Below, piece by piece: positions 1-52,064 of a stretch of DNA of 52,064 bases. This DNA is from Thermoproteota archaeon (GTDB lineage: Archaea; Thermoproteota; Methanomethylicia; Methanomethylicales; Methanomethylicaceae), in assembly GCA_004348015.1 (NCBI GenBank), contig QNVI01000061.1, positions 26,371-78,434 on the forward strand, read 5' to 3'. The notes beneath the pieces are model-generated. The model was not told the origin of the DNA and did no database searches. It saw nothing but the letters and a program-made list of their open reading frames with translations. Positions within the stretch are counted from its first letter, which is position 1. Each line of letters begins with the position of its first letter. Both the position numbers and the translations under genes were made by a program.

Positions 1-168
1 GCAGAATGTGATAGAGTGGATGGAATCATATGTGCTCCTATTATTGCAAGTATAATTGAAAAATTTATTAAAATTCCAATAGTTACTATTAAAATTAAAG
101 AAGAAAATATTATTGAACCCGTTGAGAAACTTATTGAAAAAATTATTTCATATGAAACAAAAGATTAA
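1..168 (+). CDS. C-terminal end of an unidentified protein (5' truncated)
   Basis: Reading from base 1 gives 55 codons ending at TAA 166-168; the gene starts outside the window. The visible tail begins AECDRVDGIICAPI and ends IISYETKD, alternating hydrophobic strands with a Lys/Glu-rich last helix, as in the final beta-alpha units of a Rossmann-like fold. It ends about 20 bases before the mcrB TATA box. Because almost every neighbour is a methanogenesis-associated gene it could be another marker protein, but I do not recognise the family from this fragment. Confidence 0.6.
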   Translation, partial: AECDRVDGIICAPIIASIIEKFIKIPIVTIKIKEENIIEPVEKLIEKIISYETKD

Positions 169-188
169 ATAATAATTTAAGATAAACT

Positions 189-195
189 TTTATAA
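189..195 (+). promoter_or_regulatory. TATA box of the mcrBGA operon
   Basis: TTTATAA is preceded by an A-rich stretch that could serve as a BRE. Its centre near base 192 predicts transcription start at about 218-221. That leaves a leader of only about 8-10 nt before the ATG at 229, with no clear Shine-Dalgarno, so the operon is probably expressed from a near-leaderless transcript. Confidence 0.55.
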
Positions 196-228
196 CCTCC
201 TATCTTTCATTTTTAAACAGTGAAGGGT

Positions 229-1563
229 ATGCCAAAATATCCTGATAGAATTGATTTATATGACGATCGAGGCAAACTTTTTGATACCAATGTACCAATA
301 GAGGCAATAAGTCCATTGAAAAATCCAGCAATACATCAAATAATCAATAACATAAAACAATTTGTAGCAGTTAACCTAGAAGGAATAGAAAAGGCATTAG
401 CAACAGGTGAAGTTGGAGGAAGATTTTGTATTATAAGAGGAAGAAATTTGAAGCTTGATTTAGTAAAAAATGCTGAAAGTGTTGCTGAGGATCTTAAAAA
501 ATGTCTACAAGTAGATCCAAATGATGATACTGAAGTAAGACCAATTAAAGGTGGAAAATATTTACTTGTAAGAGTTCCAGCTAAAAGATTGGCTGCTGGT
601 GTTGAATACACTACAGGTGTAACTGCAGTAGCTGCAGCTCTATGCTGTACAATAATTGAAAAGTTTAATGTAAGTATATGGGATGCTGATTTAGTACATA
701 CTGCAGTTTGGGGAAGGTATCCACAAACCATGGATATGTTAGGAGGAAATGTTTCATCATTACTTGCAGTACCACAACAAAATGAGGGTATGGGTTATGC
801 TTTAAGAAATATACCATGTGCACACATTGCATTAATAACAAAAAGAAATGCAATGAATGCTGCAGCTTTAGCTGCTATACTTGAACAAACTGCAATGTAT
901 GAAATGGGCGATGCTATTGGAAATTTTGAAAGATTCCATCTTTTAGGACTTGCATATCAAGGATTAAATGCTAATAATATGGTTTACGATCTTGTAAAAG
1001 AAAATGGAAAAAATGGCACTCTTGGTACAGTAGTAATTTCAACAGTGAAGAGAGCATTAGAAGATAAAGTCATCTATCCTCTTAATAAAACACCTTCTGG
1101 CTATACTATATATACTACTAATGATTTAAGTAAATGGAATGCATATGCTGCAGCAGGACTACTTGCTGCTACCATGGTAACATGTGGTGCTGCCAGAGCA
1201 ATGCAACATGTACCATCAGTTCTAATATACTTTAATGATTTAATAGAAAGAGAAACAGGTCTTCCTGGTGTTGATTTTGGTAGAGTTGCAGGTACAGGCG
1301 TTGAAATGGCATTCTTTAGTCATTCAATTTATGGTGGAGGAAACCCAGCAGTATTTCATGGTAATCATATAGTTACAAGACATAGTAAAGGATTTGCTAT
1401 TCCATGTGTTGCTGCAGCAGTTGCATTAGATGCTGGAACAACAATATACTCCCCAGAAAAAATTAGTGGTGTTGTAGGCGAAGTATTAAGTGAAGTACCT
1501 GAGTTAAGAGAACCATTAAAATATGTTAATGAAGCTGCAGTTTCTATAAAAGGAGGTGTTTAA
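229..1563 (+). CDS. mcrB: methyl-coenzyme M reductase beta subunit
   Basis: Beta subunit of the alpha2beta2gamma2 enzyme that makes methane from methyl-CoM and CoB in the cytoplasm. The N-terminus [15 protein letters not shown] matches the usual McrB start, so I prefer ATG 229 over the in-frame GTG at 220. The C-terminal active-site segment is intact: SHSIYGGG carries the tyrosine that contacts the coenzyme channel, followed by [16 protein letters not shown]. The length (444 residues) is normal. It is first in mcrBGA; mcrD and mcrC, which separate mcrB from mcrG in many Euryarchaeota, are absent here and lie at 22.6-23.6 kb. mcrG follows within 2 bases of the stop, so the operon is translationally coupled. 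Confidence 0.98.
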
Positions 1564-1564
1564 A

Positions 1565-2341
1565 ATGGTAGAATATAAACCTCAATATTATCCTGGAAGC
1601 TCTCCTATAGCTGCCAATAGAAGGAAATACATAAATCCAAATTATAAATTAGAAAAACTAAGAACAATAAGTGATGAAGATTTAATAAAAATATTAGGCC
1701 ATAGAGCTCCTGGTGAAGCCTATAAAAATGTACATCCTCCTTTAGAGGAAATTGGAGAACCAGAATGCCCAATAAGAGAATTAGTTGAGCCAACACCAGG
1801 TGCTAAAGCTGGTGATAGAATAAGATATGTTCAATTTACAGATTCTGTATATTTCGCTCCTTTAACTCCATACATGAGAGCATGGATGGGACATATGAGA
1901 TATCGTGGCGTTGATATAGGTGTACTATCTGGAAGATCTCCTTTAGAAGCACGAGAGCGTGATTTAGAAAAAGTTGCAAAAGAGCTTATAGAGACAGAGG
2001 TATTTGATCCTGCAAGAGTTGGAATTAGAGGTGCTACAGTACATGGACATGCTTTAAGATTAGATGAAAATGGATTAATGTTTGATGCCCTACGTAGATA
2101 TCAATTTAATAAGGCTACTGGTGAAGTGATATATGTAAAGGATCAAGTAGGAGTACCATTAGATAAGCCAATATCCGTAGGTAAACCATTACCTGAAGAG
2201 GAACTTAAGAAGAGAACATGTGAATTCAGAGTAGATGGAGTACCATTTAGAACAGACTTAGAACTTATTCAATTTGTACAGAGAATTCATATGCTCAGAA
2301 CAGAAGCAGGTTTTAATCCTGAGAAAGTTAAAAATATTTAG
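1565..2341 (+). CDS. mcrG: methyl-coenzyme M reductase gamma subunit
   Basis: Gamma subunit of MCR. The protein opens [25 protein letters not shown], shown here as two parts: [11 protein letters not shown] and [14 protein letters not shown], a typical McrG N-terminus. It contains the GHRAPGE and [14 protein letters not shown] segments that line the F430 pocket, and normal length (258 residues). The start is ATG 1565, just after AAAGGAGGTG (1549-1558), a strong ribosome site lying inside the 3' end of mcrB; an upstream in-frame GTG at 1556 is part of that site and is not preferred. It sits between mcrB and mcrA with an 11-base gap to mcrA. Confidence 0.98.
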
Positions 2342-2352
2342 GGGGGTATAGA

Positions 2353-4020
2353 ATGAGTGAAGAAAGAATGTTTATAGAAGCCCTCAGGAGAAAATTTAAG
2401 GAAGCTCCTGAGGAAAAATATACAAAATTCTATATATATGATGGTTGGAAACAATCAAAAAGAAAAAGGGAGTTTGTAGAAATAGCTCAAAAAATTGCAA
2501 AAGAAAGAGGAATCCCATTCTATAATCCAGATTTACACTTAGGAGGAATTCCATTAGGTCAGAGAGTATTAATGCCATATCGTCTTTCTGGAACAGATAT
2601 TTATTGTGAAGGAGACGACTTACACTTTATCAATAATGCTGCTATGCAACAAATGTGGCATGATATAAGACGTACAGTTATAGTTGGATTAGATGCTGCA
2701 CATATGGTACTAACAAAACGTCTTGGAAAAGAAGTAACTCCTGAAACAATTAATCACTATCTAGAAGTATTAAATCATGCTCTTCCTGGTGCAGCTGTTG
2801 TTCAAGAGCATATGGTCGAAACTCATCCAGGGCTTGTGGCTGATAGTTATGTAAAAGTATTTACTGGTGATGACGAACTTGCAGATGAAATTGATGATAG
2901 ATTCTTAATTGATATTAATAAAGAATTTCCAAAAGATCATGCAGAACAATTAAAGGCAGCTATTGGTAAACGATTATATCAAGTATGTCGTATGCCAACT
3001 ATAGTTGCTATGACATGTGATGGAGCTACAATGTCTAGATGGGCAGCTATGCAAATTTCAATGTCAATGATAAATGCGTATAAGCTAATGGCAGGAGAAG
3101 CAGCTGTTGCTGAGTTTGCTTTTGCTGCAAAGCATGCAGAACTTATTGAAATGGGAACACTATTACCATGGAGACGTGCAAGAGGTCCAAATGAACCTGG
3201 AGGAATTCCATTAGGATATATTGCAGATATATGCCAAGCTTCTAGAGTCAAACCAGAGGATCCTGTTTGGGTAGCTCTTGAAGTAATCTCAATGGCAGCA
3301 GTACTTTATGATCAGTTCTGGTTTGGTAGTTATATGTCAGGAGGAGTAGGATTCACTCAGTATGCTACATGTACTTATACTGATAATATACTTGATGATT
3401 TCTGCTACTATGGTGCAGATTATGTTAAAAAGAAATATGGAGGATTTGCAAAAGTAAAACCAAGCTGGGATATAATTAAAGATATTGCAACTGAAGTAAC
3501 ATTATATGGTTTAGAACAATACGAAAAATATCCAGCATTAATGGAAACTCACTTTGGAGGTTCTCAAAGAGCTGCAGTTGTTGCTGCAGCTGCTGGAGTT
3601 TCAGTATCTTTAGCAACAGGTCATTCTACAGCTGGTATTAATGCATGGTATTTGAGTCAATTGCTTCATAAAGAGGAAATGGGTAGATTAGGATTCTATG
3701 GCTATGATTGTCAAGATCAATGTGGCTCTGCAAATAGCTTCTCCTGGAGAAGTGATGAAGGTTTAGTATTTAATCTTAGAGGTGTGAACTATCCAAATTA
3801 TGCAATGAATGTAGGACATCAATCAGCTTATGGTGGTATAGTATCAGCAGCACATGGAGCAAGAGGAGATGCATGGACTACAAATCCATTAATAAAAGTT
3901 GCCTTTGCAGATAAAGATTTGAAATTTGATTTTACTCATCCAAGGCTTTGCTTTGGAAAAGGTGCACTCAGAGAATTCATGCCTGCTGGTGAAAGAGATC
4001 TAATTATACCACCCCATTAA
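2353..4020 (+). CDS. mcrA: methyl-coenzyme M reductase alpha subunit
   Basis: Catalytic subunit holding coenzyme F430. Residues that can be matched to the Methanothermobacter enzyme are present: Gln151 in VVQEHM (axial F430 ligand), His261 in AAKHAE (methyl-His site), Arg275 in [12 protein letters not shown] (methyl-Arg site), Tyr337 in GFTQYAT, Gln405 in GGSQRAA (methyl-Gln site), Gly450 in [11 protein letters not shown] (thioglycine site), Asp455 and Cys457. The usual Leu between the thioglycine and the Asp/Cys pair is Cys453 here, and Cys340 lies in the ATCTYT segment. Length (555) is normal. GGGGGG at 2341-2346 is its ribosome site. The genes for thioamidation (ycaO/tfuA) lie 4 kb away. 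Confidence 0.99.
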
Positions 4021-4041
4021 CCTTTTTTATTTTTTCTTTTT
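4021..4041 (+). terminator. T-rich terminator after mcrA
   Basis: CC followed by runs of T broken by single A and C bases, immediately after the mcrA stop and with no hairpin, as in archaeal U-tract termination. The ATG of the next gene begins at 4042 without a ribosome site, so either the next gene is leaderless from its own promoter or termination is partial. Confidence 0.55.
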
Positions 4042-4653
4042 ATGAATGGTTATTTGGCTTTAAGAAAAATTATAGATACTATTTTTGATATTTTTACATT
4101 ATCACCAAAAGAAGCTAGAGAAAAATATTTTCTTTTTCCTAATTTTGCAGAACATATTTCTAAATTATTTCATGAAGAAAGATTAATTGATATACCAGAA
4201 AGATTAGAAATTCAAGCTGAAATTGTTAAAAAATATAATCCACCAGCAAGACCTGCCTTAGATCCTTATGTCTCTATGCAAATAGGTGTATTCAATAAGA
4301 ATTTTTCAGATTGGGAAATAGGACATTTCTTAAATTATCCTGATTGTTGTATTAAATCATTTACAGAAGAAATAAGATATGGTATTGATGAAAAACACTT
4401 TAAAGAAATGGAAAATTTTGATAAAATTATTTTAATAACTGCAGGTTTTATTCCACATAGTCTATTTTGCAAAAAAGCTTTTCAAAACTCATTAATTTGT
4501 ATATTAGAGGAAAAAGAAATTCCAAAAATAAAAAAATTAGAAATAGAACTTTTTAATTCATTACCTCATTTTCATTCTGAATATAAATATCATTATTATG
4601 AAATAATTTCCAATAAAATCCTTGGTAGTTCATATAAAGAACTTATTAAATAA
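4042..4653 (+). CDS. DUF483-family protein
   Basis: A 203-residue soluble protein resembling DUF483, a family I know mainly from methanogens and other archaea; its function is not established. The diagnostic piece is NYPDCCIKSF near residues 98-107, with a Cys pair and further cysteines and histidines (for example HSLFCKKAF and HFHSEYKYHYYE), which could bind a metal. It lies directly downstream of mcrA after a T-tract. Its last 58 bases overlap the convergent phosphatase gene. The in-frame TAA of mcrA at 4018 rules out an upstream extension. Confidence 0.75.
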   Translation: MNGYLALRKIIDTIFDIFTLSPKEAREKYFLFPNFAEHISKLFHEERLIDIPERLEIQAEIVKKYNPPARPALDPYVSMQIGVFNKNFSDWEIGHFLNYPDCCIKSFTEEIRYGIDEKHFKEMENFDKIILITAGFIPHSLFCKKAFQNSLICILEEKEIPKIKKLEIELFNSLPHFHSEYKYHYYEIISNKILGSSYKELIK

Positions 4654-5300
4654 TCAGTATCAAAATTAATAGCATTTCCATCTCTATTTATAAATATTGA
4701 AATATTTGCTTCTCTTAATGCCATAATATCATTTATATCATTTCCAATCATAATTACACAACCATAAAATAATTTCAATAATTTTATAAGTTCCATTTTT
4801 TCTTTTGGTGTTGCATTATAAATTGCAAATTTTTCTTTTATTCCTAATATTTTTGCGCATTTTAAAGTTGCTTTTTTACAATTCCCAGTTGCTATAAATA
4901 TATCACTTATCTCTCTCAACTTACTTATAGCATATTTTGCATCATCATAAATTCTACCTCCTAATCCTACAGCATATCTTATATTTCCTTTTTCATCTAA
5001 TATTAATGCTTTACATGTACCTATTTCAGAACGACAATGATTTAATGCCTCATTTTCAATTCTTTTTAATATATCATAATTTCTCCTTATTTCTTCTATG
5101 TTTATTTTTGGCTTTTCAGAAGAAAAAGAATAGCTTATTTTAAATCTATTATTCTCTATATTTAATAAAAATCCTTTAAGTTTTTTAACAATATTTAATG
5201 TACTTACATGATATATGAATTCCTTCTTTTCAAAATCAAATAATACTCTACAAGGATTTAATATAGTTCCTGATTTATCAAATACAATAGCAGTTTTCAT
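4596..5300 (-). CDS. HAD phosphatase resembling a P-type ATPase P-domain
   Basis: A 234-residue HAD protein. Motif I is FDKSGT (Asp8), with Lys in place of the second Asp; this is the P-type ATPase phosphorylation signature (DKTGT-like) rather than the DxD of ordinary HAD phosphatases. The C-terminal motif GNDINDIMALREA resembles the GDGINDxxAL hinge of the same families. There are no membrane segments, so it is a free-standing soluble P-domain-like phosphatase. Its ATG overlaps the stop of the DUF2098 gene (ATGA), indicating one operon. Its 3' end overlaps DUF483 on the other strand. The substrate is unknown. Confidence 0.75.
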   Translation of the reverse strand: MKTAIVFDKSGTILNPCRVLFDFEKKEFIYHVSTLNIVKKLKGFLLNIENNRFKISYSFSSEKPKINIEEIRRNYDILKRIENEALNHCRSEIGTCKALILDEKGNIRYAVGLGGRIYDDAKYAISKLREISDIFIATGNCKKATLKCAKILGIKEKFAIYNATPKEKMELIKLLKLFYGCVIMIGNDINDIMALREANISIFINRDGNAINFDTDYLISSLYELPRILLEIIS

Positions 5301-5566
5301 CCTGCTCCACTTACACTAGCACTTGAATCTATGTTACCTTCATCTCTTATTTCAATAGATTTAGATTTTTCCTTAATTTTTTCAGGAACTTTTTCCTTGG
5401 GCTCTTCTTTAATTCTCTCTTCAGAAGGCTCAATAAAATCTATATCATAAAGAAGTCCTGTAGAATCCAATCTTACCCATTTTTTACCAGCAATTTCTAC
5501 AATTTCTAAAATCCTACCAATGGTTCCAGTTCTTTTATAAATTACTATACTTCCTTCTCTTAACAA
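5297..5566 (-). CDS. DUF2098-type small SH3-like barrel protein
   Basis: An 89-residue protein whose first 50 residues (MLREGSIVIYKRTGTIGRIL, then WVRLDSTGLLYDIDFIEP) form the small beta-barrel I associate with DUF2098, a family largely restricted to methanogens. The tail is a charged Lys/Glu-rich linker. The start is TTG 5566 with GGGGGT five bases upstream. It is first in a two-gene operon with the P-domain-like phosphatase and divergent from marker 2, only 56 bases away. Function is unknown. Confidence 0.7.
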   Translation of the reverse strand: MLREGSIVIYKRTGTIGRILEIVEIAGKKWVRLDSTGLLYDIDFIEPSEERIKEEPKEKVPEKIKEKSKSIEIRDEGNIDSSASVSGAG

Positions 5567-5622
5567 GCACTACCCCCATAATTTTTAATTATATCCTCTC
5601 TTATTAATTTAAGGGATAAAAA

Positions 5623-6558
5623 TTGAAGACCTTGAAAGAAATTGTAAAAACTATAAAGGAATTCAAAGGCTTTTCAAGGAAAGCTGAGATTAGCGATATA
5701 ATAAAAATAATTGGTAGTATTGAATATGATGATGCTGGAATAATTGAACTTAAAGAAGGCTATATTGTTGTATCCACCGATGGAATAACTGAGGATTTAG
5801 TAAAATTAGATCCTTGGCTTGCAGGATATTATTCTATACTTGTAAATGTTAATGATGTTATAGTAAAAGGAGCAAGACCTATTGGTTATGTTAATGTGAT
5901 TTCAGGACCAAAAGAAATACGTAATAAAATTGCTCAAGGTGTAAGTGATGGATTAAAAAAATATAGTTTAAAGCTATTAAAAGGTCATACTCATCCAGAT
6001 ACTTCATATTCTGCAATAGATGCTGCTGTAATTGGTATGGCAAAAAAAGTTATTAGAGGAACTACTGCTAAACCAAATCAAAAAATCTTAATGGCTATTG
6101 ATATTAATGGATCTCTTTTGAAAAAAGGATGGACAAATTGTTTTGATAGTACAATAAATAAATCCTCAGAAGATATAGAAAATATGATATCTTCTTTAAT
6201 TAACTTCATAGAATTAAATAATAATATTACAAGTTCAAAGGATATCAGTAGTCCTGGCATTATTGGAAGTTTAGCCATGTTATGTGAGGCAAGTAATGTT
6301 GGCGCAAAGATTTATTTAGATAAAATTCCTAGACCAAGGGATATACCTATTCATGAATGGCTAACTGTATATCCTGCTATGGGCTTAATATTTGGTATTA
6401 ATGATTTTTGTGAAACTAAGATGTTAGAAAATGCAGGATTTTCAGTTAGTTATGTGGGCAAATTTACATCAGATAATAAAATAGTATTGAGTCTTAATAA
6501 TGAAGAAGAAACATTTATGGATCTATCTAAAGAATCAGTTATAGGTATTAAAAAATAA
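5623..6558 (+). CDS. methanogenesis marker protein 2 (PurM/AIR-synthase-like)
   Basis: A 311-residue member of the AIR synthase-related superfamily that fits methanogenesis marker 2. The ATP-binding region shows DDAGII and VVSTDGITEDLV near residues 43-66, then NVNDVIVKGARPIGYVNVI, a PurM-like core, and HTHPDTSYSAIDAAVIG. The reaction is unknown in the family. The start is TTG 5623; the TATA-like TTTTAATTATA at 5583-5593 predicts a very short leader. It is divergent from the DUF2098 gene, and its stop abuts the stop of atwA at 6559 (zero-base convergent junction). Confidence 0.85.
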   Translation: MKTLKEIVKTIKEFKGFSRKAEISDIIKIIGSIEYDDAGIIELKEGYIVVSTDGITEDLVKLDPWLAGYYSILVNVNDVIVKGARPIGYVNVISGPKEIRNKIAQGVSDGLKKYSLKLLKGHTHPDTSYSAIDAAVIGMAKKVIRGTTAKPNQKILMAIDINGSLLKKGWTNCFDSTINKSSEDIENMISSLINFIELNNNITSSKDISSPGIIGSLAMLCEASNVGAKIYLDKIPRPRDIPIHEWLTVYPAMGLIFGINDFCETKMLENAGFSVSYVGKFTSDNKIVLSLNNEEETFMDLSKESVIGIKK

Positions 6559-8157
6559 TTATTTCATATTGGCTCTTTCTTCTGGTAATAAATGTTTTAT
6601 TACTTCTAATGTTGGTCCCTTTGCAACTATTTTACCTTCCCTAAGCAATATTGCCTCATCGCAAAGTCTTATTACGAAATCCATATCATGAGAGACTACT
6701 ATAAATGTTTGTCCTAATTCTTTCCTTGCATTTTTTATTGATTTTATTATTTCTCTTTGAGTCAATAAATCAATTGTACCTGAAGGCTCATCAAGTATAA
6801 CAATTAATGGCTCCTTTATTAAGACTTGAGAAAGAGCTATCCTATGTTTTTCTCCTTCACTTAATTCATCAGGATATTTATCTAATATTGTTATGATATA
6901 ATCCTCTTTAAAGCCTACAGCTTTTAGTGTTGAAATGACTTTAAATCTTGCAAATTCATCAGGTAATTCCAATCCTATAGCATCAGTTAAATTCTCCAAA
7001 ATTGTTCTATATGGATATAATGAATACTCTTGATGTAATATTCCTATATACCTAGTAGCTCTTCCCCTTCCCATTATTCCCGGTTCTGACATATCTATCC
7101 ATTCATCTCCTATTCTAATTAATACTTTTCCTGATGTAGGATTTGTTATTCCTGCTATAATTCTTGATAATGTTGTCTTTCCAGCACCACTTATTCCAAT
7201 AATTCCAAAGATCTGTCCTTTTTTTACTTCAAAAGAAACATCATCTAGTGCCTTCACAACACCTCTATCTATAGAGAAATAGTATTTTTTTACATTTTCT
7301 ACTTTTAATATTGTTTCTTCTATTCTTTTAATTTCTTCATGTTCTTCAGCTTCTTCTCTTATAAATATATTTATAATTTCCTTAGGATCGCCTATAGCTT
7401 CAATTTTCCCTTCATTTAATAATATTGCTTTTTCACATAATACCTCTATTACTTGAGGTAAGTGAGATGTCACTAACATAGTAATATTATTCTTTTTTGC
7501 TTCTTCATTAAGTATGTTGTTTATAAGTTTTGTACTAAAAGGATCTAATGTTCCTGTAGGCTCATCTGCAAGTAATAATATTGGTTTAGTTGCTAATAAT
7601 CTTGCTAAGACTACTCTTTGTTTTTCTCCTCCACTTAAATCTCTTGCTATATGAATTATTCTATGTGAAAGACCAAATTTATCTATAATCTCTATAGCCT
7701 TTTTATTAATGTCTACTTCATTTTTCTGTATAGATTTTGAAAGAGCTTCTACTATATTTTCATATACTGTTAAATTACCATAAAGACCAAATGTCCTTTG
7801 AAACATCATGGCTATTCTATTCTTAATTCTTTTGGATATTCTATCATCCTTCCAAAAATCTACTTCTATGAGCTCTAATTTACTATTACATAAAGGACAT
7901 GGAGTATTTACACTACTTGGCTTATCTACATATCCACATGATTTACAATATGAAATTCTATATACTACTCTTCCAGAAGTTGGTTTATATTCAGGTATTC
8001 CTTTTAATATTGATAAAAGTACACTTTTCCCTGAACCACTTTTTCCTAATATTCCTATTCTATCTCCTTCATTTATAGTCAATGAAATATCCTTTAATAC
8101 ATATTTTCCATTAAATTTTTTAGAAATATTTTCTAAGATTATGAAAGGTTCTCCCAT
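6559..8157 (-). CDS. atwA: MCR activation component A2 (twin ABC ATPase)
   Basis: ATP-hydrolysing component A2 of the system that reductively activates MCR. Two ABC domains lie in one chain. Domain 1 has Walker A GKSGSGKS (about 38-45), signature LSGGEKQR and Walker [13 protein letters not shown]. Domain 2 has [16 protein letters not shown] and [12 protein letters not shown] zinc-ribbon-like insertion with Cys71, Cys74, Cys87 and Cys90 sits in domain 1, as in known A2 proteins. There are no membrane segments. It is the last gene of marker 15 - ycaO - tfuA - atwA and overlaps the tfuA stop by one base. A paralogue lacking the Cys4 insertion is at 17523-19196. Confidence 0.92.
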
Positions 8158-8807
8158 TAAAACACCTCAATTTCTTTAATTTTCTTTAGCACCTCTATTG
8201 CATCTTCACGTTTTTGATCTATCCTTTCTAATTTTATAATCTCAAATATTTCTTTTGCTCTTTTTATGCCCAATTCAGATATACTTCTTTGTATAATCCT
8301 ATTATAATTTCTCAAATAAAATGGCACTTCCTTAGCAATTCTTAATATTACTTTTGCTTCTTCTTCACTTATTTTTGATTTACTTAATAAATGGTCTAAA
8401 GTTGCTCTTATATTAACTAGAGCCTCAGAAATAGGTTGATAAGTTGAAGGATGATATGCTACTGCAACTTCATCATCTGCATTTATTTTTCCTTCTTTAT
8501 ACCAATTATATATCTTACCAATACCTATCATTCCATAATTATCTAATTCACATGCTCTTAATGCTCCTATACTTGCTCCACCTATCACTATTACTCCTCT
8601 ATCAATAGCATTCATAATTTCTCTAGGAGTAACTGTTACTCTATGATAAAATACTCCATCAATTAATCCTATTACTTTTGCTCCATCTTCTATTGCTTTT
8701 AATACATCTCCTCTTCCAGCAGGAGGTCTATAATCAGCTATTGGTAGTATTCTTAATGCTTCTTCTTTAGATAAACTTGGACCTAAAAAAACTATGATTT
8801 TTTTCAT
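8157..8807 (-). CDS. tfuA: TfuA partner for McrA thioglycine formation
   Basis: A 216-residue TfuA-core protein ([60 protein letters not shown]). In methanogens TfuA works with YcaO to convert a glycine of McrA (Gly450 here) into thioglycine, probably by delivering sulfide. The ATG overlaps the ycaO stop (ATGA, 8804-8807), so the pair is translationally coupled. Identification by motif and partner is strong; the sulfur donor is not visible. Confidence 0.92.
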   Translation of the reverse strand: MKKIIVFLGPSLSKEEALRILPIADYRPPAGRGDVLKAIEDGAKVIGLIDGVFYHRVTVTPREIMNAIDRGVIVIGGASIGALRACELDNYGMIGIGKIYNWYKEGKINADDEVAVAYHPSTYQPISEALVNIRATLDHLLSKSKISEEEAKVILRIAKEVPFYLRNYNRIIQRSISELGIKRAKEIFEIIKLERIDQKREDAIEVLKKIKEIEVF

Positions 8808-9997
8808 AGTTTTCCCCTAACACATCTTTTTCCTATTCTATCTTTATCTATAGCATAAACCTCTAATCCTGGTACTATTACACGAACTGTAGGAACATTT
8901 ATCTCTTCCTTGGTCAGATCTACTACTATTACTTCATCTATTCCTATTATCTTTAATCTGTTAATAATATAATCAATATCATTTAAAAAATCATCATTAT
9001 CAATAGAAGTAATTTCACTTAATTTTATACTTTCCTTAGATCTTTCAAACCATTTTTTATTTAATCTTTTCATTCTTTCATATCCAATAATTCTTGCAAA
9101 TGCTGCTTTATACGTATCTTCTCTTACTCCATGTATTGTTGTTAATCTACTTTGTGCTGCCTCTGTTAATGCTCTAATTAATGCAATTTCAGGAATTAAA
9201 TGAGTTCCAAGACCAAGAGAAAGTAGAGCAGGATCTTTTGTAAGTTCATCATCTAATGCAACTCCTATTGTTGGAATTCCTATATCTGATGTGATATCCT
9301 TTATATAAACTCCAATAGAAGCTTTTTCAAATTTATTAATGATATTACTTATCATTCCATTAGAATCCACATAGACGTCCCTTCCTTTTGTAATGCCTAC
9401 TTCATATAATGACCAGGCATCTCTTTCTATGACTTCTAATAAACCATGGACTATTGCTTCTTCTATTACATTACCAGAAGCTAAACCATTAGTATTTGTT
9501 CTAAATAATTGATTTTCTCTTTTATATGGATGAAATACTGCTTCTGCAGGAACTAATATATCACAATTATTTATTAGTGAAAAACCTAATACCCATTCTA
9601 TTTCTTCATTATGAGAATAGTGTGTAAATGGAGGTAATATTAATTTTCTTGGATCTAATACTTTATATCTTTCTGATAAAGAATTGTAACTCCCTTTTAT
9701 TATCATTCTATAATCTGGTTCGGCTGAAAATCTTTCAACTCCTTCCATTATTGCTGATACTTCAGCAGCCTCTGGAGATATTCCCTTACCACTATATACA
9801 GATACAGCTCCTTCAGCTGCTTTTGGTCTTATTGTTGAAAAAATAGGTAGTCCTATTCTATCTAATCCTGTAATATCTGCTATTCTTGTTATTCCTACTT
9901 TAGAATATATTTTTCTTAGGTATTCTAATGTTTCTTCTATTTTTTTAGCCCTATGTGTTCCTTCTTTATATTCTTTCTTTATATGTCTTAATATCAT
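8804..9997 (-). CDS. ycaO: YcaO thioamide synthetase (methanogenesis marker 1)
   Basis: ATP-dependent YcaO enzyme that activates the peptide carbonyl of McrA Gly for thioamidation. The YcaO core is recognisable: [31 protein letters not shown] with the ATP/Mg-binding glutamates, then [28 protein letters not shown] and LTEAAQSRL. At 397 residues it matches the methanogen type without an added recognition domain. It overlaps marker 15 upstream and tfuA downstream by four bases each, so stoichiometric co-expression is likely. Confidence 0.93.
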
Positions 9998-11244
9998 TGT
10001 TCTTTTTCCTCAAGCTCCTTTACACCTGATACCATTAAAGCAGCTCCTACTGCTCCTATTAAGTTAGGCTTTGGAGGAACTATCACTTCAACTTTTAATA
10101 TATCAGACATTGCCTTAACAAGGCCTTTTATTAAGGCTGTTGAACCTACTTCTATTATTGGATATCTTATATCAATTTCCTGTAATTGTTGTTCAAATAC
10201 CTGTTCGGCTACACTATAACATGCTGCAGCAGCAACATCTTCTACTTTAGCTCCAGCAGCTAATGCTGCTACTAAGTCTTGAAGACCAAATACTATACAA
10301 TAAGCATTCATTGGTACATTTCTATAATCTCCTTTTAAGGCTAATTCTCCAAATTCTTCTAAACTGACTCCAAGTCTTCTAGCACTTGTCTCTAGAAATC
10401 TACCAGAAGCTCCTGCACAAACACCTCCAACTGTAAAGCTATCAGGAATACTATCATAAAGTGTTACAGCCTTATTATCCATTCCTCCTATATCTATTAC
10501 AGTAGCATCTCCTTTTTGTTTATTAGCTAAAAATAAAGCTCCTTTTGAACATGTAGAAACTTCTTCCATTGATAATTGTGCATTATAATATTCTTTTAAT
10601 ATTCTTCTTCCATAACCAGTTACTCCTATACCTTCCAGTTTATCAATAGTAACATTTGCCTCTTGAAGTGCCATTTCAAGTGCTCTTTTACCACTTTCTA
10701 ATACACTTGTTGTTGGGAGCCATCCTATACCAATTACTTCATTATCCTTCATAACAACTGCTTTTGTAGTTGTTGAACCTGAATCTATTCCTGCAGTTAG
10801 ACCTTCTTGTTTTGTACGTGCAAATAATGGTTTTTTACTTACTGTATTAACAAGAGCCTCTAATCTAAGTAATAATGCCCCTGCTTTTGTTCTTTCAGTA
10901 AACGAATATGTCACAACTGGAATTTTGCTTTTGCTCTGAATATATCTCCTAAGAATGCTTCTTGTAAGAGCACCTTCTGCACATCTAAAACATGTTGCTA
11001 AAAATACTCCATCAGCCTCTACTCTTCCTTCTACAATAGCTTTTGCTCTCGCCATCATTACTTTTAATCCATTACTTACTGCATGAAATCCTATTTCTTC
11101 CTCTGCTGTTTTTATGTCTGAAATATCAATTTCAGGTATTATTATTTTAGCACCAACAAGTTCTGCAGCTTTTTCAATTTCTTTTTGTATTCCACTATAT
11201 TCAGTTCCACATGATATCTGAGCTATTCTTACTTTTCTATTCAT
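9994..11244 (-). CDS. methanogenesis marker 15 (BadF/HgdC-type ASKHA ATPase)
   Basis: A 416-residue ASKHA ATPase of the 2-hydroxyacyl-CoA dehydratase activator type. The phosphate loop is [13 protein letters not shown] near residue 150. The two cysteines that bridge a [4Fe-4S] cluster across the dimer in that family are present: [13 protein letters not shown] and NAYCIVFG. The first 140 residues are a marker-15-specific domain with a CFRC motif. The family couples ATP hydrolysis to low-potential electron transfer. It leads the ycaO - tfuA - atwA operon, which suggests a role in MCR maturation or activation; the precise job is not established. Start ATG 11244 follows AGTGAT. Confidence 0.88.
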
Positions 11245-11279
11245 TTAATTATCACTTTTTAATATTATTCACTATAATT

Positions 11280-12428
11280 TTATTTAATTCTTATTTCAAC
11301 AATATCTTTATCTGCTAATATATGTTCTGCTCCTACTCTTTCTCCATTATAATTTACTGATGCGCCCCAGACTTTTGCGTATTTGAAGTTTTTGTAAAAT
11401 TGAGAATGAATAATTTTTGCAATATCTATAACTTTTGTTCCAATAGGTACAACAATTGGCTTTTTTGCAATTTCACCATTTGGTTCTTTTGTATAAACTC
11501 TTATTATTCCAAGCATATTAAATAGAGCTCTTCCAATCAAAGATAATCCCTCTCCTGTAATTATTGATATTCCTATAACATCTTTATTAATTATCTTTTT
11601 AAATTCTTCAACTGCATTAGGATATTTATCTATCTTATTTATTAGAATTAATGATGGCTTATATATTTTTGTTTGTTTAATTGCTTCTTTAAAATCTTCT
11701 AAATTTACTTCTCCAAAAACTTTTATTAATGCATTACGTATTCCATTATCTCTAAGTAATTTTTTAACTTCTTCTATATTACAATTTATTTTTCCTATAC
11801 ATTTTATTTGAATTCCATTGGCATTCTTTACTTCAATTTCGATCTTATTGTCTTTTTTTTCTATGATAATACCAGCATTTTCAAGTTCTTTTACTATAAC
11901 ATTATATTGATTAATAGGATTACTTCCATCTAATAATATTATTAATCCATCACAATTTCTTATAAGATTCAAAGTTCTTAATCCTAGAGTTCCATTTTCC
12001 ATACCTTCATAAATAGCTGGGGTATCAATTAATTGAAATTGTATATCTTCATATTGTAACATTCCTGGTATGGGTATCTTTGTTGTAAATTCATGATCTG
12101 AAATTTCTGATTTTGCATTTGTTAGTTTTGTTAATAATGAGCTTTTTCCTGATTTAGTCATCCCTATTATAGCTATTTGAGCTGCACCTTCTTTTTTTAT
12201 TGAAAATCTATCCATTCCTTTTCCAGTTTTTCTTTTTTTCTGTTCTTCTAGCTCTTCTTTTAATTGTGCTAATCTTCTTCTTAGATAAGCTCTCATTTTT
12301 TCTGTTCCTTTATGCTCTGGAATTAATGATAGAAATTCTTGTAAATACTTAATTTTTTCTGGTAAAGTCTTTGCTTCTATATATTTTCTTTCAGCAGCTT
12401 TGGCTTGTGGTGGTAAATTCGTTGGCAT
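11280..12428 (-). CDS. DRG/OBG-family GTPase with TGS domain
   Basis: Translation-associated GTPase found across archaea and eukaryotes (Rbg/DRG). The helical N-terminal region runs to about residue 70. G1 is GMTKSGKSS (89-97), followed by DTPAIYEG and the INKID specificity motif. The C-terminal about 65 residues form the TGS domain (VPIGTKVIDIAKIIHSQFYK and ADKDIVEIRIK). It has 382 residues, close to typical. It lies 14 bases downstream of the ThiR-like regulator gene and 35 bases before marker 15, so it may share a transcript with either. Confidence 0.93.
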   Translation of the reverse strand: MPTNLPPQAKAAERKYIEAKTLPEKIKYLQEFLSLIPEHKGTEKMRAYLRRRLAQLKEELEEQKKRKTGKGMDRFSIKKEGAAQIAIIGMTKSGKSSLLTKLTNAKSEISDHEFTTKIPIPGMLQYEDIQFQLIDTPAIYEGMENGTLGLRTLNLIRNCDGLIILLDGSNPINQYNVIVKELENAGIIIEKKDNKIEIEVKNANGIQIKCIGKINCNIEEVKKLLRDNGIRNALIKVFGEVNLEDFKEAIKQTKIYKPSLILINKIDKYPNAVEEFKKIINKDVIGISIITGEGLSLIGRALFNMLGIIRVYTKEPNGEIAKKPIVVPIGTKVIDIAKIIHSQFYKNFKYAKVWGASVNYNGERVGAEHILADKDIVEIRIK

Positions 12429-12442
12429 ACAAAAGAAATATT

Positions 12443-13414
12443 TTAACTACTCTGTTTTTTATTTTTATTATAAAACATTCTTGCAATTCTTATTACTTTT
12501 TCTGCTAATTTTATTGCATTCTCATCAAAGAGATATGTGTTTGGCTCTATTCCAAAACTACCTTCATCTATAATTGCATCTATATCTTTAATATTCCTTT
12601 TTGCTAAATCTTCTATGAATTTTATAAGCTCTTCTTCTACATCCTTTGAGAAAATATCTCTTTTAAGAATATAATACTTCAAATTAAGTTTATTTAATAT
12701 TTCTAATATTTCTTTGTTATACTTAATATTAATTGCTGAACGAATTTTTGGATTTACTCTCATAACGGCTAATAGAATTTTTCCGAGATGGCCTGATACT
12801 CCAAATTCTGGATCCATTAATGCTTTTGCTTTTCCTCTAAATCTCACAATTCTTCCAGGAATTCCAGCTATATCTGATATTACTTTTGCTCCTTCAATAG
12901 CCATAACAATATTTGAATATACCTCAGGTAATAATAAGTGAAATTCTTGACATTCCTCAATCATTCCTACAGCAATTTTAACTTCATTAATTACTTTTCT
13001 TCTTACTTCTAATACATCTGATAAACTTAAATGTAATTGCATACATATTGCACATCTTTCATCTTTAAGTTTTGGTAATTTTGACTTATGAGCATGACAT
13101 ACACTACCTCCTTTTCTTAGATTTAAACAAATTCTACAAATACCATATATTATATCTATATGTCCTCCTTTTCTTATATTCATTTCAGAAGCTAATCCTT
13201 TTGCAATATTTTTAATTTCCTCTAAATCAAAATATTGAGAAAGTAGAGCACTTTCATCTTGATTTAAATAATTACTTACAGCAGCTTGAGTAACTCCCAA
13301 TATATTTGCTATTCTAGTTTGTGACCAGTTATAAGTTTGATATAGCTCTTTTGCAATCAACACTCTTAACAATGGTAAAAGTCTTTTTACTACGATCTCA
13401 CAAGGCTGATTCAT
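12443..13414 (-). CDS. ThiR-like HTH regulator with ThiN domain
   Basis: The N-terminal helix-turn-helix WSQTRIANILGVTQAAVSNY (about 30-49) is followed by a Cys-rich linker (GICRICLNL, ERCAICMQL) that could bind zinc. A C-terminal ThiN domain (about residues 135-320; GIPGRIVRFRGKAKALMDPEFGVSGHLGKIL shown in pieces: IPGRIVRFRGKAKAL, FGVSGHLGK) resembles archaeal thiamine-phosphate-sensing regulators. ThiN here is likely a ligand sensor, since it is fused to HTH and not to ThiD. No thiamine gene lies nearby. The start is ATG 13414 with AGGAGA upstream. The promoter carries a tandem 12-bp repeat that may be its own operator. Confidence 0.85.
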   Translation of the reverse strand: MNQPCEIVVKRLLPLLRVLIAKELYQTYNWSQTRIANILGVTQAAVSNYLNQDESALLSQYFDLEEIKNIAKGLASEMNIRKGGHIDIIYGICRICLNLRKGGSVCHAHKSKLPKLKDERCAICMQLHLSLSDVLEVRRKVINEVKIAVGMIEECQEFHLLLPEVYSNIVMAIEGAKVISDIAGIPGRIVRFRGKAKALMDPEFGVSGHLGKILLAVMRVNPKIRSAINIKYNKEILEILNKLNLKYYILKRDIFSKDVEEELIKFIEDLAKRNIKDIDAIIDEGSFGIEPNTYLFDENAIKLAEKVIRIARMFYNKNKKQSS

Positions 13415-13431
13415 ATATTTTCTCCTATTTA

Positions 13432-13455
13432 TTCATTATAAATTCCATTATAAAT
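13432..13455. repeat. tandem 12-bp direct repeat in the thiR promoter
   Basis: TTCATTATAAAT is followed directly by TCCATTATAAAT (11 of 12 identical, one base apart in register). On the minus strand each unit contains ATTTATAAT, a TATA-like core, so the repeat could be a duplicated TATA element or a regulator half-site pair. Confidence 0.5.
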
Positions 13456-13486
13456 AATTTATATCACTTACTAATAAAGATATTGC

Positions 13487-13981
13487 TTAAATTTTTAAAA
13501 TATAATTATCATATAATCCAGATTTTGCACATTCTAAAAATGAAATTATTTTGAATAATGGAACAATATAGACATTATTCATTTCTATAATACTCTCTTC
13601 ATATAAAGTCACAATAGCTAATATAATTATAACTTTTTTCCAATCTTTTATTATGCTTAATTTTTTAATTATATTAGTAAAATTCATCCCTCTATTATAG
13701 TGTATTAATGAAGCATTTTTTAAAGCTGATTTCCTTCTATATTTTGTTTTCCAATGTTTACAATCTATTAAAATTATCCTAGGATTTTGTATAGCAATAA
13801 TATCTATTTCGTTTCTCTTTCTATTATATGAAAACCTAAAATTATTAATTGTTAAAAATCCATTTTCTGATATAATTTCCGATACAAATTTTTCAAAATC
13901 CTTCCATCCTTCTTTTTTTAGAATTTCTTCTAATTGCTCACCTAAACTTATTCTTCTTTTTATTTCATCCAATAATATCAT
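13487..13981 (-). CDS. small PD-(D/E)XK nuclease-like protein
   Basis: A 164-residue protein with a restriction-endonuclease-like core: FEKFVSEIISENGF (helix with the first acidic residue), NEIDIIAIQNPRIILIDCKHW, where Asp and the IDCKHW strand fit the D-x(n)-(D/E)-x-K active site (Cys occupying the usual acidic place). No DNA methyltransferase is adjacent, so there is no evidence of a restriction-modification pair. It lies 17 bases downstream of nadE, probably in the same transcript. It could be a repair or Holliday-junction-type nuclease; the Cys substitution leaves activity open. Confidence 0.6.
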   Translation of the reverse strand: MILLDEIKRRISLGEQLEEILKKEGWKDFEKFVSEIISENGFLTINNFRFSYNRKRNEIDIIAIQNPRIILIDCKHWKTKYRRKSALKNASLIHYNRGMNFTNIIKKLSIIKDWKKVIIILAIVTLYEESIIEMNNVYIVPLFKIISFLECAKSGLYDNYILKI

Positions 13982-13998
13982 TATTTTAATCCCTATAT

Positions 13999-14808
13999 CT
14001 ATATTCTTTTAATAGATCCAAATAAAACCTCATATGGGATTTTTGCTATCGGTGGGCTTCTTAATTTATGCTTATTTCTTATAACCATGTTTACTATTTT
14101 CTTCACTTTATTTTCTTCTATACCTGTAATTCTTATAATATCATCTACTTTATATTTTAAGTCTAAGTAATAATATAAAATTATATCGATTTCATCATAT
14201 CCCATTCCTAATTCTTCTCTTGTAGTTTGACCAGGCCAAAGTCTTGGACTGCTTTCTTTTTCTATTATTTTTTTAGGGATTCCTAAATAATCTGCTAATA
14301 ATTTTACTTGAGTTTTATAAAGATATCCTATAGGAAGTAAATCTACACCACCATCTCCATATTTTGTAAAATATCCTATGGCTAATTCACTTCTATCTCC
14401 ACTTCCTATTACAATTCTATTTTCAGCATTTGCAAAGTAATATAGAATTATCATTCTAATTCTTGCTCTTAGGTTTCCTTCTGTAACTAAATTCGCTCTA
14501 CCTAATTTTCTTAAGAATAATTCTACAAAATCTGTAATTCCTATATCTTTTGTTTTTATATTATACATATTTGCAATAGTCATAGCATCATCAATATCTT
14601 CTTTTGGAGTAACATAACTATCAGGCATTATCAATGCAAGTATTCTTTCCTTTTCAAAAGCTTTTGCTAATAGTGCAGCTAATGTAGAAGAATCCAATCC
14701 TCCACTTAATCCAAAAATAACTTTATGATTTCTTACTTTATTTCTTAGAAAATTTATTATATGCTTTTCAGTATTCTCAAAATCAATTTGTTTAAATACC
14801 TCAAACAT
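13999..14808 (-). CDS. nadE: NH3-dependent NAD+ synthetase
   Basis: Final step of NAD synthesis: deamido-NAD + ammonia + ATP. The PP-loop SGGLDSS spans residues 35-41. Other family motifs include MPDSYVTPKEDIDDA, GNLRARIRMIILYYFAN, GSGDRSELAIGYFTKYGDGG and PSPRLWPGQTTREELGMGYDEID (seen here as SPRLWPGQTT and ELGMGYDEID). At 269 residues it lacks the glutaminase domain. It starts with ATG after GGTGAT; tpiA starts only 24 bases away on the other strand, so each promoter must lie inside the neighbour's coding sequence. Confidence 0.96.
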   Translation of the reverse strand: MFEVFKQIDFENTEKHIINFLRNKVRNHKVIFGLSGGLDSSTLAALLAKAFEKERILALIMPDSYVTPKEDIDDAMTIANMYNIKTKDIGITDFVELFLRKLGRANLVTEGNLRARIRMIILYYFANAENRIVIGSGDRSELAIGYFTKYGDGGVDLLPIGYLYKTQVKLLADYLGIPKKIIEKESSPRLWPGQTTREELGMGYDEIDIILYYYLDLKYKVDDIIRITGIEENKVKKIVNMVIRNKHKLRSPPIAKIPYEVLFGSIKRI

Positions 14809-14832
14809 ATATGATCACCAAGGGAGGTAAAT

Positions 14833-15513
14833 TTGCAGCTATTATATCCTATAATAATAATAAACTATAAAACTTATCTAGAAACTTTAGGTGAGAAGGG
14901 ATTATATCTTGCAAAAATAGCTGAAAAGATTTCTTTAGAATATGGAGTTTGTATCGCCATAGCGCCTCAATTTGTAGATATAAGAAAAATAGCTGAAGAA
15001 GTTTCCATACCAATTTTTGCTCAACACATTGATCCATATCCACCAGGTGCTTATACTGGTCATATTACTCCAGAATCAATAAAAGAAGCAGGAGCTTGTG
15101 GCAGTCTTATAAATCATTCAGAAAGACGTTTGAGAATTGATGTAATAGAAGAAATAGTATCAAGATGTAAAAATTTGGATTTAAAGATTTGTATTTGTGC
15201 TAATAATACTCTAGTTGCTAAAGCATTATCTGTACTGGAGCCAGAAATGATTGCTGTAGAACCTCCTGAACTTATAGGCACTGGAATTTCAGTTTCAAAA
15301 GCTAAACCAGAAATTATAATTAATTCAGTAAATGCCATAAAGACGATTAGTCCAAATGTTCATGTTTTATGTGGTGCAGGTATAACAGAGGGATTAGATG
15401 TTAAAAAAGCCATAGAATTTGGCTCAGAAGGAATACTAGTAGCCTCAGCTATTGCAAAATCTAAAGACCCAGAAAAATTACTAAGAGAATTTGCAATTGC
15501 ATTAACCAAGTAG
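14833..15513 (+). CDS. tpiA: triosephosphate isomerase
   Basis: Interconverts glyceraldehyde-3-phosphate and dihydroxyacetone phosphate. The archaeal short form (226 residues) has Lys13 in INYKTY, His95 in INHSERR and Glu143 in AVEPPELIGTG as catalytic residues, and the phosphate-binding GAGIT and EGILVASAI loops. The start is TTG 14833 after GGGAGG. It is a monocistronic gene facing a 118-base convergent gap. Confidence 0.97.
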   Translation: MQLLYPIIIINYKTYLETLGEKGLYLAKIAEKISLEYGVCIAIAPQFVDIRKIAEEVSIPIFAQHIDPYPPGAYTGHITPESIKEAGACGSLINHSERRLRIDVIEEIVSRCKNLDLKICICANNTLVAKALSVLEPEMIAVEPPELIGTGISVSKAKPEIIINSVNAIKTISPNVHVLCGAGITEGLDVKKAIEFGSEGILVASAIAKSKDPEKLLREFAIALTK

Positions 15514-15631
15514 GATTTTTAATTAATAATAAATTTAATGAAACTCTAGTAATTCTTTATTTTATTTTTAGAAAAATATCAAAATGAAGCTTTTCAAAAT
15601 AAATTAAAAAAGAATTTTAGTTTTTAATAAA
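15514..15631. terminator. convergent AT-rich spacer with T-tracts on both strands
   Basis: Between the ends of tpiA and the RACE gene. On the plus strand a run of T broken by single As (about 15553-15569) would serve tpiA. On the minus strand the A-rich stretch near 15600-15625 reads as T-tracts after the RACE stop. No ORF or hairpin of note. Confidence 0.45.
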
Positions 15632-17533
15632 TTATGTTCTTAATTTACTATACCTTTTAACAACCTTAGGAGCTTTTATACTAGCACTAACCTCAGGAAA
15701 ACTTTCTAAGTCACTATTTGGCATATACATTGCATTAATATACTCTTCTTCAAAAATAGGCTCAGCAGCTAATTCTATATATTTCATTTTTTCTACAATT
15801 TCTTCAGATTCCTTTCTATAATCCATTGATTTTAAACAAAGTCTAGCACCTGAGCCAGCAGTATTTCCTAAGAAGGAAATTTTTGAAATTGGTAATTCTG
15901 GTATCATACCTATTAATCTTGCACTAAAAGGATCAATATAACTTCCAAAAGCACCAGCTATTATTATTTCAGAAAGTTCTTCTTTTTTAAAACCAGCTTT
16001 TCTCATTAAAGTCATATATCCTGCATACATTGCTGCTTTTGCTTTTTGAATTTCTCTTATATCATCTTGAGTTATAACAATATCTTCTTCTTTATTTGCT
16101 GTTTCTTCTTTAAATGCTATGATAAATTCTTTTCCATTTTCACCCTCACGTATTCTCTTATGATCTTGTAAAACAATTCTTCCACTTGTATCGATTACTC
16201 CAGTTCTTAACATTTCTGCAATAGCATCTATTATACCAGAACCACAAATTCCTCTTGGCTCTTCATTATCTATAGTTATATACTCAACATCAAAATTTTC
16301 TTTTATTTTTACTTTTTCTATTGCACCACTAGCAGCTCTCATTCCAAATTTTATATGTGCGCCTTCAAAAGCTGGACCTGAGGCTGTTGAACAACACCAT
16401 AATCCATATTTATTTCCCAATATTACTTCTGTATTTGTGCCTACATCCATAAGTAAAGTGAGTTTTTCCTTTTCATGAATTCTTGATGCTAAGACATCAG
16501 CTATAGCATCTGCTCCTACAAATCCAGCTACATTTGGTAATGCATAAACACTTCCCATTGGATTTATATTAATTCCAAGTCTTTTAGCTCTTGTATAATA
16601 TCCCTTACCTATTACAGGTGCATATGGCGAAAAACCTAGCCATTTTACATTTAAACCAAGGAATAAGTGGTGCATTGCTGTATTTCCTACAACAACAACC
16701 TCATAAATATTATCTTTAATTATATCAGTTTCCTTTATTCCTTTTTCTATTAATGAATTAATTCCATCTATTATTGTTCTATGAATTTCTCTAAGGGAAT
16801 CTTCATTTTGTGAGGCGTATTGTATTCTTGAAATTACATCCTCTCCATATTTTATTTGTGGGTTCATTATTCCATCAGAAAATATTATAGTTCCATCATT
16901 TAGATCTACAATAAATAATGCAAGTTTTGTTGTACCAATATCTATAGCAACACCATAACATTTATCTACTGTATTACCAGCCTCTATATCTATTATTTCA
17001 TTATTCAAAATAGTAAGAGTGACTTTCCAATTGTTTTCTCTGAGAATCTTTGGCATTTTTCTTGCAACTTCATAATTTATTGTAATACCTTTTATATTTA
17101 ATTTTGATAATATATCAAGTATTCTGACATCATCTCCTCTTGGATCATTTAATGATGGTGGTGTTATTTCTAAATAGATTTTTTTAACATTTGGATTAAG
17201 TCTTGATGGAGGTTCGACTCCCATTATGACTAATCTCTGTCTCCCTGTTCTACTTTGTTCTGGTATATTTACTACAATGTTATCATAGACTTTAAGTTGA
17301 CAAGCTAAACGAAATCCTTTTGATATTTTTTCGCCTAATCTTCGTTTTTCATGATCAGTAGGTGGATTAGCTTTCCCTTCAATTAATTCTACTATGCATT
17401 TACCACATAGTCCTTTTCCACCACATATAGCAGAAATATCTATATTACCTTTCATTGCAGCTGCTAATACTGTATTTCCTTCTTCAATCGTAATTCTTTT
17501 TCCATCAGGGAGAAATTTTACTTCATATTCCAT
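15632..17533 (-). CDS. RACE-type corrinoid activator ([2Fe-2S] + ASKHA ATPase)
   Basis: A 633-residue protein with an N-terminal plant-type ferredoxin domain (Cys37, Cys43, Cys46, Cys78 in AICGGKGLCGKC and RLACQL) and a large ASKHA-type domain (YGVAIDIGTTKLALFIVDL; LMDVGTNTEV; ICGSGIIDAI; IIAGAFGSYIDP). This is the architecture of bacterial RACE proteins, which use ATP to reduce Co(II) corrinoids to Co(I). Methanosarcina RamA does the same job but has C-terminal [4Fe-4S] clusters instead. Its ATG overlaps the end of the atwA-like gene by 11 bases, making it the last gene of the marker 3-6-17-7-atwA2 operon. It may serve corrinoid methyltransferases, MCR activation, or both. Confidence 0.85.
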   Translation of the reverse strand: MEYEVKFLPDGKRITIEEGNTVLAAAMKGNIDISAICGGKGLCGKCIVELIEGKANPPTDHEKRRLGEKISKGFRLACQLKVYDNIVVNIPEQSRTGRQRLVIMGVEPPSRLNPNVKKIYLEITPPSLNDPRGDDVRILDILSKLNIKGITINYEVARKMPKILRENNWKVTLTILNNEIIDIEAGNTVDKCYGVAIDIGTTKLALFIVDLNDGTIIFSDGIMNPQIKYGEDVISRIQYASQNEDSLREIHRTIIDGINSLIEKGIKETDIIKDNIYEVVVVGNTAMHHLFLGLNVKWLGFSPYAPVIGKGYYTRAKRLGININPMGSVYALPNVAGFVGADAIADVLASRIHEKEKLTLLMDVGTNTEVILGNKYGLWCCSTASGPAFEGAHIKFGMRAASGAIEKVKIKENFDVEYITIDNEEPRGICGSGIIDAIAEMLRTGVIDTSGRIVLQDHKRIREGENGKEFIIAFKEETANKEEDIVITQDDIREIQKAKAAMYAGYMTLMRKAGFKKEELSEIIIAGAFGSYIDPFSARLIGMIPELPISKISFLGNTAGSGARLCLKSMDYRKESEEIVEKMKYIELAAEPIFEEEYINAMYMPNSDLESFPEVSASIKAPKVVKRYSKLRT

Positions 17534-19196
17534 TATTACTCATCTCTAAATATTTCTTTATTATATCTTCTGGTTTTCCATCCATTATTACTTTTCCATT
17601 CATTATTAATATACATCTATCTGCTACTTCTTTTACAAAATCTAATTGATGACTCACTAATATAATAGCTGGTTTAAAAATTTCTTTTATTTTCTTTAAT
17701 GTATTTGCTATTCTTCTTAATGTTAATGGATCTAAATCACCAAAAGGCTCATCTAATAATAATACTTTAGGTTTAGAAATTAAAGAAAGAAGAAGTGCAA
17801 TTCTTATTTTTTCTCCTCCAGATAATTCATATATCTTTCTGTTAAGAATTTCACTTTTCATATTAAACCAGTTTAACATCTTTTCTGCAATTTCTCTAGT
17901 TTTTTCATGATCTTTTTCTTTGAAAATTTTTCTTAAATCTTCTCTACTTAATCCTAATTCACCTAGTTTTATCTCCATGTCCATATCAGGAAGTTCAGAT
18001 ATTCTTCCTAGAATATCAATTGTTACTTCGCTTAAACCTTCTTTTTCTGCTCTTTTTATTGCTTCTTCTAAAAGTCTATAGTCTTTAATTCCAAGACGAG
18101 CTGCGAATAACTCTAATACACTAGCCCAATATGGTAAATCAAATTCTTGATGCATTATGCTTATTTTTCTTCTTGCTCTTAAGCTCTTCTTTCCAAATTT
18201 ACTAATTTCTACCCATTCATTTTTATGAAGTATTGAAATACTTCCACTATTTGGTATTTCAAGACCAGCTAACATTCTTAAAAGAACCGTTTTTCCTGCA
18301 GCAGAAGGTCCAATTATTGCTGTAATTTCTCCTGTTTTAAAACTTAATGTTGTATTTTCAAGTTCAAAAATTTTTCCATAAGGAATTATTTTATATAATT
18401 TACTTACATTTTCCATTTTAAGAATTTCCTTACCTTTTATTTCTTTTTTCTCTAATGGTATTTCCATTTTTGAAAGAAAGAAATCTACAATATCTTCTGG
18501 TTTTCCATCCATTATTACTTTTCCTTTTTCAATAAGTAGAACTTTATCTGCAAGATTTTTGTGAATATCAGGATTATGAGAAACAAATAATATACTAGTA
18601 TTATAAGCTTCCCTTACTCTTTTAAGAACATCAATCAGATCATTTCTACTATTATGATCTGTCATTGTTCCTGGCTCATCTAATAACAAAAGCTTAGGTT
18701 TTCTTGCAATCTGTCTTGCAATAATTAGTCTTTGCTTTTCTCCTCCACTTAATATCATAGCCCATAATTCTGCTTTTTTATCAAGTCCTATTACCTTTAA
18801 AATTTCCATTGCTTTTTCTCTATATTCTTCATATTCTCCTTCACTTTGTGGAACTGTTTCTTCTTTTATATCTTGATATCTGAGTGCTCTTATAACATTA
18901 TTTACTACAGAATCTGACCATAACCCAAAACTTCTTTGAAGTTGAATGGCAGTTCTTTTTTGTAATTCTAAAAACTTTTCTTTTGGAGAGTTTGCTTCTA
19001 CTTCTAAATCCTCAAATACTATTCTACCACTATTAAAGCTTTCAACTCCTCTTATTATTCTCAATAATGTTGTCTTTCCAGCACCACTTTCTCCAAGTAT
19101 ACCTAAAATTTCTCCTTTCTTCAATTCAAAAGATATTGAATCAAGTGCTTTAATTCCATTTGGAAATATTTTTACGACATTTTCACATATTAACAT
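17523..19196 (-). CDS. second A2-like twin ABC ATPase (atwA paralogue)
   Basis: A soluble twin ABC ATPase of 557 residues. Domain 1: Walker A GESGAGKT (35-42), [20 protein letters not shown]. Domain 2: GPSAAGKT, LSGGEKIR, LLLDEPFGDLDP. The overall plan and HDGK-like spacing match AtwA, but the Cys4 insertion of AtwA domain 1 is replaced by a short segment. Domain 2 has an extra helical insertion of about 80 residues before LSGGEK. It lies in the operon of markers 3, 6, 17 and 7, all components or candidates of the MCR activation complex, and directly before RACE. It could be the A2 subunit proper for that complex, with 6559-8157 a specialised copy, or the reverse. Confidence 0.8.
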   Translation of the reverse strand: MLICENVVKIFPNGIKALDSISFELKKGEILGILGESGAGKTTLLRIIRGVESFNSGRIVFEDLEVEANSPKEKFLELQKRTAIQLQRSFGLWSDSVVNNVIRALRYQDIKEETVPQSEGEYEEYREKAMEILKVIGLDKKAELWAMILSGGEKQRLIIARQIARKPKLLLLDEPGTMTDHNSRNDLIDVLKRVREAYNTSILFVSHNPDIHKNLADKVLLIEKGKVIMDGKPEDIVDFFLSKMEIPLEKKEIKGKEILKMENVSKLYKIIPYGKIFELENTTLSFKTGEITAIIGPSAAGKTVLLRMLAGLEIPNSGSISILHKNEWVEISKFGKKSLRARRKISIMHQEFDLPYWASVLELFAARLGIKDYRLLEEAIKRAEKEGLSEVTIDILGRISELPDMDMEIKLGELGLSREDLRKIFKEKDHEKTREIAEKMLNWFNMKSEILNRKIYELSGGEKIRIALLLSLISKPKVLLLDEPFGDLDPLTLRRIANTLKKIKEIFKPAIILVSHQLDFVKEVADRCILIMNGKVIMDGKPEDIIKKYLEMSNNGI

Positions 19197-19205
19197 TTCA
19201 ACACC

Positions 19206-20114
19206 TTATGCGAAGAATGACTCTGGTAATATCTTAATAAGTATATAATCTCTCATTAATGATTTGTTTATATTAGCAATTTCTATAAGTTTTTTTCCCT
19301 CAATTTCCATAGATGCAATTTTATCTTTATATTCATTATATGGAAGTTTTACTCTTATTCCATCTATTTTTAATGTTACAGGATTAGGAGAAAGTACTTC
19401 ATTAACTTCAGGTATTTGTCTTTCTATTTCCTTTTTTACTAATGCAGGTTCAACTATCAATGGATCTAAATCCATCTCTCTTCTTCTTTTTTCTGCAATT
19501 TTTCCTAAAAATTCAGAAATTTCATTGAGCTTATTTATCATATCCATTGTTCTAGCTCTTTCACTAAATCTTCCAACCCCTCCAATATAACCATTAACAT
19601 TTGGAAGAATTAATTTATCAGGTTTACCTGTTACTACAATAGGGATTGAAATATCATTAAATAATTTACTTTTAAATTTTGAAATACAGTATTCAAAATT
19701 TCCTAGTACAAATAATGCTATATCATGTTCCTCTATTAATAATCTTTCTTCTTTTGTTATATGTGCTATTTTTTGACCAACACCTCTTGCTAATCCTATA
19801 ATATTTGTCTTTGCACCATGTCTTCTCAAATTTTCTGCAATATCACAAACTGGATGTGGTAGATGGTGTCTTGATAAGCTAGGTGCGACAACAGCTATTT
19901 CAGTACCAATAAGTGGTGCTTCTCTTATCTTTCCTTTAAGTTCTATTACTAATTTATTTAAATTATCAAATTCTTCTTCAGGAATTGCTAAATGCATTAT
20001 TACATCTAATCCTACTATATTCTTTTGTATTAAATATCCTCCAATATCTTCTACAAATTCTATTAATTTTTCATGTTTGTATGTTCCTCCTTCAAATACA
20101 ATATACTTTAACAT
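19206..20114 (-). CDS. methanogenesis marker protein 7
   Basis: A 302-residue protein matching marker 7: N-terminal FEGGTYKHEKLIEFVEDIGG, the central APSLSRHHLPHPVCDIAENLRR with its cysteine, and LARGVGQKIAHI, NFEYCISKF and VTGKPDKLILPNV. Marker 7 is found in the purified MCR activation complex, where conserved cysteines take part in iron-sulfur cluster binding (family knowledge). Its ATG overlaps the marker 17 stop (TAATG) and the atwA-like gene follows after 9 bases. Confidence 0.88.
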   Translation of the reverse strand: MLKYIVFEGGTYKHEKLIEFVEDIGGYLIQKNIVGLDVIMHLAIPEEEFDNLNKLVIELKGKIREAPLIGTEIAVVAPSLSRHHLPHPVCDIAENLRRHGAKTNIIGLARGVGQKIAHITKEERLLIEEHDIALFVLGNFEYCISKFKSKLFNDISIPIVVTGKPDKLILPNVNGYIGGVGRFSERARTMDMINKLNEISEFLGKIAEKRRREMDLDPLIVEPALVKKEIERQIPEVNEVLSPNPVTLKIDGIRVKLPYNEYKDKIASMEIEGKKLIEIANINKSLMRDYILIKILPESFFA

Positions 20115-20665
20115 TATTCCTCTACCTTAATTTCATGAGCTTTTCTAATCCATTCTTCTTTTATTGGATCTTCTGAAGCAATAACTATAAGCGTATCTCC
20201 TTCTTTTATAGTATGTCTAACTCTAAAACCTTCAGGAAGTATTCTATTTATCAATTCTATTATTCTTTCTGAAATATCTATTTCCTTTTCTCTTATCCTG
20301 ATTTCCTTAATTTCATTAATATCAATATTTCTTGCTAGTATTTCAAGTCTACCAATCTGTTCAACTTTATCTCTTCCAAATCTACTCCATAAAGCTCTCA
20401 AAGCATCTGTTACATCAATTTCATTTTTTAATATTATTTTTGTATTATTTGCTACTTCTTCAAACCTTGCTAAATCTTTGAGTAAATTTTTTCTTTCTAA
20501 TTCTTTATAATTTATTTTTAATATAACTAATGGAATTTCTAGATCTAAATACAAATATATCCAGTTAATATTTCCTCCTAATATTAAATCTTCAATACTC
20601 TGTTCTATTATTTTCATATAAGCTTCTTTTCCTTTTTCATCATTTGTATCTACTATTATCTTAAT
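20114..20665 (-). CDS. methanogenesis marker protein 17, probable ATT start
   Basis: The first ATG (20617) would give 167 residues, but the frame is open for 16 further codons upstream without any ATG, GTG or TTG. They read [ATT]KIIVDTNDEKGKEAY, a natural beta-strand/helix start that restores 183 residues, about the usual marker 17 length. An ATT at 20665-20663 sits 9 bases after AGGAGG (and 7 after GGAG) of a very strong ribosome site. The downstream ATG has no comparable site. I therefore annotate initiation at ATT. The protein has no cysteine and is a component of the MCR activation complex in the literature. It overlaps marker 6 by 5 bases and marker 7 by 1. Confidence 0.8.
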   Translation of the reverse strand: MKIIVDTNDEKGKEAYMKIIEQSIEDLILGGNINWIYLYLDLEIPLVILKINYKELERKNLLKDLARFEEVANNTKIILKNEIDVTDALRALWSRFGRDKVEQIGRLEILARNIDINEIKEIRIREKEIDISERIIELINRILPEGFRVRHTIKEGDTLIVIASEDPIKEEWIRKAHEIKVEE

Positions 20666-21074
20666 GTTTTATCTCCTCCTCTATTATCTTCTTAAGTACT
20701 TCAATATCAATGCCCTTCTTCTTTGGCTTTTCTTCTACTGGTCTTTCTTCTTCTAATGCTTTAGCTACATTCTTTAATGCCTCTCTTTCAGTTCCAAGCA
20801 TAAAAAAACCTGGTCTTGGTCCTCCACCTCTTTTTGCTCTACAAATTCGTTCATCTCCTATTCTATATCCTCTTATTTTAAAGAATATTCTATTTGGATC
20901 CATACTTTCTAATTCTTTTATAGCCTTTTTCAAATCTTCTTCTTCACCTTCAATTAATAAACCATAACATGTTTCCTTATAATTAATTCCACTAATTAAT
21001 GATATTTTCTCTATTAACATTGAAGGTGTAAGACTTGAATCAGGAGAAAGCATTACAACATATGTTTTTTTCAT
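20661..21074 (-). CDS. methanogenesis marker protein 6
   Basis: A 137-residue protein with the marker 6 signature DPNRIFFKIRGYRIGDERIC followed by RAKRGGGPRPGFFMLGTE. The first 55 residues form an alpha-beta unit (YVVMLSPDSSLTPSMLIEK). The tail is charged. Its role is within the MCR activation machinery by association; no enzymatic motif is visible. It starts with ATG in the overlap with the marker 3 stop (21074), and its 3' end carries the strong ribosome site used by marker 17. Confidence 0.87.
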   Translation of the reverse strand: MKKTYVVMLSPDSSLTPSMLIEKISLISGINYKETCYGLLIEGEEEDLKKAIKELESMDPNRIFFKIRGYRIGDERICRAKRGGGPRPGFFMLGTEREALKNVAKALEEERPVEEKPKKKGIDIEVLKKIIEEEIKH

Positions 21075-22564
21075 TATTTTTCCTCCATTATATAGACTTT
21101 ATCTTCTAATTCACTTATTACATCTAATCCCTCTATTAATTCTCCTATTATATTTGTACCATTAAAATCTTCTGCAGTTGGTCCAAATCTATCACTTTTT
21201 GTTAATCTTATTCCTATCATTCCAGCAAACCTCTTTACAGAATTTGTCACACCAATAGTTCCAGGATTTACAATATCCTTTGGTGTATTTTCTGGTAATA
21301 ATGATCTTCCTAATTCTTCAACACCTTTAAATAATATCACATCTTTTGTCTTAAAAAATAATTTTAATATACCAATCTTTTTCAATTCAATTCCTGTTAT
21401 TTTTTCAAAATATTTTATTGAATTAGGTGCTTTATCTCTATAAAGTCTTATTTTAAGGATTTTTTCTTTTTCTAATCCTTTGCATATGACTTCTCCTTTT
21501 TGATATATTTCAATTGTAGTTGATGGATTACATTCTACAATAATACTATCATCATCTTTATTACCTTCTCTTATGTGTTTTATATTTAATTTTTCTAATA
21601 GCATTGAAGCCTCTTTTTGTGTTTTTCCAAGTAGATCTAATCTTTCAGGTTTTAATGATATTTTTATTCTATCTCCTTCTGAAGCAACTTCTGCTATTTC
21701 TAACCCTCTTAATACCCTTCCTACTATGTTATGTTCATTAGATATTGGTGCTTTTTGAGTATAAATATAAATAGCTCCAGTATTGTCTCCAACATTTCTT
21801 ACAGAAACTGTACCTCTCTCTCTAATTCCAATTTTCTCTTTTTTTAAATCAAATAATTTTTTATCATAAGCTATAAATTTACTTGTTTTTCTAGTAACAA
21901 TAAAACCATTAGTTAGGCTATTATATATATGTTCACTACTTATTGGAGAATTATTATCAAGTAGTATTTCTATTTTTGTAAGAATTTCATCATCTTCATT
22001 TAATTCATAATTACTATCTGCTTTAACTAAATATCCTGATTTAATCTTCTTTTCAATAACAGGTGAAATTTTCTCAATTTTGTCTCCTATTTTTAAAACA
22101 TCAAGTAAATGTCTTCCATAAACTACTCTTCCCATAACATCTCCTTCATTTGGAGGAAAATATAGACCGCTATGATCTCTCTTACTAAATATTAAATGTG
22201 TTTGCTCATTACTCATACCAGATAAGCTTATTGTTACATCATATTTTTTTAATTCTACCTCTTTTATTACTGGTTTGAAATTTGTATAAGTAGGACCAAA
22301 AGCAATGGCATCATTACTTACCCATCTTATATTACAATTTTCAAAATTCTTATAGACTTCTCTCCATTTATCTAGAGTTTTATTATTTTCCCAAATTATA
22401 ATCATTTTACCTTTATTAGTAATAATCTCATATAAATTAGTAATGATATTTTCAAAATCTATTTTTCTTTTTACTACAGATATAAACTCATTACTTCTTA
22501 TAATATCTCCTAATTTCAATCCCTTCTCTATTTCTACTTCATTACCATCAATTTTTATCCTCAA
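21074..22564 (-). CDS. methanogenesis marker protein 3
   Basis: A 496-residue protein fitting marker 3 (UPF0288). The N-terminus MRIKIDGNEVEIEKGLKLGDI is a ThiS/ubiquitin-like strand pattern. Cyclophilin-like repeats follow: NEQTHLIFSKRDHSGLYFPP near the middle, AGMIGIRLTKSDRFGPTAEDFNGTN near the end (shown as GMIGIRLTKSDRFGPTAED). It is a subunit of the MCR activation complex in published work. The start is TTG 22564 with GGTGA upstream. It is the first gene of the operon running to RACE and is divergent from mcrD, sharing a 58-base AT-rich promoter region. Confidence 0.87.
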   Translation of the reverse strand: MRIKIDGNEVEIEKGLKLGDIIRSNEFISVVKRKIDFENIITNLYEIITNKGKMIIIWENNKTLDKWREVYKNFENCNIRWVSNDAIAFGPTYTNFKPVIKEVELKKYDVTISLSGMSNEQTHLIFSKRDHSGLYFPPNEGDVMGRVVYGRHLLDVLKIGDKIEKISPVIEKKIKSGYLVKADSNYELNEDDEILTKIEILLDNNSPISSEHIYNSLTNGFIVTRKTSKFIAYDKKLFDLKKEKIGIRERGTVSVRNVGDNTGAIYIYTQKAPISNEHNIVGRVLRGLEIAEVASEGDRIKISLKPERLDLLGKTQKEASMLLEKLNIKHIREGNKDDDSIIVECNPSTTIEIYQKGEVICKGLEKEKILKIRLYRDKAPNSIKYFEKITGIELKKIGILKLFFKTKDVILFKGVEELGRSLLPENTPKDIVNPGTIGVTNSVKRFAGMIGIRLTKSDRFGPTAEDFNGTNIIGELIEGLDVISELEDKVYIMEEK

Positions 22565-22622
22565 TTTTTCACCAAATAAATTTATTTGAGTTTTTACTAA
22601 TATTTATAAATTGGTGCTTTAT
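22565..22622. promoter_or_regulatory. shared divergent promoter of the marker 3 operon and mcrDC
   Basis: An AT-rich spacer containing the near-palindromic AATTTATAAA-like box (TATTTATAAA at 22601-22610), readable as TATA on either strand, and AAATAAATTTATTT at 22573-22586. One compact region thus seems to drive both MCR accessory operons, which would keep McrC/D and the activation-complex markers in step. Confidence 0.5.
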
Positions 22623-22973
22623 TTGAGTAATGAAATACCACCTGAAATTGAAATAATGCCAAGAAAACTTATGTCAAGGAATAAAGCTGAAGATTTAATA
22701 CATCTAATTAAGGATACCGGATTGGTTAAAGAAGTATTAATTCAAAAACATAGATATTCAGATGGAAGTTACTTAGTTGGTCGTTTTATTTTAATTATTA
22801 ATGTAAATTCTCCAGAAGAAGTTATAAATAAGATAAAGCCTATATGTGATCAAATGATGCCATATGGTTATGATATAAGAATTGGCCGATTTGTTAAACT
22901 AAGACCTACAGTATCAGACTATATTAGAGGTGATTATTACTGGATAAGATCATTGGAAGAAGTGCGCAAATAA
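22623..22973 (+). CDS. mcrD: MCR operon protein D
   Basis: McrD binds MCR and assists its maturation. Recognised by EIEIMPRKLMSRNKAEDLI at the N-terminus, VGRFILIIN, and the diagnostic MPYGYDIRIGRFVKLRPTVSDYIRG at the C-terminus (shown as YGYDIRIGRFVKLRPTVSDY). I prefer TTG 22623, six bases after GGTG; TTG 22611 or GTG 22614 would add three or four residues. The gene is 116 residues, short for the family. Its last 34 bases overlap the extended mcrC frame and contain the mcrC ribosome site. Confidence 0.9.
   Translation: MSNEIPPEIEIMPRKLMSRNKAEDLIHLIKDTGLVKEVLIQKHRYSDGSYLVGRFILIINVNSPEEVINKIKPICDQMMPYGYDIRIGRFVKLRPTVSDYIRGDYYWIRSLEEVRK
22926..22934 (+). promoter_or_regulatory. ribosome-binding site of mcrC inside mcrD
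   Basis: AGAGGTGAT matches the archaeal ideal GGAGGTGAT at 8 of 9 bases. It lies inside the mcrD coding sequence (codons for RGD) and is 5 bases before a CTG in the mcrC frame at 22940. No ATG, GTG or TTG follows in that frame for 130 bases, so this site decides the unusual start of mcrC. Confidence 0.7.
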
Positions 22974-23581
22974 TTGATTGTAGAGAAACTCAAGGCATTG
23001 GAGAAGGTGGAGGTTTAGCTCAAAGAGGTACAATATCAGAAACTGAGCGTTTTGATGTTATTGCAATAGCAATGTCTCCATCTAAAAGACATATTACTAG
23101 ACCAGTATGTGAAATTACATATGGTCTAAGAGAACAGGGAATTAGGACTGGTGTAATTGTATTGGAATCTGGATCAGGAGTACCTCCAGATTCTCCATAT
23201 GGAGGTGCTCCTGGAGGATCTATGGCTGGAATAAATGAAAAAGAAATCCTTCAAATAAGAAGATTTAAATTAGCTTTACTTCATCTTGGTGGAATTTTAG
23301 GTCATGTTGTTTATAAAGCAAAAACATTTCTTCGTTATGTTGATATACCTGTAATAGTAGCATGCGAAGCACCAGTTGATTATGAAGATTTTGCTAAAGT
23401 TGGAATAATAACAAGAATAGTTCGTCCCCCTCCAGATAAAGTCGAATGTTTTGGTATTATAGTAGATATAGTCACTGGTATAATAAGAGGAGTAAGTATA
23501 CCAAGAGATAAATTAAATGAGATCATCATAAAAGTAAAATATTGGTTGAATGAAATAGAGAAAGGAAAATTGGTGTATTAA
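22940..23581 (+). CDS. mcrC: MCR operon protein C, probable CTG start
   Basis: McrC is part of the MCR activation complex. The first in-frame ATG (23072) would remove the most conserved part. Upstream the frame reads DKIIGRSAQIIDCRETQGIGEGGG (in pieces: IIGRSAQIIDC, RETQGIGEGGGLAQRGT), which aligns with the ordinary McrC N-terminus (M-I-G-x...VDCRETxGxGEGGG). No canonical start exists between the TGA at 22931 and 23072. CTG 22940 has ideal spacing from AGAGGTGAT; ATC 22949 or ATT 22952 are alternatives that align better with homologue ends. Further motifs: SPSKRHITRPVCEITYGLRE and VACEAPVDYEDFAKVG. It is followed after 1 base by marker 5. Confidence 0.88.
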   Translation: MDKIIGRSAQIIDCRETQGIGEGGGLAQRGTISETERFDVIAIAMSPSKRHITRPVCEITYGLREQGIRTGVIVLESGSGVPPDSPYGGAPGGSMAGINEKEILQIRRFKLALLHLGGILGHVVYKAKTFLRYVDIPVIVACEAPVDYEDFAKVGIITRIVRPPPDKVECFGIIVDIVTGIIRGVSIPRDKLNEIIIKVKYWLNEIEKGKLVY

Positions 23582-23582
23582 T

Positions 23583-24020
23583 ATGGCAAAAGTATTCATA
23601 CATCCACCAAATAGTGTTATACTTTTTGATCTTGTAAGAAGATTTGGACATACTCCACTAGGATTAGGAGAAGAAGTTTCCAAAAATGTAAATAAACCTG
23701 AAATTGACTCCCCTCCTATGAATATCACTCCTGATTTTCCAAGAAGAGGCTTAAAATATGCTGCTATAGAAGTTCCATCTGGTGTAAGAGGCAGACTAGC
23801 ACTTATGGGTCCATTAATTGAAGAAGCAGATGCTGCTATAATTATTGAAGATCCTGAAATTGGTTTTGGTTGTACAAGTTGTGCAAGAACTAATGAATTT
23901 TTGATATATTTAGTAAAACAAAGAAAAATTCCTTACATAACTGTTCCATATCCTTCTTCTGAAGAAGAAGCAAGAATAATGGTTCAAAAAATAAAAAATT
24001 TTCTTTTATCTTTAAAATAA
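23583..24020 (+). CDS. methanogenesis marker protein 5
   Basis: A 145-residue protein fitting marker 5: MAKVFIHPPNSVILFDLVRRFGHTPLG at the start (shown as AKVFIHPPNSVILFDLV) and GFGCTSCARTNEF near residue 97, a CxxC pair that could bind a metal or cluster. The C-terminal half looks like an alpha-beta domain. Start ATG 23583 is one base after the mcrC stop. It completes mcrD - mcrC - marker 5 and meets the convergent 78-residue orphan with no gap. Confidence 0.87.
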   Translation: MAKVFIHPPNSVILFDLVRRFGHTPLGLGEEVSKNVNKPEIDSPPMNITPDFPRRGLKYAAIEVPSGVRGRLALMGPLIEEADAAIIIEDPEIGFGCTSCARTNEFLIYLVKQRKIPYITVPYPSSEEEARIMVQKIKNFLLSLK

Positions 24021-24257
24021 TTATTCAAATTCTTTTAATTTCTCTTTTAATCTCTCACAAATAAATTCTTTAGCTTTCATTAAATCTTCTTTTTCTCCTT
24101 TTAATACCCACATCATTGGAGGTTTTTCTCCTTCTTCAACCATGGCTTCTTTTACTGGCATTTCTACAATTTCTAAATTAAATTTATTAACTGCTTCTGC
24201 AATTACTGAATATGGCGTCCCAGCAGGAATTGGCATTAAATATTTTTTATTACTCAT
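24021..24257 (-). CDS. small conserved-looking protein of unknown function
   Basis: A 78-residue protein (MSNKKYLMPIPAGTPYSVIA; later EEGEKPPMMWVLKGEKEDLM). The pattern beta-alpha-beta-beta-alpha suggests a small ferredoxin-like (ACT or RRM-type) fold without cysteines. I do not recognise a family. It abuts marker 5 convergently and lies between the MCR accessory operons and the HMG-CoA reductase gene, so an association with methanogenesis is possible but only positional. Confidence 0.6.
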   Translation of the reverse strand: MSNKKYLMPIPAGTPYSVIAEAVNKFNLEIVEMPVKEAMVEEGEKPPMMWVLKGEKEDLMKAKEFICERLKEKLKEFE

Positions 24258-24294
24258 ACAGTACCTACTATGTTAAAGAAATATAATAGATTTT

Positions 24295-25554
24295 TTATTT
24301 CTTTAATGAATTAATTATTTCTTTAGCTCTTGATATAGAGAAATTTCTTTCTTTTACAAGAATCTCTACAACTTTGTCTATCATGTCTCCATAAGCACCT
24401 GCTGTTATTGCAATATTTCTTGCATGTAATTCCATATGTCCTCTTTGTATTCCTTCAGTAGCAAGAGCTCTTAATGCTGCAAAATTTTGAGCTAATCCTA
24501 CAGCACACATCACTTCTCCTAGTTCTCTAGCACTTTTTACATTTAAAATTTTTAAACATAATTTTGCTATAGGATGTGTTCTTATAGCCCCTCCAACAAT
24601 TCCAACCGCAAGTGGAAGTTTTAACTCTCCTACCAAATCTCCATTTTCATTTTTATACCACCTAGATAATGGCATATATCTTCCAGAAAGTGAAGCATAA
24701 GCATGTGCACCTGCTTCTATTGCTCTTGTATCATTTGCTGTAGCTAAAGCCACTGCTATAATTCCATTCATAATTCCTTTATTATGTGTTGCTGCTCTAT
24801 ATGGATCATATAATGCAAATTTATATGCTCTTATTATATCATTTACAACATTTTCTCCGCCAATTACTTCTTTTTTATAAATTACAGATGCTTTTACCAT
24901 TCTCTCAGTAGAGAGATTTGATAAGATTCTTAATAATACTCTTCCATTAGTTAATTTTTCTATTTCAGGTGCAATTCCTTCTAAAACTGTATCTACTGTA
25001 TTTGCACCCATAGCATCTTTACAATCAATAAAGAATTCAACTATTAGCATTTTATCATCAGGTGGACCAATTATCTTTGTAGATAGATTTCTTACTCCTC
25101 CCCCCAAGGAAACAAGTTCCTTAATAAATTCATTTGACTTGCTAATAAGTAATGCTTTATTTTCTTCAATTTTTTTAATAGCTTCATTTAAATTAGGTAC
25201 ATCTATTACTTGTATTTGTCCACGCATAATTGACTCAGTGCTTTCAGCTTTAAAACCCTCAGGGAGTGCAAGTTTTGCTGCATGACTTGCTGCTGCAACT
25301 ACAGATGGCTCTTCTATTGCCATTGGTATGAGATAATCCTTACCATTTATTCTAAAATTAACTGCTATTCCTAGAGGAAGTTGAGTTAATCCTATAACAT
25401 TTTCTATCATTCTATCTGCAATTGATATATCAAGACCAGAATTTAGTGTTCTTATATCATCATCAGTTAATTTAATTAATTCCTTTATTATTCTCCTTCT
25501 TTCTTCAATACTCATTTTATAGAATCCTGGTATTCTAGAAGTTCCTCTTTCCAT
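24295..25554 (-). CDS. mvaA: HMG-CoA reductase, class II type
   Basis: Reduces HMG-CoA to mevalonate for archaeal isoprenoid lipids. The class II form is shown by SRIPGFYKMSIEERRRII at the start, ASHAAKLALPEGFKAESTES with the catalytic Glu, KDAMGANTVDTV (Asp), HNKGIMNGI (Lys) and RGHMELHARNIA (His), in 419 residues. Most archaea carry class I enzymes, so this is a candidate lateral acquisition. The start ATG 25554 lies 43 bases inside the upstream HAD gene; GAGGTG within that gene is its ribosome site, and an internal ATG at SIEER is an alternative. Confidence 0.93.
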   Translation of the reverse strand: MERGTSRIPGFYKMSIEERRRIIKELIKLTDDDIRTLNSGLDISIADRMIENVIGLTQLPLGIAVNFRINGKDYLIPMAIEEPSVVAAASHAAKLALPEGFKAESTESIMRGQIQVIDVPNLNEAIKKIEENKALLISKSNEFIKELVSLGGGVRNLSTKIIGPPDDKMLIVEFFIDCKDAMGANTVDTVLEGIAPEIEKLTNGRVLLRILSNLSTERMVKASVIYKKEVIGGENVVNDIIRAYKFALYDPYRAATHNKGIMNGIIAVALATANDTRAIEAGAHAYASLSGRYMPLSRWYKNENGDLVGELKLPLAVGIVGGAIRTHPIAKLCLKILNVKSARELGEVMCAVGLAQNFAALRALATEGIQRGHMELHARNIAITAGAYGDMIDKVVEILVKERNFSISRAKEIINSLKK

Positions 25555-26204
25555 ATACTCATTAACACCTCTAATACTCCTTCACCATTATTTTTATTAC
25601 AAACTATATCTGCTTTTCTTTTTAATTCTAATATGGCATTATTAACTGCAATTTTAAAATCAGCTATTTCAAAAAGTGATATATCATTTATTTCATCTCC
25701 TATTGCAACAATTTTACCATTTCCAATTCTTTCTATTGCAATTTTTACACCTTTTCCCTTATTCCAACCATAAGGCATTATCATGAAACTATCTTTATTG
25801 AACTCTATATTAACATAATTAATAAAATTATTTTCTTTTATTACTCTTTCAATGTAATGATAATTCTTTAATTCACTATATACAATTACATCTCCTAATA
25901 CAAAATCTATCTTATTTTCATTAAGTAAGTTTATTATTTTTTCTCTCATTACAAACCAATTATTATTTGGAAGGATTTCTTTTTTATTTTTTGAAAATAA
26001 AATTGTTCCATTTTCTAAAACTAATACATCAAATATTTTCAATACATCTTTATCAGGAATATCATTTAGTCTTCTTCCTGTTGCTAATATTTTCTTTTTT
26101 GGAAGCTTAATTAGAAATTCTTTAAGCTTTCTATCTATCATAAAGTTGTTATTTTCATCTGCAATTGTCCTATCATAATCTGTTACTATTATGTCTATTT
26201 TCAT
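25512..26204 (-). CDS. HAD phosphatase, Cof/sugar-phosphatase type
   Basis: A 230-residue HAD hydrolase. Motif I is VTDYDRT (Asp9, Asp11), motif II ILATGRR, the lysine lies in GWNKGKGV, and motif IV is IGDEINDISLFEIAD. The cap pattern fits the IIB type used for sugar or glycolate phosphates. It follows the GT4 glycosyltransferase gene in the same operon, as phosphatases often do in glycoside synthesis (sugar-phosphate glycoside followed by dephosphorylation). That pairing is inference; the substrate cannot be read. It overlaps the HMG-CoA reductase gene by 43 bases. Confidence 0.85.
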   Translation of the reverse strand: MKIDIIVTDYDRTIADENNNFMIDRKLKEFLIKLPKKKILATGRRLNDIPDKDVLKIFDVLVLENGTILFSKNKKEILPNNNWFVMREKIINLLNENKIDFVLGDVIVYSELKNYHYIERVIKENNFINYVNIEFNKDSFMIMPYGWNKGKGVKIAIERIGNGKIVAIGDEINDISLFEIADFKIAVNNAILELKRKADIVCNKNNGEGVLEVLMSIWKEELLEYQDSIK

Positions 26205-26238
26205 TTAATCACCATAAAGATGCTACTTAGTCATAATT

Positions 26239-27492
26239 TTATTCTCCAAGTAATCTCTTATATAAAGCAATATGATCTTTTGCTCCTCTTTCTGAGGAGA
26301 ATTGCTCTTTAAATATCTTTTTACCTTCAGCTCCCATTTTTTTAGCAATATCTTCATTTATAAGAATATATTCTAGACATTCTGATAATGCTTTTACATC
26401 ACCAGGACTTACTAAAAAGCCATTTATGCCAGGCCATATTTGTGTAGAGATTCCACCAATACAACTTCCTATTACTGGTTTTCCAAATGCCATGGCTTCT
26501 GTTATGGCAAGTCCAAATCCTTCCTGAATTGATGGAAGGACTACAACATCACATGCTTTATAAGCTGCCATAAGCATTTCCCTACTTATCGCACCAGTAA
26601 AAATTACATTATTATTTAATCCCTTTAAAGAAATAAGTTCTTGTAATTCTCTTAAATATTCTTCCTTATCTTTTACTTTAAGTATTTCTTTACTTAAAGA
26701 ACCATTACCAATAAAAATAAGCTTAAATTTAATATTTCTTAGTCGACTAGCAGCTTCTATTAAGAACTTTTGTCCTTTCAATCTATCTATCCTTGCAACA
26801 CATAAAATAATTTTCTCATCTTCTTTAATATTATAAGCTTTCCTAAAATCAATATTTGAATCTTCAACTTCTATAAATGGTGGTATACATGATACTTTAT
26901 TCCACTCAAGACCAGATCTTAATGCAGTACTTACATATGATTTTGTTGAAAATATTGAAATTGAATATTCTCTTAAATACTCTACTACAAATTTTCTCCA
27001 TAGAATTTCAATACTTTCAGGAAATGGTATATGCCATGTAAAAGGCTTTGGTAATTTTAAATCAATAATCATTTTACTTAATGGTAATAATTGAAAATCA
27101 TGAATATGTACAATATCTGGTTCTTCTTTTTTAATAACTTCTCTTATTCTTTTTTCAAAATATTGATTTACTTTAATATATTCATTAAAACCATAAATAT
27201 GTTTATTGTATAATCGATCTAAAGAAATATTTCTTTCATGAAATACTTTAAGTAAAAGTTCTTTAAAATTAGTATATCCTTCTAATACTTCTTTTTCTAT
27301 TTCACTATCAGCTGGTACTCTATATACTTTAAAACCTTCAATTTCTTCTTCAGATAGTCCACCAGGCTTTTTAAGATTAATAAAAATTGCATCATGAGAT
27401 TTCTCTCTTAATCTATGAGCTAACCATATTAAATAGTAAGAAACACCACCAGTACTTGGGAAAAATGATTGACTTACAAAAAGTATTTTCAT
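26239..27492 (-). CDS. GT4-family glycosyltransferase
   Basis: A 417-residue retaining glycosyltransferase of GT-B fold. The N-terminal half has FPSTGGVSYYLIWLAHRL and VHIHDFQLLPL. The C-terminal half has CVARIDRLKGQKFLIEAASRL, FIGNGSL and the nucleotide-sugar motif PSIQEGFGLAITEAMAFGKPVIG with its conserved Glu residues. No membrane anchor. It is flanked by a coiled-coil protein (4-base overlap) and a HAD phosphatase. Compatible-solute or lipid glycosylation are both possible. Confidence 0.9.
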   Translation of the reverse strand: MKILFVSQSFFPSTGGVSYYLIWLAHRLREKSHDAIFINLKKPGGLSEEEIEGFKVYRVPADSEIEKEVLEGYTNFKELLLKVFHERNISLDRLYNKHIYGFNEYIKVNQYFEKRIREVIKKEEPDIVHIHDFQLLPLSKMIIDLKLPKPFTWHIPFPESIEILWRKFVVEYLREYSISIFSTKSYVSTALRSGLEWNKVSCIPPFIEVEDSNIDFRKAYNIKEDEKIILCVARIDRLKGQKFLIEAASRLRNIKFKLIFIGNGSLSKEILKVKDKEEYLRELQELISLKGLNNNVIFTGAISREMLMAAYKACDVVVLPSIQEGFGLAITEAMAFGKPVIGSCIGGISTQIWPGINGFLVSPGDVKALSECLEYILINEDIAKKMGAEGKKIFKEQFSSERGAKDHIALYKRLLGE

Positions 27493-29075
27493 AGTATTCT
27501 CCTTAATACAATGCTTTCTTGAATTCTATTAATTACTTTTTCTTCTTTTAATATATTAATTCCTTGAATAATTCTATCTTTTTTCTTCAGTATATTAAAT
27601 ACATCCTTTGCCTCAAATAGTAATAAAGGTAAATACTTAGTAAATACAGCTTTTACAATTTTTGTATTCAGGCTTAATCTTTTACTTTTAATTTTTTTAT
27701 TATTAATTATTATAAAAGGCTCTATTATATCAACTTCCGCCCCTCTAATAATTCCATAATATGGTACATATACCAATTCCATATCATCATTATGAGGAAT
27801 TTCTGATTTATACATATATCTCTCTAAATTATTAATTTCTTTTTCAATTAAACTAGTAATTTTATCATATTTTTCCTTATTTCTTATATATTCAAATTTA
27901 GTATAGTCTTCTTCTATTTTAAGTTCCATTAATGCTTTCTCTTTTTCATTAATTATTGAATTAAGTTCTTCAATAACTGCCTCTCTATTCTTCATGTATT
28001 CTTCTCTTTTTCTTCTGCATTCTAAATCTTCTTTAGATGGAAGAAATTTTATTTCTTCTATAATCTCAGATAGATTCTTATTAAGTTCTTTAATCTTACT
28101 TTCTACTAGGTTCTTTTGTTTTTCTAATTTTTCTAATTCGTTTGATATTTCCAATTCTTTCTTATTAATGTTTTCTAATTCTTTTTCTATAATGTCTAGT
28201 TTTCTAATTAATTTATTTATTTTTTTAATATCTTTTATTTTATTCTTTATAATCATTATGTCTTCTCTTTCTTTATTTAATTTAGATTTTTCCTTCTTTA
28301 AATTCAGTAACTCCTTATTTCTATTACTAATTTTTTTATTAATCTCTATAAACTCTTTATTTAAGTTATTCAAAAGAGTAATCATACTTTCTTTTTTATT
28401 CTTCAATATTTCTTTCTTTTTCATTATCTCATTTCTTATTTTCGATATCTCTCTTTCTTCACAATCTAAAAGAAGATTTTCTATAACACATCTTTTTTCT
28501 TTTATTTTTTCATCAAATTCTTTAATAGCATTATCTTTTCTCTCTTTAATATAATTAATTTTTTCATCAAATTCTTTTTCCAATCTAGAACTTTCTTCCT
28601 TAATACTCCTTAATAATTCTTTTAATGAAGTGTATATCCTCATTATTTCATTTGTAATACTAATAACATTTTCTTTACTTAAAATGCAAGGAATTACAAA
28701 ACCATCATTAATTTCATCATTAATAATTGTATATTCTTGACAAATAATTTTATCTATTTCTAATAGACTAAACTCATGGAGTTTTATATTAAACTCTTTA
28801 GAATTAATTAAATATTCTTTTATTTCTATTCTATGTAATTCTAAACCATCAATACTCATGATACTACTATCTTTATTAACAATAAAAATAGGATAATAAA
28901 ATTTATAAATCGCATCAATTTTTTTAATTCTTTCTTCATTAAAAAAACCTATAAAACTATCAATATTACTCAATATTCCTAATCCTTTTAAAATTGCAAG
29001 CACATCTCCTGCTTGATCTGAAAGTGCTCTTATTTCATTATCTTTCTTAATATATGAAAAATTTAATCTTTTCAT
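27489..29075 (-). CDS. coiled-coil protein with terminal alpha-beta domains
   Basis: A 528-residue protein not assigned to a family. Residues about 1-140 form an alpha-beta domain, about 145-415 a long heptad-rich coiled coil (Lys/Glu/Leu/Ile), and about 420-528 a second compact domain (MELVYVPYYGIIRGAEVDII, KYLPLLLFEAKDVFNIL). The terminal domains flanking a coiled coil recall SMC-like or Rad50-like geometry, but there is no Walker A motif. Its promoter predicts a near-leaderless mRNA. It overlaps the GT4 gene by four bases, so it is produced with the glycosyltransferase and phosphatase. Confidence 0.75.
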   Translation of the reverse strand: MKRLNFSYIKKDNEIRALSDQAGDVLAILKGLGILSNIDSFIGFFNEERIKKIDAIYKFYYPIFIVNKDSSIMSIDGLELHRIEIKEYLINSKEFNIKLHEFSLLEIDKIICQEYTIINDEINDGFVIPCILSKENVISITNEIMRIYTSLKELLRSIKEESSRLEKEFDEKINYIKERKDNAIKEFDEKIKEKRCVIENLLLDCEEREISKIRNEIMKKKEILKNKKESMITLLNNLNKEFIEINKKISNRNKELLNLKKEKSKLNKEREDIMIIKNKIKDIKKINKLIRKLDIIEKELENINKKELEISNELEKLEKQKNLVESKIKELNKNLSEIIEEIKFLPSKEDLECRRKREEYMKNREAVIEELNSIINEKEKALMELKIEEDYTKFEYIRNKEKYDKITSLIEKEINNLERYMYKSEIPHNDDMELVYVPYYGIIRGAEVDIIEPFIIINNKKIKSKRLSLNTKIVKAVFTKYLPLLLFEAKDVFNILKKKDRIIQGINILKEEKVINRIQESIVLRRIL

Positions 29076-29148
29076 ATAGCTTTTTATGTAAAAGTATAAT
29101 ATAAGTAATTTTATTTATAATTATAAATAATTATAAAATTTAGAAATG

Positions 29149-29156
29149 CTTATATA
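29149..29156 (+). promoter_or_regulatory. TATA box of acs and its upstream ORF
   Basis: CTTATATA. Its centre near 29153 predicts initiation at about 29178-29181, which coincides with the A of an ATG at 29180. The first translated codon of the mRNA would then be that of the short upstream ORF, not of acs. Confidence 0.5.
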
Positions 29157-29179
29157 TTACTTTATTGAGTTTTTTCTCT

Positions 29180-29254
29180 ATGCAATCCCATAGTTGTCAT
29201 ACTACAAAATTTCTATATATTAATGTAAAAAATTTATTAAAAGGAGGTAAATAA
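29180..29254 (+). CDS. possible 24-residue leader peptide upstream of acs
   Basis: ATG 29180 opens 24 sense codons ending at TAA 29252-29254, one base before the acs ATG. The peptide starts [11 protein letters not shown] and ends NLLKGGK. The acs ribosome site GGAGG is read as its Gly-Gly codons. The start lies at the predicted transcription start, so the ORF would be translated leaderless and its terminating ribosome would sit on the acs start. It could couple or gate acs translation. A chance ORF in an 80-base leader is possible. Confidence 0.4.
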
Positions 29255-29255
29255 A

Positions 29256-31202
29256 ATGGAAGAAATTAAAACTTTACCATTATCAAAAAATATTCATCCT
29301 GATGTTAATATACTAAAATATATTTATAATAAAAGTTTAGAAGATCCTGAATCTTTTTGGCGTAAAGTAGCTGAAGATTTATTTTGGTATGAAAAAAATG
29401 GACCTGTATTTGAACCAATAGATTCACCACCTTATTGTTATTGGTTTCCATATTGGAAAACAAATTTATCATATAATACATTGGATAGACATATAGAAAG
29501 TTGGAGAAAAAATAAAGTAGCTTATTATTGGGAAGGAGAAAATTATGAGAAAAAAGTTCTTACTTACTATGATTTATATAAAGAAGTAAATAGATTTGCA
29601 TATGTTTTAAAAAATCTTGGAGTGAAAAAAGGAGATAGAATAACAATTTACATGCCTGTAATACCAGAACTTCCCATAAGTATGTTAGCTTGTACAAGAA
29701 TTGGAGCAATACATTCAGTAGTATTTAGTGGTTTTGCCTCTTATGCTTTAGCTGAAAGAATTAATGATTGTCAAAGTAAAATTGTAATAACCGTAGATGG
29801 AACTTTTAGAAGAGGGAAATTAATTAATACTAAGAAAATTGTTGATGAGGCATTAAATTATACAAAATCTGTAGAAAAAGTCTTAGTTATAAAAAGAGCA
29901 GATATTGAAGTTGAAATGATGGAAGATAGAGATTATTGGTATGATGAATTGAAGCCATCTTCATATCCTTATGTAGAACCAGAGAGAATTGAAGGAATAC
30001 ATCCAAGTTTTATTTTGTATACCTCTGGTACCACAGGAAAACCAAAAGGAATAACTCATGGAACTGGAGGATATATGGTTTGGGCATATTTTACTCAAAA
30101 AGCAGTCTTTGATATAAATGATAAGGATATATTCTGGTGTACTGCAGATATAGGATGGATTACAGGACATACATACGCAGTATATGGTCCACTTTTAGCA
30201 GGAGCAACACTATTTATTTATGAAGGAGCACCTGATTATCCAAGACCAGATAGATGGTGGGAAATGATAGAAGCATATGGAATTACCATTCTTTATACTT
30301 CTCCTACTGCTATAAGAATGCATATGAAATATGGAGAGGAATGGATAAAATGTCATGATATATCATCACTAAGATTACTTGGAAGTGTGGGTGAGCCAAT
30401 AAACCCAGAAGTTTGGAATTGGTATTATAAGTATGTTGGACAAGAAAGATGTCCAATAGTAGATACTTGGTGGCAAACAGAAACGGGAGGAATAATGATT
30501 TCTCCTCAACCAGGTCTTGCACTTGTTCCACTAAAAGCTGGTTCTGCTACACTTCCTCTTCCTGGTGTTGATGCAGACGTATTTACAGAAGATGGAAAAT
30601 CTGCAAAACCAAATGAAAAAGGATATTTAGTTATAAAAAGACCATGGCCAGGATGTCTTATTGGAATATGGAATAATCATGAAAGATTGAAAAGTCAATA
30701 TTATTCTAAATTCCCTAATGTTTACTATACTGGTGATTTTGCTATTAAAGATAAAGATGGTTATTTCTGGTTACTTGGTAGAGCTGATGAAGTTTTAAAA
30801 GTTGCAGGACATAGAATAGGAACTGCAGAACTTGAAGCGGCTTTTCTTTCACATCCCGCAGTTGCAGAAGCTGCAGTAATAGGAAAATCAGATCCTATTA
30901 AAATGCAAGTCCCTGTGGCTTTTGTTGTATTACGTCCTGGACATATTCCTTCTCCTCAACTCAGAATTGAACTTATTAATCATATTAAAGAAACTATAGG
31001 TCCTATAGCTACACCTCAATCAATATATTTTGTAAATAAACTTCCTAAAACTAGAAGTGGAAAAATAATGAGAAGAATTCTATTAGCTGTCATAGAAGAA
31101 AGAGATACAGGTGATGTTACAACATTAGAAGATGAGACAAGTGTTGAAGAAGCAAAAAGAGCTTATGAAGAACTTAAGAGGATGATAGAGGAGATTCCTT
31201 AA
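29256..31202 (+). CDS. acs: acetyl-CoA synthetase, AMP-forming
   Basis: Activates acetate (or a related short acid) to acyl-CoA. The full ANL plan is present: [11 protein letters not shown] near residues 255-265, the TWWQTETGG core, [24 protein letters not shown] hinge region (in pieces: [29 protein letters not shown]) and the C-terminal catalytic lysine in [10 protein letters not shown] near residue 605. Length (648) is that of true Acs. The start ATG 29256 follows AGGAGG. Its role is probably acetate assimilation in a methylotroph. Its last 29 bases overlap the convergent treT gene. Confidence 0.96.
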
Positions 31203-32463
31203 GTATTTTCAATATTTTTAAATAATCTCTTAATTGTCTTGTTATTAAGAAATTTTTTCTAACATGTTCTTTTGCTTTTTCTCCCATTTTATTCCGTATA
31301 TCAGGATTTCTTATCAAATATAATATCTTTTCAGCAGCTTCTCTAATATTACTTACTAGAAATCCAGTTTCTCCATCTATTATCTGATATTTTATTCCTC
31401 CAGTTTTTCCACCAATAACTGGTTTACCTTTCCACATCCCTTCAGTTACTGTTAATCCAAATCCTTCTTTAATGCTCTTTTGAATTATTATTGTTGATCC
31501 TCTTTGAATAGCATTTATCTCTTTATGTGCATCTGATGGTAATAATAATACATGAACATTTCTATCATTTGTTGCTTTCTTAATAGTTTCATAAAAAATT
31601 TTTTCACCTTCAGGATCATCTGATGCTAAACCTCCAACTAAAACTAATTGTAATACCTCTTTATACTTTAATATTCTGAAAATATCTATTGCAAATTTCT
31701 TTTCATCTAATAATCCATGAAAATCTATCATTCTTATTCTACTTTTTGCCAATTCAAAAGCTTTTATTACACCTATTGGATCTTTAAGTTTATCAAATCT
31801 TGATACTTGAGTAATTATAGGTCTTTCTGGATCAATATCATATTTTCTTAATGTATCTTCTATATAATCTTCTGATAATTCAATATTCTTTTCACTTAAT
31901 GGATCAATTGATGGAGGAACAATAAATTGAGGACCAATATAATCTTGTCTTTTATATTCTGGTAAATGAACTATCATGCCATCATATTTTGAAATTAATT
32001 TAATTAAAAAATTCCATAAGTTTTGATTAGGATTAGAAATATCAATATGACATCTCCATAACCATTTTCCATTCTTTTTATATTGTATTAAAGCTAATGG
32101 CTGAGGATCATGTACAAATACAAAATCTTTATCCAAATTTATTAATTCTGCATTTACTTTATTAACTTCTAGATATTTATTAATCATATTTTGAGAAATT
32201 TCAATATTTTCACCATGAATAGCATTATGAAAGTTTTTAGTTATTTTGAAAAATTCATCATCTCCTTGAATAATTTTCCACTCTGTTTTCAATCCAATAG
32301 AATTCATTAATGGAACTATAGATCTTAATAATTCTGCTACTCCTCCTCCAATATATGTAGAATTTATATGTAATACTTCATAATCTTTTAAATTTTCACT
32401 TATGGATTTTATTTCTTCTACTGTTTCTTTTCCTACAAAAGGAATATAATCCTCAATCCTCAT
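31174..32463 (-). CDS. treT: trehalose glycosyltransferring synthase-like GT4 enzyme
   Basis: A 429-residue GT4 enzyme closely resembling TreT, which makes trehalose from NDP-glucose and glucose. It shows [19 protein letters not shown] at the N-terminus, [24 protein letters not shown], then [15 protein letters not shown] and the [23 protein letters not shown] nucleotide-sugar motif (as [20 protein letters not shown]). TreT is typical of thermophilic archaea. It converges with acs and is divergent from the membrane protein gene by 38 bases. Confidence 0.87.
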
Positions 32464-32501
32464 ATTCTCTAAAGAATAATTCTCAGTAGGGGTGAATAAA
32501 T

Positions 32502-33029
32502 TTGACTAAAGAATATAATAAAAAAATTTACTTAAAAATGAGTTTATTGAGGATATTTTCAAGATCATTTATTTTGTTATTATTAGTACTATTTAGCTAT
32601 GTTATCATGTCTTATATAGAACAAATAAACCTTATAATACCCATAATAAATATACCATTAATTTCATTAATCTCAATTATGATATTAGCAATTATTGGAA
32701 TTATGATCTATCGAATATTTTATGATATTCTCTTATTATTACCAAAATTCTCAAAAATACTAAATATTATCTTTAAAAAAATAAATTCAGACTTTGAAAC
32801 TACATTAAAAAGGATATTTTATGATATTATTATTCTAATTTTTATGATTGTTATCTTAATTGTTCTTATGCCATTATTTGCAAAAATACCATTTATAGGT
32901 ATCTATTTATCTACAGCTTTATCATTACTAGCTTTAGCAATAACAATTTTAGTATTTTGGGATTTGGGAAAAATAATTTATAATAAAATAGAAGCTCTTG
33001 CAGAATACATTGCTGAAAAACTAGAATAA
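32502..33029 (+). CDS. small membrane protein, four predicted helices
   Basis: A 175-residue protein beginning MTKEYNKKIYLKMSLLRIFS, followed by about four hydrophobic spans: ILLLLVLFSYVIMSYI, ISLISIMILAIIGIMIY, IIILIFMIVILIVLMPL and LSLLALAITILVF. The last 20 residues are charged and cytoplasmic in a likely topology. The start is TTG 32502, preceded by GGGGTGA. It precedes Rpo12 by 32 bases. I do not recognise the family; archaeal relatives of this kind are often annotated only as DUF proteins. Confidence 0.75.
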   Translation: MTKEYNKKIYLKMSLLRIFSRSFILLLLVLFSYVIMSYIEQINLIIPIINIPLISLISIMILAIIGIMIYRIFYDILLLLPKFSKILNIIFKKINSDFETTLKRIFYDIIILIFMIVILIVLMPLFAKIPFIGIYLSTALSLLALAITILVFWDLGKIIYNKIEALAEYIAEKLE

Positions 33030-33061
33030 CGTATTTAAGTGAGTAAATTATTGATAAAGTT

Positions 33062-33208
33062 ATGCCCCAATATATATGTAATAATTGTAGAAAAATTGTT
33101 GATATGAAAGAATTGTTCTCATTACCAGGTGTAAGATGTCCCTATTGTGGATACAGAATACTATTTAAAATTAGACCTCAGGTCGTAAAAGAAATTAAAA
33201 CTAAATAA
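33062..33208 (+). CDS. rpo12: RNA polymerase subunit Rpo12 (RpoP)
   Basis: A 48-residue subunit too short for ordinary ORF thresholds. MPQYICNNCRKIVDM and GVRCPYCGYRILFKIRP give the Cys4 zinc-ribbon (CxxC...CxxC) and basic tail of archaeal Rpo12/eukaryotic Rpb12. It is an integral part of the archaeal RNA polymerase. Its last 8 bases overlap the agmatinase gene on the opposite strand. Confidence 0.95.
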   Translation: MPQYICNNCRKIVDMKELFSLPGVRCPYCGYRILFKIRPQVVKEIKTK

Positions 33209-34085
33209 ATTTATTAGCAATACAACAAATTTCATATATTATTTTTGATGCCATTATTGAAGTAATTCCATTATCATATGGTGGTGTTACTTCTACTACA
33301 TCAAATCCCAATAATCTATCATCTATTATTTCTTCTATAATGTCTAATAAAGACGAAATTGAAATACCTTCTGGTTCAGGATTTCCTACTCCAGGCGCGT
33401 ATGATGGATCTAGAACATCCATATCTATTGATAGATAAATTTTTTTCTTACTCTTTAATACATCTTTAAGCATTAATCCTATTTTTTTAGCATCATTTGT
33501 ATTAATCTGTTTTGATGAGATAAAATAAACATTATTATCTTTTACAAATTTCATTTCTTCTTTACATGTTGCTCTTACACCTATTACCATAACATTCTCA
33601 GGACCAATTTCTTCAGAAATCCTTCTCATAGTACATGCATGAGATAGTCTATTTGATAAATAATCATCTCTCATATCAAAATGAGCATCAAATGATAATA
33701 TAGTGATATCTTTTAAGTTTTTTGCTATACCAAGTGTGATAGTATGCTCTCCACCAATCATTATTGGAATTTTTTTGAGTTTCATTATTTCTTCAATAAC
33801 TTCACCAATCCTTCTTATTGTTTCATTACAATCCCCATGAACAACTGCTAAATCTCCTAAATCATGAGTTCCTATGTCTTCAAAATCTATATTACCTCTC
33901 CAAGACCAAGTCTCTATATTTATAGAAGCCTCTCTTATTGCAGATGGTCCAAATCTTGAACCAGATCTATAGCTTGTTGTACTATCAAATGGTACACCAA
34001 ATAGTACAAACTTACTATCAGAAAAACTTTTATTAAATCCTCCAAAGAATTTTTGTTGATTATTTATATATAATAAGTTCATCAT
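33201..34085 (-). CDS. speB: agmatinase
   Basis: A 294-residue ureohydrolase with all manganese ligands: GGEHTIT, FDAHFDMRDD and SIDMDVLDPSYAPGVGNPEPEG (in part: SIDMDVLDPSYAPG), plus VVEVTPPYD near the end. It hydrolyses agmatine to putrescine and urea in archaeal polyamine synthesis. The start is ATG 34085 or ATG 34082; GGTGAT lies immediately upstream, favouring the second. It is divergent from glyS across 57 bases. A distant homologue lacking the canonical second motif lies at 42511-43674. Confidence 0.94.
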   Translation of the reverse strand: MMNLLYINNQQKFFGGFNKSFSDSKFVLFGVPFDSTTSYRSGSRFGPSAIREASINIETWSWRGNIDFEDIGTHDLGDLAVVHGDCNETIRRIGEVIEEIMKLKKIPIMIGGEHTITLGIAKNLKDITILSFDAHFDMRDDYLSNRLSHACTMRRISEEIGPENVMVIGVRATCKEEMKFVKDNNVYFISSKQINTNDAKKIGLMLKDVLKSKKKIYLSIDMDVLDPSYAPGVGNPEPEGISISSLLDIIEEIIDDRLLGFDVVEVTPPYDNGITSIMASKIIYEICCIANKFI

Positions 34086-34142
34086 ATCACCTAAAAATAC
34101 ATATTTGAGTTATTTATAAATTAGTTACTAATAGGTGATGAT

Positions 34143-35852
34143 ATGGACAAATATGATAAAATTATTGATCTTGCAAAAAGAAGAGGATTTTTTACTACTT
34201 CATGTGAAATATATGGTGGAGTTGCTGGTTTTCTTGATTTTGGGCCAATAGGAACATTACTTAAGCGAAATATTGAAAATAAATGGAGAGAATTCTTTAT
34301 ATACAAACATTATGGTTTAATTTATGAAATTGAAACACCAATTGTTATGCCTTCTAAAGTATTTGAAGCCTCTGGTCATGTAGAACATTTTACAGACTTT
34401 ATAGTCGAGTGTCTTTCTTGTCATAGAAAATTTAGAGCAGATCATGTAATTTTATATCAAGTAGGTGAAATTAGTGGATTAGAGGGAAAAAGTGCTGAAG
34501 AATTAGAAAAGATAATTCAAGAAAATAATATAAGATGTCCAGAATGTAAGGGCAAACTTGGAAAAGTCTCTAAATTTAATCTATTGTTTACTACTAATGT
34601 AGGTCCTTATAGTGAAAACATTGCTTATATGAGACCAGAAGCAGCTCAGGGTATGTTTGTTAATTTCAAGTACATATATACAATCATGAGGGAAAAATTA
34701 CCAATAGGTTTAGCTCAAATAGGTAAAGTTTTGAGAAATGAAATTTCTCCTAGACAAGGCCCTATAAGATTAAGAGAATTCACTATAATGGAAATTGAAT
34801 TATTTTTCGATCCAAAAAACCCTGAATGTAATCTTTTAAATGAAGTTAGTAATGAGAAGATCAATTTATTGACTGAGAATATTATTATAAAAGGTGAAAA
34901 TAAACCAATAGAATTAACAATTGAAGAAGCTATTAAAGAAAAAATTATTCTTTCGGAATGGCAAGCTTATTTCATGGCTCTTTCTAAAATATTTCTAGAA
35001 AAAATCGGTGTTCCTAAAAATAAACAAATGTTTATTGAAAAATTACCAAATGAAAGAGCTCATTATTCAGCTCAAACATTTGATCAAGTAGTAGAATTAG
35101 AAAGATGGGGATGGACTGAAGTTTCTGGTCATGCATATAGAACAGATTATGATCTATTAAGACATCAAAATTATAGCGGTCAGGATTTAAAAGTATTTAG
35201 AAGATTTACTATACCAAAAAAGGAATATCGTATAATTGCTATACCTAAAATTGATATAATAAATAACATTATTAAAAATAATGATATTGCAACAAAAATA
35301 ATTTCTATAATAAAAAATAAGAAAGCTGAAGAACTTAAAAAAGAATTAGAAAGAGGAAGCATAATTATTGATGATATTGAAATAAGACCTGAATTTGTAG
35401 AATTTAAAACTGAAGAAATAACTATTACAGGTGAACATTTTATACCCCATGTTTCAGAACCTTCTTTTGGTGCAGAAAGACTTGTTTATGTAGCTATGGA
35501 GTATGCCTATAGAGAAAAAAATAATAGAATAATTCTATCATTACCAAAAGATATTGCTCCAATAAAAATTGCAGTTTTTCCATTAGTAAATAAAGATGGT
35601 TTACGTGAAAAAGCAATAGAAGTCTATAATATGATAAAATCGAAAGGATTTATAGTAGAATTTGATGATGATGGTTCTATAGGAAGAAGGTATGCTAGAG
35701 CTGATGAAATTGGTATACCCTTAGCAATTACTATTGATTATAAAACTATGGAAGATAATACTGTAACAATAAGGAATAGAGATACATGGGAACAAGAAAG
35801 GATTTCTATTAGTAATATAATGGAATATTTAAATAACTTTTTCTCAAAGTAA
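34143..35852 (+). CDS. glyS: glycyl-tRNA synthetase, archaeal/eukaryotic type
   Basis: Class II aminoacyl-tRNA synthetase of 569 residues. The N-terminal core begins KYDKIIDLAKRRGFFTTSCEIYGG (in part: AKRRGFFTTSCEIYGG), with a zinc-ribbon (CLSCHRKF and CPECKGK), RPEAAQGMFVNF, motif 2 FREFTIMEIE-like LREFTIMEIELFF, motif 3 GAERLVYVAMEYAYRE, and a C-terminal anticodon-binding domain (PIKIAVFPLVNKDGL, DDDGSIGRRYARADEIG). GGTGAT precedes the start. It is followed by a 90-residue gene and probably co-transcribed with it. Confidence 0.96.
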   Translation: MDKYDKIIDLAKRRGFFTTSCEIYGGVAGFLDFGPIGTLLKRNIENKWREFFIYKHYGLIYEIETPIVMPSKVFEASGHVEHFTDFIVECLSCHRKFRADHVILYQVGEISGLEGKSAEELEKIIQENNIRCPECKGKLGKVSKFNLLFTTNVGPYSENIAYMRPEAAQGMFVNFKYIYTIMREKLPIGLAQIGKVLRNEISPRQGPIRLREFTIMEIELFFDPKNPECNLLNEVSNEKINLLTENIIIKGENKPIELTIEEAIKEKIILSEWQAYFMALSKIFLEKIGVPKNKQMFIEKLPNERAHYSAQTFDQVVELERWGWTEVSGHAYRTDYDLLRHQNYSGQDLKVFRRFTIPKKEYRIIAIPKIDIINNIIKNNDIATKIISIIKNKKAEELKKELERGSIIIDDIEIRPEFVEFKTEEITITGEHFIPHVSEPSFGAERLVYVAMEYAYREKNNRIILSLPKDIAPIKIAVFPLVNKDGLREKAIEVYNMIKSKGFIVEFDDDGSIGRRYARADEIGIPLAITIDYKTMEDNTVTIRNRDTWEQERISISNIMEYLNNFFSK

Positions 35853-35864
35853 TATGGTGATATT

Positions 35865-36137
35865 ATGTCAAAAAGACCTCCTGAAAAAAGACTAAGAATT
35901 AGAAGGATAGATAGTATAGAAAAAGGTACATGCAAAATGAATTCAGAAACATATAATTATCTAAAGATAACTGATAGAATAGAAATAGTTATTGCTGGTA
36001 AAAAAAAGATTGAACTAAATGCCTTTCCTTCTTCAGATGTTCCTGAAAATGAAGTATGGGCAAATTCTGATGAAATGAAAATAGTCGGTATTGCAGATAA
36101 TACTATTGCAACCGTAAGAGCTGTTATGAAAAAATAA
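35865..36137 (+). CDS. small basic archaeal protein of unknown function
   Basis: A 90-residue protein starting MSKRPPEKRLRIRRIDSIEK. The rest alternates strands (YLKITDRIEIVIAGKKKIEL, MKIVGIADNTIATVRAV), suggesting a small beta-barrel of the double-psi or AbrB kind, with a basic N-terminal arm that could bind nucleic acid. GGTGAT is 3 bases upstream of the ATG. It lies 12 bases after glyS. I do not recognise a family. Confidence 0.7.
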   Translation: MSKRPPEKRLRIRRIDSIEKGTCKMNSETYNYLKITDRIEIVIAGKKKIELNAFPSSDVPENEVWANSDEMKIVGIADNTIATVRAVMKK

Positions 36138-36193
36138 TTGAAGATCAAAATCTTTATTATAAAGATAATTTTATTATCAATAATGAGGTGTTT

Positions 36194-36865
36194 TTGACGA
36201 CAGAGGACTTAAATTCAATAATAAATGAAGTCTATCGTAGATCTATAGACTTAATAATTGAACATGTACGAAAGACTAGAGATGCATTAGATCTTGCAAT
36301 TAATGCAGTTTCTAATTTCTCATCATCTTCTTATAATGAGCTTAAAGATATATATGAAAAAATTTCACAAATTGAAGAAGAAGCAGATAATATAAAGAGA
36401 GAGCTTATTGAACAATTAACAAAAAGTGCACCTGCTTTTCTTTATAGAGAAGATTTCTTTAGATTTACTGTGAGAATAGATGAAATAATAGAATATATAC
36501 AATCCTTTACTAGAAGACTTTTAAAGATATCAGAAAGTAAAATAGAACCAATTCCATCAGTAAAAGATCTACTTGAATCAATTCTCACTAATATATCAAG
36601 TGAATATGATTATCTTAAAGAAGCTGTTATGACATTGCCAAGAAATCCAAAGAAAGTATTAGATCTTGTTGTAACTGTTCATGAAATAGAATCAAAGGTA
36701 GATCTTTTATATCATAGTGCTGATTTTAAGCTATTAATGGAAATAGAAGACTTGAGAAAATTATTGTTATATAGAGATTTACTTCATCTATTGGAAGAAA
36801 TAAGTGATTTAATAGAAGATGCCTCAGATGACCTAAGAGTATTAGCATTACATAGAATTGTTTGA
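36194..36865 (+). CDS. DUF47/PhoU-like helical protein
   Basis: An all-helical protein of about 224 residues with acidic repeats EIEEEADNIKREL-like (KISQIEEEADNIKRELIEQL) and VHEIESKVDLLYHSADF, the metal-binding E/D-x-E/D-x(2)-D pattern of DUF47/PhoU relatives. These usually regulate phosphate permeases, but no pit or pst gene is adjacent. I start at TTG 36194, just after GAGGTG; GTG 36188 is part of that ribosome site. The 3' end overlaps the convergent UPF0104 gene by 18 bases. Confidence 0.82.
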   Translation: MTTEDLNSIINEVYRRSIDLIIEHVRKTRDALDLAINAVSNFSSSSYNELKDIYEKISQIEEEADNIKRELIEQLTKSAPAFLYREDFFRFTVRIDEIIEYIQSFTRRLLKISESKIEPIPSVKDLLESILTNISSEYDYLKEAVMTLPRNPKKVLDLVVTVHEIESKVDLLYHSADFKLLMEIEDLRKLLLYRDLLHLLEEISDLIEDASDDLRVLALHRIV

Positions 36866-37852
36866 TCTTGTTTTATTAATCACTCTATTTATTCCATAAA
36901 TAGAAGTTGTTATAAGACCTAAAATTAATTCAAACCAAAATGTTATAATACGCATTAATATTGCTACTGAGCTAGCTATTCCTAATGGAATACCAAATTC
37001 CACAAATAATACTGTAATTGAAACTTCCATAATGCCTATCATTCCAGGTATTCCAATAGGTATAATTTGGATCATACTCATTAATGAAGAAACAGTAAGA
37101 ATAATCCAGTATGAAACATAATAACCCATTGAAATGAATATTATGTAAGGTATTAAAGCTAATAAGAACCATCTTATTATTAAGAGAATAAAAGATGAAA
37201 TAAATGCTTCTTTATCTGTTAAAATATTTTCAAGTTTATTTATACTTTCTTCTTTTACTTTAATATCAAAATTTGGTTTAACTTTTTTTATGAATTTTTC
37301 AAATATATTTACCATTTTTCCAATTAATTTTTTATATCTTTTTACTGCATATAACAATAATATTAACGTAATAACAATTATGATAGAAATTGTGAGTAGA
37401 AACAATGCTAATACCATATTGTAATTAATTATTTGTAATCCACATAATATTATTATAAATCCAAATGTTAAAGTTAACATAATTCTGTGTAGAATAACAG
37501 ATGTAGCTGCTTTACTTATCTGCAAATTAGCTTTTTTTGCTGTAAGATTAATCCTTACAATTTCTCCAGAAATAGAAGCTGTAGGAATCATTAAATCACA
37601 AAAAATACTCATTAAAACAATTTCAAAGCAATCTCTAAATTTTAAACTAGGATTTCTTAAAAATACATACCAACTAAGTGTAAATAATCCAATACATACA
37701 ACATCAATTATTATTAATAAAAATAAAATTGTTTTATCAACAACAAGGATTTCATTAACTATATTCTCTACTCCTATGGATTGTAAATATATTACAAATA
37801 TTACCACTCCTATTATCAGCATGATATTAGTAAAACTTATTGGAAGCCTCAA
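36848..37852 (-). CDS. flippase-like integral membrane protein (UPF0104/LPG synthase TM type)
   Basis: A 334-residue protein with about eight hydrophobic helices. Family motifs are ASISGEIVRINLTAKKANL near residue 95 and IPIGIPGMIGIMEVSITVLF near residue 270, as in the membrane domain of lysylphosphatidylglycerol synthases and AglD-like archaeal proteins. Likely roles are lipid-linked sugar flipping or lipid transport. It is monocistronic, ends in an 18-base overlap with the DUF47 gene and is divergent from endA. Confidence 0.85.
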   Translation of the reverse strand: MRLPISFTNIMLIIGVVIFVIYLQSIGVENIVNEILVVDKTILFLLIIIDVVCIGLFTLSWYVFLRNPSLKFRDCFEIVLMSIFCDLMIPTASISGEIVRINLTAKKANLQISKAATSVILHRIMLTLTFGFIIILCGLQIINYNMVLALFLLTISIIIVITLILLLYAVKRYKKLIGKMVNIFEKFIKKVKPNFDIKVKEESINKLENILTDKEAFISSFILLIIRWFLLALIPYIIFISMGYYVSYWIILTVSSLMSMIQIIPIGIPGMIGIMEVSITVLFVEFGIPLGIASSVAILMRIITFWFELILGLITTSIYGINRVINKTRSNNSM

Positions 37853-37916
37853 TTCATTTCACTTTAGTAAATATTTTATTTCTTAGTAAGTATCTTTTAT
37901 TTTTTTAGGTGAAAAA

Positions 37917-38462
37917 ATGATAGAAGCAAGTTTATGTGGCTCTAGAATAATTGTATGGTCTAAAGAGGATGGAGTAAAACTTTATAGTATGGGATATTAT
38001 GGAAAGCCAGTAAATATTGATAAACCAAAAAATATTTCTGAAATAAATACATATCTTGAACTTTCGCTTTTAGAAGCAAATTATCTTGTTGAAAAAGGAA
38101 TAATAGTTGTAAAAGATAACAATAGAGTACTAACAAAAGAAGAATTATTTGAAATCTCAAAAAAGCATTATCGCCTCTTTAAGGAATTATATGAAGTTTA
38201 TAAAGATTTAAGAGAAAGAGGCTATATTGTAAGATCAGGTATAAAATTTGGAGCTAATTTTGCAGTATACAAATATGGTCCTGGTATTGATCATGCTCCT
38301 TTTATAGTTCATGTAATTCCAAATTCTGCTGAAATAGATCCTATAGAAATAATTAGAGCAGGTCGTCTTTCACATACAGTAAGAAAAAAATTCATATTAG
38401 CTACATTAGATGAAACTCATAAAAAAGTAGTATACTATATGTTTGATTGGTGGAAGGCTTAA
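37917..38462 (+). CDS. endA: tRNA-splicing endonuclease
   Basis: Cuts intron-containing pre-tRNAs at bulge-helix-bulge sites. The 181-residue size fits the homotetrameric or heteromeric short type. The catalytic region reads GIKFGANFAVYKYGPGIDHAP with Tyr118/Tyr120 and His126, then RLSHTVRKKFILA with Lys157, the expected triad. GGTG lies 5 bases before ATG 37917. Its 3' end overlaps the ilvE stop by 4 bases on the other strand. Confidence 0.95.
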   Translation: MIEASLCGSRIIVWSKEDGVKLYSMGYYGKPVNIDKPKNISEINTYLELSLLEANYLVEKGIIVVKDNNRVLTKEELFEISKKHYRLFKELYEVYKDLRERGYIVRSGIKFGANFAVYKYGPGIDHAPFIVHVIPNSAEIDPIEIIRAGRLSHTVRKKFILATLDETHKKVVYYMFDWWKA

Positions 38463-39343
38463 TAGATTGGAATTCCATTTTTTGGATCTGCAACATATTT
38501 TTTAAACTCTTCAATAATAAATTTAGTAGTTTTTCCAGGTTTACCATCTCCTATTTTTCTACCACTTATTTCTACTATTGGAACTATTTCTGCTCCAGTA
38601 CCTGTAAAGAATACTTCACTAGCATTGAATAATTCATGTACTGTAATTAGCTTTTCTCTTACATTTATATTATTATTTTTAGCAATTTCCATAACAACTT
38701 GTCTAGTAATTCCAGGAAGTGCTCCAGTATATGTTGGAGGTGTTAAGAGCTCATCATTAATTACTAAGAATATATTTTCTCCAGGCCCTTCACATACATA
38801 TCCATCAGTAGTTAATATAATTGCCTCATCAGCATTAAAGACATTAGCTTCAATTTTTGCTAATATACTATTCAAATAATTAAGAGATTTAATTTCATGT
38901 GATGTAGCATCTATTCTATCTCTTCTTATCCAGCTAATGATTACTCTTGCTCCTCTTTCATATGCCTCTTTTGGTAATACTTCAATTTTTTCAGTTATTA
39001 TAATTATATTTGGTTTTTTACATTTTCTTGGATCTAATCCTAAATCTCCTTCTCCTCTTGTAACAATAACTCTAATATAAGCATCTTTTAAAGAATTTAC
39101 TCTTAATGTTTCTATTATTGCTTTAATCATTTCTTCTTTACTTATTGGTATTTTTAACATTATGCTATGAGCAGATGCATAAAGTCTATCTATATGTTCT
39201 TTTAGTTTAAATACATATCCATTGTATGCTCTTATTCCTTCAAATACACCATCACCATAGAGAAATCCATGATCAAAAACAGATATACAGGCTTTTGATT
39301 TTTCAATGAAATTACCATTTATGTAAACTAATGGTTCTTTCAT
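38459..39343 (-). CDS. ilvE: branched-chain amino acid aminotransferase
   Basis: Fold-type IV PLP enzyme of 294 residues. Motifs: SVFDHGFLYGDGVFEGIRAY (21-40), the PLP lysine Lys152 in SHEIKSLNYLNSILAK, DGYVCEGPGENIFLV, and FFTGTGAEIVPIVEISGR. It carries out the last step of Val, Leu and Ile synthesis. AGGTGAGATG precedes the ATG. It is divergent from the glcD-hdrD operon across 115 bases. Confidence 0.95.
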   Translation of the reverse strand: MKEPLVYINGNFIEKSKACISVFDHGFLYGDGVFEGIRAYNGYVFKLKEHIDRLYASAHSIMLKIPISKEEMIKAIIETLRVNSLKDAYIRVIVTRGEGDLGLDPRKCKKPNIIIITEKIEVLPKEAYERGARVIISWIRRDRIDATSHEIKSLNYLNSILAKIEANVFNADEAIILTTDGYVCEGPGENIFLVINDELLTPPTYTGALPGITRQVVMEIAKNNNINVREKLITVHELFNASEVFFTGTGAEIVPIVEISGRKIGDGKPGKTTKFIIEEFKKYVADPKNGIPIY

Positions 39344-39413
39344 TCATCTCACCTTTTGAGACTAAAGATTTATAGATTTTTATATTTTAATTTTTCTAAT
39401 TTTAAAACGTTAA

Positions 39414-39421
39414 CTATAAAA
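39414..39421 (+). promoter_or_regulatory. TATA box of glcD-hdrD
   Basis: CTATAAAA lies 45 bases before the TTG start. Its expected transcription start (about 39443-39447) falls within the right arm of the dyad at 39427-39453, so a protein bound there would block initiation. Confidence 0.5.
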
Positions 39422-39426
39422 ATTTG

Positions 39427-39453
39427 TCCCCTCTTAATAATATTAAGAGGGGA
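39427..39453. promoter_or_regulatory. perfect 12-bp dyad between TATA box and start of glcD
   Basis: Left arm TCCCCTCTTAAT (39427-39438), three-base centre, right arm ATTAAGAGGGGA (39442-39453), a perfect inverted repeat. The right arm contains the ribosome site AGAGGGGA five bases before TTG 39459. It could be a DNA operator at the transcription start or, if transcription begins further upstream, an RNA hairpin that hides the ribosome site. Confidence 0.65.
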
Positions 39454-39458
39454 ATAAT

Positions 39459-41021
39459 TTGAGCGATCCAGTTCTAAAAGAACTTGAAGCCATTGTAGGC
39501 CCTGATAATGTCATATCAGATCCAGCAAGAATTTTTGCTGAGGTCTATGATGCATGGCTTCAAATATTTCCAGGAAAACCTCCAAAAATGCCAAAATATA
39601 TTGTTAGACCAGCAAATGAATTTGAAGTACAAGATATTGTATTAATGGCAAATAGATATAAAATACCAATACAAGTAGCAAGTTTTTACAGCTATAAACT
39701 TCCATGCTATAGTGGTATATTACTTCAAACAATAAGAATGAATAGAATACATGAAGTAAATGTTGATGAAGGATATGCTGTTATTGATGCTGGTGTTACT
39801 TTTAATCAATTCTATAGATATTTAAGATCAAGAAATATAGAACTTACTATTCCTGTGACAACAGCTCCTCCAAATACTTCAATTGTTGCTAATTTCTTAT
39901 TCAAAGGAATTGGAATGAATATGACATCAATAAGTGATGGAAATCAAGAAGCAATAATGGGTTTAGAAGCTGTATTACCTACTGGTGAAATAGTACATAC
40001 AGGATCATGGGCTCTTCAAACTGCCTCATGTAAATATACTTTTGATTTAGGATTTGGCCCTCAATTATCAAGAATATTTGTAGGTGCTTTAGGAACATTA
40101 GGTATTGTTACAAAGATGGCAATAAAACTCTGGCCAAAGCCAAAAGCATTAACTGTTAAGTTCTTAGGAATGAAAAAATGTGAGGATCTTGCAAAACACA
40201 TGAATAAACTACAATATATAAAACTTGCTCCAAGTACTTCAGGAGGTCACTGGTTATTACTTGTCTTACATGGTACAAACTTATTCCCATATTGGGGATT
40301 TGAACAAAATAAGAAATTATATCAAATAACAGATGAAGATATTGTGAAGATGAGAGAATACTATGGATTCCCTGGAGATGGTACACAATACTTCTATGTT
40401 CTTGCATGTACACCTCATTATCAATCTGAAGATGAAGCAAAATTATGGGAAAAACTATGGTCAAATTACATATCATCAAATCCTGAAATAACAGAACTTA
40501 CAGAAGATAATTGCCCTGGTATAAAATTTGGAGAAATAGAAGCTACTCTTAAAATGTATGGAGGAATTGGTGAAGGAGAACCAGGAAATCAACGTATAAG
40601 ATATTGTGGATGGACTCCTGGACATATATGGAGCTTTTATGGTAGTGTTGGAAATAAAGCTCTTCCAAAACTTCATGAAATAACTTGGAATACAGGAAGA
40701 AAGTATGGATTAATTCCTGCTTTACATACTATAGGTATAAATGAAGGAAGGGTATCACATGTAAGATACATGGTACCAATAGAACGTGGTGATGACGAAG
40801 GTGTAAGAAGATATGCAGGATTCTTTGGTGAAGTTATTCCAAGAGTTATTCGTGAAGGAGGATTTGTACCTGCTAGATGCTTTGGTTTAGGAGCTAAAAT
40901 TGTTTCACAACACATGGATTCTGGCTTCTTTGAATTATATCGTAGAATAAAGAAGGCACTAGATCCAAATAATATAATGGCTCCTTGGTTAGGTTTTAAT
41001 GTACCATTTGAATATGAGTAG
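39459..41021 (+). CDS. FAD-linked oxidase, GlcD-like
   Basis: A 520-residue flavoprotein of the FAD_binding_4 / vanillyl-alcohol-oxidase family. KYIVRPANEFEVQDIVLMAN (about 48-67) and GALGTLGIVTKMAIKLWPKP mark the FAD domain; RIKKALDPNNIMAPW closes the protein as in glycolate/lactate oxidases. It overlaps the expected operon with hdrD (9 bases to its ATG). GlcD-HdrD pairs are known in non-euryarchaeal methylotrophic methanogens, where they are proposed to link a soluble HdrD to another electron carrier or an organic acid. The actual substrate is unknown. TTG start with AGAGGGGA upstream. Confidence 0.87.
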   Translation: MSDPVLKELEAIVGPDNVISDPARIFAEVYDAWLQIFPGKPPKMPKYIVRPANEFEVQDIVLMANRYKIPIQVASFYSYKLPCYSGILLQTIRMNRIHEVNVDEGYAVIDAGVTFNQFYRYLRSRNIELTIPVTTAPPNTSIVANFLFKGIGMNMTSISDGNQEAIMGLEAVLPTGEIVHTGSWALQTASCKYTFDLGFGPQLSRIFVGALGTLGIVTKMAIKLWPKPKALTVKFLGMKKCEDLAKHMNKLQYIKLAPSTSGGHWLLLVLHGTNLFPYWGFEQNKKLYQITDEDIVKMREYYGFPGDGTQYFYVLACTPHYQSEDEAKLWEKLWSNYISSNPEITELTEDNCPGIKFGEIEATLKMYGGIGEGEPGNQRIRYCGWTPGHIWSFYGSVGNKALPKLHEITWNTGRKYGLIPALHTIGINEGRVSHVRYMVPIERGDDEGVRRYAGFFGEVIPRVIREGGFVPARCFGLGAKIVSQHMDSGFFELYRRIKKALDPNNIMAPWLGFNVPFEYE

Positions 41022-41030
41022 GTGATAAAT

Positions 41031-42335
41031 ATGGGAGAAGTTGAAAGAAAAATTCCATTTATAATTCACAAAAATATAGAATTTGTGCCATTTATTAGTC
41101 ATGCAAGTTTTGATAAAACTCCAAGAGAATGGGTAAACATAAAGTTTCCAAATGAAGACAAATATCCAGATTTAGCAGTAGCAAAATTTGAAGCAGTAAG
41201 ATGTTGGGCTTGTGGACAATGTGAACTCTCTTATATGGCAAATTGGGCTATGAATTGTCCATCTGCTACTTTTCCAGCAAACTATAGGAAAGCAGCATAT
41301 AGAGGTCAAGGAAAGCATATGACTGTCTTAGGTTTACTACAAGGATTTATAGAACCATCACCTGAAATTGTTCATGTTGCCTATTTCTGTAATTTATGTG
41401 GAAACTGTACACTTCAATGTAGTATGGGTATTGGAAGTGACCCTGTTATTTCAGCAATGGCTTTAAGAAGAATGCTTGTTAAACTTGGAATGGGACCACT
41501 TCCTGCTCATAAACGTTTTGCAGAATATATTAAGAAATATCATAATCCTTATGGAGAGCCTCATGAAAATAGATTTGCTTTTATGAAAAAGAAAATTGAA
41601 AAGAAAAAAGCAGATATTGTATATTTTGCAGGATGTACAGGTCCATATAGAACTCCTGAGGTATGTGAAGCAACAGTTAATTTATTAGAATTAGCAAATG
41701 CTGATTTTACAGTATTGTATGGAGATGAATGGTGTTGTGGATCTCCATTATATATGGTTGGATTATGGGAAGAAGCAAAAGAAACATTAGAACATGATAT
41801 ATCAGTAATAGAAAGCTTAGGTGCATCTAAAGTAATTACATCTTGTGCTGGTTGCTTTAGACAACTTCATGAAGGATATAAAAAATTAGGAATATCAAAG
41901 CCATCATTTGAAGTATTACATTCATCTCAATTATTTGCAGAATATTTGAACTCAGGTAAATTAAAACCAAAATCAACTCCAACTGATAAAGTAGTTACAT
42001 ATCATGATCCATGTCATTTAGGAAGACATGTTGGTGTATTTGATGAGCCAAGAGAAATACTTGCTAATATTCCAGGATTAAAATTCATTGAATTTGAAAG
42101 AACTGCTCATAATGCATGGTGTTGTGGTGCTGGAGCTGGTGTGATGTCAGGATTTCCTGAATTAGCAAGATTTGCAGCAACTGAAAGATTAAAAGAAGCA
42201 AAAGGAATAGGTGCAAACTATGTATCAAGTGCATGTCCATTCTGTGAATTAAATCTTAAAAGAACTGAAGATGCTATGAAATTTGGCATAGAAATTGGAG
42301 ACATATTGTTACTATTAGAAAAATCATTAAGGTGA
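41031..42335 (+). CDS. hdrD: heterodisulfide reductase subunit D-like Fe-S protein
   Basis: An HdrD-type protein of 434 residues. Two N-terminal Fe-S binding clusters: Cys58, 61, 64, 76 and Cys120, 123, 126, 130. Two CCG domains follow, with ending motifs EWCCGSPLY...SCAGC and AWCCGAGAG...SACPFC, the noncubane cluster sites that reduce CoM-S-S-CoB. The first N-terminal cluster has unusually long spacing before its fourth Cys. No HdrE cytochrome is adjacent; GlcD takes that position. The start is ATG 41031 after GGTGAT, not GTG 41022 which is part of that site. Confidence 0.9.
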   Translation: MGEVERKIPFIIHKNIEFVPFISHASFDKTPREWVNIKFPNEDKYPDLAVAKFEAVRCWACGQCELSYMANWAMNCPSATFPANYRKAAYRGQGKHMTVLGLLQGFIEPSPEIVHVAYFCNLCGNCTLQCSMGIGSDPVISAMALRRMLVKLGMGPLPAHKRFAEYIKKYHNPYGEPHENRFAFMKKKIEKKKADIVYFAGCTGPYRTPEVCEATVNLLELANADFTVLYGDEWCCGSPLYMVGLWEEAKETLEHDISVIESLGASKVITSCAGCFRQLHEGYKKLGISKPSFEVLHSSQLFAEYLNSGKLKPKSTPTDKVVTYHDPCHLGRHVGVFDEPREILANIPGLKFIEFERTAHNAWCCGAGAGVMSGFPELARFAATERLKEAKGIGANYVSSACPFCELNLKRTEDAMKFGIEIGDILLLLEKSLR

Positions 42336-42340
42336 TAATC

Positions 42341-42496
42341 TTGGGATTTGAATATAATATGCAATGTAGGGATTGTAGACATAAATGGTCTTCTAATAAA
42401 ATTTCATCATCTATAAAATGTCCAAAATGTGGCTCACATAATGTAAGACTACTTCCATCGAAAAACTTTAAAACATTTATTGCACCATATGCATAA
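42341..42496 (+). CDS. 51-residue zinc-ribbon protein in the glcD-hdrD operon
   Basis: TTG 42341, five bases after the hdrD stop and with GGTGAT just upstream (42331-42336), opens 51 codons: GFEYNMQCRDCRHKWS then SIKCPKCGSHNVRLLPSK. Two CxxC pairs (Cys9/12 and Cys27/30) form a zinc-ribbon or rubredoxin-like knuckle. Spacing fits the FmdB-type small zinc-ribbon more than rubredoxin. A T-tract terminator follows. Its place at the end of the operon suggests an accessory or regulatory role for GlcD-HdrD. Confidence 0.8.
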   Translation: MGFEYNMQCRDCRHKWSSNKISSSIKCPKCGSHNVRLLPSKNFKTFIAPYA

Positions 42497-42512
42497 TTTT
42501 TTTCTTTTTTTT
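42497..42512 (+). terminator. T-tract terminator after glcD-hdrD-zinc ribbon
   Basis: An almost pure T run broken by one C begins with the base after the zinc-ribbon stop. No hairpin, as expected for archaeal termination. It reaches the stop codon of the convergent ureohydrolase-like gene. Confidence 0.6.
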
Positions 42513-43674
42513 AAATAATTTTTCCATTATAAGATAATTTAAAGTGTTTACCTGATAATTCAATAAATCCCATATTTATTAATTCCTTTAATTTTTCTCT
42601 ATCTTTTATATTATCCAAATTTTCTAGACATTTTTTATATTTTTCATCTAAGTAAATTGTACCATCTGTTAATAATCTTATAATATTTCCACATATGTTA
42701 TATGTTCTATCATTTTCAGCATTCCACGGATCTATTTCCATTATATCAAGACCAATAATATTTACATTTCTTTCAAAAATTAAAAGTAATGCTTTATAAA
42801 TTTCTACTTCTTTTAATCCTTCTACATTCAAAAATCTACTTCCATATAATGCTTTTCTTGCACCAATATCTATATCAATTGATATGTAAACATTACTACT
42901 TAAATATGGAAAAATACTTTTAATAGCTTCTTCTACTCCTAATGAATCTATAATTCTTCTATGAATTATCTTTATTCCTTCCTTCTCTAATGTTTTATAT
43001 TGATCAACAAATTCTTTTACTCTTGAATCTTTTATTTTTTCTAATTTCTCAGAAGGATAATCCATAGGACCAAATACAATTATTTTTTCTAAAATTCCTT
43101 CGTAAAATAAATGATATAGAAAAGATCCACTATTATAACTATTTTTCCTACCTATTGGACTAAATACATAATCTTTTGCTTTATATCCATATGTCTCATA
43201 ATTTGATTCATTTTCCATCATATAGCTTATAAGATTATTTCTAATTGGTGATGGAATTCCATCAAAATGAGAATCAAAAACTATTAATGTCAAATCATTA
43301 AATCTACTAGATAATTCATCAATTACTCCACCGCTCATTGAATGATCAATTCCAATCATTAGTGGTTTTTCCATATTCTTAACAAAATCTCTTACTTTAT
43401 TTCTATATTCTCTACAACCATCAGAATCTAAAAATACTTCAAAATTTATTGGTGTAAGCATTATTAAATCTTCTTCATCTGGATATATAGATAGCCAGCT
43501 CTCTACAGGTAATTCTCCATAATATTTAATATCAATTCCTTGAATTTCTTTTAATTTTAAAATTATCTCAATTGGATTTTTTGGTCTTTTTCCTAAGATA
43601 ATACTATTTATTTTTTTATTTATTGAATCACTACCTTCATCAGGATCGAGTAAGACTTCAAATAATGACCACAT
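42511..43674 (-). CDS. divergent arginase/agmatinase-fold protein
   Basis: A 387-residue homologue of ureohydrolases with an added N-terminal about 100 residues. It keeps IGIDHSMSGG (GGxH-like), VFDSHFDG (D-x-H-x-D) and GLDIMEIDPWN. The third motif is SIDIDIGARKAL, so the usual D-P that follows the metal Asp residues is lost. It may therefore have another substrate (a formimino or histone-deacetylase-like group) or reduced metal binding. It has its own promoter divergent from aor and is convergent with the HdrD operon. Its function is unknown. Confidence 0.75.
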   Translation of the reverse strand: MWSLFEVLLDPDEGSDSINKKINSIILGKRPKNPIEIILKLKEIQGIDIKYYGELPVESWLSIYPDEEDLIMLTPINFEVFLDSDGCREYRNKVRDFVKNMEKPLMIGIDHSMSGGVIDELSSRFNDLTLIVFDSHFDGIPSPIRNNLISYMMENESNYETYGYKAKDYVFSPIGRKNSYNSGSFLYHLFYEGILEKIIVFGPMDYPSEKLEKIKDSRVKEFVDQYKTLEKEGIKIIHRRIIDSLGVEEAIKSIFPYLSSNVYISIDIDIGARKALYGSRFLNVEGLKEVEIYKALLLIFERNVNIIGLDIMEIDPWNAENDRTYNICGNIIRLLTDGTIYLDEKYKKCLENLDNIKDREKLKELINMGFIELSGKHFKLSYNGKII

Positions 43675-43808
43675 ACTTTATCTCTCTCCATAAATAAATA
43701 TATTATTGACTATTGTAAACTTTTCAATACTGATTATTTTAATTTTTTTATTCTGACTTATTTTATATTTAAAAATAATAAAATTATCATAAAATAGTTT
43801 TTAATAAT

Positions 43809-43817
43809 GTTTAAATA
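43809..43817 (+). promoter_or_regulatory. TATA box of aor-moaD
   Basis: GTTTAAATA, the same nine bases as before the methyltransferase operon at 46039. AGGGG follows 23 bases later and acts as ribosome site for ATG 43853. The shared box and spacing suggest similar promoters for both operons. Confidence 0.5.
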
Positions 43818-43852
43818 GAAATAATCTAAATAATTATTATAGGGGAAACAAA

Positions 43853-45721
43853 ATGAAAGGTGCATACATGGGTAAAATTCTAAGAATAGATCTTACAAAT
43901 CAAAAAGTTTCAGAATCTCCATTACCTGAGGAATATGTTAAGAAATATATTGGTGGAAGAGGAATTGCTGCAAGAATTCTTTATGATATAATGAAACCTG
44001 GTACAGATCCACTATCTCCAGAGAATAAGATGGTTTGGGGCACAGGACCTCTAACAGGTTTACCTGTTCAAGCAGCCTCAAGTGGTTGGGTTGTTGTTAC
44101 AAGATCGCCACTTACTTATACATACTTTAGATCTAGATGCGTAAGTAATCTTGGAATAATGTTAAAGAAAGCTGGTTATGACTTTATGATAATAGAAGGA
44201 AAAGCAGAAAAGCCTACTTACATTTACATAAATAATGGTAATGTAGAATTTGGTGATGCCTCTTCTCTTTGGGGTACTACTACTGATTTAGCTCAACATA
44301 TACTAAAAGAATACATTATAAGAAATCCGGAAGCAGAAACAGCTGTTATTGGTCCTGCTGGAGAAAGACTTGTTAAATATGCTATTGTTCAGTCTGGTAC
44401 AAGACAATTAGGTAGAGGTGGAATAGGTGCAGTAATGGGATCAAAGAACTTAAAAGGGGTTGCTGTTTATGGAGATAAACCAATTCCAATAGCTAATGAA
44501 GAATTACTTAAAGAACTTGTTAAAGAGCAAGTAAAACAACTTGCTGCATCACATGGTGCAAAAAGAATGCAAAGATATGGAACTGCTGCAATTCATGCTT
44601 TAATAAATCAAATTGGAGATTATCCACATAAGAACTTTAGAGAAACATTTTATCCCAATCATGAAAAATTAGATGGTGAACAAAGAGTTAAAAGAACAGT
44701 TAGAAATGCTGGATGTCCTAATTGTTTAATAATGTGTTGGAAAATTACGTATGTTAAAGAAGGACCATATGCTGGTGCTTGGGTTGACGGTCCTGAATAT
44801 GAAACTTTCTGTACTTTTGGTGGCTTATTAGACATACCTAATTTAGATGCAGTTATCTATGCAAATCAGCTTGCAGATCTCTATGGAATAGATACCATAT
44901 CTGCAGGAGTAGCTATTGCTTTTGCTATAGAAGCATTTGAAAAAGGTATATTGACAACAAAGGATACTGATGGCTTGGAATTAAAATGGGGAGATGAAAA
45001 TGTTTTAATGACTTTAATTAGAAAAATTGCTTTTAGAGAAGGAATTGGCGATCTATTAGCAGAAGGTGTTAAAAGAGCATCAGAAAAACTTGGAAAAGGT
45101 TCTGAATATTTTGCAATTCATATAAAAGGTTTAGAATTGCCTGCTTATGATCCAAGACCTGTAAAAGCACATGGACTTGGAATGGTTACATCAAATATTG
45201 GAGGAAGTCATGCTCTTGGCTATGGAACACAAGAAGTATTTGGATTGCCCACACCAGTAGATAAGTACACTGTAGAAGGTAAAGGAAAATTAACAGCATA
45301 CAATCAAAATAGATTAACATGGGGAGAATGTTGTATATGGTGTACTTTTCCAACAAGATCTGAATGGCATAAACCAGATTTACTTACTAAAATAGTTAAT
45401 GCAGCTACAGGAATAGACTTTGGAGGTTTTGAAGAAGCTCTAAAAATAGGCGAAAGAGTATGGAATGTTGAAAGAGCATTCAATGTTAGAGAAGGATTTG
45501 ATAGAAGGCATGATACATTACCAGAAAGATTCTTAAAAGAACCCATACCTTCAGGTCCATCAAAGGATCAAATATTTGAATTAGAGCCTTTACTAAATGA
45601 ATACTATCAAGCAAGAGGCTGGGATGTAGCTACTGGTCTACCTACAAGAGCTAAATTAGAAGAACTTGGTCTTAAGGATATAGCTGATGAACTTGAAAAA
45701 ATGGGTCGTCTAGCTAAATAA
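43853..45721 (+). CDS. aor: tungsten-containing aldehyde:ferredoxin oxidoreductase
   Basis: A 622-residue AOR-family enzyme that oxidises aldehydes to acids with ferredoxin. MGKILRIDLTNQKVSE, YIGGRGIAARILYD, GIGAVMGSKNLKGVAVYGDKPI and the [4Fe-4S] motif Cys288-x2-Cys291-x3-Cys295 with Cys493/494 region are seen. The family uses a tungsto-bispterin cofactor. The following MoaD-like gene supports pterin supply. AOR would generate reduced ferredoxin for a methanogen and detoxify aldehydes; the substrate is not readable. Start at ATG with AGGGGA. Confidence 0.94.
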   Translation: MKGAYMGKILRIDLTNQKVSESPLPEEYVKKYIGGRGIAARILYDIMKPGTDPLSPENKMVWGTGPLTGLPVQAASSGWVVVTRSPLTYTYFRSRCVSNLGIMLKKAGYDFMIIEGKAEKPTYIYINNGNVEFGDASSLWGTTTDLAQHILKEYIIRNPEAETAVIGPAGERLVKYAIVQSGTRQLGRGGIGAVMGSKNLKGVAVYGDKPIPIANEELLKELVKEQVKQLAASHGAKRMQRYGTAAIHALINQIGDYPHKNFRETFYPNHEKLDGEQRVKRTVRNAGCPNCLIMCWKITYVKEGPYAGAWVDGPEYETFCTFGGLLDIPNLDAVIYANQLADLYGIDTISAGVAIAFAIEAFEKGILTTKDTDGLELKWGDENVLMTLIRKIAFREGIGDLLAEGVKRASEKLGKGSEYFAIHIKGLELPAYDPRPVKAHGLGMVTSNIGGSHALGYGTQEVFGLPTPVDKYTVEGKGKLTAYNQNRLTWGECCIWCTFPTRSEWHKPDLLTKIVNAATGIDFGGFEEALKIGERVWNVERAFNVREGFDRRHDTLPERFLKEPIPSGPSKDQIFELEPLLNEYYQARGWDVATGLPTRAKLEELGLKDIADELEKMGRLAK

Positions 45722-45746
45722 TTTTTATATCCTAGTTTTTTCATAA

Positions 45747-45753
45747 TTTTTTT
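45747..45753 (+). terminator. T-tract immediately before moaD start
   Basis: A run of seven T directly before ATG 45754, with a shorter T6 run at 45736-45741. Together they look like partial terminators between aor and the MoaD-like gene, or mark a leaderless internal start. Confidence 0.35.
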
Positions 45754-46029
45754 ATGCCAAAAGTAACTATTAAGTTCTTTCAAGATATTAGAGAACTAGC
45801 AGGTATTTCATCAACAGAAATAGAAATTGATAGTCCAAAATTTCTTAAAGATATTTTAAATGAAATATCAAATAAATATCAAAAACTAAATGATGTTTTT
45901 AAAAATATTGAAGAAAATAATAGATCAGTGATAATATTAGTAAATGGAAGAATGCCTATTCCTTTATCATCTACAATTATAAAAGGAGGAGAAGAAATTA
46001 GTATTCTCCCTGTTGTTGAAGGAGGATAA
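45754..46029 (+). CDS. MoaD/ThiS-like sulfur-carrier protein
   Basis: A 91-residue ubiquitin-like protein ending VVEGG, the C-terminal diglycine that is thiocarboxylated in molybdopterin synthesis. KVTIKFFQDIRELAGISS and IILVNGRMP are typical of MoaD. It lies 32 bases after aor and likely supplies sulfur for the tungstopterin dithiolene. A tRNA or protein sulfur carrier (SAMP) role is possible because archaeal MoaD homologues are multifunctional. Confidence 0.85.
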   Translation: MPKVTIKFFQDIRELAGISSTEIEIDSPKFLKDILNEISNKYQKLNDVFKNIEENNRSVIILVNGRMPIPLSSTIIKGGEEISILPVVEGG

Positions 46030-46057
46030 TTTTTTAAAGTTTAAATATTTAAAAAAT
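46029..46057. promoter_or_regulatory. TATA box framed by a perfect 10-bp inverted repeat
   Basis: ATTTTTTAAA (46029-46038) and TTTAAAAAAT (46048-46057) are perfect inverted copies on either side of GTTTAAATA, the TATA-like box for the methyltransferase gene. AT-rich sequence raises the chance of random symmetry, but an operator arranged symmetrically around TATA is plausible. TTTAGGG follows at 46067-46073. Confidence 0.5.
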
Positions 46058-46080
46058 AATATATTCTTTAGGGACTTTTT

Positions 46081-47124
46081 ATGAAAAAAGAAGAGATGAC
46101 TCCATATGATCGCTTAATGACTGCTTTTGAAAGAAAAAAACCTGATAGAGTGCCAGTAACTCCTTTTGTAAGAGAATGGGCAGTAAGACAAGCAGGTTTT
46201 AAATTTTCTGAAGTTATGACAAATCCTGAAAAATATGTCTACTCTCAATTATATGCAATAAGAAAATATGGATATGATATGGTTCTTGATTTACTTGCTG
46301 TACATGCAGAATCTGAAGCTATGGGAAGTATTCTTAAGATACCAGAAGATGCTCCACCATCAGTTGATATACCTGCTGTTAATGATTATTCAAAGGATTT
46401 ACCTAAATTAAAAATACCTCATCCAAGAAGAGATGGCCGTCTTCCAATTATATTGGAAGGAATACGTAGACTTAAACAAGCAGTTGGTGGTTATATACCT
46501 GTAATGGGCTATGTACAAGCGTGTTGGAGACATACATGTATGCTAAGAGGTACTGAAAGAGCTCTTTTAGATATGAAAAAAAATCCAGATCAATTAAAAG
46601 AATTAATTGAGATTGCTACAGAGAGTTTAATTGTATATGCTGAAGCTGTTGTTGAAGCAGGTGCAGATTTAATATGGGTTTCAGATCCTACATCTTCAGG
46701 TGATATGATATCAAGAAAAGCTTTTGAAGAATTTGTATTCCCATATTTAAGAAGAGAAATAAGAGCAATAAAAAGAATGGGTGTTAAAGTATTTTTACAC
46801 ATATGTGGAAATGTAAATGATAGATTAGATCTAATGGCAGATACTGGTCCTGATGCAATAAGTGTAGATGAAAAAGTAGATTTAGCAAGAGCAAAACCTT
46901 TAGTGGGAGATAAAGTATGTATCATGGGAAATATTAGTCCAGGAGTAACTTTACTTCAAAAAACTCCAAAAGATGTAGAAGAAGAATGTAAAATTGCTTT
47001 AGAGAAAGCCATGGCTGGAGGAGGTTTTGTCTTAGCATCAGGATGTATTGTTCCTGCAGCTGCACCTGGTGAAAATATAGCAGCTATGGTGGAAGCTGTA
47101 AGAAAGTATGGTTTTTATGAATAG
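46081..47124 (+). CDS. UroD-family methylcobamide:CoM methyltransferase-like protein
   Basis: A 347-residue UroD-fold protein (ERKKPDRVPVTPFVREWA) with the zinc site of MtaA/MtbA-type CoM methyltransferases: His240-x-Cys242 in LHICGN and Cys322 in SGCIVPAAAPGENI. MGNISPGVTLL lies between. It probably moves a methyl group between corrinoid protein and CoM. Immediately followed by a corrinoid-binding protein (11 bases), with which it forms a pair. No substrate-specific MtaB, MtbB or MttB is next to it, so the methyl donor is not known. Confidence 0.85.
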   Translation: MKKEEMTPYDRLMTAFERKKPDRVPVTPFVREWAVRQAGFKFSEVMTNPEKYVYSQLYAIRKYGYDMVLDLLAVHAESEAMGSILKIPEDAPPSVDIPAVNDYSKDLPKLKIPHPRRDGRLPIILEGIRRLKQAVGGYIPVMGYVQACWRHTCMLRGTERALLDMKKNPDQLKELIEIATESLIVYAEAVVEAGADLIWVSDPTSSGDMISRKAFEEFVFPYLRREIRAIKRMGVKVFLHICGNVNDRLDLMADTGPDAISVDEKVDLARAKPLVGDKVCIMGNISPGVTLLQKTPKDVEEECKIALEKAMAGGGFVLASGCIVPAAAPGENIAAMVEAVRKYGFYE

Positions 47125-47135
47125 GAGGTGACATT

Positions 47136-47777
47136 ATGAAAGAAGAAATTTTTAAGAATCTTGCTAAATGTGTTGTAGATGGTGATGAGGAAGGAGCAAG
47201 GAAATGGGCAGAAGAAGCCATAAAGGCTGGAATAGATGCTTATGAAGCAATAATGAATGGATTAGCAGAAGGAATGAAAGTTGTAAGTGAATTATATGAA
47301 AAAGGTGAATACTATGTTCCTGAGGTTTTATTATCTGCATCTGCTATGACTGCAGCAGTAGAAATACTTAAGCCATATATAAAAGTGGAAAAAGCAGAAA
47401 AACCTATTACAATTGTTTTAGGTGTAGTCGAAGGAGATATTCATGATATTGGTAAAAATCTAGTGAAAATAATGCTAGAAAGTGCTGGATTTAAAGTTAT
47501 AGATCTTGGTAGAGATGTACCATTATCAAAATTTGTAGAAGAAGCAAAGAAGCATAATGCTGATGTAATTGCCATGTCTGCTTTAATGACAACAACAATG
47601 CCAGGAATGAAAAAAGTAATTGAATTACTTATAAAAGAAGGATATAGAGATAAAGTAAAGACAATAATTGGAGGAGCACCAACATCATTAGATTATGCAA
47701 AATCTATAGGTGCTGATGCTTGGGCTAAGGATGCATCTGCAGCAGTTGGTGTAATTAAAAATCTAGTAGCTAAATAA
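47136..47777 (+). CDS. corrinoid protein of methyltransferase system
   Basis: A 213-residue MtaC/MtbC/MttC-type corrinoid protein. The N-terminal four-helix cap runs to about residue 88 (GLAEGMKVVSELYEKGEYYVPEVL in part: MKVVSELYEKGEYYVPEVLL). The cobalt-ligating motif is Asp101-x-His103-x2-Gly106 in GDIHDIGKNLV. LSALMTTTMPGM and GGAPTSLDYAKSIGADAWAKDA finish the Rossmann domain. AGGAGGTGA precedes ATG 47136. It would accept a methyl group and be reactivated by the RACE protein when oxidised. Confidence 0.92.
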   Translation: MKEEIFKNLAKCVVDGDEEGARKWAEEAIKAGIDAYEAIMNGLAEGMKVVSELYEKGEYYVPEVLLSASAMTAAVEILKPYIKVEKAEKPITIVLGVVEGDIHDIGKNLVKIMLESAGFKVIDLGRDVPLSKFVEEAKKHNADVIAMSALMTTTMPGMKKVIELLIKEGYRDKVKTIIGGAPTSLDYAKSIGADAWAKDASAAVGVIKNLVAK

Positions 47778-47794
47778 TTTTTTATTTTTTTTTT
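47778..47794 (+). terminator. T-tract terminator after the corrinoid protein gene
   Basis: A run of 17 bases, all T except one A, begins right after the stop. The ABC ATPase gene starts five bases later with no ribosome site, so the ABC operon is probably transcribed from a separate, near-leaderless start or by readthrough. Confidence 0.6.
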
Positions 47795-47798
47795 AAAA

Positions 47799-48470
47799 AT
47801 GCCACAAATTTTTTTAGATTCTATTTCAAAAAAATATAAAGTTGCTGGAAGAGAAATTATAGCTTTAGATTCTATTTCTTTAGAATTTCCAGAAAAAGGT
47901 ATTGTTGTTATAGCAGGACCATCAGGAGCAGGAAAAACCACATTAATAAAGATAATTGCAGGCTTAGAACTACCAACATCTGGCTCAGTTTTTATTGATG
48001 GTGTTGATATATCTCATTTAAGTGGTTATGAAATTGCATGGTTTAGAAGAAAGAAGATTGGATTTAAACCTCAAGATCCAGTACTAATACCACAATTAAC
48101 TGTATTAGAAAATGTTGCTCTTCCTTTACTTATAAATTATGTTGAAAAAGAAAAAGCATTTAAAGTTGCTAAAGAACTTCTTGAAGAATTAGAACTTTCT
48201 GAAAGAATTTATCATAAGCCCTCACAATTAAGTGGTGGAGAATATGAAAGAGTAAGTTTAGCTCAGACTATTATAGGATCTCCTCCTATTATAATACTTG
48301 ATGAACCAACTGCTCATCTTGATATTTCAACTTCAAAAAAAGTAGCTAATATATTAAAGAAAAGACAAAGAGAAACAGAATCTCTTTACATTATTACTAC
48401 ACTTGAAGAATCACTTATTGAGGGTGCTGATAAAATTTTTAATTTAGTTAAGGGTAAATTAATAAGGTAA
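47799..48470 (+). CDS. ABC transporter ATP-binding protein, LolD/MacB type
   Basis: A 223-residue ABC ATPase: Walker A GPSGAGKT (about 45-52), LSGGEYERVSLAQ signature, Walker B IIILDEPTAHLD. The Q-loop region is GFKPQDPVLIPQLTVLENV. It is paired with the following FtsX-like membrane protein (2-base gap). Transported substrate unknown; location after corrinoid genes raises uptake or export linked to methyl compounds as a hypothesis only. Confidence 0.9.
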   Translation: MPQIFLDSISKKYKVAGREIIALDSISLEFPEKGIVVIAGPSGAGKTTLIKIIAGLELPTSGSVFIDGVDISHLSGYEIAWFRRKKIGFKPQDPVLIPQLTVLENVALPLLINYVEKEKAFKVAKELLEELELSERIYHKPSQLSGGEYERVSLAQTIIGSPPIIILDEPTAHLDISTSKKVANILKKRQRETESLYIITTLEESLIEGADKIFNLVKGKLIR

Positions 48471-48472
48471 AA

Positions 48473-49390
48473 ATGGGTTTAATTGATAGGTATATAGATC
48501 CAAAAACAGAAGCAATTCTTAGAATTGTAATTAAAAAGATAGTTCATAGATTTCCATTAAGTTTATGCATGATAATAAGTACTACTATTCTTACTTATAT
48601 ATTCATATTTTATGAAGTTTTATTAGCAGGATGGAATGTATTTATTATATTAATTATGACATTTCTTTTAGCAATTACAACTTCTTTTGCTTTTGAATAT
48701 GATACAAAAGATGAATTAATGAATTTAATAAATATAGGAGTTTCTCCATCAGATATTTTTAAAATTGGAATAATTAGATTACTATCTATTTCATTAATAG
48801 GCTATTTTATTGGTATAATACTTGCTATTATCTTTCCATTATCTGAAATAAAAAATAATATGTTATTTTACTCTCTTTTAATTTCTATAATGCTAGGTAT
48901 GTTTCCCTCACTTTACTCATCTTTAAAATCAATGCAAATTAGTTTAGTAGGAAGAATAGCTTTTAGACCACTTATGGAAAATATTGCACCAGTAATTCTT
49001 TCAGTTAAAGAATTACCCCATGTAAAAGATTATATTGAAGAAAGATTAAAAGAAAGAGAAGATTTAGTAATACTAAGTGTAAATACAAAAGAAAATTCAA
49101 TTGAAATTTTATGTAGATATTTAGGAGATACTGGAAGATTAACTTTTGTTACATTATCATCACTTGGTATAAATCCAGATGAAAGTCTAAAAAATGATGA
49201 AACACTACCAATTATAGGAGCAAGAGTAATTGTAAAAGAAGGAAGCAAAACAATTATTGATTATTGGGAAGGAAAAGAAAGGAAAAAATCCTTTATTTCT
49301 CAAAGCTTTCAATCATATATTCAACAATTATTAATAGAATATAAAGTATTTAAGAGTAAAGGAAGAGGTTTTGAATTTAAGTCATATTAG
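48473..49390 (+). CDS. ABC permease-like membrane protein with soluble C-terminal half
   Basis: A 305-residue protein. The first 40 residues are amphipathic. Hydrophobic helices include LSLCMIISTTILTYIFIFY, VFIILIMTFLLAITTSFAF, LLSISLIGYFIGIILAIIF and LFYSLLISIMLGMFPSLY. The C-terminal 130 residues are soluble and alpha-beta. The NIGVSPSDIFKIGIIRL segment resembles the FtsX coupling region. It is shorter than an ordinary MacB permease. Overlaps the convergent QueG-like gene by 14 bases. Confidence 0.75.
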   Translation: MGLIDRYIDPKTEAILRIVIKKIVHRFPLSLCMIISTTILTYIFIFYEVLLAGWNVFIILIMTFLLAITTSFAFEYDTKDELMNLINIGVSPSDIFKIGIIRLLSISLIGYFIGIILAIIFPLSEIKNNMLFYSLLISIMLGMFPSLYSSLKSMQISLVGRIAFRPLMENIAPVILSVKELPHVKDYIEERLKEREDLVILSVNTKENSIEILCRYLGDTGRLTFVTLSSLGINPDESLKNDETLPIIGARVIVKEGSKTIIDYWEGKERKKSFISQSFQSYIQQLLIEYKVFKSKGRGFEFKSY

Positions 49391-50096
49391 GTTTTCCTAT
49401 TGGGCATACTTTTATACACATACCACAGACTGTAGCAGCATAAGCTGATTGGAAAGACTTTTTTAGAAGAACATTCTTAAGATTTTCTAATCTTTCTGAA
49501 CATTTTTTAGCATCAAATATTTCTTCTCTTGATTTTGGATAATATTCAAAATTTGAATACTTTAATGCACCTGTAGGACAGGAATCGATGCATAATCTAC
49601 AATCACCACATTGGTTTTTCATAGGAGTACCAGGTTCTAAGGGCATATTAGTTAATATACTACCAAGACGAATTCTAGGTCCATATATTGGATTTATTAA
49701 TAAACCATTTCTACCAATCCATCCTAATCCAGCAGCACATGCAATTGCTTTATGAGATATATGACCTACTAACTTTTCTATATCTTCTCTTAAAGATGCT
49801 GGGATAATTAATGATAAATAACCCTTACTTGAAATCCATCCTGCTATTCTCATAGAGATTAAATCAATAAGATTATTAGCTAAATGATAAGCATGAGCAT
49901 ATAAAATTCCAGGATTATCAGTTTGAATAAGCTCAATAGCATAATTTGGAAGTGCAACTCCAATTGAAATTCCATATTTAAACTTATCTATTTTGATATC
50001 ATATGTTGATAAATCTCTAAGTAATGATAAATCAGCAACTCCAATAATACTTGCACCAGCTATTTTTGCAATAGAGAAAAGTTCATCATTCTTCAT
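49377..50096 (-). CDS. QueG-like double [4Fe-4S] protein
   Basis: A 239-residue protein with the corrinoid-handling core of the epoxyqueuosine reductase/reductive dehalogenase relatives (GLGWIGRNGLLINPIYGPRIRLGSIL in part: GLGWIGRNGLLINP) and two [4Fe-4S] motifs (CGDCRLCIDSCPTGAL; then CGMCIKVCPIG). Archaea make archaeosine rather than queuosine, so a true QueG role is unlikely. The nearby corrinoid methyltransferase pair suggests a corrinoid or methyl-group redox job. The start ATG 50096 has no good ribosome site; it follows the MFS gene by 16 bases. Confidence 0.75.
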   Translation of the reverse strand: MKNDELFSIAKIAGASIIGVADLSLLRDLSTYDIKIDKFKYGISIGVALPNYAIELIQTDNPGILYAHAYHLANNLIDLISMRIAGWISSKGYLSLIIPASLREDIEKLVGHISHKAIACAAGLGWIGRNGLLINPIYGPRIRLGSILTNMPLEPGTPMKNQCGDCRLCIDSCPTGALKYSNFEYYPKSREEIFDAKKCSERLENLKNVLLKKSFQSAYAATVCGMCIKVCPIGKPNMT

Positions 50097-50112
50097 AATA
50101 ATAACTATACAA

Positions 50113-51153
50113 CTACTTAATTATAAGTTTTCTTAAACCCAACCAACTCATTAATATTAATAATGCACTAAAATAAAACATAATAATATAATTAATATTC
50201 CATAATATGAATGCAATAAAAGGTCCAAATATAGAAATTATAAAAGAATTTCTAGAAAATTTATATTCACTAAATAATTTCTTATTTCTATTTAAAATAG
50301 CTATAAAAGAATTTAAAAAACTTAAGTCAATTAATATGAATATCCATAATAGAGTAAATATGAAAATATTATTTACAAATCCTATTAGTAATAAAGAAAG
50401 AAATAATGAGATAATTAATAATCTTCCCAATCCTTCTTGAATAATCTTTCTTTTGTTTATTTGCCATCCTATTATATGAGTAATTATTAATGAAGTTGTT
50501 AATACTATTCCTATTTTTATAATATCAATACCTATTATCTCTAATGCTATTATAGGAAGAAAAATTGTTCCTATACTTCCTCCTAATCCAATTCCTATAG
50601 ATATCAACCATCCTTCTAATTTAAAGCTCTTTATTTCATCTTCAGGGATTTTTGGTTTTGCTACTATTATTTTAAGTGAAAATATTAAAAATACAGAAAG
50701 AATTAATGCTAATATTCCTGAAATTAATAATAATCTATCTACTTCATAAAAATAAATAATAAAAGCTCCTATAAGTGGAAATAAAGAAAAGATAATAAGT
50801 TTTGATAAGTTAAGAACTACATAAGAAGGTAGTGAAAGTAATCCTCCAATTGAAATTCCTAATAATAAAGAAAATAATATTGAGAAATATCCATAACCAT
50901 ATGATAAGAAAAGAATAGTAGTAATAACATATGAAGTTAGAAAAATACCAGTAATTCTAGATAATGAGGTTTTAGATTTATTATAATAGTTATTACCTAT
51001 AAAAAATCCGGTATAATATGTAACAAGAGAAATACTTGTTATAAATAAATCTTGAATTCTCATCCACAATATCAATACTATTAAATAATGAAGAATTCCA
51101 GCTATTGGAAATGTAAGTGATAAAATAAATTTAAATAACTTTAAATAATCTAT
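50113..51153 (-). CDS. MFS-like transporter, possible ATA start
   Basis: A membrane protein with about ten to eleven hydrophobic helices. Canonical starts in frame (TTG 51075, ATG 51063) lie in or after the first helix, so that helix would be lost. The frame extends upstream to ATA 51153: [ATA]DYLKLFKFILSLTFPIAG then ILHYLIVLILW, a natural first membrane span. GGAGGGA (51161-51167) lies 8 bases before this ATA. An ATGATG at the same site opens another frame that stops after nine codons. Alternatives are a +1 frameshift or a homopolymer sequencing error. Substrate unknown. Confidence 0.65.
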   Translation of the reverse strand: MDYLKLFKFILSLTFPIAGILHYLIVLILWMRIQDLFITSISLVTYYTGFFIGNNYYNKSKTSLSRITGIFLTSYVITTILFLSYGYGYFSILFSLLLGISIGGLLSLPSYVVLNLSKLIIFSLFPLIGAFIIYFYEVDRLLLISGILALILSVFLIFSLKIIVAKPKIPEDEIKSFKLEGWLISIGIGLGGSIGTIFLPIIALEIIGIDIIKIGIVLTTSLIITHIIGWQINKRKIIQEGLGRLLIISLFLSLLLIGFVNNIFIFTLLWIFILIDLSFLNSFIAILNRNKKLFSEYKFSRNSFIISIFGPFIAFILWNINYIIMFYFSALLILMSWLGLRKLIIK

Positions 51154-51214
51154 ACATCATTCCCTCCGTTAAATTTTTTTAAATGATAGTCCTATATATA
51201 ATTTAGGTGAAAAT

Positions 51215-51538
51215 ATGGAAAATCCAAAGCTTACTATTATGCAAGAATTAATAATAGAGGGAATTTTGAAAAAAATTGGTGATGAAAGTAAAGTAGGAAC
51301 TGCTGAAGTAAGTAGCGGTGATATACTTGGATATGTTACTAATGAAATGACAAAAAGAAAAGATAGTGGAATAAAAGGAACAGTTGCTGCTACTAAGGGT
51401 TGGGCAGATATGTTTAGATTAGCAGTTAAAGATTTAGTTGAAAAAGGATATTTAAAAGAAAAGAAAGGATTGATATCTTCTAAGCTTATCCTTACAAAAG
51501 AAGGTCTTGAGGCTTATAAAAAGTATAAAGGAATATAG
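51215..51538 (+). CDS. small protein with C-terminal winged-helix-like region
   Basis: A 107-residue soluble protein. Residues about 5-45 form helices and a loop (LTIMQELIIEGILKKIG). The rest, MFRLAVKDLVEKGYLKEKKG and LILTKEGLEAYKKYKG, matches the recognition helix plus wing pattern of archaeal winged-helix proteins. GGTGA lies before ATG 51215. A DNA-binding function is plausible but I recognise no family. The M50 protease gene begins one base after its stop. Confidence 0.65.
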   Translation: MENPKLTIMQELIIEGILKKIGDESKVGTAEVSSGDILGYVTNEMTKRKDSGIKGTVAATKGWADMFRLAVKDLVEKGYLKEKKGLISSKLILTKEGLEAYKKYKGI

Positions 51539-51539
51539 A

Positions 51540-52064
51540 ATGCTAAAAAAATTAATTTCTTTTCTTATTATCCACAAAAATTTTTTTAAATTATATGAAA
51601 GGATAACTTATTCTCTTGGATTATTATCTGTACCTTTTATATTAATCTCAATAACTTTCTTAATTGCTTATGGTAGCATTCCAAAAATACTTTTACCATC
51701 TTCTTTAGATTATATTTCCTCCTTCATAATAATTTCTTCATTTATTATTGGTATTTTTTTACATGAAATTTCTCATGTTATTATTCTTACTAATAGAAAT
51801 ATTAGCAATATAAACTTAGGTATTTCTTTACGTGGAATTATTGGCGGATTTACAAGTGCAAATATAGATGTAAAAACTTATAATGAAATTGTATTACCAT
51901 TTTATTCAAGTGGCTTAGGTCTTAATTTTTTATTATTTCTAATTTTTCTTCCTTTCTTTTATATAAACTCATATTTACATATAATTTCAGTAATCAATTT
52001 TTGGTTACTATTTATGAATGGTATTCCTGCTCCCTTTGTTGATGGAGGAAAATTATTTGAAATC
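51540..52064 (+). CDS. M50 (site-2 protease-type) membrane metalloprotease, truncated by the window
   Basis: 175 codons to the end of the window, with no stop. After a short basic start (MLKKLISFLIIHKNFFKLYE), helices follow: LLSVPFILISITFLIAYGS and FIIISSFIIGIFLHEISHVIIL, the latter holding the zinc motif HEISH near residue 82. NGIPAPFVDGGKLFE at the end corresponds to the second metal motif (LDGG-like) of the family. It cleaves membrane-embedded substrates. The start ATG 51540 is 1 base after the preceding stop (possible coupling). Confidence 0.85.
   Translation, partial: MLKKLISFLIIHKNFFKLYERITYSLGLLSVPFILISITFLIAYGSIPKILLPSSLDYISSFIIISSFIIGIFLHEISHVIILTNRNISNINLGISLRGIIGGFTSANIDVKTYNEIVLPFYSSGLGLNFLLFLIFLPFFYINSYLHIISVINFWLLFMNGIPAPFVDGGKLFEI

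Follow-up and report, generated by a model that had tools for sequence, protein, structure and literature searches.

In this archaeon, mcrC, whose product is required for activation of the methane-making enzyme, lacks at the beginning of its conserved frame each of the three start codons that annotation tools usually accept. The window (the whole stretch of DNA that was analyzed, 52,064 nucleotides) is part of contig C58 of a 1.12-Mb draft genome, G000, which comprises 69 contigs and whose relatives belong to Candidatus Methanomethylicota. The family, Methanomethylicaceae, comprises methanogenic Thermoproteota that have been cultured barely or not at all, and the genomes compared in this study include metagenome-assembled ones.

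Position of the mcrC start codon

The gene context supports the assignment of mcrC, with mcrD upstream, mmp5 downstream, and mmp3 and mmp17 nearby on the other strand. The relevant features are as follows.

22623..22973, plus strand: mcrD, with a probable TTG start (PF02505, 52.7 bits; start in G007 aligned)
22927..22934, plus strand: Shine-Dalgarno (SD) sequence GAGGTGAT, an 8-nt match whose aligned AGGAGG core ends 9 nt before the CTG
22940..23581, plus strand: mcrC coding sequence with the proposed CTG start, 213 amino acids (TIGR03264, PF04609; homologous start codon in 19 relatives)
22940..22942, plus strand: predicted CTG initiation codon of mcrC (the aligned codon is CTG in G001 and TTG in 18 further genomes of the family)
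23072..23074, plus strand: ATG, the first canonical in-frame codon of mcrC, rejected as the start
23583..24020, plus strand: mmp5 (methanogenesis marker 5), directly 3′ of mcrC (TIGR03271, PF09885)

For mcrD itself, TTG 22623, which follows GGTG, is a more likely start than TTG 22611, from which the frame is open but which overlaps the SD site (window positions 22611 to 22640).

Upstream of mcrC, its frame is closed by TAG at 22925 and by TGA at 22931 to 22933, after which the codons run TTA TTA CTG (22940) GAT AAG ATC (22949) ATT (22952) GGA AGA AGT GCG CAA ATA ATT GAT TGT AGA GAA ACT. The original prediction held that no ATG, GTG, or TTG occurs from this TGA to ATG 23072 although the McrC N terminus is encoded in frame, and both its coordinates and its reading of the protein proved right. 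In a profile search, the CTG-initiated protein scores 276.2 bits against TIGR03264 (cutoff, 213.5), covering model positions 1 to 192 of 194, with model position 1 pairing with residue 6, and it also matches PF04609. Because TIGR03264 aligns from its first position, the 44 codons preceding ATG 23072 represent conserved McrC sequence, and the whole family profile is encoded in frame. A start at ATG 23072 was consequently rejected, as it would drop these 44 conserved residues, and no canonical codon is able to supply the conserved N terminus.

The sequence AGAGGTGAT is located at 22926 to 22934, upstream of the CTG, and the GAGGTGAT within it fits the SD consensus AGGAGGTGATC, as read from the 16S rRNA 3′ end of the sister species G001 (GGATCACCTCCT, the source of the anti-SD sequence). 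To provide a spacing reference, 346 ATG genes of this genus (g1) were scanned and those with an SD match of at least 5 nt were used; the distance from the AGGAGG core to the ATG peaks at 7 to 9 nt. The CTG of mcrC, which is one base from ATG, thus lies at a normal spacing of 9 nt.

The mcrD-mcrC junction, extracted and aligned from 26 genomes, bears directly on the choice of codon. In G001, the second species of g1 (94% protein identity), the corresponding mcrC codon is likewise CTG and is preceded by the same GAGGTGAT, and the draft assemblies of G000 and G001 are the only genomes in which CTG occupies the mcrC start. All 18 further family genomes, representing six other genera, have TTG exactly at the codon corresponding to 22940 without alignment gaps. 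In about 7 of these 18 relatives TTG is the sole canonical codon between the stop of the frame and the mcrC start, while several others have a further in-frame ATG or GTG no more than 4 codons before the TTG. As CTG makes up 0.05% of codons in conserved G001 genes, its presence at this spot in both species by chance is unlikely. The alignment that the original prediction had called for found the same non-AUG codon in a sister species, TTG in 18 relatives, and no normal ATG at that point. The proposed initiation at CTG 22940 is supported by SD spacing and by both sets of relatives, and on these comparative grounds mcrC almost certainly initiates at this codon in g1. By parsimony, we infer that TTG was the ancestral mcrC start of the family and that the change was from TTG to CTG.

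The mcrD-mcrC overlap and competing readings of the start

The mcrD and mcrC frames overlap by 34 to 42 nt in g1 and in its sister genus, g7, whereas in the other genera mcrD ends 1 to 41 nt before the TTG of mcrC. Two features of the window define this overlap.

22940..22973, plus strand: mcrD/mcrC overlap, 34 nt (substitutions between G000 and G001: 3 of 3 silent in mcrC and 3 of 3 changing mcrD)
22938..22943, plus strand: mcrD codons TAC-TGG (Tyr-Trp) over the mcrC start, by computed phase; TAT-TGG in g7

In this phase, the mcrC start shares its first base with a tyrosine codon of mcrD: A or G at 22940 converts that codon to TAA or TAG, while T or C keeps tyrosine. Since a purine would generate an mcrD stop, ATG and GTG are closed at the mcrC start in g1 and g7, and because of the shared base only TTG or CTG remains open; replacing TTG with CTG leaves the McrD protein unaltered. 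The three differences between G000 and G001 from the CTG to the mcrD stop are those listed above, and upstream of the CTG most differences are silent in mcrD; albeit on small numbers, the switch in the frame under selection coincides with the CTG.

It is proposed that in the g1/g7 ancestor mcrD grew 34 nt into mcrC, such that the first base of the start became the third base of a TAY codon before TGG. Purines at that base would truncate McrD, leaving TTG and CTG open, and a silent T-to-C change in mcrD would then have given mcrC its CTG in g1. This CTG is predicted to be translated, positioned by GAGGTGAT within the 3′ end of mcrD, presumably by the methionyl initiator tRNA. The overlap is, on the evidence of code and phase, probably the cause of the CTG; the argument covers the exclusion of ATG and GTG in g1 and g7, not the retention of TTG in genera where the genes do not overlap. 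Taken as a whole, an explanation combining a CTG 22940 start, an ancestral TTG, and a choice of codon restricted by mcrD is considered very likely to be correct. The pair would represent a clear natural case in which the better start codons are denied to a gene by its overlapping neighbor, with TTG and CTG as the sole options.

A weak start might instead have been selected to hold McrC low relative to McrD. Such a role would be in keeping with the retention of TTG, which is also weak, in six genera even where no overlap forces it, and with the status of McrC as an accessory subunit copurifying in the MCR activation complex (PMC12176620), whose partners encoded by mmp17 and mmp3 also have weak starts here. 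Against it, g1 joins the CTG to a stronger SD match (8 nt, versus 4 to 5 nt in g7), which would offset the weaker start; this pairing agrees with a report that stronger SD sequences accompany non-AUG starts in prokaryotes (PMC5622118). Furthermore, mcrD leaves neither ATG nor GTG available in g1, and with TTG ancestral in the family the overlap accounts for the CTG change without recourse to dosage; selection for low McrC is thus regarded as unlikely. RNA structure hiding the mcrC start was also considered and rejected, since it is weak and differs among G000, G001, and G007, and an Rfam search found no match in the mcrC leader.

The exact position of the start has a further candidate in ATC 22949 or ATT 22952. 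The original prediction placed these codons at the usual protein end, and both indeed align with the ATG of distant methanogens, that of Methanomicrobiales McrC being close to this position; ATT starts also seem to be used elsewhere in the family, namely, in mmp17 and hel308. Nevertheless, the two codons lie 18 and 21 nt from the SD core, in contrast to the 7 to 9 nt of ATG genes, and the codon at 22952 varies among ATT, ATC, ATA, ATG, and CTG in family genomes while that at 22940 stays TTG. As residues align gap-free from 22940 onward, a start at either codon is judged highly improbable compared with one at CTG 22940.

Production of McrC by ribosomal frameshifting out of mcrD, with no separate initiation, would find its opportunity in the overlap of g1 and g7, but it has next to no likelihood, as the genes are separated elsewhere and fusion is thus not the ancestral mode, no slippery heptamer was noticed in the overlap when read by eye, and an SD sequence and a start-like codon are present at the right spacing; a programmed fusion, for which overlap in all members and a slippery site would be expected, was rejected accordingly. 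A sequencing or assembly error masking TTG or ATG is scarcely credible, even in a draft of 69 contigs, given that the second species, whose surrounding sequence differs at other bases, shares this CTG and that two other genes have CTG starts common to both species; the earlier view that an indel is an unlikely explanation is strengthened by this second, independent assembly, which excludes it in practice.

Near-cognate starts elsewhere in the family

A census of start codons was performed on 650 kb of G001, 725 kb of G007, 788 kb of G002, and the 78-kb contig of G000, accepting starts that were defined by a homologous canonical start and by SD spacing, provided that the stretch between the preceding stop and +12 contained no further canonical codon. 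Among 336 unambiguous SD-supported starts, ATG accounted for 237, TTG for 75, GTG for 14, CTG for 5, ATA for 3, and ACG and ACA for 1 each, corresponding to a near-cognate share of approximately 3% in the family genomes of the census. In seven of the eight distinct genes with noncanonical starts, the start codon differs from ATG by a single base (binomial P of ~1e-5), and in four of the eight it is CTG (P of ~3e-12), both values being rough, with codon frequencies taken from G001 only. Two further TTG-to-CTG start changes were evident in g1, in an acetolactate synthase-like gene and in the KEOPS gene pcc1, both species having CTG and g7 having TTG; CTG is also present in pcc1 of two Methanosuratincola genomes. 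CTG was additionally observed at SD spacing in fen1 of G002 (C6, minus strand, 645785 to 646823), for which G001 and G007 have ATG, and in a short gene of G007 (C1, minus strand, 127034 to 127679), for which G001 has TTG.

Two more genes of the window have candidate near-cognate starts.

20114..20665, minus strand: mmp17 (methanogenesis marker 17), proposed ATT start at 20665-20663 (TIGR03291 and PF09886 cover residues before ATG 20617)
50113..51153, minus strand: predicted membrane protein, likely ATA start at 51153-51151 (GGAGG 9 nt before the ATA, likewise in G001; homologous GTG in G007)

Of 15 family genomes, 10 have ATT at the mmp17 start codon, 4 have ATG, and 1 has TTG, and in the window the ATT overlaps the upstream stop as ATTAA. 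For hel308, 12 family genomes were compared, of which 10, across six genera, have ATT and the remaining 2 have TTG; among the other Thermoproteota that were sampled outside the order, the majority carry ATG or TTG there. In the archaeal glmU (TIGR03992), the start codon reads ACG in ten genomes, which represent five genera, and ATG in another five genomes, with rival candidates close to the site in two genomes (an ATT before the ACG in G000 and an ATG two codons before it in G011).

A separate pattern was observed in a PaaK-like ligase gene (L255 to L269), which has no canonical start in g1. In all 15 genomes, a GGAGG-type motif is followed by TTT and then ACA, ACT, or ACC, and a comparable motif, GGAGGA-TTTAG-TTTA, recurs farther upstream; the hisS gene of G007 (C2:156440) has the same arrangement with TTC ACA. 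The Rfam search of the PaaK leaders likewise found no match.

Changes to the initiation machinery were considered as a cause and rejected. The factor aIF1 is reported to discriminate against noncanonical starts (PMC8211752 and PMC6237735), and its loss is contradicted by the presence of SUI1 in both g1 genomes and in 22 of 22 genomes that are at least 90% complete. The initiator tRNA of G001 looks normal, with a CAT anticodon, A1-U72, and a GGG/CCC anticodon stem; its gene (L072:1247-1338) contains a short intron of ~14 nt after position 37. The aIF5B (IF2-like) gene is interrupted at its conserved GGITQHIG motif, where a stop occurs and the frame changes (G001:C6, about 225873 to 227703, L078; G007:C1, minus strand; G002:C6, about 672438). 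In G001 and G007, a bulge-helix-bulge fold is formed by its RNA, and dropping 22 nt would give VGAMTQHIG, so that the break is likely a mini-intron in a protein-coding gene. A radical-SAM (PflA-like) gene (G001:C6, 343716 to 344390) and its G007 homolog, in which the frame stops after GEEPEIVPS and the remainder lies in another frame, possibly harbor another mini-intron, the local hairpin showing compensating base differences between the two genera. A glutamine synthetase-related gene, identified by reading of the sequence (G001:C6, 49551 to 49856), is frame-broken in G001 and intact in G007 and G002.

These data raise the possibility, which we consider evenly balanced, that Methanomethylicaceae routinely start conserved genes at CTG, ATT, ATA, or ACG with a strong SD sequence, some of these starts (ATT in hel308 and mmp17, ACG in glmU) being kept across at least five genera, and that start selection is more permissive in this family than the ATG/GTG/TTG rule of annotation programs or that weak starts are regulatory. 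McrC and Mmp17 are both members of the MCR activation complex (PMC12176620), and this activation machinery is hit by gene start miscalls from tools limited to ATG, GTG, and TTG, by which McrC would lose 44 residues and Mmp17 would lose 16. The literature searched, the scope of which left out most subscription journals, yielded no report of near-cognate starts in this lineage. Should they be confirmed, the conserved ACG and ATT starts would offer a comparative handle on start discrimination by archaeal ribosomes, involving aIF1, aIF2, and the SD sequence.

Comparison with known systems

The bacterial infC gene has a conserved AUU start and is autoregulated through discrimination by IF3. The ATT of hel308 and mmp17 is alike in being a near-cognate start kept over long divergence, whereas the IF3 autoregulation is a property of infC, the two archaeal genes being likened to it by start codon alone. 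With respect to the rare CUG starts of prokaryotes, a count based on annotated starts found that 1 of 2,468 ancestral UUG starts became CUG in related prokaryotes (PMC5622118). The present case is similar in the replacement of UUG by CUG and in the importance of the SD sequence for non-AUG starts; it differs in that three genes of one genus appear to have switched and in that the mcrC switch is silent in an overlapping gene.

Coupled unidirectional overlaps offer a further parallel (PMC10666635), as mcrD and mcrC run in the same direction and the ATTAA of mmp17 fits the 5-nt overlap predicted for ATT starts, whereas the 34 nt shared by mcrD and mcrC greatly exceed the usual overlaps of 4 nt and 1 nt and belong to the rarer phase (-7, -10, -13 ...). 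Finally, SD-led initiation with normal archaeal factors, as described in a review of archaeal initiation (PMC7531240), is consistent with the presence of aIF1 and a normal-looking initiator tRNA in these genomes; that review gives AUG, GUG, and UUG as start codons, whereas CUG, AUU, AUA, and ACG starts are implied here.
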